From positions 293,199-357,198 of the forward strand of contig NZ_FOKL01000006.1 of NCBI RefSeq assembly GCF_900112025.1: a stretch of 64,000 nt of DNA. The letters are read 5' to 3'. The notes beneath the pieces are model-generated. The model saw only the letters and a list, made by a program, of their open reading frames with translations. It was not told the origin of the DNA and made no database searches. Origin of the DNA: Janthinobacterium sp. 344. Lineage in GTDB: Bacteria > Pseudomonadota > Gammaproteobacteria > Burkholderiales > Burkholderiaceae_D. Positions 1-64,000 of this stretch are shown one piece after another (position 1 is the first letter of the stretch; every line of letters starts with the position of its first letter). The position numbers and the translations under genes are program-made.

Positions 1-282
1 GTCGAACCATTCCCGCGCCTTCGAGGCGGCGATGTCGGCCTTGTTCTGGTGATCGGCGGAAATGAATTCCACCTTCTTGCCGGCGATGACCACACCGGCA
101 TCGGCGATCGCCATCTTGATGGCTTCCGCGCCCCCCAGGCCATCGACGTCGGAATACACGCCGGACATGTCGGAAATAAAGCCGATCTTGATGGTGTCGC
201 CCGAAACCTGGGCGTGCGCGGCGGCGGACAAGCCCAGTGCGCAGAGGGTGGCGGTGGCAATGGCGATAGCGTTACGTTTCAT
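1..282 (-). CDS. Branched-chain amino acid ABC transporter substrate-binding protein, N-terminal part (runs off window edge)
   Basis: Only the first 94 codons are inside the window. The protein starts with a classical signal peptide (basic MKRN, hydrophobic run, cleavage near AAAHA-Q) followed by DTIKIGFISDMSGVYSDVDG, which is typical of periplasmic leucine/amide-binding proteins of the LivJ/LivK family. An AGGAGA-like site lies a few bases before the ATG. It is the third gene of a minus-strand run after livG and livF, so it should deliver its ligand to the transporter powered by those ATPases. The permease genes are not visible and may follow beyond the window edge. The substrate is not certain: this family also includes urea, amide and aromatic-compound binders. 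Confidence 0.85.
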   Translation of the reverse strand, partial: MKRNAIAIATATLCALGLSAAAHAQVSGDTIKIGFISDMSGVYSDVDGLGGAEAIKMAIADAGVVIAGKKVEFISADHQNKADIAASKAREWFD

Positions 283-363
283 AGAGTCTCCGTTGGGATT
301 ATTGTTTGCTATTTAAACGATTGCTCGACGACGATACGAACTACAGGGCGAACGACATGGGCA

Positions 364-1086
364 TTACACGCCAAGCAGCTCGGTCAATACCGGCATCTTG
401 GCTTCCAGTGCGGATGCAGCAAAAGTCTCGACGATCTGACCGTGCTCCATCACATAAAACCGGTCCGCCAGCGGCGCGGCGAACCGGAAATTCTGTTCCA
501 CCATGACGATGGTGTAGCCCTTTGCCTTCAGGGTGGTGATCATGCGCGCCAGTCCCTGCACGATGACGGGCGCCAGGCCTTCGGAAATTTCATCGAGCAG
601 CAACAGGCGCGCGCCCGTGCGCAGGATGCGCGCCACGGCCAGCATCTGCTGCTCGCCGCCGGACAGCCGCGTGCCCTGGCTGTGGCGGCGCTCCTGCAGG
701 TTGGGGAACATGGCGTAGATTTCCTCCACCGTCATGCCCTTCTCGCCGCTGGCCAGGGTCGGCGGCAGCATCAGGTTTTCCTCCGTCGACAGCGACGAAA
801 AAATGCCGCGCTCTTCCGGACAATAACCGATGCCCAGGTGGGCGATTTTGTGCGTGGCCAAACCTATCGCTTCGCTGCCATGGACCTTGATGGAGCCCGT
901 GCGCGCGCCCGTCAAGCCCATGATGGCGCGCAAGGTCGTCGTGCGGCCGGCGCCATTGCGGCCCAGCAAAGTCACCACTTCACCCTGCTCCACTTTCAAA
1001 TTCACATCGTGCAGGATGTGCGATTCACCATACCAGGTATGCAGCTGGGCGATTTCCAGCGCCGGTGGCTTGCTTGTAGAAGTCAT
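364..1086 (-). CDS. livF: LivF-type ABC transporter ATP-binding protein
   Basis: This is a 240-residue ATPase of the branched-chain amino acid (HAAT) importer family. Visible motifs are Walker A LLGRNGAGRTTT near residue 40, signature LSGGEQQMLAVARIL, Walker B LLLLDEISEGLAP and the switch region MVEQN. The Walker A lysine is replaced by arginine (GAGRTT instead of GAGKTT), whereas its partner LivG keeps lysine. The ATG shares one base with the livG stop codon (TGATG), and a GAAGGGG ribosome site sits inside the end of livG, so translation is coupled. A TTG one codon upstream is possible but less likely. The length is normal for LivF. It should energise import at the inner membrane together with LivG. 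Confidence 0.9.
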   Translation of the reverse strand: MTSTSKPPALEIAQLHTWYGESHILHDVNLKVEQGEVVTLLGRNGAGRTTTLRAIMGLTGARTGSIKVHGSEAIGLATHKIAHLGIGYCPEERGIFSSLSTEENLMLPPTLASGEKGMTVEEIYAMFPNLQERRHSQGTRLSGGEQQMLAVARILRTGARLLLLDEISEGLAPVIVQGLARMITTLKAKGYTIVMVEQNFRFAAPLADRFYVMEHGQIVETFAASALEAKMPVLTELLGV

Positions 1087-1856
1087 CAATGCGCCCCTTC
1101 CAGTTCCGCGTGGGTGGTGCCCATGTACGCTTCCATCACCTGCGGATTGCGCGACACTTCCGCGTAACTGCCTTCGGCCAGCATGGCGCCGCGCTGCAGC
1201 ACGGAAATCTTGTTGCAGATACCCGAAACCACGTTCATATTGTGTTCCACCATCAAGATGGTGCGGCCTGCCGACACCTTCTTGATCAGCTCCGTGACCC
1301 GATGCACGTCTTCGTGGCCCATGCCCTGGGTCGGCTCATCGAGCAGCATCATTTCCGGCTCCATCGCCAGGGTGGTGGCGATTTCCAGCGCCCGCTTGCG
1401 GCCATACGGCATGTCGACCGTGATGGTGTCGGCGAACTCCGTCAAGTCCACTTCGGCCAGCAAGGCCATGGCGCGGTCGTTGAGCTGGTTCAAGGAACGT
1501 TCGCTTTGCCAGAAGTGGAACGAGGTGCCCAGCTGGCGCTGCAAGCCGATGCGCACATTTTGCAGCACGGACAAATGCGGGAAGACGGCGGAAATCTGGA
1601 AGGAACGGATCACGCCCATGCGGGCGATCTGGGCCGGCTTGGCGGCCGTGATGTCTTTCCCATTGAACAGGATCTGTCCGGAAGTGGGGACCAGGAATTT
1701 GGTGAGCAAGTTGAAACACGTGGTCTTGCCGGCGCCGTTCGGACCGATCAAGGCGTGGATATGGCCCCGCTCTACCTTCAAGTTGACGTCACTGACTGCC
1801 GTGAAACCCTTGAATTCCTTGGTCAAATTTCTTGTCTCCAAGATTACGTTTGACAT
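1086..1856 (-). CDS. livG: LivG-type ABC transporter ATP-binding protein
   Basis: This 256-residue ATPase shows Walker A LIGPNGAGKTTCFNLL near residue 40, a LivG-style degenerate signature (YGRKRALEIATTLA), Walker B MMLLDEPTQGM and H-loop MVEHN. It is the first gene of the livG-livF-binding protein run and has its own strong start signals: AGGAGA 6 bases before the ATG, and a likely promoter at 1899-1927. The upstream neighbour is a GMC oxidoreductase on the same strand. The 133-base AT-rich gap between them suggests separate transcription. Function in branched-chain amino acid or related uptake is inferred from family and context. Confidence 0.92.
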   Translation of the reverse strand: MSNVILETRNLTKEFKGFTAVSDVNLKVERGHIHALIGPNGAGKTTCFNLLTKFLVPTSGQILFNGKDITAAKPAQIARMGVIRSFQISAVFPHLSVLQNVRIGLQRQLGTSFHFWQSERSLNQLNDRAMALLAEVDLTEFADTITVDMPYGRKRALEIATTLAMEPEMMLLDEPTQGMGHEDVHRVTELIKKVSAGRTILMVEHNMNVVSGICNKISVLQRGAMLAEGSYAEVSRNPQVMEAYMGTTHAELEGAH

Positions 1857-1866
1857 CGTGTCTCCT

Positions 1867-1887
1867 AGTTGTACTTTTTGTACTACT
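1867..1887. promoter_or_regulatory. Imperfect inverted repeat between livG promoter and start codon
   Basis: AGTTGTAC and GTACTACT form 8-base arms (one mismatch) around TTTTT. The repeat lies just downstream of the predicted -10 element and upstream of the livG ribosome site. That is a good position for a repressor operator or a small leader hairpin. No regulator can be assigned. Confidence 0.4.
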
Positions 1888-1898
1888 TAGTCATTTTT

Positions 1899-1927
1899 AT
1901 AATACACAACTTAAATTTAACGCACAA
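1899..1927 (-). promoter_or_regulatory. Predicted sigma-70 promoter of the liv genes
   Basis: Read on the minus strand, a -35 TTGTGC (1922-1927) and a -10 TATTAT (1899-1904) are separated by exactly 17 bases in an AT-rich gap. The -10 lies about 40 bases before the livG start codon. Confidence 0.5.
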
Positions 1928-1989
1928 TACAGTATAACTACGGGGATTTTTGGCCAGCCCGAATGGCGCAAACGCACGCTTTTCGAGCG

Positions 1990-3615
1990 TCATTTCCAGG
2001 CCGCGTGTATCATTTGCGCCGCTTTTTCCGCGATCATCACGGTGGGCGAGTTGGTATTGCCCGATGTAATGTAGGGCATGATGGAAGCATCGACGACGCG
2101 CAGGCCGGCCAGGCCGATCACGCGCAGCTGGCTGTCGACGACGGACAGGGGATCGCTGGCCAGGCCCATGCGGCACGTGCCCACCGGGTGAAAAATCGTC
2201 GTGCCGATCTGGCTGGCCGCCTGCGCCAGTTCTTCCTGCGTCTGAAATTGCACGCCGGGCTTGTATTCCTGCGGCGCAAACTTACTTAACGCCGGCGCGG
2301 CGGCGATGGCCCGCGTCAGGCGCAAGGCATCGGCCGCCACCTTCCGGTCCTGCTCGGTACTCAGGTAATTGGGCACGATCTTCGGCGCCGCATAACTGTC
2401 GGCGCTGGCGATCCGCACGTGGCCGCGCGAGCTGGGGCGCAGGTTGCAGACGCTGGCCGTAAACGCGGGAAACGCATGCAAGGGTTCGCCGAATTTGTCC
2501 AGGGACAAGGGTTGCACGTGGTATTGCAGGTTCGGCGTGGCTTGCTGCGGATCGGATTTCGCGAACGCCCCCAGTTGCGACGGCGCCATCGACATGGGCC
2601 CGCTCTGGAACAACGCATACTGCAAACCAATCTGCATCTTGCCGAACATGTTGCTGGCCATGATATTCAAGGTTTTCACGCCCTGCACCTTGAAGACCAT
2701 GCGCAGCTGCAGATGGTCCTGCAAATTGCCGCCCACGCCGGCCGCATCGACCACGGGCGCGATACCATGCTCCTGCAGCAAGGCGGCGGGGCCGATGCCG
2801 GACAATTGCAGCAATTGCGGCGAACCGATGGCCCCCGCCGTCAGCAAGGTTTCGCGCCGCGTCGTCGCCTGCCACTGCGTGCCGCCGCCCGTGAACACGA
2901 TGCCCGTGCAGCGCGGACCCGCTTCCGTCGTTTCCAGCAGCAGACGTTCCACGTGGCAACCCGTCATGATCGTCAGGTTCGGCCGGCGCGCCGCCGGTTT
3001 CAAGAACGCTTTCGCGGTATTCCAGCGGATGCCGCGGCGCTGGTTGACGTCGAAATACGCGCTGCCGCTATTATCTCCGCCATTGAAATCGCTGGTTTTC
3101 GGGATGCCCACCTGCTGCGCCGCGTCGCGGAACGCATTCAAAATGTCCCACGACAGGCGCTGTTTTTCCACGCGCCACTCGCCACCGACGCCATGGTTTT
3201 CCGATGCGCCGCCGTAATAATCCTCGCTTTGCTTAAACAGCGGCAGCACCTTGTCCCAGCGCCAGGAAGCGTCATCCGTCAGGTCCGCCCAGTGGTCGTA
3301 ATCGCCAGCCTGGCCGCGCATATAGATCATGCCGTTGATGGACGAGCTGCCGCCGAGCACTTTGCCGCGGGGATACATCAAGCTGCGCCCGCCCAGGCCC
3401 GCGTCCGCCTGCGTGGAATACAGCCAGTCCGTGCGGGGATTGCCGATGCAATGCAGATAACCGACGGGGATGTGGATCCACACGTAGTCGTCCTTGCCGC
3501 CCGCTTCCACGAGCAAAACGCTGGCGTCCTTGTCGCGCGTGAGCCGGTTGGCCAGTACGCAACCGGCCGTGCCACCGCCCACGATGATGTAGTCGTATTC
3601 GCCTGCCGATTCCAA
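1990..3615 (-). CDS. GMC family FAD-dependent oxidoreductase (choline/alcohol dehydrogenase type)
   Basis: The 541-residue protein has the GMC hallmarks in order: an N-terminal ADP-binding fold YDYIIVGGGTAGCVLANRLT near residue 7, the GMC signature GKVLGGSSSINGMIYMRG near 85-105, and the C-terminal catalytic HPVGTCRMG followed by VVDASIMPYITSGNTNSPT. Members oxidise alcohols (choline, long-chain, cyclic or aromatic) and pass electrons to quinone or a cytochrome. I cannot assign the substrate. The start chosen is a TTG preceded by AAAGGAG at 5 bases spacing. There is no signal peptide. It lies upstream of livG in the same direction with a 133-base gap. On its 5' side is the origin-like repeat array, so it has no obvious operon partner. 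Confidence 0.9.
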   Translation of the reverse strand: MESAGEYDYIIVGGGTAGCVLANRLTRDKDASVLLVEAGGKDDYVWIHIPVGYLHCIGNPRTDWLYSTQADAGLGGRSLMYPRGKVLGGSSSINGMIYMRGQAGDYDHWADLTDDASWRWDKVLPLFKQSEDYYGGASENHGVGGEWRVEKQRLSWDILNAFRDAAQQVGIPKTSDFNGGDNSGSAYFDVNQRRGIRWNTAKAFLKPAARRPNLTIMTGCHVERLLLETTEAGPRCTGIVFTGGGTQWQATTRRETLLTAGAIGSPQLLQLSGIGPAALLQEHGIAPVVDAAGVGGNLQDHLQLRMVFKVQGVKTLNIMASNMFGKMQIGLQYALFQSGPMSMAPSQLGAFAKSDPQQATPNLQYHVQPLSLDKFGEPLHAFPAFTASVCNLRPSSRGHVRIASADSYAAPKIVPNYLSTEQDRKVAADALRLTRAIAAAPALSKFAPQEYKPGVQFQTQEELAQAASQIGTTIFHPVGTCRMGLASDPLSVVDSQLRVIGLAGLRVVDASIMPYITSGNTNSPTVMIAEKAAQMIHAAWK

Positions 3616-3827
3616 TGAAGCTCCTTTCGGTATGCCATCAAGCTGTCGCGCGGCGTGTCTCCCCGCCCCGTTCCGCTACCAGAGTCTGTCTTTCTTCATG
3701 CATGCATGGCTGCTGAGCCGCCTTGAGATTACCACCAGTGCCGGGCCAGGGCGACATTAATCGTGGCAAATGACAACGACGAGGGTCACGGCAAGGTGAA
3801 AAACAGCGCCTAAAAGGGGCGGCAAGC

Positions 3828-4304
3828 TGTGGATAACCGTATGGATATCCACAGGGACGATATGTGCGTAAACGAAAATTTTTTTCAGCCGCTTTTTTTT
3901 GTCCAGAAACCATCCCAGACAGATACAACGCTTACTCAGCGCTTATCCGTACGCCAAGCGATTGTTTACAAGGATAAATCAGGACTTATCCACAGAAGAT
4001 GACACCGTTAACTACTATTACTATTCTTGTATACGATCTTGTTAAGGTAAACCCGACAACACGCGCTTTGCCTGCGCTTCGCCGACGAACAGGTTCACAA
4101 GCCTGACTTCAAAAAAAAAGCCGACAAGCTGCTTTGACGGCCCAAAAAAAACGCGCCAACAACTGAGCAGCGAAAACCGGCGCGGCCGGCGTCATGCAGA
4201 CAGCACTGCCAAACCGTTTTGCAAAATAGAAATGTCAACGGCCCTTGCCAGGCGCTGAGCCGGCAAGCCGCATGAGGTCGAAATCAGGGGAAGTTGGAGA
4301 CGAT
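3828..4304 (+). repeat. Origin-like repeat, unit 1
   Basis: Order of elements: TGTGGATAA at 3828-3836, near-box ATATCCACA at 3845-3853, near-box TGTGCGTAA at 3863-3871, conserved GATACAACGCTTA near 3922, weak box TTATCCGTA at 3943, and perfect TTATCCACA at 3986-3994. After a 16-base spacer comes ACTACTATTACTATT at 4011-4025, then TTGTATACGATC. The 3' part contains AAACCGTTTTGCAA near 4212, which recurs in unit 3. It has fewer downstream AT bases than units 2 and 3. Confidence 0.75.
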
Positions 4305-4766
4305 TGTGGATAAGTCACTTGATATCCACAGGATGAATTGTGCGTAAACACGCAGTTATGCGCAGCCGCGTATTTTATACAAGTTTGCTCCTCGCGTGAT
4401 ACAGCGATTATGCACGCTTTATTTTGTGCGTAAACGATTGATCCTGTTGAAAAAAGACGACTTATCCACAGAAAAAAACGCGTTTACTATTACTACTATT
4501 TTTATATATAGATCTATTGTAAACCGACAAAAAAAGCGGAAGTCCGGGGATATTTCCCAAAAGCAGGCAAAAACCGTCAAAAAAAAAAGTCAACGGCGAC
4601 AGCGCGACCATGCCAAACCGTCTTCCAGGAATCAACTCGATGCCAATCTGCAGGAAAGAGCTGCGCTCGTGATCGCTCAGCTGCGATTGCCAAGCAGGGA
4701 GTCATGCATGCAGACCACGTCAAACATGTCACTGCAGCAAGAAAAAACGCGATTTATGCAGAGCAG
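4305..4766 (+). repeat. Origin-like repeat, unit 2 (best preserved unwinding module)
   Basis: Perfect TGTGGATAA at 4305-4313 is followed by near-boxes ATATCCACA 4322-4330, TGTGCGTAA 4339-4347, TTATGCGCA 4356, TTATGCACG 4408 and TGTGCGTAA 4425-4433. A perfect TTATCCACA lies at 4462-4470. After 15 bases ACTATTACTACTATT occupies 4486-4500 and runs into TTTATATATAGATC. On the complementary strand this reads 3'-GAT-AAT-GAT-GAT, the DnaA-trio pattern. A 154-codon open frame crosses this unit (4396-4860) but has no coding character. Confidence 0.8.
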
Positions 4767-5073
4767 TGTGGATAAGTGCCTGCATATCCACAGGATGAGA
4801 TGTGGGAAAAGTCGATCTTTGTCCACAAGCCAATTTTTATCCCAAACAAGTCCTCCGTAGATACAATGCTTGTGCGCCTACTTTTTTGTGCGCTAAGTTG
4901 ATGATTTTTAGACGGTATACCGACTTATCCACAAAAAAATGGCCGTTTACTATCACTACTATTTTTATGTATACATCTTTATTTAAAACACAGAGACAAA
5001 CGCGCACGGTGGAAAAGTCGCCGGAACGGCTGTTTTCACCCTGTAAACCGTTTTGCAATACAAAAAACCTGTA
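4767..5073 (+). repeat. Origin-like repeat, unit 3
   Basis: TGTGGATAA 4767-4775, ATATCCACA 4784-4792, TTGTCCACA 4819-4827, conserved GATACAATGCTTG near 4861, perfect TTATCCACA 4925-4933, a 15-base spacer, then ACTATCACTACTATT 4949-4963 (one trio interrupted) and TTTTATGTATACATC. AAACCGTTTTGCAA near 5046 closes the unit just before mtnN. The unit is shorter than the others because mtnN begins at 5082. Confidence 0.75.
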
Positions 5074-5081
5074 AAAACAGC

Positions 5082-5858
5082 ATGAATTCACCCAAAAAAA
5101 TGCGTTTAGGTATCATCAGTGCCTTGCACGAAGAACAGCAGGGGCTGGTAGAAGCCATGCAAGGCCCCCAGAGGCGTTCGCACGGCATGCGTGACTACAC
5201 CCTGGGAACCCTGTGGAATATCGACGCTGTGTGCGTTCTGTCGCGTCTGGGCAAGGTTGCCGCTGCCATGACAGCTTCTATCCTTGTGGAAAAGTACGGA
5301 GTTACCCACATCGTCTTCACCGGCGTGGCCGGCAGCGGGGATAAACGCGTGAAAGTCGGCGATATCGTGGTGGCGGAAGCGCTGCTGCAGCACGACATGG
5401 ATGCCCGCCCTTTGTTTCCCCGCTTTGAAGTGCCGCTGACGGGTCTGCAGCGCTTTGCCACGGACCTGGAACTGAGCACGCAGCTGGGAGCCGCCGCGGA
5501 AGATTTCCTGCGTGACGACGCTGCCAGCGTGCTGCAGGCGGCCGATATCGCGCAATTCGGCTTGCAACATGCCACAGTACACCGCGGCCTGATCGCCAGC
5601 GGCGACCAGTTCATCGGCAGCGCGGCGCATATCAACCAGCTGAAAGCGGATATCCCGGACCTGCTGGCCGTCGAAATGGAAGGCGCCGCCGTGGCGCAAG
5701 TGTGTTTTGAACTCGGCGTGCCGTTTACGGTCATGCGCACCATTTCCGACAACGCCAACGAAGAGGCGGCCGTCGACTTCATGCGTTTCGTGCAAACCGT
5801 CGCCTCGCCGTACGCGTTTGCCGTGATCCGGCAGCTGTGCCGGCGCCTGGCTGGCTGA
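5082..5858 (+). CDS. mtnN: 5'-methylthioadenosine/S-adenosylhomocysteine nucleosidase
   Basis: The 258-residue protein cleaves the glycosidic bond of MTA and SAH, releasing adenine and feeding methionine salvage and SAM-product recycling. The fold signature MRLGIISALHEEQQ carries the catalytic base equivalent to E. coli Glu12 (here Glu18). GVAGS at 81-85, VEMEGAAVAQV with Glu200 (substrate ribose binding) and TISDNANEE with Asp223 (adenine protonation) complete the active site. It is slightly longer than E. coli MtnN (232 aa). The start is uncertain: ATG 5082 has no good ribosome site, and ATG 5100 (MRLGII) is also possible. It begins immediately after origin-like repeat unit 3 and ends before a bidirectional terminator. 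Confidence 0.9.
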   Translation: MNSPKKMRLGIISALHEEQQGLVEAMQGPQRRSHGMRDYTLGTLWNIDAVCVLSRLGKVAAAMTASILVEKYGVTHIVFTGVAGSGDKRVKVGDIVVAEALLQHDMDARPLFPRFEVPLTGLQRFATDLELSTQLGAAAEDFLRDDAASVLQAADIAQFGLQHATVHRGLIASGDQFIGSAAHINQLKADIPDLLAVEMEGAAVAQVCFELGVPFTVMRTISDNANEEAAVDFMRFVQTVASPYAFAVIRQLCRRLAG

Positions 5859-5880
5859 TTTTTCAGCTAGTGTGCATAAA

Positions 5881-5912
5881 AAAAGGGCAGAACCAGCGGT
5901 TCTGCCCTTTTT
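5881..5912. terminator. Bidirectional intrinsic terminator between mtnN and putA
   Basis: GGGCAGAACC (5885-5894) and GGTTCTGCCC (5898-5907) form a perfect 10-bp stem with a 3-base loop. It is flanked by A-run and T-run, so it serves both convergent genes. Confidence 0.9.
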
Positions 5913-5934
5913 GCATTGATGACTTGCTTAAATA

Positions 5935-8900
5935 TTAGACACTCAGCATCATCAGGCTGGCGTTGCCGCCGGCCGCCGTCGTGTTCACGCACAGCGCCCG
6001 CTCGGCGACGAGGCGCCACAGGGGGATGACACCCTCCTGCGTCGTCTCGATGGTGCCCACCAGGGCGCCTTCCCGGGCCGCCAGCAGCGGTTTGAGCTGG
6101 GCATCGAGGCTAGGCTCGATCATGGCGATCTGGAAATCATGCTTGACGGACTCCAGGCTGCTGACGACCTGGATGCGGTCCTTCAGCGCGGCCGGCAAAT
6201 CGCCGGGAATCAGCGCAGGCGATTGCGCCAGCACCAGCGCCTGGTTGCCCGTCGCCAGCACGGCCGCCAGCTGGTTCATCAGCACGCCCGTGTTCGCCGC
6301 CGCGCAGAGGATGGTGCCGCGCGCGGCAAAGCTCAAGGTATTGCGTTCACCCGTCGGGCCTGGCAAGACGGTGGTGCTGCCCAGCAAAGTCGTGCGCGCG
6401 TATTCCTGCGCCAGCTGCTGCACCTTGTCGTGGCCATGCATCTTCGCCCACACGGTCAGCGCATCGAGCGCGGGCGGCGCCTGGCGCTGGTGCTGCGGGC
6501 CGGCCGGCGCATTGCGCTGCAGGCGTTTCAGGTACAGCGGGCCGCCCGCCTTCGGGCCGGTCCCCGATTTGCCTTCGCCGCCGAACGGCTGCACGCCCAC
6601 CACGGCGCCGACGATGTTGCGGTTTACATAGATATTGCCCACGTGCGCGCGCTGGGTGATGAAGTCGATGGTTTCGTCGATGCGCGTGTGGATGCCCAAG
6701 GTCAGGCCATAACCGCTGTCGTTGATCGATTGCACCAGTTGCGGCAGTTCGGAACGCTTGTAGCGGATCACGTGCAGCACGGGACCGAAGACTTCGTGCG
6801 TCAATTGTTCCAGCGACTTGATTTCCAGCACGGTCGGCGCAACAAACGTGCCTTTCACGGTGGGCAGGTCGAGCGAATAGTGGTCGAGGGCCACGGTTTT
6901 CATCTTGTTGATGTGCGCCAGCAGATTGCCTTGCGCTTCGGCATCGATGACGGGGCCGATATCCGTGGCCAGGCGGTCAGGATTACCGACGCGCAATTCC
7001 TGCATGGCGCCTTTCAGCATGTGGATGGTCTTGTCGGCGATTTCCGCCTGCAGGAACAGCACGCGCAAGGCCGAGCAGCGCTGGCCGGCGCTGTCGAACG
7101 CCGACGACATCACGTCCTGCACCACCTGTTCCGGCAAGGCGGACGAATCGACGATCAGGGCGTTCTGCCCGCCCGTCTCGGCGATCAGCGGGATATCGAT
7201 GCTTTCCGCCACGGCGCGCGCGGCCAGGTTGCGGTTGATCAATTGCGCCACTTCCGTCGAGCCCGTGAAAATCACGCCTTTCACGCGCGCGTCGTTACAC
7301 AGGCCGGCACCGACCACTTCGCCGCTGCCGGGCAGGAATTGCAGCGCGCCGCGCGGCACGCCCGCCGCATGCAGCAACTGCACGGCGCGGTGGGCGATCA
7401 GCGGCGTTTGCTCGGCCGGCTTGGCCAGCACCACGTTGCCCGCTGCCAGGGCGGCGGCCAGCTGGCCCGTAAAGATGGCCAATGGGAAATTCCACGGGCT
7501 GATGCAGGTGACGGGGCCGAGCGCCAGGTTGTTCGGCGCGTGCTGCACCTGCGCCGCGTAATAGCGCAGGAAGTCGACGGCTTCGCGGATTTCCGCGATC
7601 GCGTTGGGCAGCGACTTGCCCGCTTCGCGCACGGCCAGGGCCATCAGCTCGATATGGTGTTCCTCGAACAGGTCGGCGGCGCGCAGCAAGGCTTGCGCGC
7701 GCAGCGACGGTTCCGTCGTTTGCCAGTCCATCGCATACGCGCTGGCGCTGGCCAGCGCCGTTTCCACGTCGGCCGGGCCCGCTTCCATGACCTTGCCGAC
7801 GATATCGTCGTGCTGCGCCGGATTGTGGATGGCGTGCGTGGGCGCATTCAGGCTGACGGCGCCATCAATCAGCGGCCCCGCCTGCCATTGCTGCTGCTGC
7901 GCCAGGCCGGCGGCCAGGGTGCGCAGGGTGTCTTCATTCGACAGGTCCAGGCCGGCCGAGTTCTTGCGCTCGCTGCCAAACATGTCCAGCGGCAGCGGGA
8001 TCGACGGGTGCGGCAAGCCGCCCTGCAGGCGCGCCTGCTCCAGCGGATCGCGGATCAGGCTATCGATGGCCACGCTTTCGTCGACGATCTGGTTGACGAA
8101 CGACGAGTTGGCGCCATTTTCCAGCAGGCGGCGCACCAGGTAGGCCAGCAGGGTTTCATGCGAACCGACGGGCGCATAGATGCGGCAAGGCTTGTCCAGG
8201 TTGGCCGGACCGACGACCTGGTCGTACAGGGTCTCGCCCATGCCGTGCAGGCACTGGAATTCGTAGTCGGTGATGCCGTCGCGTTTCGCCCAGGTATAAA
8301 TCGTCGACAGGGTTTGTGCGTTGTGCGTGGCAAATTGCGGGTAGATCAGGCTGCTGGCGGCCAGCAATTTTTGCGCGCACACCAGGTAAGAGACGTCCGT
8401 GTACACCTTGCGCGTGTAGACGGGATAGCCGTCCTGGCCATCGACTTGCGCGCGCTTGATTTCTGCGTCCCAATACGCGCCTTTGACCAGGCGCACCATG
8501 AACTTGCGGCCGCTGCGCTTGGCCAGGTCGATCAGGTAATCGATGGCGAAGGGGCAGCGTTTTTGATACGCCTGCACCACGTAGCCGATGCCGTCGAAGC
8601 CGGCCAAATCGGTATCAAAAGCAAGTGCTTCCATCAGGTCGAGCGACAGTTCCAGGCGGTCCGTTTCTTCCGCATCGATGTTGAAACCGATGTTGTACTG
8701 TTTTGCCAGCAACAGCAGCGCCTTGACGCGCGGCAGCAATTCTTCCATGACGCGGGCGCGCTGGGCGCGGCTGTAGCGCGCATGCAGGGCCGACAGTTTC
8801 ACGGAAATACCGGGGCCATTCCTGATGCCGCGGCCGTTCGAGGCCTTGCCGATGGCGTGGATCGCCGTTTCGTACGACGCATAGTAGTTGGCCGCGTCCG

Positions 8901-9588
8901 CTTCTGTCAGCGCCGCTTCGCCCAGCATGTCATACGAGTAGCGGTAGCCGCGCGTTTCATTCTCGCGGCTGTTTTTCAGGGCTTCCTCGATGGTTTGCCC
9001 CGTGACGAACTGGTTGCCCAGCATGCGCATGGCCAGGTCGACGCCCTTGCGGATCAGCGGTTCGCCGCCTTTGGCGATGAGTTTGGTCATGGCCGAACCG
9101 AGACCCGACTCGCTGCTGGTACTGACCAGTTTGCCCGTGATCAGCAAGCCCCAGGTGGCCGCGTTGACGAACAGCGAGGGCGATTCGCCCAGATGCTTGC
9201 GCCAGTCGCCCTTGCTGATTTTGTCGGCGATCAGGCGATCAGCCGTTTGACTGTCGGGTATACGCAACAGCGCTTCCGCCAAACACATCAGTGCAACACC
9301 CTCTTCCGAGGATAGCGAGAACTCATGCATCAGTGCATCGACACCGGATGCGCGTGTGCGTTTTTGGCGCACGTTCGAGACCAGGCGGTGCGCCAGGGCC
9401 TGGCCTTCGGCCGTCGTTTCGGTGCTGCTGGCGCGCACTTGTTGCAACAGCCACTGCACGGCGGAAACCTCGTCGCGCCTATAGGCGGCCGTGATGGCAG
9501 CGCGTTGTGGCGTCGCTTCGGGCAGGATTTCCGCCTGGAGCGCAGCAAAGGGAATCGGGGTAAAAGCCGAAGGGCCAGCAGGGTGCAT
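5935..9588 (-). CDS. putA: Bifunctional proline dehydrogenase / L-glutamate-5-semialdehyde dehydrogenase PutA
   Basis: The 1217-residue enzyme converts proline to glutamate in two steps with internal channelling. The N-terminal half holds the FAD proline dehydrogenase barrel: SVKLSALHARY, FNIDAEETDRLELSL, MVRLVKGAYWDAEIKRAQ, FATHNAQT and YAPVGSHETLLAYLVRRLLE. The second half is an aldehyde dehydrogenase with ISPWNFPLAIFTGQ, FTGSTEVAQLINR, the ETGGQN segment and the cysteine motif FDSAGQRCSALRVL. A C-terminal extension of about 200 residues follows. There is no ribbon-helix-helix domain at the N-terminus, so unlike E. coli PutA it should not repress its own gene. That role probably falls to the divergent Lrp-type regulator at 9796. 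Confidence 0.97.
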   Translation of the reverse strand: MHPAGPSAFTPIPFAALQAEILPEATPQRAAITAAYRRDEVSAVQWLLQQVRASSTETTAEGQALAHRLVSNVRQKRTRASGVDALMHEFSLSSEEGVALMCLAEALLRIPDSQTADRLIADKISKGDWRKHLGESPSLFVNAATWGLLITGKLVSTSSESGLGSAMTKLIAKGGEPLIRKGVDLAMRMLGNQFVTGQTIEEALKNSRENETRGYRYSYDMLGEAALTEADAANYYASYETAIHAIGKASNGRGIRNGPGISVKLSALHARYSRAQRARVMEELLPRVKALLLLAKQYNIGFNIDAEETDRLELSLDLMEALAFDTDLAGFDGIGYVVQAYQKRCPFAIDYLIDLAKRSGRKFMVRLVKGAYWDAEIKRAQVDGQDGYPVYTRKVYTDVSYLVCAQKLLAASSLIYPQFATHNAQTLSTIYTWAKRDGITDYEFQCLHGMGETLYDQVVGPANLDKPCRIYAPVGSHETLLAYLVRRLLENGANSSFVNQIVDESVAIDSLIRDPLEQARLQGGLPHPSIPLPLDMFGSERKNSAGLDLSNEDTLRTLAAGLAQQQQWQAGPLIDGAVSLNAPTHAIHNPAQHDDIVGKVMEAGPADVETALASASAYAMDWQTTEPSLRAQALLRAADLFEEHHIELMALAVREAGKSLPNAIAEIREAVDFLRYYAAQVQHAPNNLALGPVTCISPWNFPLAIFTGQLAAALAAGNVVLAKPAEQTPLIAHRAVQLLHAAGVPRGALQFLPGSGEVVGAGLCNDARVKGVIFTGSTEVAQLINRNLAARAVAESIDIPLIAETGGQNALIVDSSALPEQVVQDVMSSAFDSAGQRCSALRVLFLQAEIADKTIHMLKGAMQELRVGNPDRLATDIGPVIDAEAQGNLLAHINKMKTVALDHYSLDLPTVKGTFVAPTVLEIKSLEQLTHEVFGPVLHVIRYKRSELPQLVQSINDSGYGLTLGIHTRIDETIDFITQRAHVGNIYVNRNIVGAVVGVQPFGGEGKSGTGPKAGGPLYLKRLQRNAPAGPQHQRQAPPALDALTVWAKMHGHDKVQQLAQEYARTTLLGSTTVLPGPTGERNTLSFAARGTILCAAANTGVLMNQLAAVLATGNQALVLAQSPALIPGDLPAALKDRIQVVSSLESVKHDFQIAMIEPSLDAQLKPLLAAREGALVGTIETTQEGVIPLWRLVAERALCVNTTAAGGNASLMMLSV

Positions 9589-9605
9589 AGGAGCTCTTTA
9601 CAAGG

Positions 9606-9660
9606 AAAAAGGAGACGAAACTTGCGGTATTTTTTGCTCCTTTTTGGTGCAAAAAAATAC
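9606..9660 (-). promoter_or_regulatory. Overlapping inverted repeats in the putA leader
   Basis: Two stems share sequence. GTATTTTTTGC (9627-9637) pairs with GCAAAAAAATAC (9649-9660). AAAAAGGAG (9606-9614) pairs with CTCCTTTTT (9637-9645), which lies in the loop of the first stem. The two cannot fully form at once. They sit 18-72 bases before the putA start, in its 5' leader or promoter. They could be alternative RNA hairpins or operators for the Lrp-type protein. Confidence 0.4.
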
Positions 9661-9795
9661 AGAAAGTCGAACGTTAAGATGATTCGATTGTAAAGGGGAT
9701 TCTTATGGATTAATTCTGGTAATACAGAGGACTAGCAATAGATAGTTTTTGATGCGACAATTTAACCAAATAATATTTATATGGGGGTGATTCGC

Positions 9796-10251
9796 ATGCT
9801 GGACAAGATCAGTAAGAAAATCTTGATGGAATTGCAGAGCGACGGGCGCATCAGCAATGTGGAACTGGCCGCGCGCGTGAACCTGTCGCCGGCCGCTTGC
9901 CTGGAGCGCGTGCGCAAGCTGCATGAATCAGGCTACATCATGGGCTATACGGCCCAGTTGAACCCGCAGTTGCTCGACGTCTCGTTGCTGGTCTTTATCG
10001 AAGTCGTGCTCGACCGCACGACACCGGAAGTGTTCGATGCCTTCAAGCATAGCGTACAAATCATTCCAGAGGTACTGGAATGTCACATGGTCGCCGGCGG
10101 CTTTGATTACCTGGTCAAGGCGCGCGTCAAGGATATGGCCGCTTACCGTGAATTCCTCGGCAAGACGCTGCTGCAAAAAGGTGTGCGGGAAACCCACACT
10201 TATGCCGTCATGGAAGAAGTCAAAAACACCACCAAATTGCCGATTAAGTGA
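9796..10251 (+). CDS. Lrp/AsnC family transcriptional regulator, probable regulator of putA
   Basis: The 151-residue protein has an N-terminal helix-turn-helix (LDKISKKILMELQSDGRISN, then AARVNLSPAACLERVRKLHE) and a C-terminal RAM ligand-binding domain (CHMVAGGFDYLVKARVKDMA). I chose ATG 9796 because GGGGGTGA lies just before it; an in-frame ATG at 9781 would add five residues without a ribosome site. It is transcribed divergently from putA across a 207-base gap. In many proteobacteria this arrangement is a proline-responsive activator (PutR/BkdR type). That role is inferred from position. Confidence 0.85.
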   Translation: MLDKISKKILMELQSDGRISNVELAARVNLSPAACLERVRKLHESGYIMGYTAQLNPQLLDVSLLVFIEVVLDRTTPEVFDAFKHSVQIIPEVLECHMVAGGFDYLVKARVKDMAAYREFLGKTLLQKGVRETHTYAVMEEVKNTTKLPIK

Positions 10252-10453
10252 CCCCGGTGTAGTGCCGCCACTTTTCTGATTGAGCTATCGGAACAAATGT
10301 TGTAGGGTAGAACTACAATTCTGCTATCCGGTAGCCGCCTGAAACGCCGCGCAGACGCCAGTTCAGGGTGCAAGGTGGGCAATCGTGCCCACCCGCATAC
10401 GGTTACAGCACGTCCCTTCGCGGGACGTGACGGTTTCGCGCAGCGGGGGACAA

Positions 10454-12016
10454 ATGAAGCAGTTGCAGCATCAGCTGGTGCGTTTCTTTGTATTCACGAT
10501 CCTGGCCATGGCCGTGGCCTGTTGCCTGGCCTATCTGCTGCTGGCGCTGGGCGGTGGCGAGCATCCCTATCTGATAGCCTGCATGGCGGCCTGTACCGGC
10601 GCCGCGCTGCTGGCATTCGCCGCGCGTCCGCGTGGCGAACCCGGCCTGCACCAGTTCGCCGACACGGTGGGCAAGGCCATCGATGCCATCATGATCGGCG
10701 CGGCGGAAACCTCGTACTTTGTCGACTCCGTCAAACAGAAGGTGGAACTGGACGTGCAGACGGCCAGCGACATTGCCGACAGCTCGGGACAGAACGCGGT
10801 GATGACGGAAAAGATCGCCGCCAACGCGGAACGGGCCGCCAAGGTGGCCGCCGGCGTGCGCGTGGAAAGCGTGGCGGCGCGGGCCGAGGTGGACCAGGGG
10901 CTGCGGCGCATCAACAGCGCCCGCGAGGAAGCGCAAGGCGCCTCCAGCACCATGCTCAGCCTGCAGGAAAAATCCAGGCGCATCACGGGCTTCACGGAAG
11001 CCATTTCCGACATTTCCGCGCGCACCAATCTGCTGGCGCTGAACGCCGCCATCGAGGCGGCACGGGCCGGTGAACACGGGCGCGGCTTTGCCGTGGTGGC
11101 CGGGGAAGTGCGGCAACTGGCGCAGCGCACCAAGGAAGCCTCCGATGAAATCAGCGTGATGGTGCGCGAAATCAATGAACAGTCGGAAAAAGCCGCGCGC
11201 GGCATGAGTTCGCTGGCGGCCGGCGTCACGGAAGCGGCGCGCAATGTGGAAAGCGTGCACGCCTCCTTGAGCCATATCGAGGAATCGTCGGGCGTGTCGG
11301 AAGACGAGATCGGGCAGATCGCCCGCGCCTCGCGCGAGCACGTCGACACGACGCAGTTGATCGCCGACGCCATCCTGCAAATCCGCGACAGCATGTTGTC
11401 GACGAATGCGGAATTGCCGCGCGCCACGCAGTCGGCCATGGCCCTGGCCGAGCGGGCCGAAGTGATCGCCGGCGCCTTGGGCGAATCGAGCGTGGCCACG
11501 CCGCACGACGAGATCCGCGAGGCCGCCCAGCGCGCCGCGCGTGAGGTGGGCAAACTCTTCGAGCAAGCCATCGCCTCGGGGCGCATCACGCGCGAAGCCC
11601 TGTTCGACCGCCACTACCGCCCTATCCCGAACACCAATCCGCCCAAGCACAACACGCAGTTCGACGCCTTTACGGACAAGGTGCTGCCCGACCTGCAGGA
11701 AGGCGTGCTGGCGGCATTACCCCACCTGGCGTACGCGGGCGCCGTCGACAACAATGGATACTTTCCAACGCACAACAAGAAGTTCTCGCAGCCGCTGACG
11801 GGCGATTACGCCACCGATATCGTGCATAACCGCACCAAGCGCATCTTCAGCGACCGCACGGGCAAGCGTTGCGGCAGCAACACGAAACCGTTCCTGCTGC
11901 AGACCTATAAACGCGACACAGGAGAGGTCATGCACGATTTATCCGTGCCCATCCACGTCGATGGCAAGCACTGGGGCGGTTTTAGAATTGGCTATCGCTC
12001 CAGCACTCACGCATAA
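10454..12016 (+). CDS. Methyl-accepting chemotaxis protein with C-terminal cytoplasmic sensor domain
   Basis: The start at ATG 10454 follows GGGGGA and gives about 520 residues. An N-terminal hydrophobic hairpin (two segments within the first 60 residues, almost no periplasmic loop) is followed by a coiled-coil signalling domain. The hairpin tip [20 protein letters not shown] and [16 protein letters not shown] are diagnostic of MCPs. After the signalling domain a further ~130 residues ([19 protein letters not shown], then [57 protein letters not shown]) form a Cache-like ligand domain. Thus the sensor lies in the cytoplasm behind the signalling tip. No che genes are nearby, so it is an orphan receptor. 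It ends in a strong terminator. Confidence 0.88.
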
Positions 12017-12020
12017 AAAA

Positions 12021-12051
12021 AACGCCTGATGTTTCATCAGGCGTTTTTTTT
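12021..12051. terminator. Bidirectional intrinsic terminator
   Basis: AACGCCTGATG (12021-12031) and CATCAGGCGTT (12035-12045) make an 11-bp perfect stem with a TTT loop and T-run. It separates the chemotaxis receptor from the convergent LysR gene. Confidence 0.92.
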
Positions 12052-12063
12052 GCTGGCAGACAC

Positions 12064-13044
12064 TTATTCGACGTGCGGCTTGGGTGCCACGCCGCCGCCG
12101 GCCGCCGTGGCCGTGCGTAACGTGGGCGTGTTCATGCTTTCCAGGTGGTTGCGCAGCCATTTGTGGGCGGGGCTGCGGGCGTCGCGCTCGTGCCACAGCA
12201 TGTCCAGGTGGACGGCCGGCAGGGTCAATGGCAAGTCCTTGTACAGCAGGGATTCCGTCATGCCCGTCGAGGCGATCAAATGGCGCGGCAAGACGGTGAT
12301 CAGGTCGGAATTGGCGACCACCCTGCCGGCCGTGAAGAACTGGTTCACCGTCAATAAAATGCGCCGTTCGCGGTGGATCTGCGACAGGGCCTCGTCGATC
12401 AAGCCATGCGCGCGGCCCGAAAAGCTCACCAACAAATGATTCGCCGCGCAGTAGTTATCCAGGGTCAATTCCTGATTGGCCAGCGGATGGCCACGGCGCA
12501 TCACGCACACATACTTGCCGGAATACAGGCGCTCGTGGCGGATGGGCGAACCCGTTTCGCTCGACAGTTGCGCCGCCACGCCGGGAAAGAAGCCCACGGC
12601 CAGGTCGATGTCGCCGCGCAGCAGCATGGGACGCGGTTCGCGCGTGGTCAGCGGCATCATGCGCACGTTGACACCCGGCGCTTCCCGTTCGATCGAGCGC
12701 ATCAGCGACGGCAGCCAGAAGGCGGCCGTGGCGTCGGCCATGGCCATGCGGAACGTGGCGTGGGTCTTCGATACATCGAAGGTTTCCGGCGTCACGGCCG
12801 CTTCCAGGCTGGCCAGGGCCGAGCGCACGGAGGGCCACAGGGCTTCGGCGCGCGGCGTGGGTTTCACGCCATACGCCGTGCGGATCAGCAATTCATCACC
12901 AAGGCTCTCGCGCAGGCGTTTGATGGCGTTCGATACCGCCGGCTGCGTCATCGCCAGGTGGCCGGCTGCGCGCGTCAGGTTTTGTTCCGTCATGACGGCG
13001 TCGAAAACACGCAGCAAGTTCAGATCCAGCGTCAGAAAACTCAT
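12064..13044 (-). CDS. LysR family transcriptional regulator (NodD/LeuO-like subgroup)
   Basis: The 326-residue protein begins with LDLNLLRVFDAVMTEQNLTR and AMTQPAVSNAIKRLRE, the LTTR helix-turn-helix. A substrate-binding domain of normal length follows (GDIDLAVGFFPGVAAQL). A 20-residue tail, rich in Thr/Ala/Gly, extends beyond the usual end. The neighbours do not show its target: it is convergent with the chemotaxis receptor, and a small membrane protein lies divergently 200 bases away. Ligand unknown. Confidence 0.85.
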   Translation of the reverse strand: MSFLTLDLNLLRVFDAVMTEQNLTRAAGHLAMTQPAVSNAIKRLRESLGDELLIRTAYGVKPTPRAEALWPSVRSALASLEAAVTPETFDVSKTHATFRMAMADATAAFWLPSLMRSIEREAPGVNVRMMPLTTREPRPMLLRGDIDLAVGFFPGVAAQLSSETGSPIRHERLYSGKYVCVMRRGHPLANQELTLDNYCAANHLLVSFSGRAHGLIDEALSQIHRERRILLTVNQFFTAGRVVANSDLITVLPRHLIASTGMTESLLYKDLPLTLPAVHLDMLWHERDARSPAHKWLRNHLESMNTPTLRTATAAGGGVAPKPHVE

Positions 13045-13245
13045 GGAAAGCCCAAGATAAAAGTTGAAGTCAGATAATTGGTTATTGACCAGTGTAAACC
13101 GCGCCGGGCGCGAATATTTTCACTCGTAAAAAAATATTACACTTTTCCATTCACGATTCATATAATTGGTATCAAGAAATGGAATTAGATTTATATGTTG
13201 CACTGCACTATAGTACGGGCAAATTCTATAATGCACTGGAACAGT

Positions 13246-13551
13246 ATGTCTACCTTCGCCTCCGCCCTGTACGCAGTATCCGCACCCGTGCTGGAGATTT
13301 CCCTGCTCAACACCTTGCAAATCGCCCTCGTGATCGTGGCCGTGGGCGCCTTTGCCCTGCTGTTCAAGCCTTTGCTGGTCGGCATCGCACGCGCCATGGT
13401 GCTGGTGGTGCGTCCCAAGCTGAGCCGCGAAGAGCGCCTGGCGCGCCAGCAAGTACGCGAAGCGCGCGCGCTGCAGCGCACCCTGGGCAAGATGGATGGC
13501 GTGTCGCCCAGCAATGCCGCCGAACTGCGCGCCTTGTCGACGCGCGCCTAA
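13246..13551 (+). CDS. Small single-span membrane protein of unknown function
   Basis: From ATG 13246 (MSTFASALYAVSAPV) the product is 101 residues. A hydrophobic segment (LQIALVIVAVGAFALLFKPL) is followed by a basic, Arg/Gln-rich cytoplasmic tail (SREERLARQQVREARALQRT). An upstream in-frame ATG at 13195 would add 17 non-hydrophobic residues. A perfect TATAAT at 13227-13232 lies very near the start and may be the -10 of its promoter. Inner-membrane location is inferred; I do not recognise the family. It is followed by its own terminator. Confidence 0.6.
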   Translation: MSTFASALYAVSAPVLEISLLNTLQIALVIVAVGAFALLFKPLLVGIARAMVLVVRPKLSREERLARQQVREARALQRTLGKMDGVSPSNAAELRALSTRA

Positions 13552-13575
13552 ACGCTAAACTGTTGCATAAAGATG

Positions 13576-13602
13576 AGCCGGCGTGCGCACCGGCTTTTTT
13601 TA
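13576..13602 (+). terminator. Intrinsic terminator after small membrane protein
   Basis: AGCCGG (13576-13581) pairs with CCGGCT (13590-13595), with further pairing possible inside GTGCGCAC, followed by a T-run. Confidence 0.75.
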
Positions 13603-13616
13603 CGCCCGCGTTCTTC

Positions 13617-14213
13617 TCACGCCACGTCGCCCAGCAAGTGTGCGCGTAATTGGGTATCGGCCGGATGGGCGCCGATCCAGATTTTCAGCAACGCGTTATA
13701 GAACGCCAGCTCCGGCACCCTGTCGCCTATCTGCTTGCCGTTCAGCCTGCACAAGGTGCCCTCGTCGGGCAACCAGTCGACCGTCAGGATGTCGCCCTTT
13801 TTCAGGCCCGGCACCATTTCGAACATGGCGCCGAACTGCATCGTCTGGCTCAGTAATCGCGTGCGATCGGCCTGGTCGGAACTGCGGTTCAAGCCTTGCA
13901 TGAACGCTTGCCCCAGCTCGTCCGAGGTGATGTCGCGCAGCATGACGATCTCGAGACGGCGCGGGCCGGGCAGCGCGAGGATGTCGGTGAGCTGGGTTTT
14001 CTTTTCCGGCAGGTACAGCGCGATCGTGTAGACCTTGAAGATGACCTTGTAGCGCACGCCGGCGCCGTTGAGCTTGAGTTCACGGTTGGCCAGCTGTACT
14101 GTCTCGTCCAGCTTGACGCCGCCCACGTCGACGGCCAGCGCCGGCTGCGCCAAAGCGCCGCACAGGCAGGCGGCGCTCAGCGAGCGGATCAAACGGGATG
14201 TGCTTATTTGCAT
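13617..14213 (-). CDS. Exported chalcone isomerase-like family protein
   Basis: The 198-residue protein has a signal peptide ending ALAQPALA-VDV. The mature part (VGGVKLDETVQLANRELKLN, GAGVRYKVIFKVYTIALYLP, IVMLRDITSDELGQAF, FYNALLKIWIG) matches the bacterial chalcone-isomerase-like fold, which in bacteria is probably a lipid or small-ligand binder rather than an enzyme. GGAGG lies 6 bases before the ATG. Role unknown; periplasmic location inferred. Confidence 0.8.
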   Translation of the reverse strand: MQISTSRLIRSLSAACLCGALAQPALAVDVGGVKLDETVQLANRELKLNGAGVRYKVIFKVYTIALYLPEKKTQLTDILALPGPRRLEIVMLRDITSDELGQAFMQGLNRSSDQADRTRLLSQTMQFGAMFEMVPGLKKGDILTVDWLPDEGTLCRLNGKQIGDRVPELAFYNALLKIWIGAHPADTQLRAHLLGDVA

Positions 14214-14313
14214 CTTCTACCTCCGTGGATAACCATCTGCTGCGGAACAGCCAGCACACAGTGTAGAACAGTTGGCAGAAGCTGGCGCCACGCAGACGTG
14301 GCGCGAGGAAAGA

Positions 14314-14580
14314 TCAGGTCTTGGCGGCAGGCAGCTCCGCCTGCAGGCGTTCGTACTTGGCCATCAATTGCTCCGGGCTTTCGCGCCAGGCGGGATTGAA
14401 GGGGATGCAGCTGACGGGGCACACTTGCTGGCATTGCGGCTCGTCAAAGTGGCCCACGCATTCGGTGCACTTGTTGGGATCGATTTCGTAGATTTCGGCG
14501 CCCATGTAAATCGCGTCATTCGGGCACTCGGGCTCGCAAATGTCGCAATTGATGCATTCGTCAGTGATCAGTAGTGCCAT
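14314..14580 (-). CDS. YfhL-type 2[4Fe-4S] ferredoxin
   Basis: The 88-residue protein has two cluster motifs: CINCDICEPECPNDAI (CxxCxxCxxxCP) near residues 9-22, and a second set C-x8-C-x3-CP (TECVGHFDEPQCQQVCP) with an insertion between cysteines. That insertion is characteristic of Allochromatium-type ferredoxins. A C-terminal helix follows. It sits just downstream of coaD on the same strand, a common betaproteobacterial order. It carries electrons at low potential; partner unknown. Confidence 0.92.
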   Translation of the reverse strand: MALLITDECINCDICEPECPNDAIYMGAEIYEIDPNKCTECVGHFDEPQCQQVCPVSCIPFNPAWRESPEQLMAKYERLQAELPAAKT

Positions 14581-14599
14581 GGCTTAATTCAACTCTAGC

Positions 14600-15133
<534 letters not shown>

Positions 15134-15208
15134 TTATGCCTGAAATTGGTGCTTCGCCCTGGGCCGGGGGGCGTTTTCGTCCCTGTTTTGCCTGTTTTAT
15201 GAGCAGAT

Positions 15209-15868
15209 TCAGGCGGTTGCCGGGATTTTGTTGTAAGTTAGCAAATGATAGTAGACGGTGCCCGCTTTATCGGCACGGATGACTTCCCATGGCGCCATCC
15301 ACTCGGGCTTTTCCAGCGCGCTGTGTTCATCGAAGACCAGCGGCAAGCCCGATTCCGCATACACCATGCCGCCTTCCTTGAGCAGGTTGGTGCACAGTGG
15401 CAAGACTTTGGCGAGGAAGTCCTGCTGGTAAGGCGGATCGAGGAAGATCAGGTCGAAACGCTGGCCGCGTGCCGCCAGGCCTTGCGCCGTCAGCAGCGCG
15501 TCGCCGCGCAGGAGCTGGACATTCTCGGCGCGCAATTTCGTCTTGTTCTCTTCCAGTTGGCGGATCACGGGCGTATGCGTGTCGACCATGGTGACGGACG
15601 CGGCGCCGCGGCTGGCCGCTTCAAAACCCAGCGCGCCGCTGCCGGCGAACAGGTCCAGCACCTGGGCGTTGGCCCAGTCGCCGTCGCGCAAGTGGTTGAT
15701 CCAGTTGAACACGGTTTCGCGCACGCGGTCCGGCGTGGGGCGCAAGCCCAGTGCCTGCAAAACAGGCAGCACGGAGCGCTTCCACTGGCCGCCGATGATG
15801 CGCACCTGGTTCGGTGGCGGCGCGTGGTGGACGGGGACTTTGGCGGGTTTCTTAATTTTCTTTTGCAT
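15209..15868 (-). CDS. rsmD: 16S rRNA (guanine966-N2)-methyltransferase
   Basis: The protein of about 219 residues has the RsmD motifs VRIIGGQWKRS near the N-terminus, SAM-binding DLFAGSGALGFEAASRGA, and catalytic LDPPYQQDF. I chose ATG 15868 (MQKKIKKPAKVPVHH). A longer open frame would overlap the end of the next gene and add unrelated residues. The basic N-terminal tail likely contacts rRNA. It methylates G966 of 16S rRNA in the assembled small subunit. The neighbouring coaD pairing is conserved in many proteobacteria. Confidence 0.92.
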   Translation of the reverse strand: MQKKIKKPAKVPVHHAPPPNQVRIIGGQWKRSVLPVLQALGLRPTPDRVRETVFNWINHLRDGDWANAQVLDLFAGSGALGFEAASRGAASVTMVDTHTPVIRQLEENKTKLRAENVQLLRGDALLTAQGLAARGQRFDLIFLDPPYQQDFLAKVLPLCTNLLKEGGMVYAESGLPLVFDEHSALEKPEWMAPWEVIRADKAGTVYYHLLTYNKIPATA

Positions 15869-15938
15869 GGGTATTTCTTCAATTCGATGGCGGCCACTAT
15901 AGCATATGGCCCCCATCTCCCCTGCTGGCGCTGCCTGT

Positions 15939-16835
15939 CTATTTGGCTTGTGTGGCCAGGGAATTGAAATCGTCGATCCAGCCCTGCATGCGCTTGACGG
16001 CATGGGCTTTTTGCGCCGGCGTGGCGATCTTGATCACCGTCAAGACCATCTGCGCCGTGCTGGCTTCGTAGGCGTCAAAGAAGGCCTTGCGTTCGGAGTG
16101 CTCGAGGCGCTCGAAGCTGTCCTTGATCAGGGTGGTGATCAGGGCCGTGGTGGCTTCCTTGCCGAGCTTTTCCTGCTGCACTTTCTTGACCAGGTTCAAC
16201 ACATTTTGCTGGCGCCGCATGCGTTCGTCGAGCCAGATTTCGTTGTTCAGCGGACGCGCATCGGAGGCCTTGCGGATCTGCGCTTCCTGCTCGCTGCTGA
16301 AGCTGCCGAACCACAGTTCGAATTGCTCCATGGCTTTCTTGTAGCGCAGGGTCTGGCGCTTTTCCTGGTCGCCGCTCAGATACTTCTTGCGGTAGTCGTC
16401 ATTGTTCGACTTGAACTTCTTTTCCATCTGCGCAATTTGCTCGGGCTTGAGCGAACGGGCCAGGTCGGCCAGCTCGGGCGCCGCCTTCAGCAGCAGCGCC
16501 TGGGTGCGCTGCTTGATCTCGCTGTAGTCCGTCATCAGGTCGGCCTGCGTGATATTGCCCTGCAGCTGCTTTTGCCCCGTGCGCAGGATTTCCACGTAAT
16601 CCTTCAATTGCGTCTTGCGGTGCCAGTCGAACAGCTTGTCGATGTCGTCGCGCACCCAGCCCTTCTGGTCGCGGTCCAGGTCGACGTAGGCGTTGAGCCA
16701 CCAGTACAGCACGGTATCGCCATTGTTATACGCCAGGCGCAAGCCGCTGCAACCGGCCATGACGACCAGCAGCAGGGCCAGCACGGCATAAGTAAAGCGC
16801 TTGGAGAGAGGGGCCTGCGTGTTAAACTTTTTCAT
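15939..16835 (-). CDS. DUF6279-like lipoprotein
   Basis: The 298-residue protein starts with a lipoprotein signal (hydrophobic ALLLVVMAGCS, cysteine at about residue 29). GLRLAYNNGDTVLYWWLNAY, ending in a tryptophan-rich patch, follows, and then a long helical domain rich in charged residues. This layout matches the DUF6279 family of proteobacterial lipoproteins of unknown function. Its ATG lies only 27 bases from that of glmU, which is divergent, so the two share a compact promoter region. Confidence 0.75.
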   Translation of the reverse strand: MKKFNTQAPLSKRFTYAVLALLLVVMAGCSGLRLAYNNGDTVLYWWLNAYVDLDRDQKGWVRDDIDKLFDWHRKTQLKDYVEILRTGQKQLQGNITQADLMTDYSEIKQRTQALLLKAAPELADLARSLKPEQIAQMEKKFKSNNDDYRKKYLSGDQEKRQTLRYKKAMEQFELWFGSFSSEQEAQIRKASDARPLNNEIWLDERMRRQQNVLNLVKKVQQEKLGKEATTALITTLIKDSFERLEHSERKAFFDAYEASTAQMVLTVIKIATPAQKAHAVKRMQGWIDDFNSLATQAK

Positions 16836-16862
16836 ATTCTTAACTTATAAAAATTACGGTCT

Positions 16863-18239
16863 ATGAACGTTGTCATTCTCGCCGCCGGTATGGGGAAACG
16901 CATGCAGTCGGCACTGCCAAAAGTCTTGCACCCGCTGGCTGGCAAGCCGCTGCTGTCGCATGTGATCGATACGGCGCGCAGTCTGGCGCCGTCCCGATTA
17001 TGCGTGATTTACGGGCATGGGGGCGCCGCGGTGCTGAAGTTGCTCGACGGCTACAAGATGAATCAGGCGCTGGCCATCGATGCCGCTGAGCAAGCGCAGC
17101 AGCTGGGCACGGGCCATGCGGTGCAGCAAGCCGTGTCCTTGCTGGACGAGTCGGTGCCGACCCTGATCCTGTACGGCGACGTGCCGCTGACCAGCGCCGC
17201 CTCGCTGCAGCAACTGGTGCAGGCGGCCGGCAACGACAAGCTGGCCATTTTGACCGTGGAACAGGATGATCCGTTCGGCCTGGGCCGCATCGTGCGCGAA
17301 CAGGGCGCCATCGTGCGCATCGTCGAGGAAAAGGATGCCACGCCAGACGAGCGCGCCATCAAGGAGATCAACAGCGGCATCATGGTCGCGCCCACCGTGC
17401 AGCTGAAGCAATGGCTGTCGTCTCTGTCGAACAATAATGCCCAAGGGGAATACTATCTGACCGATATCGTGGCCCAGGCCGTCGCCGACGGGGTGCCCGT
17501 CACCTCCGCGCAGCCCGCTGCCGTGTGGGAAGTGGCGGGCGTCAACAGCAAGGTGCAACTGGCCCAGCTGGAGCGCATCCACCAGAACAATATCGCGCAA
17601 GCCTTGCTGGAACGGGGCGTGACCCTGCTCGATCCGGCGCGCATCGACGTGCGCGGCGAACTCATTTGCGGCCGCGATGTCACCATCGACGTGGGCTGCG
17701 TCTTCGAAGGCCGGGTGGAATTGGGCGACGGCGTGCGCGTGGGCGCCAACAATGTGTTCATCAATGCCACGGTGGCGGCCGGCGCGCACATCAAGCCGTT
17801 CTGCCATATCGAAGACGCCGTCGTCGGCGCCGCCTCCATCATCGGCCCGTACGCGCGCTTGCGCCCCGGTACCGTGCTGGCGGAAGACGTGCACATCGGT
17901 AACTTCGTGGAAGTGAAAAACAGCCAGATCGCCGCGCACAGCAAGGCCAATCACCTGGCGTACATCGGCGACGCCACCATCGGCTCGAAGGTCAACATCG
18001 GCGCCGGCACCATCACCTGCAACTACGATGGCGTGAATAAATTCCGTACCGTCATCGAAGACGATGCCTTCATTGGCAGCGACAGCCAGCTGATCGCCCC
18101 TGTCACCGTCGGCAAGGGCGCCACCCTGGGCGCCGGCACCACCCTGTCGAAAGATGCGCCGGCGGGCAAGCTGACGGTGTCGCGCGCGCGCCAAGTCACC
18201 ATTGACGGCTGGACGCGTCCCGTGAAAATTCCCAAGTAA
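16863..18239 (+). CDS. glmU: Bifunctional UDP-N-acetylglucosamine pyrophosphorylase / glucosamine-1-phosphate N-acetyltransferase
   Basis: This 458-residue enzyme makes UDP-GlcNAc for peptidoglycan and LPS. The N-terminal uridylyltransferase shows [20 protein letters not shown] and LYGDVPLT. The C-terminal left-handed beta-helix shows repeating hexapeptides ([38 protein letters not shown]). Length and motifs are normal. No clear ribosome site precedes the ATG, but the lipoprotein-glmU gap is AT-rich. It ends in a strong terminator; glmS follows 1.3 kb later, separated by a DnaA-box cluster and an Lrp-type gene. Confidence 0.97.
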
Positions 18240-18263
18240 GCCGTACCGTTTTCAGCACGCATG

Positions 18264-18299
18264 ACGCCGCCAGCCTGTCCGGGCTGGCGGCGTTTTTTT
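18264..18299 (+). terminator. Intrinsic terminator of glmU
   Basis: ACGCCGCCAGCC pairs with GGCTGGCGGCGT around a short loop, followed by seven T residues. Confidence 0.92.
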
Positions 18300-18304
18300 A
18301 TGCC

Positions 18305-18862
18305 TGTGGGTAATCCTGTGGAAAGATGGCTGGCAACTCGGGATAACTGGCACATGTTTTTACAGCGCTCTTTGCCTATGCTTTTTCAAGTGTGGATAAA
18401 CCTGTGTGCAAGCATGCTGAAAAGTCATGGATAAGCCCGGTATAAGTGACGTATAAGCAGTGGAAAAGGCGGGATAAGTGGAATTGTTTGTCGTCAATTT
18501 TCACCATGGCGATGGGATGATGCATGCTTGAAAGTGCGGCCTGAATTTTGGCTCATCGAGATGTGGATAAGCCTGTGCGCAATCTGCGGATAATCGATGG
18601 ATAACTTTTAAGTCCTTGTATCCAAAGGAAATATAGGGGGAATTGCAAAGGCCATATTGTGGGTAACACTGTGCAAAAGCCTGTTGCTAACTGGTGGGCA
18701 AGCTGAGGATAAGCCGGGATAACTTTCCTGTGCTTAGGCAGACTCATTTATCAACTGCAATCATGTCGCAGCAGATATCTGCCATGTGGGAATCCGTGGT
18801 TGTTAAGCTGTGGACAACAATGTGCATAAGCCGGCTGAAAGGCAGGGATAAGTCGGGATAAC
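18305..18862. repeat. Gene-free cluster of degenerate DnaA-box-like units
   Basis: The 640 bases between glmU and the Lrp-type gene hold no gene. They contain eleven GGATAA motifs, all in one orientation. Three are part of exact DnaA consensus boxes (TGTGNATAA): 18391-18399, 18562-18570 and 18821-18829. Near-boxes TGTGGGTAA lie at 18305 and 18658, and TGTGGACAA at 18809. Five imperfect units can be aligned, each reading roughly TGTGGATAA-n-CCTGTGnGCAA and then one or more GGGATAAG/C. No DnaA-trio run or strong AT-rich stretch is present, unlike 3.8-5.1 kb. DnaA binding or titration is inferred. Confidence 0.65.
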
Positions 18863-18879
18863 TTTACAGCCGGACTGGT

Positions 18880-19359
18880 TCAAACGGCGATGCGCGTCTC
18901 GAACTTGCTGCGAAACGTGGAAAAATAGCTTTTCACGTTGCGCACATTGGCGTGTGCGGCAAACAGGCGGTGCGCCAGGGCGTGGTAGGCGGGCATGTCT
19001 GCCACTTGCACCATCAGCACGAAATCGGGCCCGGGCGAGACGCGGTAGCACTGCAGCACAGCCGCCTCGTCCGCCACCAGCTGCTCGAATTCCGCCATGC
19101 GCTCCGCCGCCTGCACGTCGAGCGTGATTTCCACGATGGCTGTCAGGCGCGCACCCACCAGCTGCGGCGCGACGATGGCCACTTGCCGTTCGATCACGCC
19201 GTTTTCCGTCAACTGCTTGACTCGCCGCAAGCATGTGGGCGCCGACACATGCACGGCTTGTGCCAGTTCACTGTTGGTTTGCGATGCATCAACTTGCAAG
19301 GCGTTCAGGATGCGACGATCAATCTCGTCGAGGGTAATGTTGTGCTCGCTCATAGTCAT
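18880..19359 (-). CDS. Lrp/AsnC family transcriptional regulator
   Basis: The protein of 157-159 residues has the helix-turn-helix ITLDEIDRRILNALQVDASQ and APTCLRRVKQLTENG, and a RAM domain (VLQCYRVSPGPDFVLMVQVA). Starts at 19359 and 19353 (MSEHN) are both possible. It is divergent from glmS, and two overlapping perfect palindromes lie between the genes, so autoregulation and control of glmS are plausible. Ligand unknown. Confidence 0.87.
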   Translation of the reverse strand: MTMSEHNITLDEIDRRILNALQVDASQTNSELAQAVHVSAPTCLRRVKQLTENGVIERQVAIVAPQLVGARLTAIVEITLDVQAAERMAEFEQLVADEAAVLQCYRVSPGPDFVLMVQVADMPAYHALAHRLFAAHANVRNVKSYFSTFRSKFETRIAV

Positions 19360-19377
19360 AACGAATTAGGAAATAAA

Positions 19378-19403
19378 TTCATTTTAAATGAAATAATATT
19401 TCA
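19378..19403. promoter_or_regulatory. Two overlapping 15-bp palindromes between lrp-type gene and glmS
   Basis: TTCATTTTAAATGAA (19378-19392) and TGAAATAATATTTCA (19389-19403) are each perfect 7-1-7 palindromes and overlap by four bases. A third, partial copy starts at 19418 (TGAAATATTC). This A/T-rich 15-mer form fits Lrp/AsnC operators. The position, 19-44 bases before the regulator and 112 bases before glmS, suits autoregulation. Confidence 0.6.
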
Positions 19404-19514
19404 TCGCTAAATCGCCATGAAATATTCGGTCAAAAATACATGCATTTAGAAAGCTTATTTCAATGACTCTGCATTAGCATGCGTGCATTGATTAAATTTT
19501 AGACAGAGGTTTCC

Positions 19515-21344
19515 ATGTGCGGCATCGTCGGCGCGGTAGCGCAACGTAACATCACCCCCATCCTGCTCGAAGGCTTGAAGCGCCTGGAATACCGCGGCTA
19601 CGATTCCTGCGGCATCGCCCTGCACGCCGATGGCCGCTTGCAGCGCTCGCGCTCCACCTCGCGCGTGGCGGAGTTGGAAAAGCAGATCGCCGAGGAAGGC
19701 TTGAGCGGTTTCACCGGCATCGCGCACACGCGCTGGGCCACACATGGCGCCCCTGTCTCGTTCAATGCGCACCCGCACTTTTCCCCCACGGAAGAGAACG
19801 CCCGCGTGGCGCTGGTGCATAACGGCATCATCGAAAACCACGACGAGCTGCGCGCCGAACTGACGGCCCTCGGCTACGTCTTCCAGAGCCAGACGGATAC
19901 GGAAGTCATCGCCCACCTGGTCGAGCACATGTATAACGGCGATTTGTTTGAAACTGTGCAGCAGGCCGTGAAACGCCTCGATGGCGCGTATGCCATCGCC
20001 GTGTTCTGCCGCGACGAGCCGCACCGCGTGGTGGCCGCGCGCCAGGGCTCGCCCCTGATCGTCGGCCTGGGCAATGGAGAAAACTTCGTCGCTTCCGACG
20101 CCATGGCCCTGGCCGGCACGACCGACCAGATCATCTACCTGGAAGAAGGCGACGTGGTCGACCTGCAACTGTCGCGCTGCTGGATCGTCGATGTGGATGG
20201 CAAGCCCGTCGAGCGCGAAGTCAAAACCGTGCATGCGCACACGGGCGCGGCCGAGCTGGGCCCGTACCGCCACTACATGCAGAAGGAAATCTTCGAGCAG
20301 CCGCGCGCCATCGGCGACACCCTGGAAGGCGTGACGGCCATCATGCCGGAACTGTTCGGCGACGGCGGCTATAAAATCTTCAAGCAGATCGACCGCGTGC
20401 TGATCCTGGCCTGCGGCACCAGCTCGTATGCGGGCATGACGGCCAAGTACTGGATCGAATCGATCGCCAAGATTCCCGTCAGCGTGGAAGTGGCCAGCGA
20501 ATACCGCTACCGCGACAGCGTGCCGCACCCGAACACCCTGGTCGTCACCATTTCGCAAAGCGGCGAGACGGCCGACACCCTGGCCGCGCTGAAACATGCG
20601 CGCAGCCTGGGCATGCAGCACACCTTGACCATCTGCAACGTGGCCACCAGCGCCATGGTGCGCGAATGCGCGCTGGCCTACATCACGCGCGCCGGCGTGG
20701 AAGTGGGCGTGGCCTCGACCAAGGCGTTCACGACGCAGCTGGCGGGCCTGTTCCTGCTGACCCTGTGCCTGGCGCAAGTCAATGGCCGCCTGAGCGAAGA
20801 ACAGGAAGCGGCGCACCTGAAAGCCATGCGCCACCTGCCCGTCGCCATCGCCTCCGTGCTGGCGCTCGAGCCGCAGATCATCGCCTGGTCCGAGGAATTC
20901 GCGCGCAAGGAAAACGCCCTCTTCCTGGGCCGCGGCATGCACTACCCGATCGCCCTGGAAGGCGCCTTGAAGCTGAAGGAAATCTCGTACATCCACGCCG
21001 AAGCGTATCCTGCCGGCGAACTGAAGCACGGCCCGCTGGCCCTGGTGACGAACGAAATGCCCGTCGTCACCATCGCGCCCAACGATGCCCTGATCGAAAA
21101 GCTGAAATCGAACATGCAGGAAGTGCGCGCCCGCGGCGGCCAGCTGTACGTCTTCGCCGACGTCGATTCGCGCATCAGCTCCGGCGAAGGCTTGCACGTC
21201 ATCCGCCTGCCCGAGCACTATGGCGACCTGTCGCCGATCCTGCACGTGGTCGCGCTGCAATTGCTGGCCTACCACACGGCACTGGCGCGCGGCACGGATG
21301 TGGACAAGCCACGCAATTTGGCCAAGTCGGTGACGGTGGAGTAA
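19515..21344 (+). CDS. glmS: Glutamine-fructose-6-phosphate aminotransferase (isomerising)
   Basis: The 609-residue enzyme makes glucosamine-6-phosphate, the entry step of amino sugar synthesis, upstream of GlmM and GlmU. Cys2 of [20 protein letters not shown] is the glutaminase nucleophile. [10 protein letters not shown] and [12 protein letters not shown] belong to the glutaminase domain. [24 protein letters not shown] and [13 protein letters not shown] belong to the two SIS domains, and the C-terminus ends [13 protein letters not shown] as usual. The leader is about 150 bases and has no visible glmS ribozyme, which is a Gram-positive feature. Confidence 0.98.
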
Positions 21345-21401
21345 GCCGGGCGGATTCCGCCTTTCGCTGACGGCACGCTGCCGCCGGCGAGGCGGTCGTC
21401 G

Positions 21402-22283
21402 TCAGGGGGCTGGCTCGGCGCGCGATCGGTACTGCTCTATCCATTTCACGGACTGGGCGATGCCGCCAAAGGGAAAGAAATGCAGGCTGACCTTGCCATG
21501 TGCTGCTGTCAGCCCGGCGGCCAGGCGCTCGACAAACAGGTCCGGCCCCGCCGAACCGAACAGCTTGCCGATGGAGATGCCGTATTTCGACCACATCGAT
21601 GCGCAGGCGCCCACGCCGCACACCGCGGCATAGCGCGCCAGCACCGCGATGCTCGCGGGGCCCGGCACGCCCACGCGCACGGGATGGGCTATGCCACGCG
21701 CGCGCAGCGCGTGCAACCACGTCAAAACGATGTCGGCATCAAACGCGAACTGCGTGACGATGATGGGCGTCATGCCGCGCTCGATGATGCTGTGGCACTT
21801 GCGCTCCAGCACCTCCCACTGCTCGGCTGTACTCATCACCGGATGGCCTTCCGGGTGGCCGGCCACGCCGATCACCCGCATGCCTGCGCGTTCGAAGACG
21901 CCGGTGTCGATCAGCGCGGCACTGTCGGAAAACGGCCCCATCGGGGTGGCGGGATCGCCGGCGATCACGAAGCAGCGCGCGACGTCCGCTTCGGCGACCG
22001 CGCGCTGGACGAAGGACGCCAGCTCGGCGAGCGAGGCGATGCGGCGCGCGGAAAAATGCGGCATGGGCTCAAAGCCGAGGCTGCGCACGGCCCGCGCCGC
22101 GGCCAGCCGCGCGGCGTTGTCCTCGCGTGGCAGGTAGGGAATGGCAATGGTGGATGCGGGCAATATCCGCGGCGCCGCCGCGCTCAGCGCGGCAATATCC
22201 TTCGCACTGACTTCCAGGGAATAGCCATGCGTGATGTTGCCGGCGGGCCGGGGCGTGTCGCGATGCGTCAAGGCGCCTGTCAC
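21402..22283 (-). CDS. Methylenetetrahydrofolate reductase (MetF)-like protein
   Basis: From GTG 22283 the product has 293 residues, the normal size of bacterial MetF. GYSLEVSAKD keeps the acidic residue of the MetF N-terminal EFFPP region, but the flanking FFPP is lost. CFVIAGDPATPMGPFSDSA, MTPIIVTQFAFDADIVLTWL and VRVGVPGPASI follow the MetF barrel, and VSLHFFPFGGIAQSVKWIEQ resembles the C-terminal substrate region. The start lies 4 bases after the metR stop, so both are probably one transcript. It is a divergent MetF homologue next to a methionine synthase system reported not to use methyl-folate, so its reaction is open. Confidence 0.75.
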   Translation of the reverse strand: MTGALTHRDTPRPAGNITHGYSLEVSAKDIAALSAAAPRILPASTIAIPYLPREDNAARLAAARAVRSLGFEPMPHFSARRIASLAELASFVQRAVAEADVARCFVIAGDPATPMGPFSDSAALIDTGVFERAGMRVIGVAGHPEGHPVMSTAEQWEVLERKCHSIIERGMTPIIVTQFAFDADIVLTWLHALRARGIAHPVRVGVPGPASIAVLARYAAVCGVGACASMWSKYGISIGKLFGSAGPDLFVERLAAGLTAAHGKVSLHFFPFGGIAQSVKWIEQYRSRAEPAP

Positions 22284-22287
22284 CGCT

Positions 22288-23187
22288 TCACTGCGCCACG
22301 GCAATGGCCGGCTGGCGCGCCAGTGCGATGAAGGCGCGCACGTAGTCGATGGCGGTGTCCGTCTCGCGTGCGCCCAGGAAGATCTGCTTGGCGATGCCGC
22401 GCGCACCCAGGCGCACCGGCACGACGTCCATCTTGGCCGCGTATTCCTCGACCAGCCAGCGCGGCAGGGCGGCCACGCCACGGCCGCTGGCCACCATCTG
22501 CAGCATAATGTCGGTCGTTTCGATGGCCTTGTGGCGCTTGGGCGTGACACCGGCCGGCAAGAGGAATTGATTGTAGATATCCAGGCGCTCGATATCCACA
22601 GGGTAGCTGATCAGCACTTCCTGCGTCAGTTGCCGGGGCTGCACATACGCCGCCGATGCCAGGGCATGGCCCTTGGCCACGACGAGCACCTGCTCGTAGT
22701 CGAACACGGGCTCGAATGTCAGCCCCGGCTTGTACAGCGGGTCGGGCGTGACCAGCAGGTCGATCTCGTAGCCGAACAGCGCGCCGATGCCGCCGAACTG
22801 GAACTTCTGCTTGACGTCCACATCCACGTCGGGCCAGGCCGCCAGGTAGGGCGACACCACTTTCAGCAGCCACTGGTAGCAAGGGTGGCATTCCATGCCG
22901 ATGCGCAGCGCGCCGCGCTCGCCCTGCGCGAACTGGCCCAGGCGCTCCTCGGCCAGGTCCAGTTGCGGCAGCACCCGGTTCGCCACCGCCAGCAGGTACT
23001 GGCCGGCCTGCGTCAGGCGCAGGCTGCGCCCTTCGCGCAGCCAGATGTCGGTGCCCAGTTGCTGTTCCAGCTTCTTCATGCTGTGGCTCAGGGCCGACTG
23101 GGTCAGGTTCAGCACGCCTGCGGCGGCTGTCAACGACCCTTGTTTTTCGACCTGCTGGACGATGCTGAGATGGATGCGTTCAAGCAT
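22288..23187 (-). CDS. metR: MetR-like LysR family regulator
   Basis: The 299-residue protein has the LTTR helix-turn-helix (GSLTAAAGVLNLTQSALSHS) and unusually strong similarity to E. coli MetR in the effector domain: IGMECHPCYQWL (MetR: IAIECHSCIQWL), AAWPDVDVDVK, PVFDYEQVLVVA, YPVDIERLDIYNQFLLPAGV and MVASGRGVAALPRWLVEEY. MetR senses homocysteine and activates methionine synthase genes. Here it is divergent from the FMN reductase-mesX-mesD genes and upstream of the MetF-like gene, so it likely controls both arms. A MetR box lies just before its own start. Confidence 0.87.
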   Translation of the reverse strand: MLERIHLSIVQQVEKQGSLTAAAGVLNLTQSALSHSMKKLEQQLGTDIWLREGRSLRLTQAGQYLLAVANRVLPQLDLAEERLGQFAQGERGALRIGMECHPCYQWLLKVVSPYLAAWPDVDVDVKQKFQFGGIGALFGYEIDLLVTPDPLYKPGLTFEPVFDYEQVLVVAKGHALASAAYVQPRQLTQEVLISYPVDIERLDIYNQFLLPAGVTPKRHKAIETTDIMLQMVASGRGVAALPRWLVEEYAAKMDVVPVRLGARGIAKQIFLGARETDTAIDYVRAFIALARQPAIAVAQ

Positions 23188-23192
23188 TGAGA

Positions 23193-23205
23193 TGAGCCAT
23201 ATTCA
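23193..23205. promoter_or_regulatory. Probable MetR-binding site
   Basis: TGAGCCATATTCA matches the enterobacterial MetR consensus TGAANNWNNTTCA at every fixed position but one. It lies 6 bases upstream of metR in the divergent promoter region of the methionine island. Confidence 0.6.
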
Positions 23206-23316
23206 TGGATGTATGAAATAAGACCATTATACTTCATCGATTCCCCCCGCTATCATTCATTCCCTTGCTGCTGGGCCTTCTTCGGCCCTCGCGCATCCAT
23301 TGATATGAAAGCAAAC

Positions 23317-23898
23317 ATGACACGTCCATTGCGTTTAGTCGCGGTTTCCGGCGGGCTGCAGCGCCCTTCCAAGGCCGCCGCCCTGGCAGAGCACCTGATG
23401 GACCTGATCGCCGACGACATCCTGTGTGAACAACGCCTGGTCGAACTGGGGCAGCTGGCGCCGCAGCTGGCCGGCGCCGTCTGGCGCTCCCAATTGCCCG
23501 AGACGGTGGAGCGGGAACTGGCGGCGGTCGAGCAAGCGGACATCCTGGTGGTGACCACGCCGGTCTTCCGCGGCGCGTACACGGGACTGTTCAAGCACTT
23601 CTTCGACTTCATTCATCAGGACGCCCTGATCGACAAGCCCGTCTTGCTGGCGGCCACCGGCGGCAGCGAGCGCCATGCCCTGGTGATCGACCACCAGTTG
23701 CGGCCGCTGTTCAGCTTTTTCCAGGCCCGCACATTGCCGCTGGGCGTGTACGCGACCGACAAGGATTTTCTCGACTACCGCCTGCAGGACGCGGCCCTGA
23801 TCCAGCGCGCCGCGCTGGCGGTGCAACGGGCATTGCCGCTGATCGAACTGACGCGCCATGCGAGCACCGCCGACGCTGATGCGCTGATCGCGGCCTGA
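23317..23898 (+). CDS. NAD(P)H-dependent FMN reductase (MsuE type)
   Basis: The product of about 193 residues has the flavodoxin-like fold of the NADPH-dependent FMN reductase family: LRLVAVSGGLQRPSKAAALA at the N-terminus, ADILVVTTPVFRGAYTGLFK (the PxxRGxYTGxFK flavin loop) and LLAATGGSERHALVIDHQLR. Such enzymes supply reduced flavin to two-component monooxygenases. ATG 23305 would add four residues; GAAAG before 23317 favours the latter. It is the first gene of the divergent arm, 70 bases before mesX, and likely provides FMNH2 or electrons to the MesX/MesD step, which is an inference. Confidence 0.82.
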   Translation: MTRPLRLVAVSGGLQRPSKAAALAEHLMDLIADDILCEQRLVELGQLAPQLAGAVWRSQLPETVERELAAVEQADILVVTTPVFRGAYTGLFKHFFDFIHQDALIDKPVLLAATGGSERHALVIDHQLRPLFSFFQARTLPLGVYATDKDFLDYRLQDAALIQRAALAVQRALPLIELTRHASTADADALIAA

Positions 23899-23968
23899 GA
23901 CGCGCCATCACCGTCACCAGGCAATTCATACCTTCATCTATTCGCAGACATCAGGACACCAGATCACC

Positions 23969-24946
23969 ATGAGCAACGATTTTGTCTTCAGCATCAAGAG
24001 CATTGTTTTCGATGAAAACTATCATCCTTCCGATAGCACGCGCCTGACGACCAACTTTGCCAATTTGGCGAGGGGAAAGAGTCGCCAGGAAAACTTGCGC
24101 AACACCCTGAAAATGATCGACAGCCGCTTCAACAGCCTGGCGCATTGGGACAACCCGAAGGCAGACCGCTACTCTGTCGAGCTCGAAATCATTTCCGTCG
24201 AGTTGAATATCAATGTCGAAGGCGGCAATATCCCGCTGATCGAGATATTGAAGCCGACCATCGTTGACAAGAAAACCGCAGAGCGCATCGATGGCATCGC
24301 GGGGAATAATTTTTCCTCCTACGTGCGCGATTACGACTTCAGCGTGCTGCTGCCGGAGCACAACAACAATAAGTCCGCATTCAGTGCACCGGATGATTTC
24401 GGCGATTTTCATGGCAAGCTGTTCAAGCACTTTGTCAGATCCGATACGTACAAGCGGCATTTCAAGAAGCTGCCCGTGATCTGCCTCAGCGCATCGAGCA
24501 GCAAGACCTATCAGCGGACGGAAAACCAGCATCCCATCCTGGGCGTCGAGTATCAACAAAATGCGTTCTCCTCGACGGATGAATATTTCGAGAAAATGGG
24601 GATGCAGGTGCGCTATTTCATGCCGCCAAACAGTGCCGCGCCGCTGGCTTTTTATTTTATCGGCGACCTGCTGGCCGACTACGGCAATCTTGAACTGATC
24701 GCCACCATCAGCACGATGGAGACATTTCAAAAAATTTACAGGCCCGAAATCTACAACGCCAATGCCGCGGCGGGAAAATGCTATCAGCCCAGCTTGCAGA
24801 ATCAGGATTATTCATTGACGCAAATTGTCTATGACCGGGAAGAGCGCAGCCAGCTGGCGGTCAAGCAGGGCAAATATACGGAAGAGCATTTCATCAAGCC
24901 ATACAAGCATATTCTTGAGCAATGGGCTGCGAATGCCGTTCGCTGA
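23969..24946 (+). CDS. mesX: DUF1852 protein, MesX partner of core methionine synthase
   Basis: This is a 325-residue cytoplasmic protein without a signal peptide. I recognise it as DUF1852 from its start (FVFSIKSIVFDENYHPSDST, RLTTNFANLARG), the segment FNSLAHWDNPKADRYSVELE, ENQHPILGVEYQQ and MGMQVRYFMPP, and its place directly before a MetE-like gene. Published work on core methionine synthases found that MesD needs a DUF1852 protein (MesX) and oxygen, not methyl-folate or cobalamin. Base composition is visibly more AT-rich than the surrounding genes. The chemistry of MesX is, to my knowledge, unresolved. Confidence 0.85.
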   Translation: MSNDFVFSIKSIVFDENYHPSDSTRLTTNFANLARGKSRQENLRNTLKMIDSRFNSLAHWDNPKADRYSVELEIISVELNINVEGGNIPLIEILKPTIVDKKTAERIDGIAGNNFSSYVRDYDFSVLLPEHNNNKSAFSAPDDFGDFHGKLFKHFVRSDTYKRHFKKLPVICLSASSSKTYQRTENQHPILGVEYQQNAFSSTDEYFEKMGMQVRYFMPPNSAAPLAFYFIGDLLADYGNLELIATISTMETFQKIYRPEIYNANAAAGKCYQPSLQNQDYSLTQIVYDREERSQLAVKQGKYTEEHFIKPYKHILEQWAANAVR

Positions 24947-24973
24947 TTCATCCAAATAAACGAAAACACCATC

Positions 24974-25999
24974 ATGAAAAAATTATTGCCTACTTCAACT
25001 GCCGGCAGCTTGCCGAAACCCTCCTGGCTGGCGCAACCTGAAAAGCTGTGGTCGCCCTGGAAATTACAGGACGAGGAATTAATCGAGGGAAAACAGGATG
25101 CCTTGCTTGTGTCACTGCAGGAACAGCAGCAGGCAGGCATCGATATCGTCAGCGATGGCGAGCAGACCCGCCAGCATTTTGTCACCACGTTTATCGAGCA
25201 CCTGAGCGGCGTCGATTTTGACAAGCGCGAGACCGTCAGAATTCGTGACCGCTACGATGCGAGTGTGCCGACCGTCGTGGGCGCCGTGAGTCGCCCGAAG
25301 CCGGTGTTTGTCGAAGACGCCAAGTTTTTACGCCGGCAAACCAGGCAGCCCATTAAATGGGCCTTGCCAGGTCCGATGACGATGATTGATACGCTGTATG
25401 ACAGCCACTACAAGAGCCGTGAAAAACTGGCGTGGGAATTTGCCAAGATCCTGAATCAGGAAGCCAGGGAACTGGAGGCCGCCGGCGTCGACATCATCCA
25501 GTTCGACGAACCCGCCTTCAATGTCTTTTTTGATGAGGTCAATGATTGGGGCATCGCCACGTTGGAACGGGCGATTGAAGGGCTTAAATGCGAAACGGCC
25601 GTGCATATTTGCTATGGCTACGGCATCAAAGCCAATACGGACTGGAAAAATACGCTGGGGTCCGAGTGGCGCCAATATGAGGAATCCTTCCCCAAGCTGC
25701 AGCAATCGAATATCGACATCATCTCGCTGGAATGCCACAACTCGCATGTGCCCATCGACCTGATTGAACTCATTCGCGGCAAAAAAGTGATGGTGGGGGC
25801 GATTGACGTGGCCAGCAATACCATTGAAACGCCAGAAGAAGTGGCCAACACCTTGCGCAAGGCGCTGCAGTTTGTCGATGCCGACAAGCTGTATCCGAGC
25901 ACCAACTGCGGCATGGCGCCCCTGGCCCGCCGGGTGGCGCGAGGCAAACTGCATGCGCTCAGCGCCGGCGCGGAAATCATCCGCAGAGAAATCTCCTAG
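24974..25999 (+). CDS. mesD: Core (MetE C-terminal-like) methionine synthase MesD
   Basis: The 341-residue protein corresponds only to the catalytic barrel of cobalamin-independent methionine synthase and lacks its N-terminal folate domain (MetE is about 750 aa). The zinc ligands are visible: His211 and Cys213 (VHICYGYG), Glu253 (SLECHNS) and Cys312 (TNCGMAPL). KWALPGPMTMIDTLYDSHY and DIIQFDEPAFN bind homocysteine. It follows mesX by 27 bases. In vivo it should methylate homocysteine to methionine with a donor that is not 5-methyl-THF. Like mesX it is more AT-rich than its neighbours. A plain orphan MetE-like protein is the alternative, but the mesX pairing argues against it. Confidence 0.88.
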   Translation: MKKLLPTSTAGSLPKPSWLAQPEKLWSPWKLQDEELIEGKQDALLVSLQEQQQAGIDIVSDGEQTRQHFVTTFIEHLSGVDFDKRETVRIRDRYDASVPTVVGAVSRPKPVFVEDAKFLRRQTRQPIKWALPGPMTMIDTLYDSHYKSREKLAWEFAKILNQEARELEAAGVDIIQFDEPAFNVFFDEVNDWGIATLERAIEGLKCETAVHICYGYGIKANTDWKNTLGSEWRQYEESFPKLQQSNIDIISLECHNSHVPIDLIELIRGKKVMVGAIDVASNTIETPEEVANTLRKALQFVDADKLYPSTNCGMAPLARRVARGKLHALSAGAEIIRREIS

Positions 26000-26008
26000 C
26001 CGGCTGGT

Positions 26009-26038
26009 CCCCGGCATCAAGCCGCGTTGATGCCGGGG
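26009..26038. terminator. Strong hairpin between convergent mesD and ycaO-type gene
   Basis: CCCCGGCATCAA and TTGATGCCGGGG form a perfect 12-bp stem with a 6-base loop. No T-run follows on either strand, so it may stop transcription poorly or act as a 3'-end stabiliser. Confidence 0.65.
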
Positions 26039-26045
26039 CAAAACA

Positions 26046-28247
26046 TCAGCTCGATGCCGCCGCCTTCGCGCGCGCCACATGCAATTTCCTGTAGCTGTCG
26101 ATCAGGCGCGCATGGCGTTCCAGGCCTTCCAGTTGCATGCTGGTCTGCGTCAGGCCGAAGAAGCGCACGCTGCCGTCGACGGAGCCCAGCACCGCATCCA
26201 TGCGTTCATCGCCGAACATGCGGCGGAAGTTGACGACGTAGTCGTCCAGTTCCAGCTCGTCGTCCAGCTGCACTTCCAGTACCACGTTCATGGCCTGATA
26301 GAACAGTTTGCGTTCGACCGTGTTGTCGTTGTACTGCAGGAAGGTTTCCACCAGCTCCTTGGCTTCCTCGAATTGCTGCAAGGCCAGCTGGATCAGCAGT
26401 TTCAATTCCAGCGTGGTCAGCTGGCCCCACACCGTATTTTCATCAAATTCGATGCCGATCAGGGTGGCGATGTCGCCGTACTCGTCCAGCTCGCTATTTT
26501 CGAGGCGGTCGAGCAAGTCTTCCAGGCTGGCTTCATCCAGGCGGTGCAAGTTCAGGATGTCGGCGCGGAACAGCAGGGCCTTGTTGGTGTTATCCCAGAT
26601 CAAGTCTTCCACCGGATACACTTCCGAATAGCCGGGCACGAGAATGCGGCAGGCGGTGGCGCCCAGCTGGTCGTACACGGCCGTGTACACTTCCTTGCCC
26701 ATGTCGGCCAGGATGCCGAACAGGGTTGCCGCCTCCTCGGCATTCGAATTTTCGCCGTGGCCGGAGAAATCCCATTCGACAAAATCGTAATCGGCCTTGG
26801 CGCTGAAAAAGCGCCACGAGACGATGCCGCTCGAATCGATGAAGTGTTCGACGAAATTATTCGGCTCGGTGACGGCTTCGCTGGCAAAGGTCGGCTGCGG
26901 CAAGTCGTTCAAGCCTTCAAAACTGCGACCCTGCAGCAACTCCGTCAGGCTGCGCTCCAGCGCCACTTCCAGGCTCGGGTGCGCGCCGAACGAGGCGAAC
27001 ACGCCGCCCGTGCGCGGGTTCATCAGGGTGACGCACATCACGGGATACACGCCGCCCAGCGACGCGTCTTTCACCAGCACGGGGAAGCCCTGCTCTTCCA
27101 GGCCGGCGATGCCGGCCTGGATGCCCGGGTACTTCGCCAGCACCTCTTGCGGCACGTCGGGCAAGGCGATCTCGCCTTCGAGGATTTCCCGTTTCACGGC
27201 CCGTTCGAAAATTTCCGACAGGCATTGCACTTGCGCTTCGACCAAGGTATTGCCCGCGCTCATGCCGTTGCTGACATACAGGTTTTCGATCAAGTTCGAC
27301 GGGAAATACACGGTCTCGCCATCGGACTGGCGCACGTACGGCAGCGAGCAGATGCCGCGTTCGGCATTGCCGGAATTGGTGTCGATCAGGTGCGAGCCGC
27401 GCAGTTCGCCATCGGGATTGTAGATGTCGAGGCAGTAGTCATCGAGGATTTCTTTGGGCAGCGCATCCTTGCGGCCCGGCTTGAACCAGCGCTCGTTCGG
27501 GTAATGGACAAATTCCGCGTTGGCGATGTCTTCGCCCCAGAACGCGCCGGCATAGAAATGGTTGTTGCTGAGACGCTCGATGTATTCGCCCAGGGCCGAG
27601 GCCAGCGCGCTTTCCTTGGTCGATCCCTTGCCATTCGTAAAGCACATGGGGGAATGCGCGTCGCGGATATGCAGCGACCACACATTGGGAATGATGTTGC
27701 GCCAGGAGGCGATCTCAATCTTGATGCCCAGGCCGGCCAGCAGGCCCGACATGTTGGCGATGGTTTGCTCCAGCGGCAGGTCCTTGCCGGCAATATAGGT
27801 GCTGGCGCCGGGCGCCGGATTCAAGGTCAGCAAGGCTTGTGCATCGGCATCGAGATTCTCGACTTCCTCGATGACGAACTCGGGACCCGTCTGCACCACT
27901 TTTTTCACCGTGCAACGGTCGATCGAGCGCAAGATGCCCTGGCGGTCCTTGGCGGAGATATCCGCCGGCAACTCGACCTGGATCTTGAAAATCTGCTGGT
28001 AGCGGTTTTCCGGATCAACGATATTATTCTGCGACAGGCGGATGTTTTCGGTTGGAATATTGCGCGTTTCGCAATATAACTTGACGAAGTATGCCGCGCA
28101 CAAGGCCGAGGAAGCGAGGAAGTAATCGAACGGCCCCGGCGCCGAGCCATCGCCCTTGTAGCGGATCGGCTGGTCGGCGATGACCGTGAAATCATCGAAC
28201 TTCGCTTCCAGGCGTAGCTTATCGAGAAAGTTGACCTTAATTTCCAT
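26046..28247 (-). CDS. OsmC domain - YcaO domain fusion protein
   Basis: The 733-residue protein is a two-domain fusion. Residues 1-140 form an OsmC-type domain with its two cysteines in place (Cys50 in ASSALCAAYFVKLYC, Cys112 in SIDRCTVKK), so a thiol peroxidase-like or persulfide-related activity is possible. Residues 150-733 follow E. coli YcaO closely (NVWSLHIRDAHSPMCFTNGK, ALASALGEYIERLSNNHF, RGICSLPYVRQSDGETVYFP, NLYVSNGMSAGNT, FASFGAHPSLEVALERSLTE). YcaO binds ATP, and in E. coli it supports beta-methylthiolation of ribosomal protein S12 by RimO. Convergent with mesD; part of the sulfur island by context only. Confidence 0.9.
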   Translation of the reverse strand: MEIKVNFLDKLRLEAKFDDFTVIADQPIRYKGDGSAPGPFDYFLASSALCAAYFVKLYCETRNIPTENIRLSQNNIVDPENRYQQIFKIQVELPADISAKDRQGILRSIDRCTVKKVVQTGPEFVIEEVENLDADAQALLTLNPAPGASTYIAGKDLPLEQTIANMSGLLAGLGIKIEIASWRNIIPNVWSLHIRDAHSPMCFTNGKGSTKESALASALGEYIERLSNNHFYAGAFWGEDIANAEFVHYPNERWFKPGRKDALPKEILDDYCLDIYNPDGELRGSHLIDTNSGNAERGICSLPYVRQSDGETVYFPSNLIENLYVSNGMSAGNTLVEAQVQCLSEIFERAVKREILEGEIALPDVPQEVLAKYPGIQAGIAGLEEQGFPVLVKDASLGGVYPVMCVTLMNPRTGGVFASFGAHPSLEVALERSLTELLQGRSFEGLNDLPQPTFASEAVTEPNNFVEHFIDSSGIVSWRFFSAKADYDFVEWDFSGHGENSNAEEAATLFGILADMGKEVYTAVYDQLGATACRILVPGYSEVYPVEDLIWDNTNKALLFRADILNLHRLDEASLEDLLDRLENSELDEYGDIATLIGIEFDENTVWGQLTTLELKLLIQLALQQFEEAKELVETFLQYNDNTVERKLFYQAMNVVLEVQLDDELELDDYVVNFRRMFGDERMDAVLGSVDGSVRFFGLTQTSMQLEGLERHARLIDSYRKLHVARAKAAASS

Positions 28248-28609
28248 GAGAGTATCCAGACTGGTGCATAAAATGAAGTAGCCGCCATTATCCGTTCTTT
28301 TCGCCGGCAGCGGTTCGAATGGCCAAGGAACCGGGCCTGAACGTCAGTACGCGCGCCACAGCATGCGCCCAGGCCAGGCCGCGATGTGCCCGCGATGGCG
28401 GAGAGTGGCACCGCACGAACGGGGATGCCGGCGTGTCGATCTTGCCGATGGCGTATGCGCTTGTTTACACAGTCAAATAACACATGTATGGCGATGCCCT
28501 GGCCTATTCATGCTATATGAGTGTGTATCTATGAAAAATCATCACATACACGTTAAACTAGTATATATAGGCGCGAAACTCCCCATGAATATGATATTAA
28601 ACTGTGTAT
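28248..28609. promoter_or_regulatory. Divergent promoter region of ycaO-type gene and hipA, with repeated GTGTAT motifs
   Basis: This stretch has no convincing gene. Its right part is AT-rich. GTGTGTATCTATG (28521-28533), the inverted copy ATCATCACATACAC (28538-28551) and CTGTGTATATGATTA (28602-28616, across the hipA start) share the core GTGTAT-n-TGA. Such spaced half-sites are what a HipB dimer would bind for autoregulation; that assignment is inferred. Confidence 0.45.
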
Positions 28610-29899
28610 ATGATTAAAGAATGCACACTGCAAGTCTTCATTGACGGGGCGTGGCACGATGCCGCCGCCCTTACTCTCATGGGGGAGCAACTGCGCGGCG
28701 TCAGGGCGCAAACTTTCCTGAGCTATGAAGGCGCTTATGCATTGGCGTACTTTTACCGAAAGGACGCGGCCGCTCTGTCAGCCATGTACGAAGTCGATCT
28801 TTCTCTCATCAATACGCCGACCTGGCCGCCCTTCCTGATCGACTTGCTGCCGCAGGGCTATGGCCGCATGGAATTGCTGAAGCAATTGAAGCGCGACGAG
28901 AACGCCGGGCCTGGCGCGGACTGGGATTTGCTTTGTGCCGGTGCGGGTAACCCGATAGGCAATATCCGCGTCAAGGAAGCGTATGATTGGGTGAGTGAGC
29001 GTACTCGCGGGCAAAGGCATGGATTCACCATGGAGGAAGTTGCGGAGCGTGCCGGGGATTTCAATGAATATCTGGCGCAACATGGCCTCTTTCTTGCGGG
29101 GTCTTCCGGCGTGCAGGGGGAATGGCCAAAGATATTGCTGACGCGCGCGCACGACGGACGCTTTTATCTCGACCATACGCTGCCTGACGAACAGGCTGCC
29201 AAGCACTACATCGTCAAATTTGGCCGCGGTGAAAATCAGTCGCTGGCCAATATTCTGGCTTGTGAGGCACCCTACATGCAGCTGGCGCGCAAACTGGGCT
29301 TGCGCGTCCATGACGATTTGCTGCTGCGTGAGCGGGCATTGTTTATTCCCCGCTTTGACCGCGAGGTCAGCGGCGGCCGCGTCAGGCGTCTTGGCCAGGA
29401 AAGCGTCGCCTCCGTTTGTGGACTGAGCCAGTTTGGCGAGGTTCCCAGCCATAATGCATTCCTGTTTGAGCTGATGTCCGTCGCTTCTGACATGCCCACG
29501 GAAACCATCGAATACGTCAAGCGCGATATCGCCAATATCGTGCTGGGCAACACCGACAATCATGCCCGCAATACCGCCATCCAGCGCCGCGACGATGGCC
29601 ATATCGGCTTGACGCCCTTGTTCGATTTCGCGCCCATGTTCATGCATCCCGATGGTATCGCGCGGCGCATGCGTTGGGAGTCGGACGATGGCGGAGCACC
29701 GCAATGGGCGAGTGTGATAGAGCAAGCGGTGATGACCGGCGGCAGCCTGGATGCGGCCACGCTGTGTGCCGCGCTCAAGGAAATGATCGAGCCGCTGGGC
29801 ACCTTGATGGATGACGCCTATGCGCTAGGCATCGGCGAGATGATCGAGGTCAAACGCATGACGATTGAACATAATTTGAACCAGTTGCGGAGGCTCTGA
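28610..29899 (+). CDS. HipA-like serine/threonine kinase toxin
   Basis: From ATG 28610 the protein has 429 residues, close to E. coli HipA (440). The N-terminal subdomain (TLQVFIDGAWHDAAALTL, GAYALAYFYRKD) is followed by the HipA kinase core. The core has KHYIVKFGRGENQSLANILA, ALFIPRFDRE, the catalytic loop VLGNTDNHARNTAI and the metal-binding DFAPMF. The glycine-rich loop reads SSGVQGEWPKIL, which differs from E. coli HipA AGAQEK. Family members phosphorylate aminoacyl-tRNA synthetases or related targets and slow growth; the target here is unknown. The gene precedes hipB, the reverse of the classical order. No ribosome site is visible; a GTG at 28604 is also possible. Confidence 0.85.
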   Translation: MIKECTLQVFIDGAWHDAAALTLMGEQLRGVRAQTFLSYEGAYALAYFYRKDAAALSAMYEVDLSLINTPTWPPFLIDLLPQGYGRMELLKQLKRDENAGPGADWDLLCAGAGNPIGNIRVKEAYDWVSERTRGQRHGFTMEEVAERAGDFNEYLAQHGLFLAGSSGVQGEWPKILLTRAHDGRFYLDHTLPDEQAAKHYIVKFGRGENQSLANILACEAPYMQLARKLGLRVHDDLLLRERALFIPRFDREVSGGRVRRLGQESVASVCGLSQFGEVPSHNAFLFELMSVASDMPTETIEYVKRDIANIVLGNTDNHARNTAIQRRDDGHIGLTPLFDFAPMFMHPDGIARRMRWESDDGGAPQWASVIEQAVMTGGSLDAATLCAALKEMIEPLGTLMDDAYALGIGEMIEVKRMTIEHNLNQLRRL

Positions 29900-30201
29900 T
29901 GGACAAGCGCTACGCCACCCTGACAGCGTCAGAGCAGAACCAGTTGCGCCGCGACTTGATGGAGCGGCTGGACGCCACGCCGGCGCTGCCGATTCCCCAG
30001 GTCATCCGCGACATCCGCAAGACACTGCGCTTCACGATTCCTGAATATGCGAAGATCTGCGGTGTTTCCGCGCGCACCTTGCAAGATATCGAGCGCGGTG
30101 TCTCCAGCCCCACCCTCGATACGGTGGAAAAACTGTTGCGTCCGATGGGGATGCGGGCCGGTGCCGTATTGGCTGTGAAAGCGGAGAAAAAAACACGCTG
30201 A
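29899..30201 (+). CDS. HipB-like XRE family antitoxin/regulator
   Basis: The 100-residue protein has a Cro/C1-type helix-turn-helix (LRFTIPEYAKICGVSARTLQ, then DIERGVSSPTLDTVEKLLRP) behind a 30-residue helical arm. It overlaps the hipA stop (TGATGG), so the two are translationally coupled with the toxin first. As in HipB systems it should neutralise HipA and repress the promoter upstream of hipA. Confidence 0.85.
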   Translation: MDKRYATLTASEQNQLRRDLMERLDATPALPIPQVIRDIRKTLRFTIPEYAKICGVSARTLQDIERGVSSPTLDTVEKLLRPMGMRAGAVLAVKAEKKTR

Positions 30202-30575
30202 GCGCAGGCGGCCGATATTTCAACGAAGCAACTCACCGGTGCAGTACCACCCGGGCATTTTTTCAGCGGAATCGACCGGCCGCGCGCGCGGGAAAAGCGC
30301 ACCGATGACAAGGACAGGGCGACGGCCTTTGGGAGTGCCGGTTTTCCCGCCCCGCCGGTGCCGCCTGGCACCGGCGCCCGAAGAATGTCCACGTTGCCGC
30401 ACGAAAATTTCCTCCCTCGATCGCAGGAGTGCGCTAGTCTGTCGCTGTTTGCCGTACAGTCAAGCTGACTTCCGTACTACCCATCGACTCCGGCCGTTTG
30501 CTGGCCCTCACAGCTGCGCGCGCCGGTGCGATGCCGTCTTGACTCCACCCGTATTCATTTGGCCGCTAGGACTGC
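30202..30575. other. Intergenic region with a strong GC hairpin
   Basis: I see no gene in these 374 bases. CGCCGGTGCC (30353-30362) and GGCACCGGCG (30367-30376) form a perfect 10-bp stem with a 4-base loop and no T-run. It may be a terminator-like or repeat-type element after hipB. The rest shows nothing recognisable. Confidence 0.45.
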
Positions 30576-33047
30576 ATGACTTCTTTCCGTATTTACTCTT
30601 CCCTTTCCTCGCGCCAGCCGTGGCGCGGCTGGCTGTTGCCACTGTTGTTGAGCTTGCTGCTGGCCTGCTCGCTGGCGCCATCCTCCGCCTGGTCGCAGCC
30701 CGTCGACGATGCGGCCACGGCCGACCAGCGCCTCGACGGCTTGCGCAAGCAAATCACCACCATCCAGAAGGCGCTCGATGGCGATGCCGACCTCGATGAC
30801 GCGACCCTGTCGCAAATGAAAGCCGATGCACTGGCCGCCAGCGCGGAAGCGGACAAGGTGGCCGAGTCGCTCGTACCGACCTTGTCCAGCGTGCAGGCGC
30901 GGCTGGCGGAGCTGGGCAAGCCGGCGGCGGGGACCAAGGAAGCGCCCGACGTGGCGGCGCAGCGCAGCCAGCTGGACCGCACCAGCAGCGCGCTCGATGC
31001 ACAGGTGAAACTGGCGCGCCTGCTGGCGGTGGAAGCGACGCAAGCGTCGGAGCAGGTGGCGACGGCGCGCCGCGCGCAATTGCAGGCACGCCTGGGCGAG
31101 CGCACGGCATCGATCCTCGCCGGTTCGTTCTGGAAACAACTGCATGGCGAATTGCCGCAGAACTTGCAGCGCCTGCGGGCGCTGGAGCTGGAATTGGCGA
31201 ACGCGGCGCGCGCCACGCCATGGTCGGCCTGGGGCGGCTTGCTGGCCGGTATCGTCGCCGTGATCGCGGCCAGCATCTGGGCGTCGCGCTACTTGCTGGT
31301 GGTCACGGCCACGCGCGTGCCGCACGGCCGTTTGCGCCGCTCGCTGCATGCATTGGCCGTCATCGTGCTGGCGCTGGCCACGCCGGGGCTGGTGGCGGAA
31401 TTGCTGGCCATGGGCTTGCGCTGGGATGGTGGCCTGTCCGACAAAACCTCCACTTTCCTCAGCAGCCTGATCGGCATCATCTGTTTCGCCGGGTTTACGG
31501 CCGGGCTGGGCCACGCGCTGCTGTCGCCGCGCCGCGTCTCGTGGCGCCTGCTGCCGTTGCCCGACGCGCTGGCGCACCGCATGCGCAATTTCCCGTCGAT
31601 GTTTTCCTTCATTGTCGTGCTGGTATGGGCCACGGAGCGCGTCACCATCGTCATCAACGCGGGCCTGTCGACGGCTGTGGCCGTCAATTGCATCGTCGCC
31701 CTCGTGATGAGCACGACGATCGCCTACGGCCTGATGCGCGCCGAGCGTTGCTGGCGCCAGTTGCGCGAAGCCGATCCGGGCAACCTCATTACGCCGCTGT
31801 GGCTGCGCTGCGTCACGGTGCTGCTGTGGCTGGCGCTGGCGTCCAGCGTCATCAGCTTGCTGATCGGTTATGTGGCGTTCGGCAGCTTTGTCGCCAAGCA
31901 AATCGCCTGGGTCATCGTGGTGGTCTGCAGCACCTATCTGCTGACCGTGCTGGTGGACGACATCTGCATGCTGCTGGCGTCCACGCCGCCGCCGGCGGAC
32001 GCCGTCAATCCCGTGCTGGCCACGCCGAAGGCGCGCGACCAGGCGGCCGTCTTGTTGTCCGGCATCGGCCGCGCCATCGTCGTGCTGCTGGCCCTGATGC
32101 TGCTGCTGGCGCCGTTCGGCGAGGGGCCGGGCGAGCTGTTCCAGCGCGTCGGCAAGCTGCAGGATGGCCTGGCCATCGGCGAAGTGGCGATCCGTCCGGC
32201 CGCGCTGATCCAGGCGCTGCTGGTGCTGGTGGTGGGTTTTATCGCGCTGGGCCTGTTCAAGCGCTGGCTGCAAAACAGTTATTTGCCGACCACCAATCTC
32301 GATACGGGCATGCAAGTGTCGTTCATCACCCTGTTCGGCTACATCGGCGGGGTGCTGGCCGTGGCCCTGGCCCTGTCGGCGGCCGGCATCGGCCTGGAAC
32401 GCATCGCGTGGGTGGCGTCGGCCTTGTCGGTGGGTATCGGTTTTGGCTTGCAGGCGGTGGTGCAGAACTTCGTCTCCGGCCTGATCCTGCTGGCCGAGCG
32501 GCCCGTCAAGGTGGGCGACTGGGTCTCGCTGGGCGGCGTGGAGGGCGACATTCGCCGCATCAATGTGCGCGCCACGGAAATTCAGCTGGGCGACCGCTCG
32601 ACGGTGATCGTGCCGAACTCGGAATTCATCACCAAGACGGTGCGCAACGTCACCCTGGCCAATCCGCTGGGCCTGGTGCAAGTCAAGCTGCCGCTGCCGC
32701 TGGGCACGGATGCGCAGGCGGCGCGCGCGCTGATTCTCGCCACCTTTGTCGACAATCCCGACGTGCTCGACACGCCGGCGCCCAACGTGCAGCTGGACGG
32801 CATCGACAATGGCTTGTTGCTGTTCAACGCCACCGGCTATGCCTCGTCGCCGCGCCTGACGTCGGGCATCCGCAGCGCCCTGCTGTTCGAGCTGCTCAAG
32901 CGCCTGGACGACGCCCACATCTCGATCGCCAAGCCCAGCACGATGGTGCTGAGCACTGTGCCGGCGCAGCCCGAGGCGCCGGTGATGTCGGCGGTGGCGC
33001 CGGCACCGACGGCGGCACCGGCCCCCGTGCCGCCGCTGACGAGCTGA
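30576..33047 (+). CDS. MscS family mechanosensitive channel with DUF3772-type periplasmic domain
   Basis: The 823-residue inner-membrane protein starts with a signal peptide (PLLLSLLLACSLAPSSAWSQ). A helical periplasmic domain of about 170 residues (ADQRLDGLRKQITTIQKALD), typical of DUF3772 large MscS homologues, follows, then about ten membrane spans. The MscS core is near residues 600-750: AWVASALSVGIGFGLQAVVQ, FVSGLILLAERPVKVGDWV, and STVIVPNSEFITKTVRN. The Ala/Pro-rich tail is low complexity. It should open on membrane tension during osmotic downshock. It abuts the convergent DUF2938 gene with no gap. Confidence 0.9.
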   Translation: MTSFRIYSSLSSRQPWRGWLLPLLLSLLLACSLAPSSAWSQPVDDAATADQRLDGLRKQITTIQKALDGDADLDDATLSQMKADALAASAEADKVAESLVPTLSSVQARLAELGKPAAGTKEAPDVAAQRSQLDRTSSALDAQVKLARLLAVEATQASEQVATARRAQLQARLGERTASILAGSFWKQLHGELPQNLQRLRALELELANAARATPWSAWGGLLAGIVAVIAASIWASRYLLVVTATRVPHGRLRRSLHALAVIVLALATPGLVAELLAMGLRWDGGLSDKTSTFLSSLIGIICFAGFTAGLGHALLSPRRVSWRLLPLPDALAHRMRNFPSMFSFIVVLVWATERVTIVINAGLSTAVAVNCIVALVMSTTIAYGLMRAERCWRQLREADPGNLITPLWLRCVTVLLWLALASSVISLLIGYVAFGSFVAKQIAWVIVVVCSTYLLTVLVDDICMLLASTPPPADAVNPVLATPKARDQAAVLLSGIGRAIVVLLALMLLLAPFGEGPGELFQRVGKLQDGLAIGEVAIRPAALIQALLVLVVGFIALGLFKRWLQNSYLPTTNLDTGMQVSFITLFGYIGGVLAVALALSAAGIGLERIAWVASALSVGIGFGLQAVVQNFVSGLILLAERPVKVGDWVSLGGVEGDIRRINVRATEIQLGDRSTVIVPNSEFITKTVRNVTLANPLGLVQVKLPLPLGTDAQAARALILATFVDNPDVLDTPAPNVQLDGIDNGLLLFNATGYASSPRLTSGIRSALLFELLKRLDDAHISIAKPSTMVLSTVPAQPEAPVMSAVAPAPTAAPAPVPPLTS

Positions 33048-33536
33048 TTAGCGGATCGTCGACCACAGCTGCGCCGCCAGGTACAGGCCGATGCCGAATA
33101 CCAGGTGCGCCATCAGGCTGCGCAGGCGGGCCGCGTGCGGGTGCGGCGTCTTGCTGGCGGCCAGGCCCGCGCCCATGCCGGGCTGCAAGATGCAGAACGG
33201 CGCGGCCACGCTCACCAAGCCCGCCAGCAGGGCCGGCGCCAAGGTCGGTGCCTGCACCCACTCCGCTCCCACCAGCGCCAGCAGCACGGCCGCAAACAGC
33301 ACGCCGATGAGGTAGTGGGCCGTCCAGCCCAGTAAGGCTTCATCGCGCACGGGCGCCGCCTGGGCGATGTTGGCGTGCGTAAAGGTGCCGCGCACCAGAT
33401 GGCCGAGCCAGCGTCCCACCATCGCCAAGTTCAGCGAGGGGATGCACCAGTAGCGTTTTAAGGCCACGGCCCACACGTCCATCACCGCCGTCGCACCCAC
33501 GCCGATCGCCAGCGCATCGAGCCAACATGTTTGCAT
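33048..33536 (-). CDS. DUF2938 family membrane protein
   Basis: The 162-residue protein has about four membrane spans (AIGVGATAVMDVWAVALKRY, YLIGVLFAAVLLALVG, LAPALLAGLVSVAAPFCILQ, MAHLVFGIGLYLAAQLW). Its sequence matches my recollection of DUF2938 inner-membrane proteins of unknown function. It is divergent from the ArsR-rhodanese regulator, and a 38-bp palindrome starts 8 bases before its ATG, so it is very likely repressed by that regulator. Confidence 0.8.
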   Translation of the reverse strand: MQTCWLDALAIGVGATAVMDVWAVALKRYWCIPSLNLAMVGRWLGHLVRGTFTHANIAQAAPVRDEALLGWTAHYLIGVLFAAVLLALVGAEWVQAPTLAPALLAGLVSVAAPFCILQPGMGAGLAASKTPHPHAARLRSLMAHLVFGIGLYLAAQLWSTIR

Positions 33537-33543
33537 CGTCTGT

Positions 33544-33581
33544 CCTTATAACATTCAAGTAATTGCTTGAATGTTATAAGG
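33544..33581. promoter_or_regulatory. 38-bp near-perfect palindromic operator
   Basis: The arms CCTTATAACATTCAAG (33544-33559) and CTTGAATGTTATAAGG (33566-33581) are exact reverse complements, 16 bases each, around TAATTG. The palindrome lies between the divergent DUF2938 and arsR-type genes, 8 and 18 bases from their starts. ATTCAAG/CTTGAAT half-sites fit ArsR-family operators. Confidence 0.85.
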
Positions 33582-33598
33582 GTGCTAGCATCGTGTCA

Positions 33599-34243
33599 AT
33601 GAACAATGCAGAAATCGATACCCTCGCCAGCCCCGCCGAGTTTGCCCATGTTTTAGGCAGTGCGCCTCGGCTGCGCCTGCTTGAACAGATCGCGCAGGGA
33701 GAACATGCGGTGGAACAACTGGTGGAGTTGACGGGCTTGTCCGTGGCGAACGCCTCCCAGCATTTGCAGCAGTTGCGGCGCGCCGGCTTCGTGCAGGCGC
33801 GGCGTGATGGCAAGCGCGTGCTGTACCGGCTCGGTAGCGGCCCCGTCATGCAACTGCTGGCCGCGCTGGACGTGTATGCGCAGCATCAGCGCAGCGAGTT
33901 GCAGGCGCTGGGGCGTGGCGACCACGTGGAAGCGATCTCGGGCGACGAGTTGCTGGCACGCATGCACGAGGCCAGCGTCACCGTGCTCGACGTGCGGCCC
34001 GCGCAGGAGTTTGCCGCCGGCCACTTGCCCGGGGCGATCAATATTCCCCTGGACGACTTGCAGCGTCGCCTGGCGGAATTGCCCGTCAACCAGGAGATCG
34101 CCGCCTATTGCCGCGGCCCGTATTGCGTGCTGTCCGTGCAGGCCGTGGCGGCCCTGCGCCGGCACGGCTTGCATGCGCGCCGTCTGGGCAGCGGCTACGA
34201 CGATTGGCAAGCCGCGGGATTGCCAGTCACGGCGGGGGCCTGA
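33599..34243 (+). CDS. ArsR family regulator fused to a rhodanese domain
   Basis: From ATG 33599 the protein has 214 residues. The first ~95 form an ArsR winged helix (LGSAPRLRLLEQIAQGEHAV, LTGLSVANASQHLQQLRRAG, RDGKRVLYRLGSG). Residues 110-210 form a rhodanese domain (VTVLDVRPAQEFAAGHLPGA) with active-site cysteine 171 in CRGPYC, where a second cysteine (176) follows. No metal-site CxC pair is seen in the DNA-binding part, so sensing may go through the rhodanese cysteines (sulfane sulfur or thiol redox). That is an inference. It is coupled to the next gene by TGATG. Confidence 0.87.
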   Translation: MNNAEIDTLASPAEFAHVLGSAPRLRLLEQIAQGEHAVEQLVELTGLSVANASQHLQQLRRAGFVQARRDGKRVLYRLGSGPVMQLLAALDVYAQHQRSELQALGRGDHVEAISGDELLARMHEASVTVLDVRPAQEFAAGHLPGAINIPLDDLQRRLAELPVNQEIAAYCRGPYCVLSVQAVAALRRHGLHARRLGSGYDDWQAAGLPVTAGA

Positions 34244-34755
34244 TGGCGATCCCGAACAGCAAGCAGGAACTGCTCGAGGCGATGACCACCACGTACGCGA
34301 AACTGGCGCAGGAGCTGGCGCGCGTGCCGCCGGCCTTGGCGCGCGAACCCGTGCTGGAGGGGCAAGTGAAAGGCACGCGCATGAGCGTGTGCGATCTGCT
34401 CGCCTACCTGGTGGGCTGGAACGAGCTGGTCTTGCACTGGCACGCGCAGCTGCGTGACGGCAAACGCATCGAGGACATCGCCTTTCCCGCCGAAGGTTTC
34501 ACGTGGAACGCTCTGGGGAAACTGGCGCAGCGCTTCTATGCCGACTATGCTGAACTGAGCATGGCAGACTTGCAGCAGCGCCTGGCGCTGGCGAAAGACC
34601 AGTTGCTGGCGCTGGTCGACGCGCACGACGACGCGCAATTGTATGGCCGGCCCTGGTACACGCATTACACGATGGGACGCATGATCCAGTTCAATACGGC
34701 GTCGCCGTATGCGAATGCGCGCTTGCGCTTGCGGGCCTGGCGCAAGACCTTGTAG
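34243..34755 (+). CDS. ClbS/DfsB family four-helix protein
   Basis: The 170-residue protein (MAIPNSKQELLEAMTTTYAK, TRMSVCDLLAYLVGWNELV, FTWNALGKLAQRFYADY, RPWYTHYTMGRMIQFNTASP) has the DinB-like helical pattern of the ClbS/DfsB family. ClbS is the colibactin self-protection hydrolase, but most family members have no known role. Its start overlaps the stop of the ArsR-rhodanese gene, so it is probably under the same 38-bp operator. Confidence 0.8.
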   Translation: MAIPNSKQELLEAMTTTYAKLAQELARVPPALAREPVLEGQVKGTRMSVCDLLAYLVGWNELVLHWHAQLRDGKRIEDIAFPAEGFTWNALGKLAQRFYADYAELSMADLQQRLALAKDQLLALVDAHDDAQLYGRPWYTHYTMGRMIQFNTASPYANARLRLRAWRKTL

Positions 34756-34850
34756 CACGTGGATCGGCAGGCGTGCACGATTGCATCAGTACCGTCAGAA
34801 ACGTTTTCAGGCAGGATAGTGGTTTCAAGAGCAACCAATGAAGGATCACC

Positions 34851-36566
34851 ATGCTGACCATCGCCCTCGCCCAGCTCAATCCCACCGTGGGCGACTTCGA
34901 CGGCAATGTTGCCGCCATCACCGCGCGCATGCGGCGCGCCAGCGAGGATGGCGCGGACTTGCTGGTGTGTCCGGAACTGTCGCTGTGCGCGTATTACCCG
35001 GGCGACCTGTTCGAGGATGCCGCCTTCCTGCGCGGCCTGCAGCGGGCACTCGACACCGTGCTGCAGGCGTCCACGCGCTGGCCGGCGCTGGTCACCGTGA
35101 TCGGCACGGCGCGGCCCAATCCCGGTATCGGCAAGCCCCTGTACAACGCCTTGCTGGCCATCCGCGACGGGCGCATCGTGGCCGAGTACTACAAGCAGCT
35201 GCTGCCGACGTACGGCATCTTTGACGAGGGCCGGCATTTCGAGCCGGGCCCGCCCGGCGCCTGCACCCTCGATATCGCCGGCTGCCAGGTGGGCTTCATG
35301 ATTTGCGAGGATGGCTGGAACGACGATGGCCGCGCCTACGCCGTCAATCCATTCGAGACCTTGCACGCGGCGCGGCCCGACCTCGTCGTCAGCATCAACG
35401 CCAGCCCGTCCGACATCGGCAAGCGCGCGCAGCGCCACGCCGTGTTCGGCGCCGCCTGCGCGCGCGTCAACTTGCCCCTGCTGTTCGTCAATCAGGTGGG
35501 CGGCCAGGACCAGCTGGTGTTCGACGGCGCCTCGTTCGCCATCGCGCCGCGCCACGGCCTGCAGTTCGAGGCGGCGCGCTTCGTCGAGGATTTCCAGCTG
35601 CTGCGCTTTGCCGATGGCGGTTTTACGCGCACGGACGGCGTGGCGTTCCCCGTGCCCGACCCGGACGGCATCCCGGCCGTGGAATTCGCCCGGCGCCAGA
35701 TCGTGCTGGGCTTGCGCGACTATGCGCGCCGCTGCGGTTTTACGACAGTCGTCGTCGGCTGCTCGGGCGGCATCGATTCGGCGCTGACCCTGGCGCTGGC
35801 CGTCGAGGCGCTCGGCGCGGACAACGTCGTGGCGATTACCATGCCATCCGTGTTTTCCAGCGCCGGCTCCGTCACCGATTCCGTGGCCCTGTGCGCCAAC
35901 CTGGGCATCGCCCTGCACACGCACCCGATCCGCGACATCGTGGCGCAGTACGAGGCCGGCTACGCGGCCGCCTTCGATGGCAGGCTGCACGGCCTGCCGC
36001 TGGAAAACCTGCAGGCGCGCGTGCGCGGCACCATCCTGATGGAATACTCGAACGCGTTTGGCGCCCTGCTGCTCACCACCGGCAACAAGAGCGAAATCTC
36101 GGTGGGCTATTGCACCCTGTACGGCGACACGAATGGCGGCCTGGGACTGATCGGCGACTTGTACAAGACGGAGGTGTTCGCCCTGTCGCGCCATATCAAC
36201 GCCAGCGCCGGGCGCGAATGGATCCCCGCCGCCGTGCTGGACAAGCCGCCGTCGGCGGAACTGGCGCCGGGCCAGCGCGACACGGACAGCTTGCCGCCGT
36301 ACCCGGTGCTCGATGAAATCTTGAAGTGGCATATCGAGGGACGGCGCCTGCCGGCGGCCGAAAGTGCGCAGGCGCTGACCCTGGTCGACCAGCTGCGCGA
36401 GACGGACGAGGGGCGCGCGCTCGTGACGCGCATCCTCGGCATGGTCGCGCGCAATGAATACAAGCGGCGCCAGGCGGCGCCCATCATCCGCGTGCGTGCG
36501 CGCGCCTTTGGCAGCGGCCGTCAATTGCCGATCGCCGCCCACTACCCCACCGGAGACGACGCATGA
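34851..36566 (+). CDS. nadE: Glutamine-hydrolysing NAD+ synthase
   Basis: The 571-residue enzyme has an N-terminal nitrilase-type glutaminase domain with the Glu-Lys-Cys triad: Glu in VCPELSLCAYYPGD, Lys in EYYKQLLPTYGIFDEGRHF, Cys in GFMICEDGW. The C-terminal synthetase shows the PP-loop VVGCSGGIDSALTLALA and TTGNKSEISVGYCTLYGD. It amidates deamido-NAD to NAD using glutamine. It overlaps the next gene by four bases (ATGA), giving an NAD operon. Confidence 0.96.
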   Translation: MLTIALAQLNPTVGDFDGNVAAITARMRRASEDGADLLVCPELSLCAYYPGDLFEDAAFLRGLQRALDTVLQASTRWPALVTVIGTARPNPGIGKPLYNALLAIRDGRIVAEYYKQLLPTYGIFDEGRHFEPGPPGACTLDIAGCQVGFMICEDGWNDDGRAYAVNPFETLHAARPDLVVSINASPSDIGKRAQRHAVFGAACARVNLPLLFVNQVGGQDQLVFDGASFAIAPRHGLQFEAARFVEDFQLLRFADGGFTRTDGVAFPVPDPDGIPAVEFARRQIVLGLRDYARRCGFTTVVVGCSGGIDSALTLALAVEALGADNVVAITMPSVFSSAGSVTDSVALCANLGIALHTHPIRDIVAQYEAGYAAAFDGRLHGLPLENLQARVRGTILMEYSNAFGALLLTTGNKSEISVGYCTLYGDTNGGLGLIGDLYKTEVFALSRHINASAGREWIPAAVLDKPPSAELAPGQRDTDSLPPYPVLDEILKWHIEGRRLPAAESAQALTLVDQLRETDEGRALVTRILGMVARNEYKRRQAAPIIRVRARAFGSGRQLPIAAHYPTGDDA

Positions 36567-37618
36567 CACTCGCCTACCCAGCCGACGCGGCCATCCTGAT
36601 CGGCCGCTTCCAGCCTTTTCATAACGGCCATGCGGGCTTGCTGCAAAAGGCGCTGACCACCGCGGCGCAAGTGGTGGTGGTGCTCGGCTCCGCCTTCCAT
36701 GCGCGCAGCCCGAAGAACCCGTTTACGTGGCAGGAGCGGGCCGCCATGATCGCCGCGACCTTGCCCGAGGCGCAGCGCGAGCGCGTGCATTACGTGGCCG
36801 TGCGCGATTATTACGACGACGGCCTGTGGGCCGACGCCGTGCGGCACGCCGTGGCGGGCGCCGTGCCCCGCGCGCAGCGCGTGACGCTGGTGGCCTGCTT
36901 CAAGGATGCCACCAGCTATTATCTGCACCACTTCCCCCACTGGCAGCTGCTGAACCTGGAGATCGACCCTGGCGCGCCGATCGGCGCGACGGCCATTCGC
37001 AGCGTGCTGTTCGAGGCGGAAGACGTCGATGTGTCGCTCAGCGCCGTGGCGCAGCTGCTGCCGGCCGCCATCGGCCAGTATGTAAAGGCGTGGACCTTGC
37101 TGCCGTGGTATGCGCCGCTGGTGCAGGAATACCGCGCCATCGAAGCGTACAAGGCGCGCTGGAAAGTGGCGCCGTATCCGCCCATTTTCACCACCGTCGA
37201 CGCGCTCGTGCAGACGGGCGGCCACGTGCTGCTGGTGCGCCGTGGCGGCTATCCGGGCAAGGGCTTGTGGGCGCTGCCTGGCGGCTTCCTGGAGCCGCGC
37301 GAACGCCTGCTGCAGGGTGCCATCCGCGAACTGGCGGAAGAGACGCAGCTGGGCGTGCTGGCGCCCACCCTGGTCGAGGCCTTGATCGGCGTGGCCGTGT
37401 TCGACCACCCGGACCGCAGCCAGCGCGGGCGCACCATCACGCATGCGCATTATTTTGACTTGAAGACGCGCCAGCTGCCCGCCGTGACGGCGGCCGACGA
37501 CGCGGCGCTGGCGCAATGGGTGCCGGTGTCCGCCCTGCCCGCCATGGAAGAGGAATTCTTCGAAGACCACTTCCATATCCTGAACCACTTCCTCAAGTTG
37601 ACGCACGAGGGGCGTTGA
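36563..37618 (+). CDS. Bifunctional nicotinamide-nucleotide adenylyltransferase / Nudix hydrolase
   Basis: The 351-residue protein has an N-terminal NadM-type adenylyltransferase (ILIGRFQPFHNGHAGLLQKA, with the HxGH motif) that makes NAD from NMN and ATP. Its C-terminal Nudix domain has a complete box: GGFLEPRERLLQGAIRELAE continuing ETQLG. The Nudix half probably cleaves ADP-ribose or oxidised NAD species. It is translationally coupled to nadE, so one transcript covers both the de novo/amidation and the NMN salvage routes. Confidence 0.93.
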   Translation: MTLAYPADAAILIGRFQPFHNGHAGLLQKALTTAAQVVVVLGSAFHARSPKNPFTWQERAAMIAATLPEAQRERVHYVAVRDYYDDGLWADAVRHAVAGAVPRAQRVTLVACFKDATSYYLHHFPHWQLLNLEIDPGAPIGATAIRSVLFEAEDVDVSLSAVAQLLPAAIGQYVKAWTLLPWYAPLVQEYRAIEAYKARWKVAPYPPIFTTVDALVQTGGHVLLVRRGGYPGKGLWALPGGFLEPRERLLQGAIRELAEETQLGVLAPTLVEALIGVAVFDHPDRSQRGRTITHAHYFDLKTRQLPAVTAADDAALAQWVPVSALPAMEEEFFEDHFHILNHFLKLTHEGR

Positions 37619-37642
37619 CGGGCGCTGGCGTCACGTCAAGGG

Positions 37643-38470
37643 TCAGGACGTGATGCGTTCCCAGCCATGCCTGACGGCCGCCTTGAAGTCGTCCCACGCC
37701 GATTGCGGATACGTGTGTTCCCAGTTGCTGCGCAGCTCGGGTTCCACCTGCTCCCAGCTTTGCCCCCGGTAGCTGGCGCTGCCCGCCATCGAATGGCCAT
37801 AGCGGTAGGCGGGATCGTAGTCCTCGAAGCGCGCGCCGCTGGCCGCGTACTGGCTGCTCCAGTGGCTGCGGTAGTACTGCTCCTCGTCGTAGCTGGCGCC
37901 GGGCAGGTTGTCGGCGCCGGGATAGCGGCGCACGCTGCCCGTCCCCGTCGTCGGCATGCCGCCGGCGAATTGCTGCGATGCCGCCGGTGCTTCGCCGAGA
38001 TTGCCGGCGGAGGCGCCCTGCTGCGATGGCGCGCCGGACTGCATGCTGGCGCCCTGGCGCTGCGCGGTGTCCCGCAGCGGGACGTCGGCGCCTTGCCAGC
38101 CGCCGCTGCGCCAGTGCTCGGCGTGCGCATCGATGTCGATGGGCGCGTAGCGTTCGACGATGTCGGTGGCGCGCTGGATGTCGGCGTCGCTGGCGTCTTC
38201 CAGGGTCAGCACGATATGCCCGCGCCGCACGGCTTCCGCGTAGACGTGGCGGTCGGCGTGGCTGCCGAACAGGTCGGAAAAGAAATGCTTGACGCTGTCG
38301 AGCAGGCTGTCGCCATCGTCGCGGCGCGCCTCGTCCGCGGCTGCCCCCGTGTCGCTGCCCGCATCGTGCAGGCGGATATTCGCGCTGGGAAAGCCCGCCG
38401 TGATCAGGTCTTGCCGCGCGTGCCCGGCCATGTCGCGCTGGGCGAAAACTGCTGCCAAAGTGTGTGCCAT
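37643..38470 (-). CDS. General stress-like protein with C-terminal conserved repeat-like region
   Basis: From ATG 38470 (GGAG seven bases upstream) the protein has 275 residues. The N-terminal ~110 residues (LAAVFAQRDMAGHARQDLIT, then GHIVLTLEDASDADIQRATD) resemble the general-stress domain of YflT/YsnF-type proteins. A glutamine/alanine/glycine-rich linker follows. The last 75 residues (FEDYDPAYRYGHSMAG, WEQVEPELRSNWEH, WDDFKAAVRHGWERI) form a conserved tail seen in many hypothetical stress proteins. No signal peptide. Function unknown. Confidence 0.7.
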   Translation of the reverse strand: MAHTLAAVFAQRDMAGHARQDLITAGFPSANIRLHDAGSDTGAAADEARRDDGDSLLDSVKHFFSDLFGSHADRHVYAEAVRRGHIVLTLEDASDADIQRATDIVERYAPIDIDAHAEHWRSGGWQGADVPLRDTAQRQGASMQSGAPSQQGASAGNLGEAPAASQQFAGGMPTTGTGSVRRYPGADNLPGASYDEEQYYRSHWSSQYAASGARFEDYDPAYRYGHSMAGSASYRGQSWEQVEPELRSNWEHTYPQSAWDDFKAAVRHGWERITS

Positions 38471-38608
38471 GATGGTCTCCAATCGATGAACAACGTCCTT
38501 CCAGTGTAGGCCGTGACCATCGAAATGGGCGCCCGTTTGCCCTGCGGAAATCGTTGTGATTTCAACTGTGTTCAGTCTGACATGAGCTGCGGGGCGCCAC
38601 GTGAAACC

Positions 38609-39511
38609 TCAGTCGGCCGTGCCCACGCGGGCGCGCAGGAAATCGATAAACGCGCGCACTTTTTCCGGGATATGCTGGGTGTTCGCATACACGGCATACA
38701 CGCCCTGCTGGGGAAAGACCACGTGCGGCAGCAGATGGCGCAAGCGCCCCGCGCGCACCTCCCCTTCCACCTGCCATTGCGGCAGCAGGGCCACGCCGCA
38801 GCCGCCCAGGGCAAAGCCCAGCAGGGCCGAGGCGGAGTCGGAATGGAGGACGGCGTCGTCCTGCGCGGCGAAAGCCGCCGGGCCGTCGGGCGTCTGCACG
38901 TCCCAGCGCAGGGGCGAGGCCAGGCGGCTGTGCGCCAGCCAGCGCGCGCGCTGCAAGTCGTCCAGGCTGGCGATGCCCTTGCCGGGCAGGCTGGCCAGGT
39001 ACGCGGGCGAGGCAACGGGCCAGATGGCATACGGTTCGATCAGCGCCGCGCGATAGCTCGAATCGTTGAGTGAACCCATGCGGATGGCCAGGTCGTAGCG
39101 GCCGGCGATCAGGTCTTCATGCGAGGAGGATGACGCATGCTGGATCCGCAACTGCGGGTGGGCGGCGGCAAAGGCGATCAGCGCGGGGATCACCGTGCGG
39201 CTGCCGTATTCGACGGTGGTGGTCAGGCGCAGGGTGCCGCGCAGCCCCTGATGGCCCTGGCGCGCCGTCTCGATGGCGCCATGCGCTTCGCTGAGCACGC
39301 GCTGGCAGTCTTCATAAAAGCGCCGTCCCACGTCGGTCAGCGCCAGGCTGCGCGTGCTGCGCGTCAGCAGCGACACGCCCAGCTCCGCCTCCAGCTGTTT
39401 CAAGTTAAAGCTGACGACGGCCTTGCTCTGGCCCAGCACGGCGGCGGCCGCCGTCAGCGACCCGGCGTCGACGATGGCAATAAAAATACCCAGGCGGTCA
39501 AGACTGATCAT
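38609..39511 (-). CDS. LysR family transcriptional regulator
   Basis: The 300-residue protein has the LTTR helix-turn-helix (LGIFIAIVDAGSLTAAAAVL, QSKAVVSFNLKQLEAELGV) and a standard effector domain (LRLTTTVEYGSRTVIPALIA, YDLAIRMGSL, GFALGGCGVALLPQW). It is divergent from an MFS exporter gene; a 19-bp palindrome lies between them. It probably controls that exporter. Confidence 0.88.
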   Translation of the reverse strand: MISLDRLGIFIAIVDAGSLTAAAAVLGQSKAVVSFNLKQLEAELGVSLLTRSTRSLALTDVGRRFYEDCQRVLSEAHGAIETARQGHQGLRGTLRLTTTVEYGSRTVIPALIAFAAAHPQLRIQHASSSSHEDLIAGRYDLAIRMGSLNDSSYRAALIEPYAIWPVASPAYLASLPGKGIASLDDLQRARWLAHSRLASPLRWDVQTPDGPAAFAAQDDAVLHSDSASALLGFALGGCGVALLPQWQVEGEVRAGRLRHLLPHVVFPQQGVYAVYANTQHIPEKVRAFIDFLRARVGTAD

Positions 39512-39547
39512 GATGAAGCGTAAGTAGACATGCGGTTCTCAAGGGTT

Positions 39548-39566
39548 TGTCAAAATTTATTTGACA
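39548..39566. promoter_or_regulatory. Palindromic LysR operator candidate
   Basis: TGTCAAA and TTTGACA are exact inverted arms of 7 bases around ATTTA, between the divergent LysR and MFS genes. Each arm also contains a TTGACA -35-like hexamer on one strand. Confidence 0.55.
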
Positions 39567-39638
39567 GTGTAATCGGGGCTGGCCCGTTACGCAAATGGCT
39601 GGCGGCGCTTAAGCTGGCCGTTTGCCATTCGGAGCACC

Positions 39639-41060
39639 ATGGACTACCGCAAAAAGGTCGCCGCCATTTATCTGCTGGGGTTTTTCGTTGACCTGATCAA
39701 CATGTTCATCACCAGCGTGGCCTATCCCGACATCGGCCATGGCTTGCAGGCGTCGGTGCCGCAGCTGGCCTGGATCAGCACCGGCTACATTCTCGGCCTG
39801 ACCATCGTCATCCCCGCCAGCGCCTGGCTGGCTGCCTATTATGGCAGCAAAACGGTGTTTATGGCCTCGTTGCTAACTTTTTTATTCGCCAGCGTGGGCG
39901 CCGGCCTGGCGCCGTCGATCGAGGCGCTGATCGCCTGGCGCTGCGTGCAGGGGCTGGGCGGCGGATTGCTGATCCCGCTGGGGCAAAGCATGACCTACCA
40001 GCTTTATCCGCCGGCGGAGCGTCCCGGCCTGTCCTCCGTCATCATGCTGGTGGGGCTGCTGGCGCCGGCCCTGTCGCCCGCGCTGGGCGGCGTCATCGTC
40101 GACAGCCTGTCATGGCGGGCGATTTTCTATTTGAACGTGCCCTTTGCCGCGCTGGCGCTGCTGCTGGCCGCCTGCTGGCTGCGTCCTGACCCGCCGCGTG
40201 CGCAGGTGCCGCGTCTGGACGCGGGCGGCTTGCTGGCCGGCTGCGTGGCCATCCTGCTGCTGTTGCTGGGCTTGACCATGCTGGGCACGCCAGGCGATGC
40301 CTGGGCCGGCGCGGGCGTGCTGGCGCTGGGCGTCGTCTGTGCCTGGGCGTATGTGCGCGGTGCGCTGCGCAAGTCCACGCCGCTGCTCAATCTGCGCCTG
40401 GCCAGCGAGCCGCTGCTGCGCGTCTCCATGCTCATGTATCTGCTGGTGCCGGGCGTCTTCATGGGCGTGAGCCTGCTGGCCATGCTGTATCTGCAGGGCG
40501 TGCTGGGCATGTCCGCCTCGACGGCGGGCGCCCTGATGCTGCCATGGGCCCTGGCCTCGTTTGGCGCCATCGCGCTGACGGGCAAAAGCTACCGGCGCAT
40601 CGGTCCCCAGCCGCTGTTCATCGCTGGCACGCTGCTGCAGGCGGCGGGCATGCTGATGCTGCTGCGGGTGGACGCGGCGGACCAGTTATTCTGGCTGGCC
40701 GGGGCGTATGCCGTGATGGGCTTTGGCGGCGGCTTGTGCAGCAGCACGGCGCAAAGCACGGCCTTCCTGCGCACGCCCGATACGCAGCTGAGCCAGGCCA
40801 GCGCCGTGTGGAATATCAACCGCCAGCTGGGCTTTTGCCTGGGCGTCGCGCTGCTCGGCGTACTGCTCAACAGCCTGCTGGCGGCGCAGGGCATTGCGAC
40901 GCTGGACGACCCCGCCCGGCATGCGCGCGCGGCACAGGTTTTCCACTGGTGTTTTGCGCTTGCCGCCGCCTCGTGCGCGCTGCCGCTGATGCTGTGCGCG
41001 CGCATCGATAACCGCGCCGTACTGGCCCTTTTTTCTCACCCTCAGGAAGGTAAAAAATGA
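39639..41060 (+). CDS. MFS transporter, DHA2 (EmrB/QacA) type drug exporter
   Basis: The 473-residue protein has about 14 membrane spans and the DHA2 motifs: YRKKVAAIYLLGFFVDLINM at the start, AWISTGYILGLTIVIPASAW, a motif A-like loop (AAYYGSKTVFMASLLTFLFA) and WRCVQGLGGGLLIPLGQSM. GGAGCACC precedes the ATG. Its stop overlaps the start of the next gene. Substrate unknown; regulation by the divergent LysR protein is likely. Confidence 0.9.
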   Translation: MDYRKKVAAIYLLGFFVDLINMFITSVAYPDIGHGLQASVPQLAWISTGYILGLTIVIPASAWLAAYYGSKTVFMASLLTFLFASVGAGLAPSIEALIAWRCVQGLGGGLLIPLGQSMTYQLYPPAERPGLSSVIMLVGLLAPALSPALGGVIVDSLSWRAIFYLNVPFAALALLLAACWLRPDPPRAQVPRLDAGGLLAGCVAILLLLLGLTMLGTPGDAWAGAGVLALGVVCAWAYVRGALRKSTPLLNLRLASEPLLRVSMLMYLLVPGVFMGVSLLAMLYLQGVLGMSASTAGALMLPWALASFGAIALTGKSYRRIGPQPLFIAGTLLQAAGMLMLLRVDAADQLFWLAGAYAVMGFGGGLCSSTAQSTAFLRTPDTQLSQASAVWNINRQLGFCLGVALLGVLLNSLLAAQGIATLDDPARHARAAQVFHWCFALAAASCALPLMLCARIDNRAVLALFSHPQEGKK

Positions 41061-41467
41061 ACGCCGCAACCCCTTATTTTGACGACGTGCTTGCCACCCA
41101 TGTGCTGATCCGTGAATGGCTCGGCGGCGAGGCGGCAGCGCCGGAATCTTGCGCCAATTTACTGGCGCGTTTTTCGCCCGATTTCACGATGATTTCGCCC
41201 GGCGGCAAGCAGCTCGATGCCGCCGGCCTGACGGCGTTTTTCGGCGCCGCCGGCGGCAGCCGCCCGGGCTTGCAGATGCATATTGCCGATCTTGTTCTGA
41301 TCCAGGAAAGCGCCGCCGGCGCCACCGTCTCCTACCGCGAGTTGCAGTCCATGCCCGGTGCGGAAAACACGCAGCGCCTGTCGACCGTCGTGTATGAAAA
41401 AACGCCCGGCGGCGCCCTGTTGTGGCGGCATTTGCACGAGACGTGGGTGGCGCCAGGGGGCGTGTAG
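41057..41467 (+). CDS. DUF4440/SnoaL-like small protein
   Basis: The 136-residue protein (FSPDFTMISPGGKQLDAAGL, VSYRELQSMPGAENTQRLST, LLWRHLHETWVAPGGV) has the NTF2-like alpha+beta layout of DUF4440 proteins. It overlaps the MFS gene by four bases (ATGA) and has AGGAAGG in the end of that gene, so the two are coupled. Role unknown; a small-molecule-binding or modifying role beside an exporter is possible. Confidence 0.7.
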   Translation: MNAATPYFDDVLATHVLIREWLGGEAAAPESCANLLARFSPDFTMISPGGKQLDAAGLTAFFGAAGGSRPGLQMHIADLVLIQESAAGATVSYRELQSMPGAENTQRLSTVVYEKTPGGALLWRHLHETWVAPGGV

Positions 41468-41581
41468 ACCGCGCGCCGGGGCGCGGCATTTTCCTACAGG
41501 CAGGCAAGCCGTGCGCCGGCTGTGGTAAGCCGATTTTGCGAACAAGATGGGTTTTTATTCACCGTTACCAGGAGAAGCGCG

Positions 41582-41926
41582 ATGAACGATAGCCCATTGA
41601 AGCCGGCCGACCAGGGCCGCAACAGCCGCATGGACAAGACCGCTGCCGTGCAAGCGGATGGCGACGCCTACGCCAACCAGGGCGGCGGCAAGCCTGCCAG
41701 CGGCAATGTCGCCAGCGGGCACTGGGCGAATAACGTCATCGCGCCGCAGGGTGCGCCCGACGCCGTGGAGCAGGAAAACATGCCCACGCTGGGCCAGCCG
41801 GAGCACCGCCAGCACGTCAAGGGCGTGGCCCAGCAGCCGCACAGCGAAGCGGGCAAGCTGGCGGACGACCGGCCGGGCCGCAACGAGTCGAAAGACGTGC
41901 ACCGTTCGCTCAATCAGCACGAATAA
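41582..41926 (+). CDS. Small hydrophilic protein of unknown function
   Basis: The 114-residue, highly charged, Gln/Asn/Gly-rich protein has almost no hydrophobic residues (MDKTAAVQADGDAYANQGGG, HRQHVKGVAQQPHSEAGKLA). It is probably intrinsically disordered, reminiscent of stress-induced hydrophilic proteins. AGGAG lies 8 bases before the ATG. The stop codon lies in a 12-bp triplicated repeat. I do not recognise the family. Confidence 0.6.
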   Translation: MNDSPLKPADQGRNSRMDKTAAVQADGDAYANQGGGKPASGNVASGHWANNVIAPQGAPDAVEQENMPTLGQPEHRQHVKGVAQQPHSEAGKLADDRPGRNESKDVHRSLNQHE

Positions 41927-41956
41927 ACTGCGGAATAAACTGCGGAATAAACTGCG
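41921..41956. repeat. 12-bp tandem triplication
   Basis: GAATAAACTGCG occurs three times without gaps, and the first copy contains the last codon and stop of the preceding gene. It looks like a recent slippage expansion. Confidence 0.85.
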
Positions 41957-41985
41957 ATAAACGGCTGCGACGTGGTGCTGGAACA

Positions 41986-42561
41986 TCAGCTCAAATCATG
42001 TAACTCTTTTTGCTGCGCCGGACCGAGGGAAAACTGGGAGAAAACCACCTCCAGGCCGCCGCGTTCCGGCGTGCAGCACATGGGGCCGACCAGGTAGTGG
42101 CCGGCTTCGGGAAACGGCGCCAGGCGCAGCAGCGGCCAGCGCAATCCATCCGTCGAATACTGCACGCGGATCACGCCCTTTTCCACCGTCACGCGCAGCC
42201 AGAAACCGTCCGGCATGGCGGGCGCCAGGCTGACGGCCCAGTCGGATTTGTCCAGCGTCAGCACGGTGCTCAACAGCAGCTGGCCATCGGAAAATTCGAC
42301 GCCGCATTTGATCCAGTGTTGCGCATCGATGCGCACCATCATACCGGCCTGGTCGTACAGCGCCGAGTATTGCGCCGCCACGTGCAGCTGCGCCGTGAAA
42401 GCGCCGTCGATGTGCGTGCCGAAAAAATGGCCGCTGTCGCGGATAAAACCATACGAGGTCGTGCGCCAGAAATCCGTGTTCGCATCCGTCGTCACGCGCA
42501 ATTGCGCTTCGTCGCGGGTGAATTTTTCCGGCGCATTCAGCCAGCTGCCTTGCGTGAACAT
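41986..42561 (-). CDS. DUF1349 domain protein
   Basis: The 191-residue protein (NTDFWRTTSYGFIRDSGHFF, YDQAGMMVRIDAQHWIKCGV, FWLRVTVEKGVIRVQYSTDG, GPMCCTPERGGLEVVFSQF) matches DUF1349, a concanavalin-like beta-sandwich fold related to yeast Ree1. ATG 42561 was chosen because upstream frame belongs to the efflux gene. It lies directly downstream of the RND operon on the same strand, 25 bases from its last gene. Function unknown. Confidence 0.82.
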   Translation of the reverse strand: MFTQGSWLNAPEKFTRDEAQLRVTTDANTDFWRTTSYGFIRDSGHFFGTHIDGAFTAQLHVAAQYSALYDQAGMMVRIDAQHWIKCGVEFSDGQLLLSTVLTLDKSDWAVSLAPAMPDGFWLRVTVEKGVIRVQYSTDGLRWPLLRLAPFPEAGHYLVGPMCCTPERGGLEVVFSQFSLGPAQQKELHDLS

Positions 42562-42586
42562 CGCGTGCCTTTCCGAGGTAAAAAGA

Positions 42587-43987
42587 TCACATAGTGTGCC
42601 CCCATCCCAGCGCCTTGTACAGGGCGATCGCATCGATGTAGGATGCCGTTTCCGCCTGCAGCGCTGCGCGCCGCAGATCGAACAGTGCGCGCTGGTTTTC
42701 CAGCACGGCCTGGTAGCTGCCTGCACCGCCCGCATAGCGCGTGCTGGCGATGTCGAGCGCGGCGTTGCCATGCCGCGCCGACTGCAGCAGGGACCCCAGG
42801 CGCGCCTGGTTTTCCACCAGCTGCGTGACGGCGTTTTCCACCTCTTCCTGCGCCACCAAAATCGCCTGCTCGTAGCGCGCCAGCGCGCCCTGTGCCTCGG
42901 CCTGCGTGCCGCGCAAGCGTGCCCGCACGCTGCCCAGGCGGAAGGCCGGATGGCTGATGGACGGCGCCACCTCGACCGCGCGCGCGCCGGCATCGAACAC
43001 GCCGCTGCCGCGCAGGGCAAAGAAGCCTAAAAAGCCGCCGAGACTGAGGCGCGGATACAGGTCGGCCGTGGCCGCTCCCACGTCTTCGCTGGAGGCGGCC
43101 AGCAGGCGCTCGGCGCGCACCACGTCGGGCCGTTGCTTGATCAGGCGGTTCACGTCACCGAGCGGCAACTGGCCCGCCAGCGGCGCCTCCTGCCGCGGCG
43201 TCGTCGCCAGCGCGATGGCACCGGGCGCCTGGCCGCTCAGCACATCGAGCCGGTACTGCGCCTGGCGCAAGAGCGCCTGCAAGGGCGGCAGCGCCGCCTC
43301 GCTGCGCGCCAGGTTGGCCAGCGCGTTATGGCGCTCTTCCGGCAAGCCGCTGCCGGCGCGGATGCGCGCGTCGATCAGGGTGACCGTATCGCGCCAGCTT
43401 TGCACCTGTGCCTGCGTCAGCGCCAGGTCTTGCTGGTAGCCCAGCGCCTCGTAGTAATTGCGCGCCACCTCGGCCGCGATCGTCAGCTGCGCCTGCCGCA
43501 AGTCGGCCTGCGCCGCGTCGGCGCGCGCCTGTGCCGAGCGGCTGATATGCGCCAGGCGGCCGAACAGGTCGATCTCCCATTGCGCGTCGAATCCCACGCG
43601 CGTCTGCGCGCTGGCGACGCGGCTATGGGCTGTGTCTTGCCGCACCGTGCGCTGCCAGCCCGCCTGGCCCGTGACGGTGGGCAGTTCATCGAGACCGCGT
43701 TCGTCGACGATGGCGCGCACCGCCAGCAAATTCGCCTGCGCCTGCGCGATATCGAGGTTGTGTTCGAGCGCGCTGGCGATCAGTTGCGCCAGGCGCGCAT
43801 CGTCGAAAAACGTCCACCATGCGGCGCTGCTGGCAGCCGTTCGAGCAGGCGCAAACTGCGCCTGCTGGGGGCTGGCCAGGGCGACGTCGGGCGTACCCGG
43901 CGTGACGTAGGCGGCACTGACGGCGCAGCCGGCCAGCACGGGGAAAAGGGCGGCCAAAAGGGAGGCGGGATAGCGATCATTTTTCAT
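42587..43987 (-). CDS. RND efflux outer membrane lipoprotein (OprM/NodT type)
   Basis: The 466-residue protein has a lipoprotein signal (AALFPVLAGCAVS) and the two repeated OEP domains (AWWTFFDDARLAQLIASALE, NLDIAQAQANLLAVRAIV, AEVARNYYEALGYQQDLALT, PDVVRAERLLAASSEDVGAA). It forms the trimeric outer-membrane channel of the adjacent pump. Its start overlaps the stop of the RND gene by four bases. Confidence 0.93.
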   Translation of the reverse strand: MKNDRYPASLLAALFPVLAGCAVSAAYVTPGTPDVALASPQQAQFAPARTAASSAAWWTFFDDARLAQLIASALEHNLDIAQAQANLLAVRAIVDERGLDELPTVTGQAGWQRTVRQDTAHSRVASAQTRVGFDAQWEIDLFGRLAHISRSAQARADAAQADLRQAQLTIAAEVARNYYEALGYQQDLALTQAQVQSWRDTVTLIDARIRAGSGLPEERHNALANLARSEAALPPLQALLRQAQYRLDVLSGQAPGAIALATTPRQEAPLAGQLPLGDVNRLIKQRPDVVRAERLLAASSEDVGAATADLYPRLSLGGFLGFFALRGSGVFDAGARAVEVAPSISHPAFRLGSVRARLRGTQAEAQGALARYEQAILVAQEEVENAVTQLVENQARLGSLLQSARHGNAALDIASTRYAGGAGSYQAVLENQRALFDLRRAALQAETASYIDAIALYKALGWGHTM

Positions 43988-46900
43988 GGGGATTCCTTCA
44001 GCGCCTGCGACAAATCGCGGGCGCGCGGCGTGGCATGGTCGGCCGTGTGGCGGCGGGCCAGAAAGGTGTACACGGTGGGCAGCACGAACAGGGTAAAGAA
44101 GGTGCCGATCAACATGCCCGAGACGATCACCACGCCCAGGCCGAAGCGGCTGTTGGCGCCCGCGCCGGAGGCGAACAGCAGCGGCACCAGGCCCACCACC
44201 ATGGCGGCCGTCGTCATCAGGATCGGGCGCAAGCGGATCTGCGCCGCTTTGCGGATGGCCGCGAGGCGGTCGAGCTGCTCGTGCACCTGCAATTCATTGG
44301 CAAATTCCACCATCAGGATGCCGTGCTTGCTGATCAAGCCGATCAGGGTCACGAGGCCGATCTGCGTGTAGATGTTGACGGTGGCGTAGCCCAGCGCCAG
44401 CGGGATCAGCGCGCCGCAGATCGACAGCGGCACCGTGATCAGGATGATCAACGGGTCCGTCAGGCTTTCGTACTGCGCCGCCAGCACCAGGTAGATGACG
44501 ACGACGGCCGCCAGGAAGGCCAGCAGCAGCGCATTGCCTTCCGTGGCGAACTGGCGCGCATCGGATTGCCAGTCATAGCTGAAGCCCGGTGGCAGGGTCT
44601 TCGCCACGCCATCGAGGAAGGCGACGGCGTCGCCCAGGGTCACGCCCGGCGCCGGCACGCCCTGGAAGGTGGCCGCATTCTGCTGGTTGAATTGCGTCAG
44701 CATGTTCGGCTCGATCTGCTCCGTCACCGAGACCACGGCGGACAGGGGCAGCAGGCTGCCATCGTCGGCGCGCACGTACTGCTGCGTCAGGGCTTGCGCC
44801 GTGAGTCTCTGTTCGCGCGGGCTTTGCGCGATGACGTCATACGCGCGGCCATCCATGCCGAAGCGGTTCAGATAATTCTCGCCCACCAGCACGGCCAGCG
44901 ATTCGCCGATGTCCTGCATGCGGATGCCCAGGCTGTTCGCCTTCGAGCGGTCCACTTTTACCTTCACCACGGGATTGTTGTAATCGAGGTCGCTGTCGAC
45001 GACGGCGAACAGGCCGCTGTCGCGCGCGCGCCGCTTGACGTCTTCCATGGTGCGGAACAGGGTGGCGTAATCCTGCGCGCTGCGCAGCACCATCTGCACG
45101 GGCAAGCCGCCGCTCGACCCGGGCAGCGGCGCCAGCTGGAAGGCGAAGATGCTGGTGCCTTCCACGTCGCCCACGGCGTGCTGCAATTCGGCCTGGATGA
45201 CGGCCGCGTTGCGCGCGCGTTCGGCCCATGGCGTGAGGTTGATGCCGCCGATGCTCGATGCCGGTCCTTCGCCGCCATTGATGATCCAGCGCGAAGCCGT
45301 TTCGGGAATGTTTTTGTAGATGTCATCGAGCTTGTAGGAAAAGCGTTCGACGTAATCGAGGTTGGCGTGCTGCGGCGCCTTGATGGCCGTCAGCACGCTG
45401 GCCTGGTCTTCCGCCGGCGCCAGTTCGCGCTGCGGCAGCAGGTACAAGAACGGCAGGCTCACCATTACCAGCGCGGCGAAACCGGCGCTGAGCCAGCGGT
45501 GGTGCAGCGAGCGGTCCAGCAGGCGCGCATAGCGGCTGGTCAAACCTTCGAAGAAATGCTCGGCGGCGCGCGCCATGCGCCCTTCCGACTGCTTCGGCTG
45601 CAGCAGCAAGGAACTCATCACGGGAGACAGGGTCAATGCCACCACGCCCGACACCACCACGGCGCCAGCCAACGTGAGCGCGAATTCCTTGAACAGCGCG
45701 CCCGTGAGGCCCCCCATCATGCCGATCGGCGCATACACGGCGGCCAGCGTGATCGTCATGGCGATCACGGGGCCGGCCACTTCGCGCGCCCCCACCAGCG
45801 CGGCCGCCACGGGCGTCTTGCCTTCCTCGATATGCCGGTGCACGTTTTCCACCACCACGATGGCGTCATCGACCACCAGGCCCACGGCCAGCACCATCGC
45901 CAGCAAGGTAAGCAGATTGATGCTGAAGCCGAAGGCCAGCATCAGCGCCGCCGCGCCCAGCATCGACAACGGGATCGTCACGACGGGAATCAGCACGGAG
46001 CGCAAGGAGCCCATGCACAAATAGATGACGATGACGACGATCAAGAGCGCTTCGAGCAGGGTGTGCGCCACCTCGTCGATGGACGACTGGATGAAGCGCG
46101 CCGTCTCGAACGCCAGCTCGACTTTGACGCCGGGCGGCAGGGTTTTCTGGATCTCGGGCAGCAGCTTCTTAATGCCGTCGACGATCACCAGCGGGTTGCC
46201 GCCCGGCGTGGGCGACAGGCCCAGGTACACGGCCGGCACGCCATCCATGATGCCGCTCGTTTCCGTGGCGGCCGCGCCCAGTTCCACCGTGCCCACGTCC
46301 TTCAGGCGCACGAGGGCGGCGCTGTCATCGCCGCCCTTGCGGACGACCATGTCGCGGAACTCGGCCACGCTGGTCAGATCCGTGTTGACGCTGATGTTCG
46401 AGACGACGAATTGTCCCTTCACCTTGCCCGGTGCCGCCTGGTAGTTATTGCGCCGCACGCTATCGGCCACGTCGGCCGCCGTCAAGCCGCGCGCGGCCAG
46501 TTTGGCCGGGTCGATCCACAAGCGCATGGCCAGCTGCTGGCCGCCGTACACGTCGACCTTCGCCACGCCGTCGATGGTGGCGAACATCGGCTGCACCACG
46601 CGCGCCAGATAATCGGTTAGCGCGGGCGCCGAGACGCTCTCGCTGGCAAAGCCCACGTAGGCGACGGCCGAGGAATCGCCGGCCGCGCGCTCGATGACGG
46701 GGTCAAAAGCGCCTTCGGGCAGCTTGTAGCGCACCTGGTTGACCTTGGCCATCACTTCCGTCAAGGCCTGCGTGGAATCGCGGTTCAGTTCCATGCGCAC
46801 GGTGACCGTGCTGCTGCCCTGCACCGACGACGAGGTCAGGTAATCGATGCCCTCCACCGACGACACCGCTTGCGCGATCGGCTGCGTCACAAACCCCTGC

Positions 46901-47076
46901 ATCAGTTCCGCCGAGGCGCCCGGATACGTGGTTTTCACCATGATGGTCGATGATTCGAGCATCGGGTATTGGCGGATCGGCAGCTGCAGGATGGCGACCA
47001 CGCCCAGCATCAGAATCAGTGTGCTGATCACCAGCGCCAGCACGGGGCGGCGCACAAACAAGTCGGTCAATTTCAT
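43984..47076 (-). CDS. RND efflux inner-membrane transporter, HAE1 family
   Basis: The 1030-residue protein has the AcrB-like plan: RRPVLALVISTLILMLGVVA at the N-terminus, two large periplasmic loops and 12 membrane spans. The proton-relay aspartates are in LAVGLVVDDAIVVVENVHRH. The QYPMLESSTIMVKTTYPGAS region is typical of MexF/MdtB-like drug pumps. It is the middle gene of an adaptor-pump-channel operon. Substrates probably include hydrophobic drugs or solvents, but this cannot be read from sequence. Confidence 0.95.
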   Translation of the reverse strand: MKLTDLFVRRPVLALVISTLILMLGVVAILQLPIRQYPMLESSTIMVKTTYPGASAELMQGFVTQPIAQAVSSVEGIDYLTSSSVQGSSTVTVRMELNRDSTQALTEVMAKVNQVRYKLPEGAFDPVIERAAGDSSAVAYVGFASESVSAPALTDYLARVVQPMFATIDGVAKVDVYGGQQLAMRLWIDPAKLAARGLTAADVADSVRRNNYQAAPGKVKGQFVVSNISVNTDLTSVAEFRDMVVRKGGDDSAALVRLKDVGTVELGAAATETSGIMDGVPAVYLGLSPTPGGNPLVIVDGIKKLLPEIQKTLPPGVKVELAFETARFIQSSIDEVAHTLLEALLIVVIVIYLCMGSLRSVLIPVVTIPLSMLGAAALMLAFGFSINLLTLLAMVLAVGLVVDDAIVVVENVHRHIEEGKTPVAAALVGAREVAGPVIAMTITLAAVYAPIGMMGGLTGALFKEFALTLAGAVVVSGVVALTLSPVMSSLLLQPKQSEGRMARAAEHFFEGLTSRYARLLDRSLHHRWLSAGFAALVMVSLPFLYLLPQRELAPAEDQASVLTAIKAPQHANLDYVERFSYKLDDIYKNIPETASRWIINGGEGPASSIGGINLTPWAERARNAAVIQAELQHAVGDVEGTSIFAFQLAPLPGSSGGLPVQMVLRSAQDYATLFRTMEDVKRRARDSGLFAVVDSDLDYNNPVVKVKVDRSKANSLGIRMQDIGESLAVLVGENYLNRFGMDGRAYDVIAQSPREQRLTAQALTQQYVRADDGSLLPLSAVVSVTEQIEPNMLTQFNQQNAATFQGVPAPGVTLGDAVAFLDGVAKTLPPGFSYDWQSDARQFATEGNALLLAFLAAVVVIYLVLAAQYESLTDPLIILITVPLSICGALIPLALGYATVNIYTQIGLVTLIGLISKHGILMVEFANELQVHEQLDRLAAIRKAAQIRLRPILMTTAAMVVGLVPLLFASGAGANSRFGLGVVIVSGMLIGTFFTLFVLPTVYTFLARRHTADHATPRARDLSQALKESP

Positions 47077-47088
47077 GGCGGCCCTTCC

Positions 47089-48189
47089 TCAAGAACCGGC
47101 CTTGGGCGCGGCGCGCTTGGCCTCGTCCAGGGTGTTGGCCACGGCTTGCACGGCCATGCCGTCGGCCAGTTTCAGCTGGCCCGAGGCGACCACGCGCTGC
47201 CCCTCGCGCAAACCCTCCAGGATGGCGACACGGCCCCCTGCCCGCTCGCCCAGCTTGACGCCCACGCGCTTGACGGTGAGCGGCTGCTTGCCCTCCTGCT
47301 GCGCGACAAACACGGTGTCGCCATACGCGCTGTAGGTCACGGCCGTTTCCGGCACCGTCAGCTGCTGGCCCGCTTCGCGCGCCACGCGCACATTCGCGTA
47401 CATGCCCGCTTTGAGGGTGCCGCGCGGATTGGCGAGCGTCGCCTGCACCTGCACCATGCGCGAGCGGTCAATCAGCGGATCGATGGCGTTGATCTTCGCC
47501 GTGAAGATGTCATCGGGATAGGCGTCCACCAGCACTTGCACGGCCTGGCCCGGCGCCAGCTTTGCGCTGCTCTGTTCATCGAGGGCGAAGTTCACCATCA
47601 GCGACTTCGTATCGATCAAACTGGCCACCGTATCGGCCGCGTTCAGGTACTGGCCAGGGTGCACCTTGCGGATGCCCAGCTGCCCCGCGAACGGCGCGCG
47701 GATGGTTTTTTGCGCGATCAGCGCCTGCGTCTGGCGCACGTCGCCCAGGGCCGCATCGCGCGCGGCCAGGGCGCTATCCAACTGCTCCTGCGTGGCGGCC
47801 TTTTCCCTGACCATCTGCTGCGTGCGGGCATGGCTGCTTTCCGCGTTTTTCAGCTGCGCGCGCTGGCGCAGCAGGGCCGCCTGTTCCGGCGCGTCATTGA
47901 GCTGTACCAGCACGGCGCCAGCTGCCACCTGCTGGCCCGATGCGAAGCGGATGTGCGTGATCCGGCCGCCCGTCTCGGCCGCCACTTGTACTTGCCGCAC
48001 CGCTTCCAGCTCGCCCACGCCGGCGAAGTAGCGTTCCTGCGTGCCCAGCACGACGGGCACCAGGGCCACCTTGGTGGCGGGGTAGGCGGCGGCGTCGGCC
48101 GCATGGGAGTCGGCACGGGGGTACAGTGCGGCGCCCGCGACGGCCAGGGCGATGGCCAGCGCGGAGGCGCCGACGATTTTCGTATGCAT
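47089..48189 (-). CDS. RND efflux periplasmic adaptor (membrane fusion protein)
   Basis: From ATG 48189 the product has 366 residues with an N-terminal membrane anchor/signal (ALAIALAVAGAALYPRADS). The lipoyl/biotinyl half-motifs are GELEAVRQVQVAAETGGRIT and IRAPFAGQLGIRKVHPGQYL, flanking an alpha-hairpin. A beta-barrel (RSRMVQVQATLANPRGTLKA) follows. It links the pump to the outer-membrane channel. First gene of the operon; no dedicated regulator is adjacent. Confidence 0.94.
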   Translation of the reverse strand: MHTKIVGASALAIALAVAGAALYPRADSHAADAAAYPATKVALVPVVLGTQERYFAGVGELEAVRQVQVAAETGGRITHIRFASGQQVAAGAVLVQLNDAPEQAALLRQRAQLKNAESSHARTQQMVREKAATQEQLDSALAARDAALGDVRQTQALIAQKTIRAPFAGQLGIRKVHPGQYLNAADTVASLIDTKSLMVNFALDEQSSAKLAPGQAVQVLVDAYPDDIFTAKINAIDPLIDRSRMVQVQATLANPRGTLKAGMYANVRVAREAGQQLTVPETAVTYSAYGDTVFVAQQEGKQPLTVKRVGVKLGERAGGRVAILEGLREGQRVVASGQLKLADGMAVQAVANTLDEAKRAAPKAGS

Positions 48190-48245
48190 GATGAAGTCCT
48201 TTACAGCAGTAAAAGGGAAAAAAGAAGAGGCGCAGCGGAGGCTGA

Positions 48246-48728
48246 TCAGGTCCGCTGCGCGTTGAAGAGGACAAACAGGGCCATGGTCCACAGCAGCAGC
48301 ACCAGGTGTGTCGTCTGCAAGCCTTCCTGCGCGATCCAGTAGCCGAACCACAGGCCGCCCAGATGCATCAGCAGCAAAAAGGCGGCCATGGCGCACAGGG
48401 CCAGGTTCAGCCAGGGCAAGCCAGCGGCCAGGCCGCCGCCGAACAACAGCGCCACGCCCGTCCAGGCGGCGCTGGCGGCCAACAGCTGCAGCGCCAGCAC
48501 GACGCCCAGCGCCAGCCGGTGCAAGGTCAGGGAAGTGAGGGCGCGGCGCAGCAGCGGCGTCTGGATGGTCGGGTCCTGGCGCAGCGGGTCCATGCGCATG
48601 GTGTTGCCGATGGCCCAGACGGCGCCATGGAAGGCGTGCAGGTTGTTGATGCTGGCCAGGGTCAGCCAGGTGGCCAGGCCGGTGGCGAGGATGGCGTGAA
48701 ACAGCCAGATGGAGTGCGGCAGCTGCAT
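48246..48728 (-). CDS. DUF2165-like small integral membrane protein
   Basis: The 160-residue protein has four membrane spans (HAILATGLATWLTLASINNL, LALGVVLALQLLAASAAWTG, ALCAMAAFLLLMHLGGLWFG, THLVLLLWTMALFVLF) and the DUF2165-type loop after span one (MDPLRQDPTIQTPLLRRAL). Function unknown. It precedes the RND operon by 57 bases on the same strand, so it could be co-transcribed. Confidence 0.75.
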   Translation of the reverse strand: MQLPHSIWLFHAILATGLATWLTLASINNLHAFHGAVWAIGNTMRMDPLRQDPTIQTPLLRRALTSLTLHRLALGVVLALQLLAASAAWTGVALLFGGGLAAGLPWLNLALCAMAAFLLLMHLGGLWFGYWIAQEGLQTTHLVLLLWTMALFVLFNAQRT

Positions 48729-48851
48729 GGGATTCCAGTCGAGAAAGTGTCTTGCCGGCATGCGGACGTGGAAACTCCTCGACAGCGGGGAGCTACCGGC
48801 CTATTATGCAAGCAATTAGTTGGTTAACTTGGCCCATGATAGTTGAGTGAA

Positions 48852-49511
48852 ATGAATTACACAAGTAAACGTTTGGATAATAGCGAGGCGCCGCAAACGA
48901 CGGAGCGCATCCTGTATTTCATCAAGACCAAGGGACCCGTCTCCACGGCGACCCTGGCCAAGACCCTGGACATGACGGGCGAGGCGGCGCGCCAGCAAGT
49001 GCAAAAGCTGGTGGCGGCGGGCCTCATCGAGGGGCGCCAGGAAGCGCAGGCGGGCGCTGGACGGCCGCGCCAGAACTGGGTCTTGACGGAAGCGGGCAAT
49101 GCGCGCTTTCCCGACACGCATGCGCAGCTGACGATCAAGCTGATCGGTTCCGTGCGCCAGCTGTTCGGCGAGGCGGGACTCGATAAACTCATCACGCAGC
49201 GCGAAGAGGAAAGCCGCAGCGCGTATGCCTTGGCGTGCTCGGCGCCGGACTTGCCCACGCGCTTGCAGCAGCTGGCCGCCGTGCGCGATGAAGAGGGGTA
49301 TATGGCGCGCGTGGAAGCGGATGGCGACGACTGGCTGCTGATCGAAGACCATTGCCCTATCTGCGCGGCCGCGCGCACCTGCCAGGGCTTTTGCCGCTCG
49401 GAATTGCAGCTGTTCCAGGAAGTGGTGGGGCCTGGCGCGACCATCGTGCGCGAGCAGCATGTATTGGCCAATGCGATGCGCTGCGTGTATCGAATCAGGG
49501 CGCTGCCTTAA
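48852..49511 (+). CDS. SufR-like winged-helix transcriptional regulator with cysteine cluster
   Basis: The 219-residue protein has an N-terminal winged helix (ILYFIKTKGPVSTATLAKTL, DMTGEAARQQVQKLVAAGLI, AGAGRPRQNWVLTEAGNARF). The C-terminal part contains HCPICAAARTCQGFCRSEL, a clustered Cys/His motif as in COG2345/SufR-type iron-sulfur regulators. I chose ATG 48852; a TTG nine bases upstream is possible. It is divergent from the DUF2165 gene and RND operon, and convergent with an MFS gene, overlapping it by four bases at the 3' ends. It may sense redox or iron status through an Fe-S cluster. Confidence 0.8.
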   Translation: MNYTSKRLDNSEAPQTTERILYFIKTKGPVSTATLAKTLDMTGEAARQQVQKLVAAGLIEGRQEAQAGAGRPRQNWVLTEAGNARFPDTHAQLTIKLIGSVRQLFGEAGLDKLITQREEESRSAYALACSAPDLPTRLQQLAAVRDEEGYMARVEADGDDWLLIEDHCPICAAARTCQGFCRSELQLFQEVVGPGATIVREQHVLANAMRCVYRIRALP

Positions 49512-50767
49512 GCCTTGGGAAACAGCGGCCGGGCGATCAGCGCCACCAGCCCCGCCAGCCACCACACGACGGGCCAGCTGGTGGCGGCCAGCACGTGCGG
49601 GATGGCGATCGGCGTGAGGAACAGGCCCACGTACACGGCAGTGTTCGCCATGCCCAGGGCCGTGCCTGCGTTGGCCCCGCCCGCTTCCGTGGCCAGTTCC
49701 GTGTAGGCCACGCCATGCCAGGCGGACACGGCGATGCCGGCCATCACCACGGCCGTCATCAACAGCCAGCCCGGCGCGTCGCCACGGGCGGCAATGCCCA
49801 GCAGCACGAAGCACGCCAGCGCCACCAGGGCCGAGCCGCGCAGGTAGCCCGGCCGGTTCGCGTGGCGGTCCGTGTGGCGTCCGCTCCAGATGCGCATCAC
49901 CATGGCGCCCGCCTGCAGGGCCACCATCACGGCCGTGATGGCTGCCAGGCCCAGGCGGCCATGGTCGTGCAGGAAGACGGTGGCGTAGCTGAGGATGGCA
50001 AACTGCGGCATGCACAGCAAGCCGATGGCGGCCACCATGCGCCAGACTTTACGATTGCGTAAAGGTGGCGGTGGCATCACCTCGGACACGCCCGTGGACG
50101 CGTTTTGCGGCCCCTTGGCGGCCTCGGCAGAGAAATCGGGCTCATGCATCCAGCGCCACGTAAAAAACGCCGACAGGCCGCATACGAGGGCCAGGGCGCC
50201 AAACACGGGCATGAAGCCGTAGCGCGACGCCAGGCTGGGCAGGACGAGGGCGCCGAGGCCGCCACCGAGCGGCACGGCCGTCTGGCGGATGCTCATGGCG
50301 AAACCCCGTTCGCCGGCGCCGAACCAGCGCATCACGGCGCGGCCGCTGGCACCGTTTACGCTGCCGCCCAGCACGCCGACCAGCGCCAGCCCGGCCGCCA
50401 GCGCCCATAAGGGCGGCACGGACGCGCCGGCGGGCGTGATCCACAGCAGCAAGGCCAGCAGCGCCAGCATGGTGCCCAGCAAGCCGGTCAGCAGCACGGG
50501 GCGGTCGCCCCAGCGGTCCGTGGCCATGCCCCATGGCAATTCGGTCAGGGCCACGCCCAGGCCCATGGCGCCCAGCGCCACCCCCAGTTCCGTATTGCTC
50601 AGGTGATAGCCGCTGCGCAGCCAGATGGCCGTGGTGGGCATGCCATTCGCGGCGGCGGAAAAACTGGCGTTGGCCGCCACGCCGACGGCCAGCACTTTCC
50701 AGCGGTGGGCAGCGCCCAGCACGGGCGCGGTGACGGGGACAGGAATGGCGTGGCAATTGGTGTGCAT
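49508..50767 (-). CDS. MFS transporter
   Basis: The 419-residue protein has about 12 spans with MFS motif A (LTELPWGMATDRWGDRPVLL) after span two and typical features such as GASGRAVMRWFGAGERGFAM. ATG 50767 was chosen; a longer frame would cross the promoter region. Divergent from a LysR gene, which probably controls it. Substrate unknown. Confidence 0.88.
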   Translation of the reverse strand: MHTNCHAIPVPVTAPVLGAAHRWKVLAVGVAANASFSAAANGMPTTAIWLRSGYHLSNTELGVALGAMGLGVALTELPWGMATDRWGDRPVLLTGLLGTMLALLALLLWITPAGASVPPLWALAAGLALVGVLGGSVNGASGRAVMRWFGAGERGFAMSIRQTAVPLGGGLGALVLPSLASRYGFMPVFGALALVCGLSAFFTWRWMHEPDFSAEAAKGPQNASTGVSEVMPPPPLRNRKVWRMVAAIGLLCMPQFAILSYATVFLHDHGRLGLAAITAVMVALQAGAMVMRIWSGRHTDRHANRPGYLRGSALVALACFVLLGIAARGDAPGWLLMTAVVMAGIAVSAWHGVAYTELATEAGGANAGTALGMANTAVYVGLFLTPIAIPHVLAATSWPVVWWLAGLVALIARPLFPKA

Positions 50768-50818
50768 GGCAGGGACAGGAAAGTGGTTGACCCTGCCAGT
50801 GTTGCGCAGTACGATCAT

Positions 50819-50831
50819 TCTGAATATCAGA
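50819..50831. promoter_or_regulatory. Small palindrome in divergent LysR/MFS promoter
   Basis: TCTGAATATCAGA is a perfect 5-3-5 palindrome of LysR type (T-N11-A), midway between the divergent MFS and LysR starts, in the AT-rich part of the gap. Confidence 0.45.
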
Positions 50832-50879
50832 TAATTTAATTTAAACCATCCCATAAAACAGGACGATTCAAGCGACGCC

Positions 50880-51779
50880 ATGAGCATGCTTAATTTCGAC
50901 ATCGCCTTTCTGCGCAGCTATGTGGCTGGCATCGAGCTGGGCAGCTTTGTGCGGGCGGCCGACAAGGTGGGCCGTTCCACCTCGGCCGTCAGCGCGCAGC
51001 TGAAAAAACTCGAGGAGCAGGCGGGCGTGCCGCTGTTCCGCAAGGATGGCCGGGGGCTGGCGCTGACGCCGGCGGGCGAAGTCTTGCTCGGCTATGCGCG
51101 GCGCCTGCTGGAACTCAATGACGAGGCGGCCGTCGCCTTGCGCGGCGCGGAACTGGAAGGCTGGATCAGGCTGGGCTTGCAGGAGGATTTTGGCGAAGCC
51201 TTGCTGCCCGAGGTGCTGGGACGCTTTGCGCGCGCGCATCCGAAAGTGCGCATCGAGGCGCACGTGGCGCGCAACACGGCCCTGATGGAAGGGCTAGCCA
51301 TGGGGCAGCTGGACCTGGCCCTGCTGTGGGGCGGCGCCTGCATCGCCGACGTGGCCGAATATCCGCAGCAGCAGCGCCAGCATATTGCCGAACCGTCCAT
51401 GCGCTGGATCGCCTCGTCCAGCCTCGCCTGGCGCCCCGAGTCGGGCGAGCCTTTGCCGCTCATTACGTTCGACCGCGAATGCCTGTTCCAGCGCTGCGCC
51501 ACGCAGGCGCTCGATGGGGCCGGCATCGCCTGGCGCACGGCGTTTACCAGTCCCAGCCTGGCGGGACTGTGGGCGGCGGCAGCAGCCGGGCTGGGCGTGA
51601 CGGTGCGCACGGGCCTGGGCTTGCCCTCGACCGTGCGCGCGCTCGATCACGTGGAAGCGGGCTTGCCCGCCCTGCCTCCGCTGTCGCTGGAATTGCTGCG
51701 TGCATCAACGGTCTCCAGGCCGCCCGTCGAGCGGCTGGCCAGCCTGATCATCGAATCGCTGCAACAAGACGCCGCTTAA
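50880..51779 (+). CDS. LysR family transcriptional regulator
   Basis: The 299-residue protein has a clear helix-turn-helix (GSFVRAADKVGRSTSAVSAQ, LKKLEEQAGVPLFRKDGRGL) and effector domain (IRLGLQEDFGEALLPEVLGR, LDLALLWGGA, AAAAAGLGVTVRTGLGL). It is divergent from the MFS gene and overlaps the convergent SDR gene by four bases at the 3' end. Confidence 0.88.
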   Translation: MSMLNFDIAFLRSYVAGIELGSFVRAADKVGRSTSAVSAQLKKLEEQAGVPLFRKDGRGLALTPAGEVLLGYARRLLELNDEAAVALRGAELEGWIRLGLQEDFGEALLPEVLGRFARAHPKVRIEAHVARNTALMEGLAMGQLDLALLWGGACIADVAEYPQQQRQHIAEPSMRWIASSSLAWRPESGEPLPLITFDRECLFQRCATQALDGAGIAWRTAFTSPSLAGLWAAAAAGLGVTVRTGLGLPSTVRALDHVEAGLPALPPLSLELLRASTVSRPPVERLASLIIESLQQDAA

Positions 51780-52528
51780 AACGCCTGCGCCGTCGGGCGC
51801 AGCACGATCTCATTGATATCCACGTCGGCCGGCTGCTCGATCGCATACGCGATGGCGCGCGCCACGGCATCGGCGGGAATGGCGATCTGGTAGAACTCCT
51901 TGACGGCCTTGGCGCTCTCGGCGTGGCTGCTGCCCTGGCTCAATTCCGTGTCCACGGCGCCCGGCGCAATGACGGTGGTGCGGATGGTGCCGCCGCTGGC
52001 CGCCAGCTCGTGGCGCAAGCCTTCCGAAATGGCGCTGACGGCAAACTTGGTGCCGCTGTAGACGGTGCCGCCCGGGCTGAAGACCTTTAGCCCCGCCACC
52101 GACGAGATATTGATGAAGTGGCCGCTGTTTTGTGCCTGGAAGTATGGCAGGACGGCGGCGATGCCGTTCAGCACGCCTTTGATGTTGATATCGATCATGT
52201 TGTTCCACTCGTCGACCTTCAAGGCGCTCATCGGCGCGATGGCCATCAGTCCCGCATTGTTGATCAGCACGTCGACCTTGCCGAACACGGCCAGCGCCGT
52301 GTCGATCAGATTCTTGACGTCGGCAGGCACCGTGACGTCGGTCTGGGAAATGGCGGCCTGGCCGCCGGCCGCCGTGATTTCCTCGGCGATGATGTTGAGC
52401 AAATCCATACGGCGCGCACCGAGCACGACGCAGGCGCCCAGCGCCGCCAGATGGCGCGCGGTGGCTTCGCCCAGGCCGCTGCTGGCACCGGTGATGACGA
52501 CGACTTTCCCTGCAATAGCTTGACTCAT
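51776..52528 (-). CDS. Short-chain dehydrogenase/reductase
   Basis: The 250-residue classical SDR has the cofactor motif VVVITGASSGLGEATARHLA, NNAG (in VLINNAGLMAIAP), catalytic Ser in INISSVAG, YxxxK in VYSGTKFAVSAIS (the catalytic tyrosine and lysine) and PGAVDTEL. AGGA precedes ATG 52528. A Fur-like AT-rich element lies about 100 bases upstream. Substrate unknown. Confidence 0.92.
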   Translation of the reverse strand: MSQAIAGKVVVITGASSGLGEATARHLAALGACVVLGARRMDLLNIIAEEITAAGGQAAISQTDVTVPADVKNLIDTALAVFGKVDVLINNAGLMAIAPMSALKVDEWNNMIDINIKGVLNGIAAVLPYFQAQNSGHFINISSVAGLKVFSPGGTVYSGTKFAVSAISEGLRHELAASGGTIRTTVIAPGAVDTELSQGSSHAESAKAVKEFYQIAIPADAVARAIAYAIEQPADVDINEIVLRPTAQAF

Positions 52529-52623
52529 GATGGGTTCCTTGTAAAAGCAGCAGAGTGCTGCGGATGACATCGATCAATGCCGGCACAGCTTAGCGCATTT
52601 GCATCGTCTCTTGCTATAAAAAA

Positions 52624-52645
52624 GATAATTATTAAATGATAATTG
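52624..52645. promoter_or_regulatory. Fur-like AT-rich element upstream of the SDR gene
   Basis: Two GATAAT hexamers (52624-52629 and 52638-52643) lie in an AT-rich stretch between the methyltransferase stop and the SDR start. This resembles a degenerate Fur-box array, weaker than the site at 53744. Confidence 0.4.
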
Positions 52646-53683
52646 TTAGGCGCGAGCAATCAGCACTTGCACGGGCGCCATGGGGAAATCGCTGGCGCCG
52701 TATTGCTCCACCTGCCGCCAGCCCGCGTCGCGTAGCAGCTGCGCCAATTCTCCCTGCCGCGTCACCGTGCGGCCTAGCATGCGCATCGGCAAATAGTAGG
52801 GCAGCACGCGCGCGGCGTCCTCGGCTGCCGGGGCGATTTCCGCCTGCACGCAGACGAGCATGCCACCGGGTTTCAGGGCCGTATGCATCTTGCGCAAGGC
52901 CGCCGCCATGTCGGGCACGAAGTGCAGTACGGAGGAGCACCAGATGAGGTCGTAATCGACGCCGATGTCGTCGCTGTCCAGGTCGCCGCCCTGGGTTTCC
53001 AGGCGCTCGGATAGTTGCGCGTGGGCGATGTTGGCGGCCGCCACGGCCACCGTTTCCGGCCAGTCGAACACGCAGCCGTGCAGGCCCGCATGGGCTTGCG
53101 CCAGTGCAATGGCAACCCAGCCGGGGCCGCCGCCCAGGTCCAGCAGGCGCAGGGGCGTGTTGCGGGCCGCAAAGGGCGCGATGCGCTGCATGACGGACAG
53201 GGCCGCGCGCATGGTGACGGCGCGCTGCTCCTGGCCGATCTGGTGCTGCGCGGCGGCGGTCCAGTTGATGCCATTCGCCGCGCTGTACGGCGCGGCCTTG
53301 CCGCCTGCGCACACCAGCGTGTTCAGCTGCGTGGCGAAATGGCGCAGCGCGTGCAGCCGGTACAGCCAGGCGTCGCCACAAAAGGCGACGGAAGCACGGC
53401 AGAAGTACTGCAAGGTGGATGTCGTGCAGCGGTAGCGTTGTGTGCTCGCATCGGTATCGGCCACGTCGCGCTCCAGCACTTGCATGCTCCAGAGTAATTC
53501 CAACAGCAACGCCGTGTGCGGCGCATGCAGCGACAAGGTATCGGCCAGCTGGGCCGGCGTGTGCGGCGTGGCCAGCACGTCGAAAATGCCCAGCTCCAGG
53601 GCGGCGGCCAGCGCATCGGCCTGGACGGGCGCGACGGCCAGGTCCCAATACGGTTGCAAGGCGTGGGAGGTGGTAAACGGCAT
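52646..53683 (-). CDS. SAM-dependent methyltransferase (O-methyltransferase-like)
   Basis: The 345-residue protein has an N-terminal dimerisation/winged-helix part (AAALELGIFDVLATPHTPAQ) and a Rossmann SAM domain (PLRLLDLGGGPGWVAIALAQ, VFDWPETVAVAAANIAHA, DLIWCSSVLHFVPD). This is the architecture of small-molecule O-methyltransferases. AAGGAAG precedes ATG 53683. A strong Fur box lies 61 bases upstream, shared with a divergent AraC-type gene, so it is probably iron-repressed and may act in siderophore or related secondary metabolism. Substrate unknown. Confidence 0.85.
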   Translation of the reverse strand: MPFTTSHALQPYWDLAVAPVQADALAAALELGIFDVLATPHTPAQLADTLSLHAPHTALLLELLWSMQVLERDVADTDASTQRYRCTTSTLQYFCRASVAFCGDAWLYRLHALRHFATQLNTLVCAGGKAAPYSAANGINWTAAAQHQIGQEQRAVTMRAALSVMQRIAPFAARNTPLRLLDLGGGPGWVAIALAQAHAGLHGCVFDWPETVAVAAANIAHAQLSERLETQGGDLDSDDIGVDYDLIWCSSVLHFVPDMAAALRKMHTALKPGGMLVCVQAEIAPAAEDAARVLPYYLPMRMLGRTVTRQGELAQLLRDAGWRQVEQYGASDFPMAPVQVLIARA

Positions 53684-53743
53684 GGTGCTTCCTTTCGGCG
53701 TCGTGGAGATCGGGATGGGCATGCAGGCTATTTTATGCAACAA

Positions 53744-53758
53744 TGAGAATAATTATCA
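53744..53758. promoter_or_regulatory. Fur box between methyltransferase and AraC-type genes
   Basis: TGAGAATAATTATCA matches the 7-1-7 Fur consensus TGATAATNATTATCA at all but one fixed position. It lies 61 and 67 bases from the two divergent start codons. Confidence 0.8.
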
Positions 53759-53824
53759 TTTGCATTCATATGCGGGGCGGCGCATTTCCTATGCGCGCCG
53801 GCGCGCCAGGACCAGGGGGACGCG

Positions 53825-54715
53825 ATGAGGGAACAGGACAGGGCAGCGGCAGGCTGGACGCGGCGCCAGTTGGACCCGGGCTTGAAAGAGTGCCGCGCCG
53901 ACCAGCGGCAGGTCGACCAGGGCTTGCTGCTCGTGCATTCCGATTACCGGCCGCGCCATGCGCTCGTCGAGCAGTCGAACCACGACGATGCGGGCGGCAT
54001 GGTGATTACCATCGGCCTGGAAGGGACATCTGGCTACGCCACGCGCGATGGCGGGCAACTGCGTTTCCAGGGCGGCCATACGACCTTGACGGTGTTTCGC
54101 CATACCAGCGGCGAGCGGCGTTTCGAAGCGCATCAACGGGCGGCGCAATTGCGCGTGCTGGTCGATGAGCAGGCGCTGGCGCGCTACTGGCGGCCGGGGC
54201 TGTCGTCCCTGCTGCCCAACGGTGGCGCGCGCCAGCTGGCGCATGCCGCCACCACGGCGGCCAGCGCCCTGCACGCGCGGGCGCTGCTGCGCGCGACGGA
54301 CCCGCTGGCCGTGCATATCGGCGTGCTCAGTATCTTGGCGGAACAGTTGCGCGGCCTGCAGCCGGCACCCGTGCCCGTGCCGCGCTGGAACGACGCCGAT
54401 ATCGCCAGGCTGGAGCGCGCGCATGCGCTGATGCAGGAGCAGATGGCGCAGGCGCTGACACTCGATTACCTGTGCGCGCAAGTGGGCTTGAGCTTGTTCA
54501 AATTCAAGCAGGGATGGAAGTACCGCTATGGCGACAGTCCGCAGCGCACCCTGCTGGCGCTGCGTATGCAGCGGGCAAAGTTACTGCTGGAAAATGGTTG
54601 CCAGGTGGCGCAGGCGGGCTGGCAAACGGGCTATCGCCACCCATCCAATTTCAGCGCCGCGTTTACCCGCTATTTCGGCCATGTGCCGAAGAGCGTGGGG
54701 CGCGCGGACAGGTAA
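53825..54715 (+). CDS. AraC family regulator (PchR-like)
   Basis: The 296-residue protein has a C-terminal AraC double helix-turn-helix (LTLDYLCAQVGLSLFKFKQG, then GWQTGYRHPSNFSAAFTRYF). Its N-terminal half (GLLLVHSDYRPRHALVEQSN, MVITIGLEGTSGYATRDGGQ) resembles PchR-type siderophore-sensing regulators. GGGGGA precedes the ATG. The Fur box in front supports an iron-related role. No TonB receptor is in the window. Confidence 0.85.
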   Translation: MREQDRAAAGWTRRQLDPGLKECRADQRQVDQGLLLVHSDYRPRHALVEQSNHDDAGGMVITIGLEGTSGYATRDGGQLRFQGGHTTLTVFRHTSGERRFEAHQRAAQLRVLVDEQALARYWRPGLSSLLPNGGARQLAHAATTAASALHARALLRATDPLAVHIGVLSILAEQLRGLQPAPVPVPRWNDADIARLERAHALMQEQMAQALTLDYLCAQVGLSLFKFKQGWKYRYGDSPQRTLLALRMQRAKLLLENGCQVAQAGWQTGYRHPSNFSAAFTRYFGHVPKSVGRADR

Positions 54716-54772
54716 ATAGCCGGTGTAGAATCGGCGGGCAGCAATCACTCATACGACCCACAAGGAGACATG

Positions 54773-55183
54773 ATGGCCCGCAAAATTTTTGTCAATCTGC
54801 CCGTCCAGTCGCTGGAACGTTCCGTGGCGTTTTTCACGGCCCTGGGCTTCAGTTTCAATGCCCATTTTACGGATGAAACGGCAACCTGCATGATCGTCGC
54901 CGACGACATCTTCGTCATGCTGTTGACGCACGACAAATTCAAGCAGTTCACACCCAAGCAATTGTGCGATACGACGGTGGCGACGGAGGTGCTGGTCTGC
55001 CTGTCGGCCGAAAGCCGGGGCGAAGTCGACGAGCTGGTGGCCAAGGCCGTCAAGGCGGGCGGCAGCCTGTACAAGGAGCCCATCGATTTCGGCTTCATGT
55101 ATGGCCACAGTTTCCAGGACCCGGACGGGCACCAGTGGGAACTGATGTTCATGGAGCCGAACGCCGTACCTGGAAACGCCTGA
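54773..55183 (+). CDS. VOC superfamily (glyoxalase/bleomycin resistance-like) protein
   Basis: The protein of about 136 residues shows VOC features: KIFVNLPVQSLERSVAFFTA at the start, TCMIVADDIFVMLLTH, and the C-terminal SFQDPDGHQWELMFMEP with a likely metal-binding glutamate. AAGGAG lies 5 bases before ATG 54773; ATG 54770 is too close. It stands alone between the AraC gene and a large hairpin repeat. Substrate unknown. Confidence 0.85.
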   Translation: MARKIFVNLPVQSLERSVAFFTALGFSFNAHFTDETATCMIVADDIFVMLLTHDKFKQFTPKQLCDTTVATEVLVCLSAESRGEVDELVAKAVKAGGSLYKEPIDFGFMYGHSFQDPDGHQWELMFMEPNAVPGNA

Positions 55184-55296
55184 CCAAACCTACTGCGCGT
55201 CGCGCTTTGCGGCCGGCGATGCTCACCGTACTAGAGTACGGTTGCGCTTCTCGGCCACAAATCACTGCCGCTCGCTACGGTTTTGTCAGGCGTTGC
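55175..55296. repeat. Large imperfect hairpin element (REP/MITE-like candidate)
   Basis: Outer arms AACGCCTGACCAAACC (55175-55190, including the last codons of the VOC gene) and GGTTTTGTCAGGCGTT (55281-55296) pair with one mismatch. At the centre ACCGTACT (55225-55232) and AGTACGGT (55235-55242) form a perfect 8-bp stem with an AG loop, and GCGGCCGG/TCGGCC segments can pair between them. Such a nested structure at a gene end resembles dispersed repeats, but only one copy is visible here. Confidence 0.55.
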
Positions 55297-55331
55297 AACA
55301 GCCAAGTCAAAACACTTGTTAAGCCCACGCC

Positions 55332-58202
55332 TTAGCTGGCCAGCGCCAGCAGATCGACCACGTCCAGTCCGGCCAGGTCTTGCGTCGTGTTGCCCGCAAA
55401 CGCGGCGCGGCTCGGCTGGCCTTCTTTCAGCCAGGTGCGCGTGACTTCCTTGATCTGCGCCAGGGTGCAGTTCAGCACGCCGCTGCGGAATTGCTGGCGC
55501 ACGGCTTCCGTCGTGCCCCGCTGCTGCATGTTCCACGCCGTCAGCGCTTCCGCGTACGGCGAGTGCGGCTTGTCGAGGCCCTTGATGACGCAGATGATGG
55601 CTTCTTCCACCTGCTCCTGCGAGAAGTCGCCGTCGAGGATCTGCTCCAGGGTCGTGCCGAAGTCGGCGAAGGTGCCGGCCAGGCGCGGATCGCGGTAGGA
55701 ACTCAATGTGAACGTGCCGGCGCCGGCCGCATAGCTGGCGCTGCCGCCATACGCGCCGCCTTTTTCGCGCAGGGCCGTATGCAGCACCTGGTTGGTCATC
55801 AGTTCGGCGGCGACGGCCAGGGCCGAGGCGTCGGGATGGTGCACGCCAGGCACGGCCCAGGAGACGAAACAATGGTTGATCTGGCTCGTCGCATGCAGGG
55901 CCGTATTGGCCAGAGGCAAAGGTGCCGGCGCGGCGGCCTCCGCCGGTTTCGCCGCGTCCGTGCTGGCGGCCGGCAGTTCCAGCAAACGGGCCAGGGTGAT
56001 GCCATCCTGCTCCAGGCCCGCGCACAGCACGGTCGGCTGCTGGGCGATGATGTGCGCATGCAGGGTGTCGAGTTCGCGGGCGATTTCCTGCAAGCCTGCC
56101 GACGTCTTGCTCAGCTGCTGCAAGCGGCGGTAGAACGGCAAGGCGGCCGGGCCGCCGACGATGTCGTCGAAGCGGCGCGTGGGCGACAGCGGCGCCGTCG
56201 AGGCCAGCATGGCGTAGCGGTTGCCCGACTCTGCCAGGCTGGAGAGTTTGTCCTGCACCAGGCTTTCGATCAGGAAGGCCAGGCGCTCCTCTTCATCGAA
56301 ACGGGGCTTGGCGATCCACGCCGACAGCACGGCGGCGATGGCCGCGTGTTCTTCGCGCAAGCCGCTGGCCGAGAACGACAGTTCCACGCGCATCGCCTGT
56401 TGCGGGCGGGGAATGGCTTCCAGGCCGATGTGGAACGACGGCACCATGCTCTGGCGCCAGGCGCTGGCGTCGTCGAACGACATGTCGCCCACGCCCAGTT
56501 CCGGCGCCAGGTCCGTGTACAGGCGCAGCCATGGCCACGACGCTTCCGGCAGGCTCGACACGTCGTACAGCACGTTGGCATAGCTGATGCCGTTCGAGGC
56601 GATACTGAAGGCCACGGCACCGTCGACGGCGGGTGGAATCGGCAGGGCCGGGCGCGGCGAGGCGCTGACGTCGCCGGGGCGGATGCGCGGCAAGACTTCC
56701 GAATTCGACGGCAGTTGCTGGTGCGCTTCCAGCGCGGCGGATTCGGCGATGATGTGCTCGCGCTCGGCATCCGTCAGACTGGCCTGCAGGGCCGCCAGCT
56801 TGGCATCTTCCTGCGCGGCGCGGTCCGTGAAATAGGCGGCATCGGGCACCACGCGCGTCGTCAAACGGGTCGGATTGGCGATCAGCTCGCGCACCAGCTG
56901 CTTGAAGAATTCCGGGTCCTCGATTTGCTGTTCCAGGGTTTCCAAAATCGCCGCATTGTCGAAGGCATCCATGACGTCGCCGCCATACATGGCCAGCGGC
57001 AAGGCGTGCAGCAAGCGGCCCAGGCCGTAAGGCATGCGGCCGCTGCTGATTTCGCGCTGGCTGTATTTGATATCGCGCAAGGCGGCGTGCAATACGGCGG
57101 CGGGAATGCCCTCTTGCGCCGTTTCTTCCAGCGCCGTCCAGATGCGCTGGTGCGCGTCGGCGATCTGTTCCTGGGTCAAGCCTTCCATGCCGATGTGGAA
57201 CACCATCTGGCGGATGCCCGCATCGCGGCCATTCATGTCCGATGGGCGGCCATAGCCGGCCGATTCCATGGCGCGCATGACGGGCGCCGACGATTCGCCC
57301 AGCAAGCCGTGCGACAGCAAATGCGCGTGGTAGTAGGCGATCGGGTCGCTTGATTCGCCCATCAGCCAGGCGAACTGCAGGCCGAACTCATCGTCGCGCG
57401 CTTCCTGCGATGGAATGTTCACTTCGTTTTCCTGCGGCGCCGTCCAGGCGGGTGCCAGCTGCGGCAGGCGGCGCGGGCTAAAGCCGCTGAGCTTGGACAG
57501 CACGCGCTCGGCCACCTGCTCCTGCACGGCCGACGCTTCGATATTGCCGGAAGTCATGATCACGGCTTGCGACGGGTGGTAGTGGCTGGCGTGGAATTCC
57601 TTCAGCATGGCGTGCGTCAGTTCCGGGATCACCAAAGGATCGCCGCCCGACTCCACTTCATACGTCGTGCCCTTGAGCAAGGTGCTGGCGATGCCGCTGT
57701 CCAATGCGCGCATGGGGCTGTTGAAGGCGCCCTTCATTTCATTGAAGACGATGCCCTGGTACACCAGCTTGTCGCCTTCGAAGGCGTGGCGCCAGCCTTC
57801 CTGGCGGAAGTTCAGGTAATCGAGGTTCGGGAAGAAGGCCGCATCGAGGTACACGTCGAGCAGGTTGAAGAAATCCTTGCGGTCGGTGCTGGCGAACGGG
57901 TACACGGTGCGGTCCGGATACGTCATCGCATTCATGAAGGTGGCCGTCGAGCGGCGCAGCATCGAGAAGAACGGGTCGCGCACCGGGTAGCGGGCCGAGC
58001 CGCACAGGGCCAGGTGCTCGAGGATATGCGCGCGGCCGTCGCTCACTTCGGGCACAGTGGGAAAGGCCACCAGGAACACCATTTCAGCCTGCTCGGTATG
58101 CATATGGATATGGCGCATGCCCGTTGCCGGGTCGACGTATTGCTCGATGGTCGCCTGCAAGACTGGAATGAAGTTGCTGCTGACTTTTTCAAATGTGCTC
58201 AT
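55332..58202 (-). CDS. M16 family metalloprotease (PreP/Cym1-like)
   Basis: From ATG 58202 the protein has 956 residues, the size of single-chain presequence-peptidase-type M16 enzymes. The inverted zinc motif HxxEH is at His59-His63 (GRAHILEHLALCGS), followed by ATFMNAMTYPDRTVYPFAST and the distal glutamate region (YQGIVFNEMKGAFNS). The C-terminal M16 domains contain YGGSASYAAGAGTFTLSSYR. It degrades peptides within a closed clam-shell. No signal peptide is seen, so it is probably cytoplasmic. Confidence 0.92.
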   Translation of the reverse strand: MSTFEKVSSNFIPVLQATIEQYVDPATGMRHIHMHTEQAEMVFLVAFPTVPEVSDGRAHILEHLALCGSARYPVRDPFFSMLRRSTATFMNAMTYPDRTVYPFASTDRKDFFNLLDVYLDAAFFPNLDYLNFRQEGWRHAFEGDKLVYQGIVFNEMKGAFNSPMRALDSGIASTLLKGTTYEVESGGDPLVIPELTHAMLKEFHASHYHPSQAVIMTSGNIEASAVQEQVAERVLSKLSGFSPRRLPQLAPAWTAPQENEVNIPSQEARDDEFGLQFAWLMGESSDPIAYYHAHLLSHGLLGESSAPVMRAMESAGYGRPSDMNGRDAGIRQMVFHIGMEGLTQEQIADAHQRIWTALEETAQEGIPAAVLHAALRDIKYSQREISSGRMPYGLGRLLHALPLAMYGGDVMDAFDNAAILETLEQQIEDPEFFKQLVRELIANPTRLTTRVVPDAAYFTDRAAQEDAKLAALQASLTDAEREHIIAESAALEAHQQLPSNSEVLPRIRPGDVSASPRPALPIPPAVDGAVAFSIASNGISYANVLYDVSSLPEASWPWLRLYTDLAPELGVGDMSFDDASAWRQSMVPSFHIGLEAIPRPQQAMRVELSFSASGLREEHAAIAAVLSAWIAKPRFDEEERLAFLIESLVQDKLSSLAESGNRYAMLASTAPLSPTRRFDDIVGGPAALPFYRRLQQLSKTSAGLQEIARELDTLHAHIIAQQPTVLCAGLEQDGITLARLLELPAASTDAAKPAEAAAPAPLPLANTALHATSQINHCFVSWAVPGVHHPDASALAVAAELMTNQVLHTALREKGGAYGGSASYAAGAGTFTLSSYRDPRLAGTFADFGTTLEQILDGDFSQEQVEEAIICVIKGLDKPHSPYAEALTAWNMQQRGTTEAVRQQFRSGVLNCTLAQIKEVTRTWLKEGQPSRAAFAGNTTQDLAGLDVVDLLALAS

Positions 58203-58508
58203 GCGGTATGGGATCTCTGCGGTAGGTGATTCGGATATTCGGTGAACTGCATTACATCTGGGGGCAAAATGGCGCAATGCCAGGGTCTGCTGGCCACTTT
58301 GATGCCTGTGTAAAATTTTTCCCTATTGTACTAGGAGTGTCGTCGCGCCGCCGCCGGGCGCTGATTGGCGGCCGCACGGCGGCCAGAAAAGCAACAGCGG
58401 ACAGGAATATTGTAATATCGGCCACTTTCAGGCAAGCGGCGACCCCGTCCGCGGGCTTAGCGTACCATGCGCCTTTTCCCCCTTGCTGACTGAGCCGAAG
58501 GCCGTATC
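58203..58508. other. Divergent intergenic region, no gene
   Basis: These 306 bases separate the divergent protease and histidine kinase genes. I see an AT-rich patch near 58311-58330 that could hold a promoter, and nothing else recognisable. Confidence 0.4.
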
Positions 58509-59921
58509 TTGTCCAGACTTTCCTTTCGCCAACTGTTATTCGCCGCCTTCATCCTGACGGCAGGCATCTTGACGGCCACGTCCGTGCAAGCCCTGCTGAC
58601 CCTGGAGCACCTGGCGCGGCTGGGGCGCGAGACGGCGGCGCAGGCGATTACCCTGACGGAACAGTCGCAGCGCCTGTCCGAACGCACCCTGGCCATGGAG
58701 CGCAGCGCCCGGCAATTCCTCGTGCTGGACGATCCCGTCTTCCGCGAGCGCTACGCGGCGGCCCGCGCGGAGGCGCAGGCCGCCCTGCAAGTGCTGAACC
58801 GCGCCACGCCCGGGTTCGCCACGCAGCTGGCCGACGAATGGACGGCGCAGGCGCAAGCGGCATGGGAAGTCTTGCAGGCCGGTAAGCGCCGCAAGCGCGA
58901 TGGCCATGCCGTCGTGTATCGCGCATTTGCCCGCATGACGCAGATCAACGACACCCTGGCGCGCGAAAGCAAGACGGAAATCGGCAGCCGCAACGATGAC
59001 TTGCTGGTCGAGCTGGAACGCCAGCGCGGCATGCTGGGGGCGCTGGTGATCGGCGCCGTGCTGCTGGCGGCCGTGCTGGCCACCTGCTTCGGCTTCCTGC
59101 TGTCGCGGCCGCTGCGCCGCATCAAGACGGCCATCGAACGCCTGGGCGACAAGCGCTACGACCAGCCCATCGTGGTCGGCGGCCCGGCCGACACGCGCCG
59201 CCTGGGCCAGCAGCTGGACTGGCTGCGCCGGCGCCTGGCCGACCTGGACGCGGACAAGGAACGTTTCCTGCGTCACATCTCGCATGAATTGAAGACCCCG
59301 CTGGCGGCCCTGCGCGAAGGCGTGGCCCTGCTGGAAGACGAGGTGGCTGGCAAGCTCAGCGATGGCCAGCGCGAAATCGCCGGCATCCTGCAGCAAAACA
59401 CGGCGTCGCTGCAAACGCAGATCGAAGACTTGCTACGCTACAATACCGCCGCTTTTGACGCCCAGCATCTGGCGCACAGCAAGGTCGACTTGCTGGTCCT
59501 GCTGCACGATGTGGTGGCGGGACAGCGCCTGCAATGGCAGGCGCGCCGCCTGGCGGTCGAGGTGGCGGGCGAGTCCCTGGTCGTGCAGGCGGACCGCGAC
59601 AAGCTGGCGACAGTCCTGGCGAACATCCTGTCGAACGCCGTGCGCTTCAGCCCGGAAGGCGGCACCGTGCGCTTCACCTTGTCTGGCGAGTCGGGGCGCG
59701 CGCGCATCGACTGCACCGACGAAGGCGCCGGTGTGGCGCCCGAGGATGCCGAACGCATCTTCGAGCCGTTTTACCAGGGCGTGCGCCAGGCCACGGGCGC
59801 GCGCAACGGCAATGGCATCGGCCTGTCCATCGTGCGCGAATACATTGCCGCCCACGATGGCAGCGTCACTCTTTTACCGCGCCAGGCCGGCGCACATTTT
59901 CGGATAGAACTGCCCTTATGA
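58509..59921 (+). CDS. glrK: Sensor histidine kinase, GlrK/QseE type
   Basis: The 470-residue kinase starts at TTG 58509 (GAAGG seven bases upstream). There are two membrane spans (about 8-28 and 178-200) with a helical periplasmic domain between them. A HAMP-like linker, HisKA with His259 (RFLRHISHELKTPLAALREG) and HATPase (NILSNAVRFSPEGG, DEGAGVAPEDAERIFEPFYQ, NGNGIGLSIVREY) follow. Gene order kinase-lipoprotein-sigma-54 activator equals glrK-glrG-glrR (qseE-qseG-qseF) in enterics. It should phosphorylate the downstream GlrR-type regulator on an envelope signal. Confidence 0.9.
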   Translation: MSRLSFRQLLFAAFILTAGILTATSVQALLTLEHLARLGRETAAQAITLTEQSQRLSERTLAMERSARQFLVLDDPVFRERYAAARAEAQAALQVLNRATPGFATQLADEWTAQAQAAWEVLQAGKRRKRDGHAVVYRAFARMTQINDTLARESKTEIGSRNDDLLVELERQRGMLGALVIGAVLLAAVLATCFGFLLSRPLRRIKTAIERLGDKRYDQPIVVGGPADTRRLGQQLDWLRRRLADLDADKERFLRHISHELKTPLAALREGVALLEDEVAGKLSDGQREIAGILQQNTASLQTQIEDLLRYNTAAFDAQHLAHSKVDLLVLLHDVVAGQRLQWQARRLAVEVAGESLVVQADRDKLATVLANILSNAVRFSPEGGTVRFTLSGESGRARIDCTDEGAGVAPEDAERIFEPFYQGVRQATGARNGNGIGLSIVREYIAAHDGSVTLLPRQAGAHFRIELPL

Positions 59922-60460
59922 TGACGAGAATTTCCGTGGCCGCCATGGCCGCCAGCGCGCTGCTATTGAGCGCGTGCGCCAGCAAGCCCCCCACCCAGAC
60001 CGCCGTGCTGGTGCAAACGCCGCCGCGCGTGGTGGTGGTGGCCGATCCCCAGCTGACCGAATTGCTGGCGTACCAGAATGCCTTGCGCCTGATGACGCCA
60101 TCGGAACTGGTGAAGGCGCAGCTGGACCTGGCCAAGGCGGACGGCGCGCCGCAGAACACCCTGCGCCGCGCCATGCTGCAGGCGGCGGTGCGCGGCACGG
60201 GCGACCTGGCGCGCGCGCAGGCGCTGCTGGAACCATTGCTGACGGCAACAGGCAAGGATGCGCAACTGCTGGCGCCGCTGGCGCAAATGCTCAGCAGCCA
60301 GTACGCGGAACTGCGCCGCCAGGAAGACAGCATCGACAAGCTCAACACGCAGTTGCGCGACACCCAGCGGCGCATCGACTTGCTCAATGAAAAACTCGAA
60401 GCGCTGAAAAACATCGAGCGCAGCCTGTCCGTGCGCCCGGCAGCGGGAGCGCCGAAATGA
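59918..60460 (+). CDS. GlrG/QseG-like lipoprotein
   Basis: The 180-residue protein has a lipobox (SALLLSACASK, Cys20) and a helical body ending in a coiled coil (IDKLNTQLRDTQRRIDLLNE). It overlaps both neighbours by four bases (ATGA at each end). In enterics the QseG lipoprotein anchors and modulates the kinase from the outer membrane. The same role is inferred here from position and architecture. Confidence 0.8.
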   Translation: MMTRISVAAMAASALLLSACASKPPTQTAVLVQTPPRVVVVADPQLTELLAYQNALRLMTPSELVKAQLDLAKADGAPQNTLRRAMLQAAVRGTGDLARAQALLEPLLTATGKDAQLLAPLAQMLSSQYAELRRQEDSIDKLNTQLRDTQRRIDLLNEKLEALKNIERSLSVRPAAGAPK

Positions 60461-61824
60461 GCGGGCACGCCCACATTCTATTGGTCGATGACGATCCGGA
60501 CCTGCTGCGCCTGTTGACCATTCGCCTGCAAGCGGGCAACTACCGCGTCACGGCGGTCGGCAGCGCGGAAGCGGCGCTGGCGCGCCTGGCCGTGGAATTG
60601 CCGGCCCTGGTCATTACCGACGTGCAATTGCCGGGCCGCGACGGCCTGGCCCTGTTCGATGAGATCCGCCGCCAGCATGCGGCCCTGCCCGTCATCCTGC
60701 TGACGGCGCACGGCACCATTCCCGACGCCGTCGAGGCCACGGCGCGCGGCGCGTTCGCGTATCTGACAAAACCGTTCGACGGCAAGTCGCTCATGGAAAA
60801 GGTGGCGTATGCCGTCAACCTGTCCACCGTGATGCCGGCACCCGCACCCGGTGACGAGAGCTGGCGCGCCGAGCTGATCAGCCGCAGCGCGCAGATGGCC
60901 GAACTGCTGGCCGAAGCCAAGCTGGTGGCGGGGTCCGATGCCAGCATCCTGATCCGTGGCCCCAGCGGCACGGGCAAGGAATTGCTGGCGCGCGCGCTGC
61001 ACAACGCCAGCCGCCGCGCCAAGGCGCCGTTCATCGCCGTCAACTGCGGCGCCATTCCCGAGCAGTTGCTGGAATCGGAACTGTTCGGCCACGTGAAGGG
61101 CTCGTTTACGGGCGCCGTCGGCAACCGCGAAGGATTATTTCAGGCGGCCGATGGCGGCACCCTGTTCCTGGACGAGATTGGCGACATGCCGCTGCCGCTG
61201 CAGGTGAAACTGCTGAGGGTGCTGCAGGAGCGGGCCGTGCGCCCGGTCGGCGCTGACCAGACGCGTCCGGTGGACGTGCGCTTATTGTCCGCCACGCACC
61301 GCGACCTGGACGTGGCGATGGCCGAGGGGCAATTCCGCGAAGACCTGTATTACCGCCTCAACGTGGTGACCTTGACCCTGCCGCCGCTGGCCGAGCGCCG
61401 CGAAGACATCGCCCTGCTGGCAAACCATTTCTTGCAGAAGCTGGCCGCCAAGTACCAGAAGCCCCTGAACGGTTTCGCGCCCGATGCCCTCACGGCCCTG
61501 GTGGCCGCGCCATGGCCCGGCAATGTGCGCCAGCTGGTCAACGTGGTCGAGCAGGTGTGCGCGCTGGCCACGGCGCCGCTGGTGCCCTTGTCCCTGGTGC
61601 AGCGCGCGCTGCGCGTGCCGTCGCTGGAAGCGCTCAGCTACAACGAAGCCAAGCAGCGCTTCGAGCGCGACTACCTGATTCAATTGCTGCGCCTGACGGA
61701 TGGCAACGTGGCCGACGCGGCCCGCCTGGCCGACCGCAACCGCACGGAGTTCTACCGTTTGCTGCAGAAATACGAGCTGACGCCGGCCCTGTTCCGCGCC
61801 GACGGCGACCCTGTCGCTGAATAG
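60457..61824 (+). CDS. glrR: Sigma-54-dependent response regulator, GlrR/QseF type
   Basis: The 455-residue activator has a receiver domain ([20 protein letters not shown], phospho-acceptor Asp55 in [13 protein letters not shown]). An AAA+ domain follows with Walker [18 protein letters not shown], the sigma-54 contact loop [14 protein letters not shown] (GSFTGA, Ser in place of the first Ala) and Walker [15 protein letters not shown] Fis-type helix-turn-helix closes it ([20 protein letters not shown]). Two exact TGTC-N10-GACA sites and a sigma-54 promoter lie directly downstream. Confidence 0.93.
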
Positions 61825-61829
61825 CGACA
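61812..61829. promoter_or_regulatory. GlrR upstream activating site 1
   Basis: TGTCGCTGAATAGCGACA fits TGTC-N10-GACA exactly and also has inverted GTCGCT/AGCGAC arms. It overlaps the end of the glrR coding region, about 190 bases before the sigma-54 promoter. Confidence 0.8.
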
Positions 61830-61888
61830 AAATTAAAGCGATAATAATCAACGACTTAGTTGAAAACATTGATATTGTTGCCATGCCT

Positions 61889-61906
61889 TGTCGCTGCCCG
61901 GCGACA
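61889..61906. promoter_or_regulatory. GlrR upstream activating site 2
   Basis: TGTCGCTGCCCGGCGACA fits TGTC-N10-GACA exactly. Its centre is 77 bases from site 1 and about 110 bases upstream of the sigma-54 promoter, a normal enhancer distance. Confidence 0.82.
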
Positions 61907-61999
61907 AAACGCCCCGTTTTTCGGGGCGGATCGGCGGAAAATGCGTGGAAAAAATCCGCTTTGAATCTAAGTCGTTGATTTTAAATGAAAATTAAAAGC

Positions 62000-62015
62000 T
62001 GGCACGGTACTTGCT
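62000..62015 (+). promoter_or_regulatory. Sigma-54 (RpoN) promoter of the BON-domain gene
   Basis: TGGCACGGTACTTGCT matches the consensus TGGCACG-N4-TTGCW at every fixed position: -24 GG at 62001-62002 and -12 GC at 62013-62014. It gives a leader of roughly 65 bases before the next gene. Confidence 0.9.
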
Positions 62016-62091
62016 GTATGGGTAGATGTGACGCTCCAAAGTGTTGCTTTAACCAAGTAAGAAGCTTTTAACTTCATTGAGAGGAACTACC

Positions 62092-62454
62092 ATGCAAACA
62101 TCGAAACTGTTCAATACCCTGGTTGCCGCTATCGTTCTGTCGGGCGCCTCGATCACCGCTTCGCATGCAGCTGACTCCGCACCAAAAGCACAAGCTCCTG
62201 CTGACACCGTCGTGGCCGCCAACGCTGCCGCAGCCGTCCCTGATGAAACCATCACTTCCTCGGCCAAGGCCGCCCTGAGCGCCGATGCGCAAGCCGCTGC
62301 CCTGCCAGTCAAGGTAGCAACCCAGCAAGGCGTCGTCGTCCTGTCGGGCGACGTGCCGAGCGCCGAAGCGGGTGACCGCGTCGTGCAGATCGTCGCTTCC
62401 GTGAGCGGCGTGAAAGAAATCAAGAACGAGCTGAAAGTCAAAGCCGCCGGCTAA
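62092..62454 (+). CDS. Exported BON-domain protein (OsmY-like)
   Basis: The 120-residue protein has a signal peptide cleaved after ASITASHA and one BON domain (TSSAKAALSADAQAAALPVK, TQQGVVVLSGDVPSAEAGDR, VVQIVASVSGVKEIKNELKV). GAGAGGAA lies 8 bases before ATG 62092. BON proteins bind membranes or phospholipids and help against envelope or osmotic stress. It is preceded by a consensus sigma-54 promoter with two GlrR sites and followed by a terminator, so it is a single-gene target of the adjacent two-component system. Confidence 0.88.
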   Translation: MQTSKLFNTLVAAIVLSGASITASHAADSAPKAQAPADTVVAANAAAAVPDETITSSAKAALSADAQAAALPVKVATQQGVVVLSGDVPSAEAGDRVVQIVASVSGVKEIKNELKVKAAG

Positions 62455-62484
62455 TCCCCCTCGCGCTGTACTTTACTCCGGGTT

Positions 62485-62512
62485 GCCCTGTCTGCGGACA
62501 GGGCATTTTTTT
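62485..62512 (+). terminator. Intrinsic terminator of the BON-domain gene
   Basis: GCCCTGTC (62485-62492) pairs with GACAGGGC (62497-62504), followed by seven T residues. Confidence 0.9.
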
Positions 62513-62519
62513 GTGCATT

Positions 62520-62963
62520 TCAGTTGGTCTTGACTGTCTCGGCAACCGCTTGCGGAGGCGGTACGGCCACCGGGGCTGCGACGATGTCCCGCATCTGGAT
62601 GGTTGTCGTATGGGGATAGTCAAAACCCGCCCCCGTGTTCCGATCGACAATGTAGCCGATGCCACCACCTAGTAGAATATTGCCCCATACGGCGCCATTC
62701 GACTTCGATACCAGCGTCGAACTTCCAGACAGATTGCCTTTCTTGCAGTCGACGATCATATCGCCAGTGCTCTTATGCACCATAACGCTGCCAGGGCTGA
62801 CAACGAACCAGTTTCCCGCATCGTTGCTGAGATTGCAGCCTATACCGGATACCTCCTTGCTCTCATGAATGGTCTGGATGGATACAGGCTGAAATTTTTC
62901 GCCCGCGACGGAGGCGCAGCCAGTGAGCGCCAGTGAGGCTAAAACAATAGATAACTTATGCAT
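62520..62963 (-). CDS. Small lipoprotein of unknown function
   Basis: The 147-residue protein has a lipobox (VLASLALTGCASV, Cys16), a region with two further cysteines (SGIGCNLSNDAGNWFVVSPG, DMIVDCKKGNLSGSSTLVSK) and a glycine-rich hydrophobic stretch (WGNILLGGGIGYIVDRNTGA). The GSSTLVSKSNGAVWGNILLG region resembles small membrane-associated proteins of enterobacteria and phages whose role I cannot name. It is convergent with the BON gene. Codon use is more AT-rich than neighbouring genes. Confidence 0.7.
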   Translation of the reverse strand: MHKLSIVLASLALTGCASVAGEKFQPVSIQTIHESKEVSGIGCNLSNDAGNWFVVSPGSVMVHKSTGDMIVDCKKGNLSGSSTLVSKSNGAVWGNILLGGGIGYIVDRNTGAGFDYPHTTTIQMRDIVAAPVAVPPPQAVAETVKTN

Positions 62964-63252
62964 ATGGACCCTAGATGTAGTTATAATTTTTAAAACAAAC
63001 TAGTGTAAATTGGCATTGTTTATTTATCTATGAAAATATTTTAATTATGAAAATTTTGTTTCTTTTTTGATGAATTCCTGAAAGCGCGAAGAATGCGGAG
63101 ACGAAAGCTTCTTTCATTCCCACTGTAGGATTTTTAGCGATAATGAATCGAGTTCAACGGTAGAATAGCCAGCACTGGCGCCGCTCCTGGCGCTTTTTGT
63201 CATCCCCGGCACAGCATGCTGTTGCAAGGCTGCGCCGTTACCAGGCTACCGC
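62964..63252. other. AT-rich intergenic region
   Basis: No gene is seen. It is distinctly AT-rich from 62970 to 63075 and should contain the lipoprotein promoter. A short hairpin GCGCC (63178-63182)/GGCGC (63189-63193) followed by TTTTT lies on the plus strand before the symporter gene. It could end an unseen small transcript or be part of the symporter leader. Confidence 0.4.
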
Positions 63253-64000
63253 ATGTCTTCTTTCTCTCCCGCTGCCCTGCTGCGCAATCTGAAACCCGAT
63301 AACTTCACCATCGCCCTGCTTGTCACCGTGGCGCTGGCCAGCTTTTTGCCCTGCACGGGCCAGACGGCCGTGGTCTTCGGCAATATCACCACCGTTGCCA
63401 TCGGCGCCTTGTTCTTCCTGCATGGCGCCAAGCTGTCGCGCGAAGCCGTGGTGGCCGGCATCATGCACTGGCGCCTGCACTTGCTGGTGCTGGCCAGCAC
63501 CTTCGTCCTGTTTCCCCTGCTGGGCCTGGCCCTGCGTCCGCTGGCGCTGACTTTCCTCACGCCCGAGCTGTACGTGGGCATTTTGTTCCTGTGCGCCCTG
63601 CCCTCGACCGTGCAATCGTCGATCGCCTTGACGGCCATGGCGCGCGGCAATGTGCCGGCCGCCATCTGCAGCGCCTCGGCCTCGAATTTCATCGGCATCT
63701 TCCTTGCCCCGATTCTCGTCGGCTTGCTGGTGGCCAAGGGTGCGGAAAGCAAGTCCTCGGTCGATGCGGTGCTGTCCATCGTCATGCAACTGCTGCTGCC
63801 CTTCCTGGCCGGCCAGTTCCTGCGCCGCTGGATCGGCCGCTGGGTCGACCGCCACAAGGCCATGCTGAAATTCGTCGACCAAGGATCCATTTTGCTGGTG
63901 GTCTACACGGCCTTCAGCGAAGCCGTCAGCGAAGGCCTGTGGCACACGATCTCGGTGGAAACCCTGGTAGCGCTGGGCGTGTTCAGCATCGTGCTGCTGG
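63253..64000 (+). CDS. Bile acid:sodium symporter family protein (YfeH-like), 5' part
   Basis: The open frame runs from ATG 63253 (MSSFSPAALLRNLKPDNFTI) past the window edge, giving about 249 residues here. It shows many membrane spans (IALLVTVALASFLPC, LHLLVLASTFVLFPLLGLAL) and the family region ILFLCALPSTVQSSIALTAM, ARGNVPAAICSASASNFIGI. This identifies the SBF-like/YfeH branch of BASS transporters. Substrate unknown; the C-terminus is not visible. Confidence 0.88.
   Translation, partial: MSSFSPAALLRNLKPDNFTIALLVTVALASFLPCTGQTAVVFGNITTVAIGALFFLHGAKLSREAVVAGIMHWRLHLLVLASTFVLFPLLGLALRPLALTFLTPELYVGILFLCALPSTVQSSIALTAMARGNVPAAICSASASNFIGIFLAPILVGLLVAKGAESKSSVDAVLSIVMQLLLPFLAGQFLRRWIGRWVDRHKAMLKFVDQGSILLVVYTAFSEAVSEGLWHTISVETLVALGVFSIVLL

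Follow-up and report, generated by a model that had tools for sequence, protein, structure and literature searches.

A tandem array of three compact DnaA-box and DnaA-trio units as the very probable chromosome origin of Janthinobacterium, far from dnaA

The question raised by this locus is whether three direct repeats of DnaA boxes, DnaA-trios and AT-rich DNA that lie away from dnaA represent the chromosome origin of Janthinobacterium sp. 344 and, if so, how many of them would open. The analyzed stretch of 64,000 nucleotides (hereafter, the window) corresponds to positions 293199-357198 of contig C8, in a genome of 6.44 Mb distributed in 27 contigs. Three tandem units of approximately 240 bp are located within window positions 3828-4995, between a GMC oxidoreductase gene and an mtnN-like gene that starts about 95 bp past unit 3 and whose product shared 91-95% identity with its 13 nearest records, every one labelled Janthinobacterium. 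Within each unit, an inverted box TGTGGATAA is followed after 8 bp by ATATCCACA, by about 130 bp containing weaker boxes, by the forward box TTATCCACA and by an unwinding part composed of a spacer of 11-12 bp, the motif GTTWAC with DnaA-trios, and AT-rich DNA. IHF-like sites were scored against WATCAANNNNTTR, which we take to be the IHF consensus. The features are listed below, in window coordinates unless a contig is given.

1990-3615, minus strand: GMC oxidoreductase gene (Pfam)
3828..4060, plus strand: predicted origin unit 1, with inverted box pair, IHF-like site, DnaA box, spacer, trios and AT-rich DNA
3828..3836, minus strand: inverted DnaA box TGTGGATAA of unit 1, 158 bp ahead of its forward box
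3845..3853, plus strand: unit 1 second box ATATCCACA, 8 bp past the inverted box
3955..3967, minus strand: unit 1 IHF-like site, 1 mismatch to WATCAANNNNTTR, offset -31
3986..3994, plus strand: unit 1 forward DnaA box TTATCCACA
4007..4052, plus strand: unit 1 DnaA-trios and AT-rich unwinding DNA (putative)
4305..4530, plus strand: predicted origin unit 2
4305..4313, minus strand: inverted DnaA box of unit 2, 157 bp ahead of its forward box
4322..4330, plus strand: unit 2 second box ATATCCACA
4431..4443, minus strand: unit 2 IHF-like site, 1 mismatch, offset -31
4462..4470, plus strand: unit 2 forward DnaA box TTATCCACA
4482..4524, plus strand: unit 2 DnaA-trios and AT-rich DNA, including the 40-bp segment of lowest stability in the window
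4767..4995, plus strand: predicted origin unit 3
4767..4775, minus strand: inverted DnaA box of unit 3, 158 bp ahead of its forward box
4784..4792, plus strand: unit 3 second box ATATCCACA
4894..4906, minus strand: unit 3 IHF-like site, 1 mismatch, offset -31
4925..4933, plus strand: unit 3 forward DnaA box TTATCCACA
4945..4987, plus strand: unit 3 DnaA-trios and AT-rich DNA
5082-5858, plus strand: mtnN-like gene (PNP_UDP_1; Pfam)
16863: glmU (named from the sequence)
19515: glmS (named from the sequence)
34496..34509, strand not given: parS site (centromere-like)
C8:285069-290804, just left of the window: four further parS sites
C8:280628-281170: parB

The repeats that an earlier note had described were all located as claimed, with TGTGGATAA at 3828, 4305 and 4767 (periods of 477 and 462 bases), ATATCCACA 8 bp past it in all three units, and TTATCCACA at 3986, 4462 and 4925, followed 15-16 bases further by ACT/ATT runs. 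The neighbours named there, GMC oxidoreductase and mtnN, agreed with Pfam, glmU and glmS were found at 16863 and 19515, and the genome has its sole DnaA-family match on a contig other than C8. The IHF-like site of each unit, the fixed interval of 157-158 bp between its end boxes, the parS site at 34496 and the spread of the array in the family go beyond that description. Perfect DnaA boxes amounted to eight in the window (0.11 expected; 100 shuffles, maximum 1), and six of them fall inside the 1.1 kb array. When duplex stability was compared among non-overlapping 40-bp segments of the whole window, the trios of unit 2 were the least stable, while unit 3 ranked 4th and unit 1, the most melt-resistant of the three, ranked 11th, in keeping with the proposal that the AT-rich DNA melts easily. 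The Rfam scan of the window returned no matches at gathering thresholds.

Two perfect DnaA boxes, both on the minus strand and 171 bp apart, were also observed at window positions 18391-18570, between the glmU-like gene and a gene for an Lrp-type regulator adjoining the glmS-like gene (names read from the sequence).

The position of the array on the chromosome was evaluated by means of GC skew, as the earlier note had advised. In the own contig, where skew was computed over 343 of the 436 kb of C8, the cumulative minimum corresponded to the 5-kb bin at 293-298 kb, which includes the array (297.0-298.1 kb). The complete genome of Janthinobacterium sp. LM6 is numbered from dnaA (position 1076) and carries the array at 354.9-355.9 kb; based on 40 sampled windows of 20 kb plus the contiguous stretch 280-400 kb, its skew was mostly negative from 3.6 Mb through dnaA up to the array (with exceptions at 80 kb, 120 kb and 6.2 Mb), whereas between the array and 3.4 Mb positive values prevailed (with an exception at 800 kb), so that the sign flips at the array, and the opposite flip was found between 3.4 and 3.6 Mb. 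Within the contiguous stretch, the lowest value was reached in the 4-kb bin that ends at 352 kb, some 3 kb short of the array. Results were weaker or mixed in genomes of two further genera: in G073 the curve was almost flat over approximately 250 kb around the module at 4.446 Mb, with a low point at 4.61 Mb (3.98-4.68 Mb scanned), and it kept falling well past dnaA at 4.153 Mb; in G021 the skew flipped near the module, but the signal was noisy.

Partition and terminus markers were distributed in the same way. Sites matching parS were found close to the array in all ten genomes searched (the reversed control pattern matched one site in three of the ten), with four sites at 6-12 kb and a fifth at 30 kb from it in the own genome, and the farthest, in LM6 and G233, at 37-39 kb; no parS was found near dnaA in the five genomes in which this gene is 292-362 kb from the array. 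The best-scoring parB match was 13-17 kb from the array in four out of four genomes, three of which also had weaker ParB-family matches elsewhere. A dif-like site was detected in nine of ten genomes, and that of LM6 was 10 kb off the point opposite the array versus 364 kb off the point opposite dnaA, with arms of 3.154 and 3.135 Mb measured from the array and of 3.508 and 2.780 Mb measured from dnaA. Replichore balance, computed for the six of these nine genomes of known exact length, was better from the array in five (imbalance from the array vs. from dnaA: 19 vs. 728 kb in LM6, 90 vs. 675 kb in G073, 63 vs. 187 kb in G057, 86 vs. 184 kb in G031, and a near tie of 5 vs. 9 kb in G243) and better from dnaA in G021 (443 vs. 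252 kb). In the own genome the box-trio signature occurred at the array only; the region upstream of dnaA contained one perfect box, and no trio run or AT-rich stretch was seen there by eye. An origin at dnaA was rejected, as skew, parS and the dif-like site disagree with it in LM6.

As expected for an oriC, the array lies at the skew minimum and opposite the terminus (own contig and LM6, with the mixed results of G073 and G021 noted above), it combines a cluster of DnaA boxes with adjoining easily melted DNA, and it has parS and parB close by, as is common in bacteria possessing them. Skew, parS/parB, dif and the box-trio signature agree that the array, and not dnaA, is very probably the chromosome origin, in accordance with the origin proposed in the earlier note.

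Two other clusters of DnaA boxes were observed in the own genome. The first (G000:C20:275586-276517; L084 9586-10517) comprises seven boxes on one strand, five perfect and two TTGTCCACA, spaced 136-170 bp, with a TGTG half-box after each box and three exact matches to the IHF consensus in 1.3 kb; it is flanked by genes resembling xseA and exbB/tolQ (names read from the sequence), no trios were seen in it, and it is a candidate datA- or DARS-like locus. The second (G000:C4:131370-131775; L083 9370-9775), approximately 108 kb from dnaA, consists of two paired DnaA-box clusters with an extra box a few bases off each.

The box-spacer-trio signature was widely represented in the family, which we take to be Oxalobacteraceae. 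It was found in 210 of 294 family genomes and 26 of 44 genera (counts that are lower bounds, the pattern being exact), and the reversed control pattern in none of the 294. One copy was present in 68 genomes, two in 114 and three in 28, while 84 had none; two or three copies thus occurred in 142 of the 210 signature-bearing genomes. Within the own genus, 23 of 27 genomes carried three copies and four carried two. Outside the family the signature was absent from all 145 genomes of the order (three of 150 order genomes matched, all three belonging to the own family), and box-pair spacing alone was matched in one of the 145 (G388). This sole outside-family match, at G388:C77:3876-4042, was in a genome with many copies of TGTGGATAA. 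Genera g5 and g6, with genome sizes of about 1.2-3.2 Mb, accounted for 34 of the 84 signature-less family genomes.

The surroundings of the array were conserved as well. Among 29 of 30 loci (L027 gave no module with the strict pattern), GMC oxidoreductase was detected in 19, putA in 21 and mtnN, called within 6 kb of the modules, in 12, values that are lower bounds because automatic clustering missed some genes; genes for liv-type transporters and lrp, read from the sequence, were also observed in the neighbourhood. The distance between array and dnaA, where both were on one contig, ranged from approximately 7 kb (G243), 20 kb (G036), 46 kb (G022) and 53-62 kb (G099, G057) to 292-347 kb (G073, G048, G021) and to 300-362 kb in seven of eight Janthinobacterium genomes, the eighth (G204) wrapping round the contig end. 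The array therefore keeps its neighbours while its distance to dnaA varies widely.

In order to describe the internal geometry, 124 modules were compared from 51 loci, of which 27 contained three modules, 19 two and five one. These loci came from an mtnN search or from signature-matching genomes, so the forward box and trios were preselected and the box near -157 and the site at -31 were not; at least one locus is counted twice, as L029 and L201 seem to be one genome. The box TGTGGATAA (≤1 mismatch) was located 156-159 bp before the forward box in 122 of the 124 modules. A match to the IHF consensus on the minus strand was found at exactly -31 in 110 modules with ≤1 mismatch and in all 124 with ≤2 mismatches, against no more than six modules at any other single offset on either strand and no more than two in sliding minus-strand windows from -150 to 45. 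The own genome contained a match to IHF alpha (himA) above the curated cut-off. Modules were mostly arranged in tandem; they faced outward in two Noviherbaspirillum loci (L028, L030), and inward-facing pairs were found in G005 and G020 (L198, L199).

A further motif, GATACA, which is not a DnaA box, was observed after a T-rich tract. Among 63 representative modules (the set used for GATACA and IHF counts, picked to thin near-identical Janthinobacterium) it was present in 22, without exception at offset -65 or -64, and 71 of the 124 modules contained it anywhere between -105 and -25.

Conservation within each unit was measured as mean column identity over 20 Janthinobacterium loci, namely the window and 19 others (L002-L018, L024 and L026, the more diverged L019-L023 being omitted). 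The three units were conserved in relatives at the syntenic gap, where the earlier note had advised looking. The forward box was invariant in every unit (identity 1.0), the inverted pair reached 0.97-0.98 and the middle part 0.89-0.94; the 40 bp of trios and AT-rich DNA reached 0.96, 0.98 and 0.996 in units 1, 2 and 3, the spacer 0.79, 0.90 and 0.91, and the DNA further downstream 0.73-0.83. Spacer length was nearly constant (12 bp in 18 loci or 13 bp in two for unit 1, and always 11 bp for units 2 and 3) despite 18, 8 and 9 distinct spacer sequences, respectively. The three units are separately conserved, and the activity of all three as unwinding modules is putative.

In a tree of 85 modules, chosen to thin near-identical Janthinobacterium, units 1, 2 and 3 of this genus formed separate groups, suggesting that the triplication probably predates the genus and that its units have been kept apart. 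In several other genera (G243, G031, G020 and others), modules of one genome clustered together, in agreement with repeated duplication or with homogenisation. This is a weak tree, as it is based on approximately 240 columns with support values unexamined, and its deep branches are unreliable.

The modules share features of two well-known origin types. With oriC of E. coli K-12 (NC_000913.3) they have in common the succession of R4, boxes, IHF site, R1 and unwinding DNA in the same polarity, with strong end boxes facing opposite ways and an IHF-like match adjoining the R1-like box, at -31 from it in both cases. The E. coli match is weaker (2 mismatches), and matches of this quality numbered four in 260 bp around R1 and seven in 1001 bp (both strands). 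We take the match at -31 to be the known IHF site beside R1. Since chance matches with 2 mismatches are not rare, its identity rests on the literature, where an IHF site named IBS1 is mentioned, as is the stabilisation of IHF binding by box R1 (PMC10380432, excerpt). In contrast to the modules, whose end boxes are 156-159 bp apart (157-158 bp in the window), oriC of E. coli is a single unit with R4 and R1 180 bp apart, whereas most signature-bearing genomes of the family have two or three units per origin. According to an excerpt of PMC13220808, E. coli dnaA is likewise not adjacent to oriC, and only three putative trios are present there, while the array carries clear trios of the B. subtilis type.

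The second likeness is to the basal unwinding system (BUS) of B. subtilis and many bacteria, where a DnaA box is followed by a short spacer, DnaA-trios and AT-rich DNA. Under the BUS rule, a DnaA box has three or more trios no further than 16 bp away, and the reported spacer peak is 10-13 bp (PMC8287927, excerpt); module spacers were 11-13 bp, and units 1, 2 and 3 of the window have 12, 11 and 11 bp, respectively, to GTTWAC, followed in each by trio runs. The array differs in having two or three BUS-bearing units per origin, several units not being mentioned for BUS origins in the excerpts of PMC8287927 and PMC10721633. More than one DnaA-box cluster per origin is also found in bipartite origins. 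In B. subtilis, two regions flank dnaA and strand separation occurs from one of them (PMC13220808, excerpt), whereas in the array trios and AT-rich DNA are present in each unit, and the distance to dnaA varies among genera from about 7 to 362 kb. The origin of Cupriavidus metallidurans CH34 chromosome 1 shows that a location away from dnaA is not new in the order, as its skew transition is approximately 90 kb from dnaA, beside a stretch of 213 nt that contains three perfect DnaA boxes (PMC2864759, excerpt); no trio units are described in that excerpt, and the signature was absent from the 145 outside-family genomes, a set that may or may not include Cupriavidus. For Herbaspirillum seropedicae the origin was assigned to dnaA from skew and gene position (PMC3093359, excerpt), and in Herminiimonas arsenitoxidans two skew transitions mark oriC and terminus (PMC5670224, excerpt). 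No description of this multi-unit origin was found among titles and abstract openings of the open-licence literature, subscription journals and DoriC being outside this scope. Bipartite organization is exemplified by the origin of Helicobacter pylori.

Readings in which the array is not the chromosome origin were weighed against these data. Its many strong DnaA boxes, its IHF-like sites and its distance from dnaA would also suit a DnaA-titrating or recycling site (datA- or DARS-like), with the true origin at dnaA; this is very unlikely, since in Janthinobacterium the skew minimum, parS, parB and the dif-like site point to the array, and the own dnaA, with its single perfect upstream box, has no signature nearby. 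Moreover, such sites would lack an unwinding element, whereas the array includes both trios and the window's most meltable DNA, neither of which is known to be needed by datA- or DARS-like sites. A role of the boxes in controlling mtnN, unrelated to initiation, could be suggested by the closeness of the gene start to unit 3 (~95 bp), yet it leaves trios, melting and skew unexplained and is extremely improbable; it was rejected, as modules persist in genera where automatic clustering placed no mtnN nearby (gene present within 6 kb in 12 of 29 loci, a lower bound). Repeated arrays of DnaA boxes are frequent in plasmid origins, but the neighbourhood of GMC oxidoreductase, modules and putA conserved across many genera makes it scarcely credible that the array is a mobile element or plasmid origin inserted into the chromosome. 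Taken as a whole, the data argue strongly for a real, family-wide and repeated oriC, and we consider it highly likely that the locus is the Janthinobacterium oriC, built of three tandem, separately conserved compact units that would join an E. coli-like layout with B. subtilis-type trios.

How many units open is less clear-cut. A single unit (for instance unit 2 or 3) could be the one that opens, with the rest acting as DnaA-loading helpers, the role presumed for oriC1 of B. subtilis, where strand separation proceeds from one site only (PMC13220808, excerpt). The greater resistance of unit 1 to melting and the five of 51 loci with a single module under the pattern used are consistent with this arrangement, to which we give somewhat less than an even chance. 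It is weakened in its pure form because a helper would have no need of trios, and the trios and AT-rich DNA of all three units are nearly as conserved as the boxes (0.96-0.996), against 0.73-0.83 for the flanking DNA further on. Alternatively, all of the two or three complete oriC units, each selected independently, could be opened, together or in turn, as a multi-orisome; this is put forward tentatively, as a reading that we consider less likely than not. Starting from the observed position, conservation, geometry and melting propensity of the units, DnaA would nucleate at the strong boxes on both ends of a unit, IHF would bend the DNA between them, and DnaA would then extend from the R1-like box over the fixed spacer of 11-12 bp onto the trios, so that the AT-rich stretch may open and allow helicase loading. 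A multi-unit origin would offer repeated opportunities for opening, or would open at more than one site in an initiation round; redundancy, multiple opened sites, or one active unit assisted by the others are candidate reasons for their maintenance.

The reading of the array as the chromosome origin corrects the origin position, as in the LM6 record, which starts at dnaA, approximately 354 kb from the array. By combining the E. coli IHF-to-R1 offset with B. subtilis trios in one piece of DNA, the units would join the two best-studied models of bacterial origins. Model bacterial origins have one opening site; if the multi-orisome were true, initiation in these bacteria would not be a single-site event, with for example one unit per helicase or fork, and the varied orientation of units would imply that direction is determined once opening has occurred rather than by unit polarity. 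The loading of two helicases for bidirectional replication has been named as a step not understood (PMC10721633, excerpt), and the occurrence in this family of one, two or three units, in tandem, outward-facing or inward-facing arrangement, may offer natural experiments on how it is accomplished.
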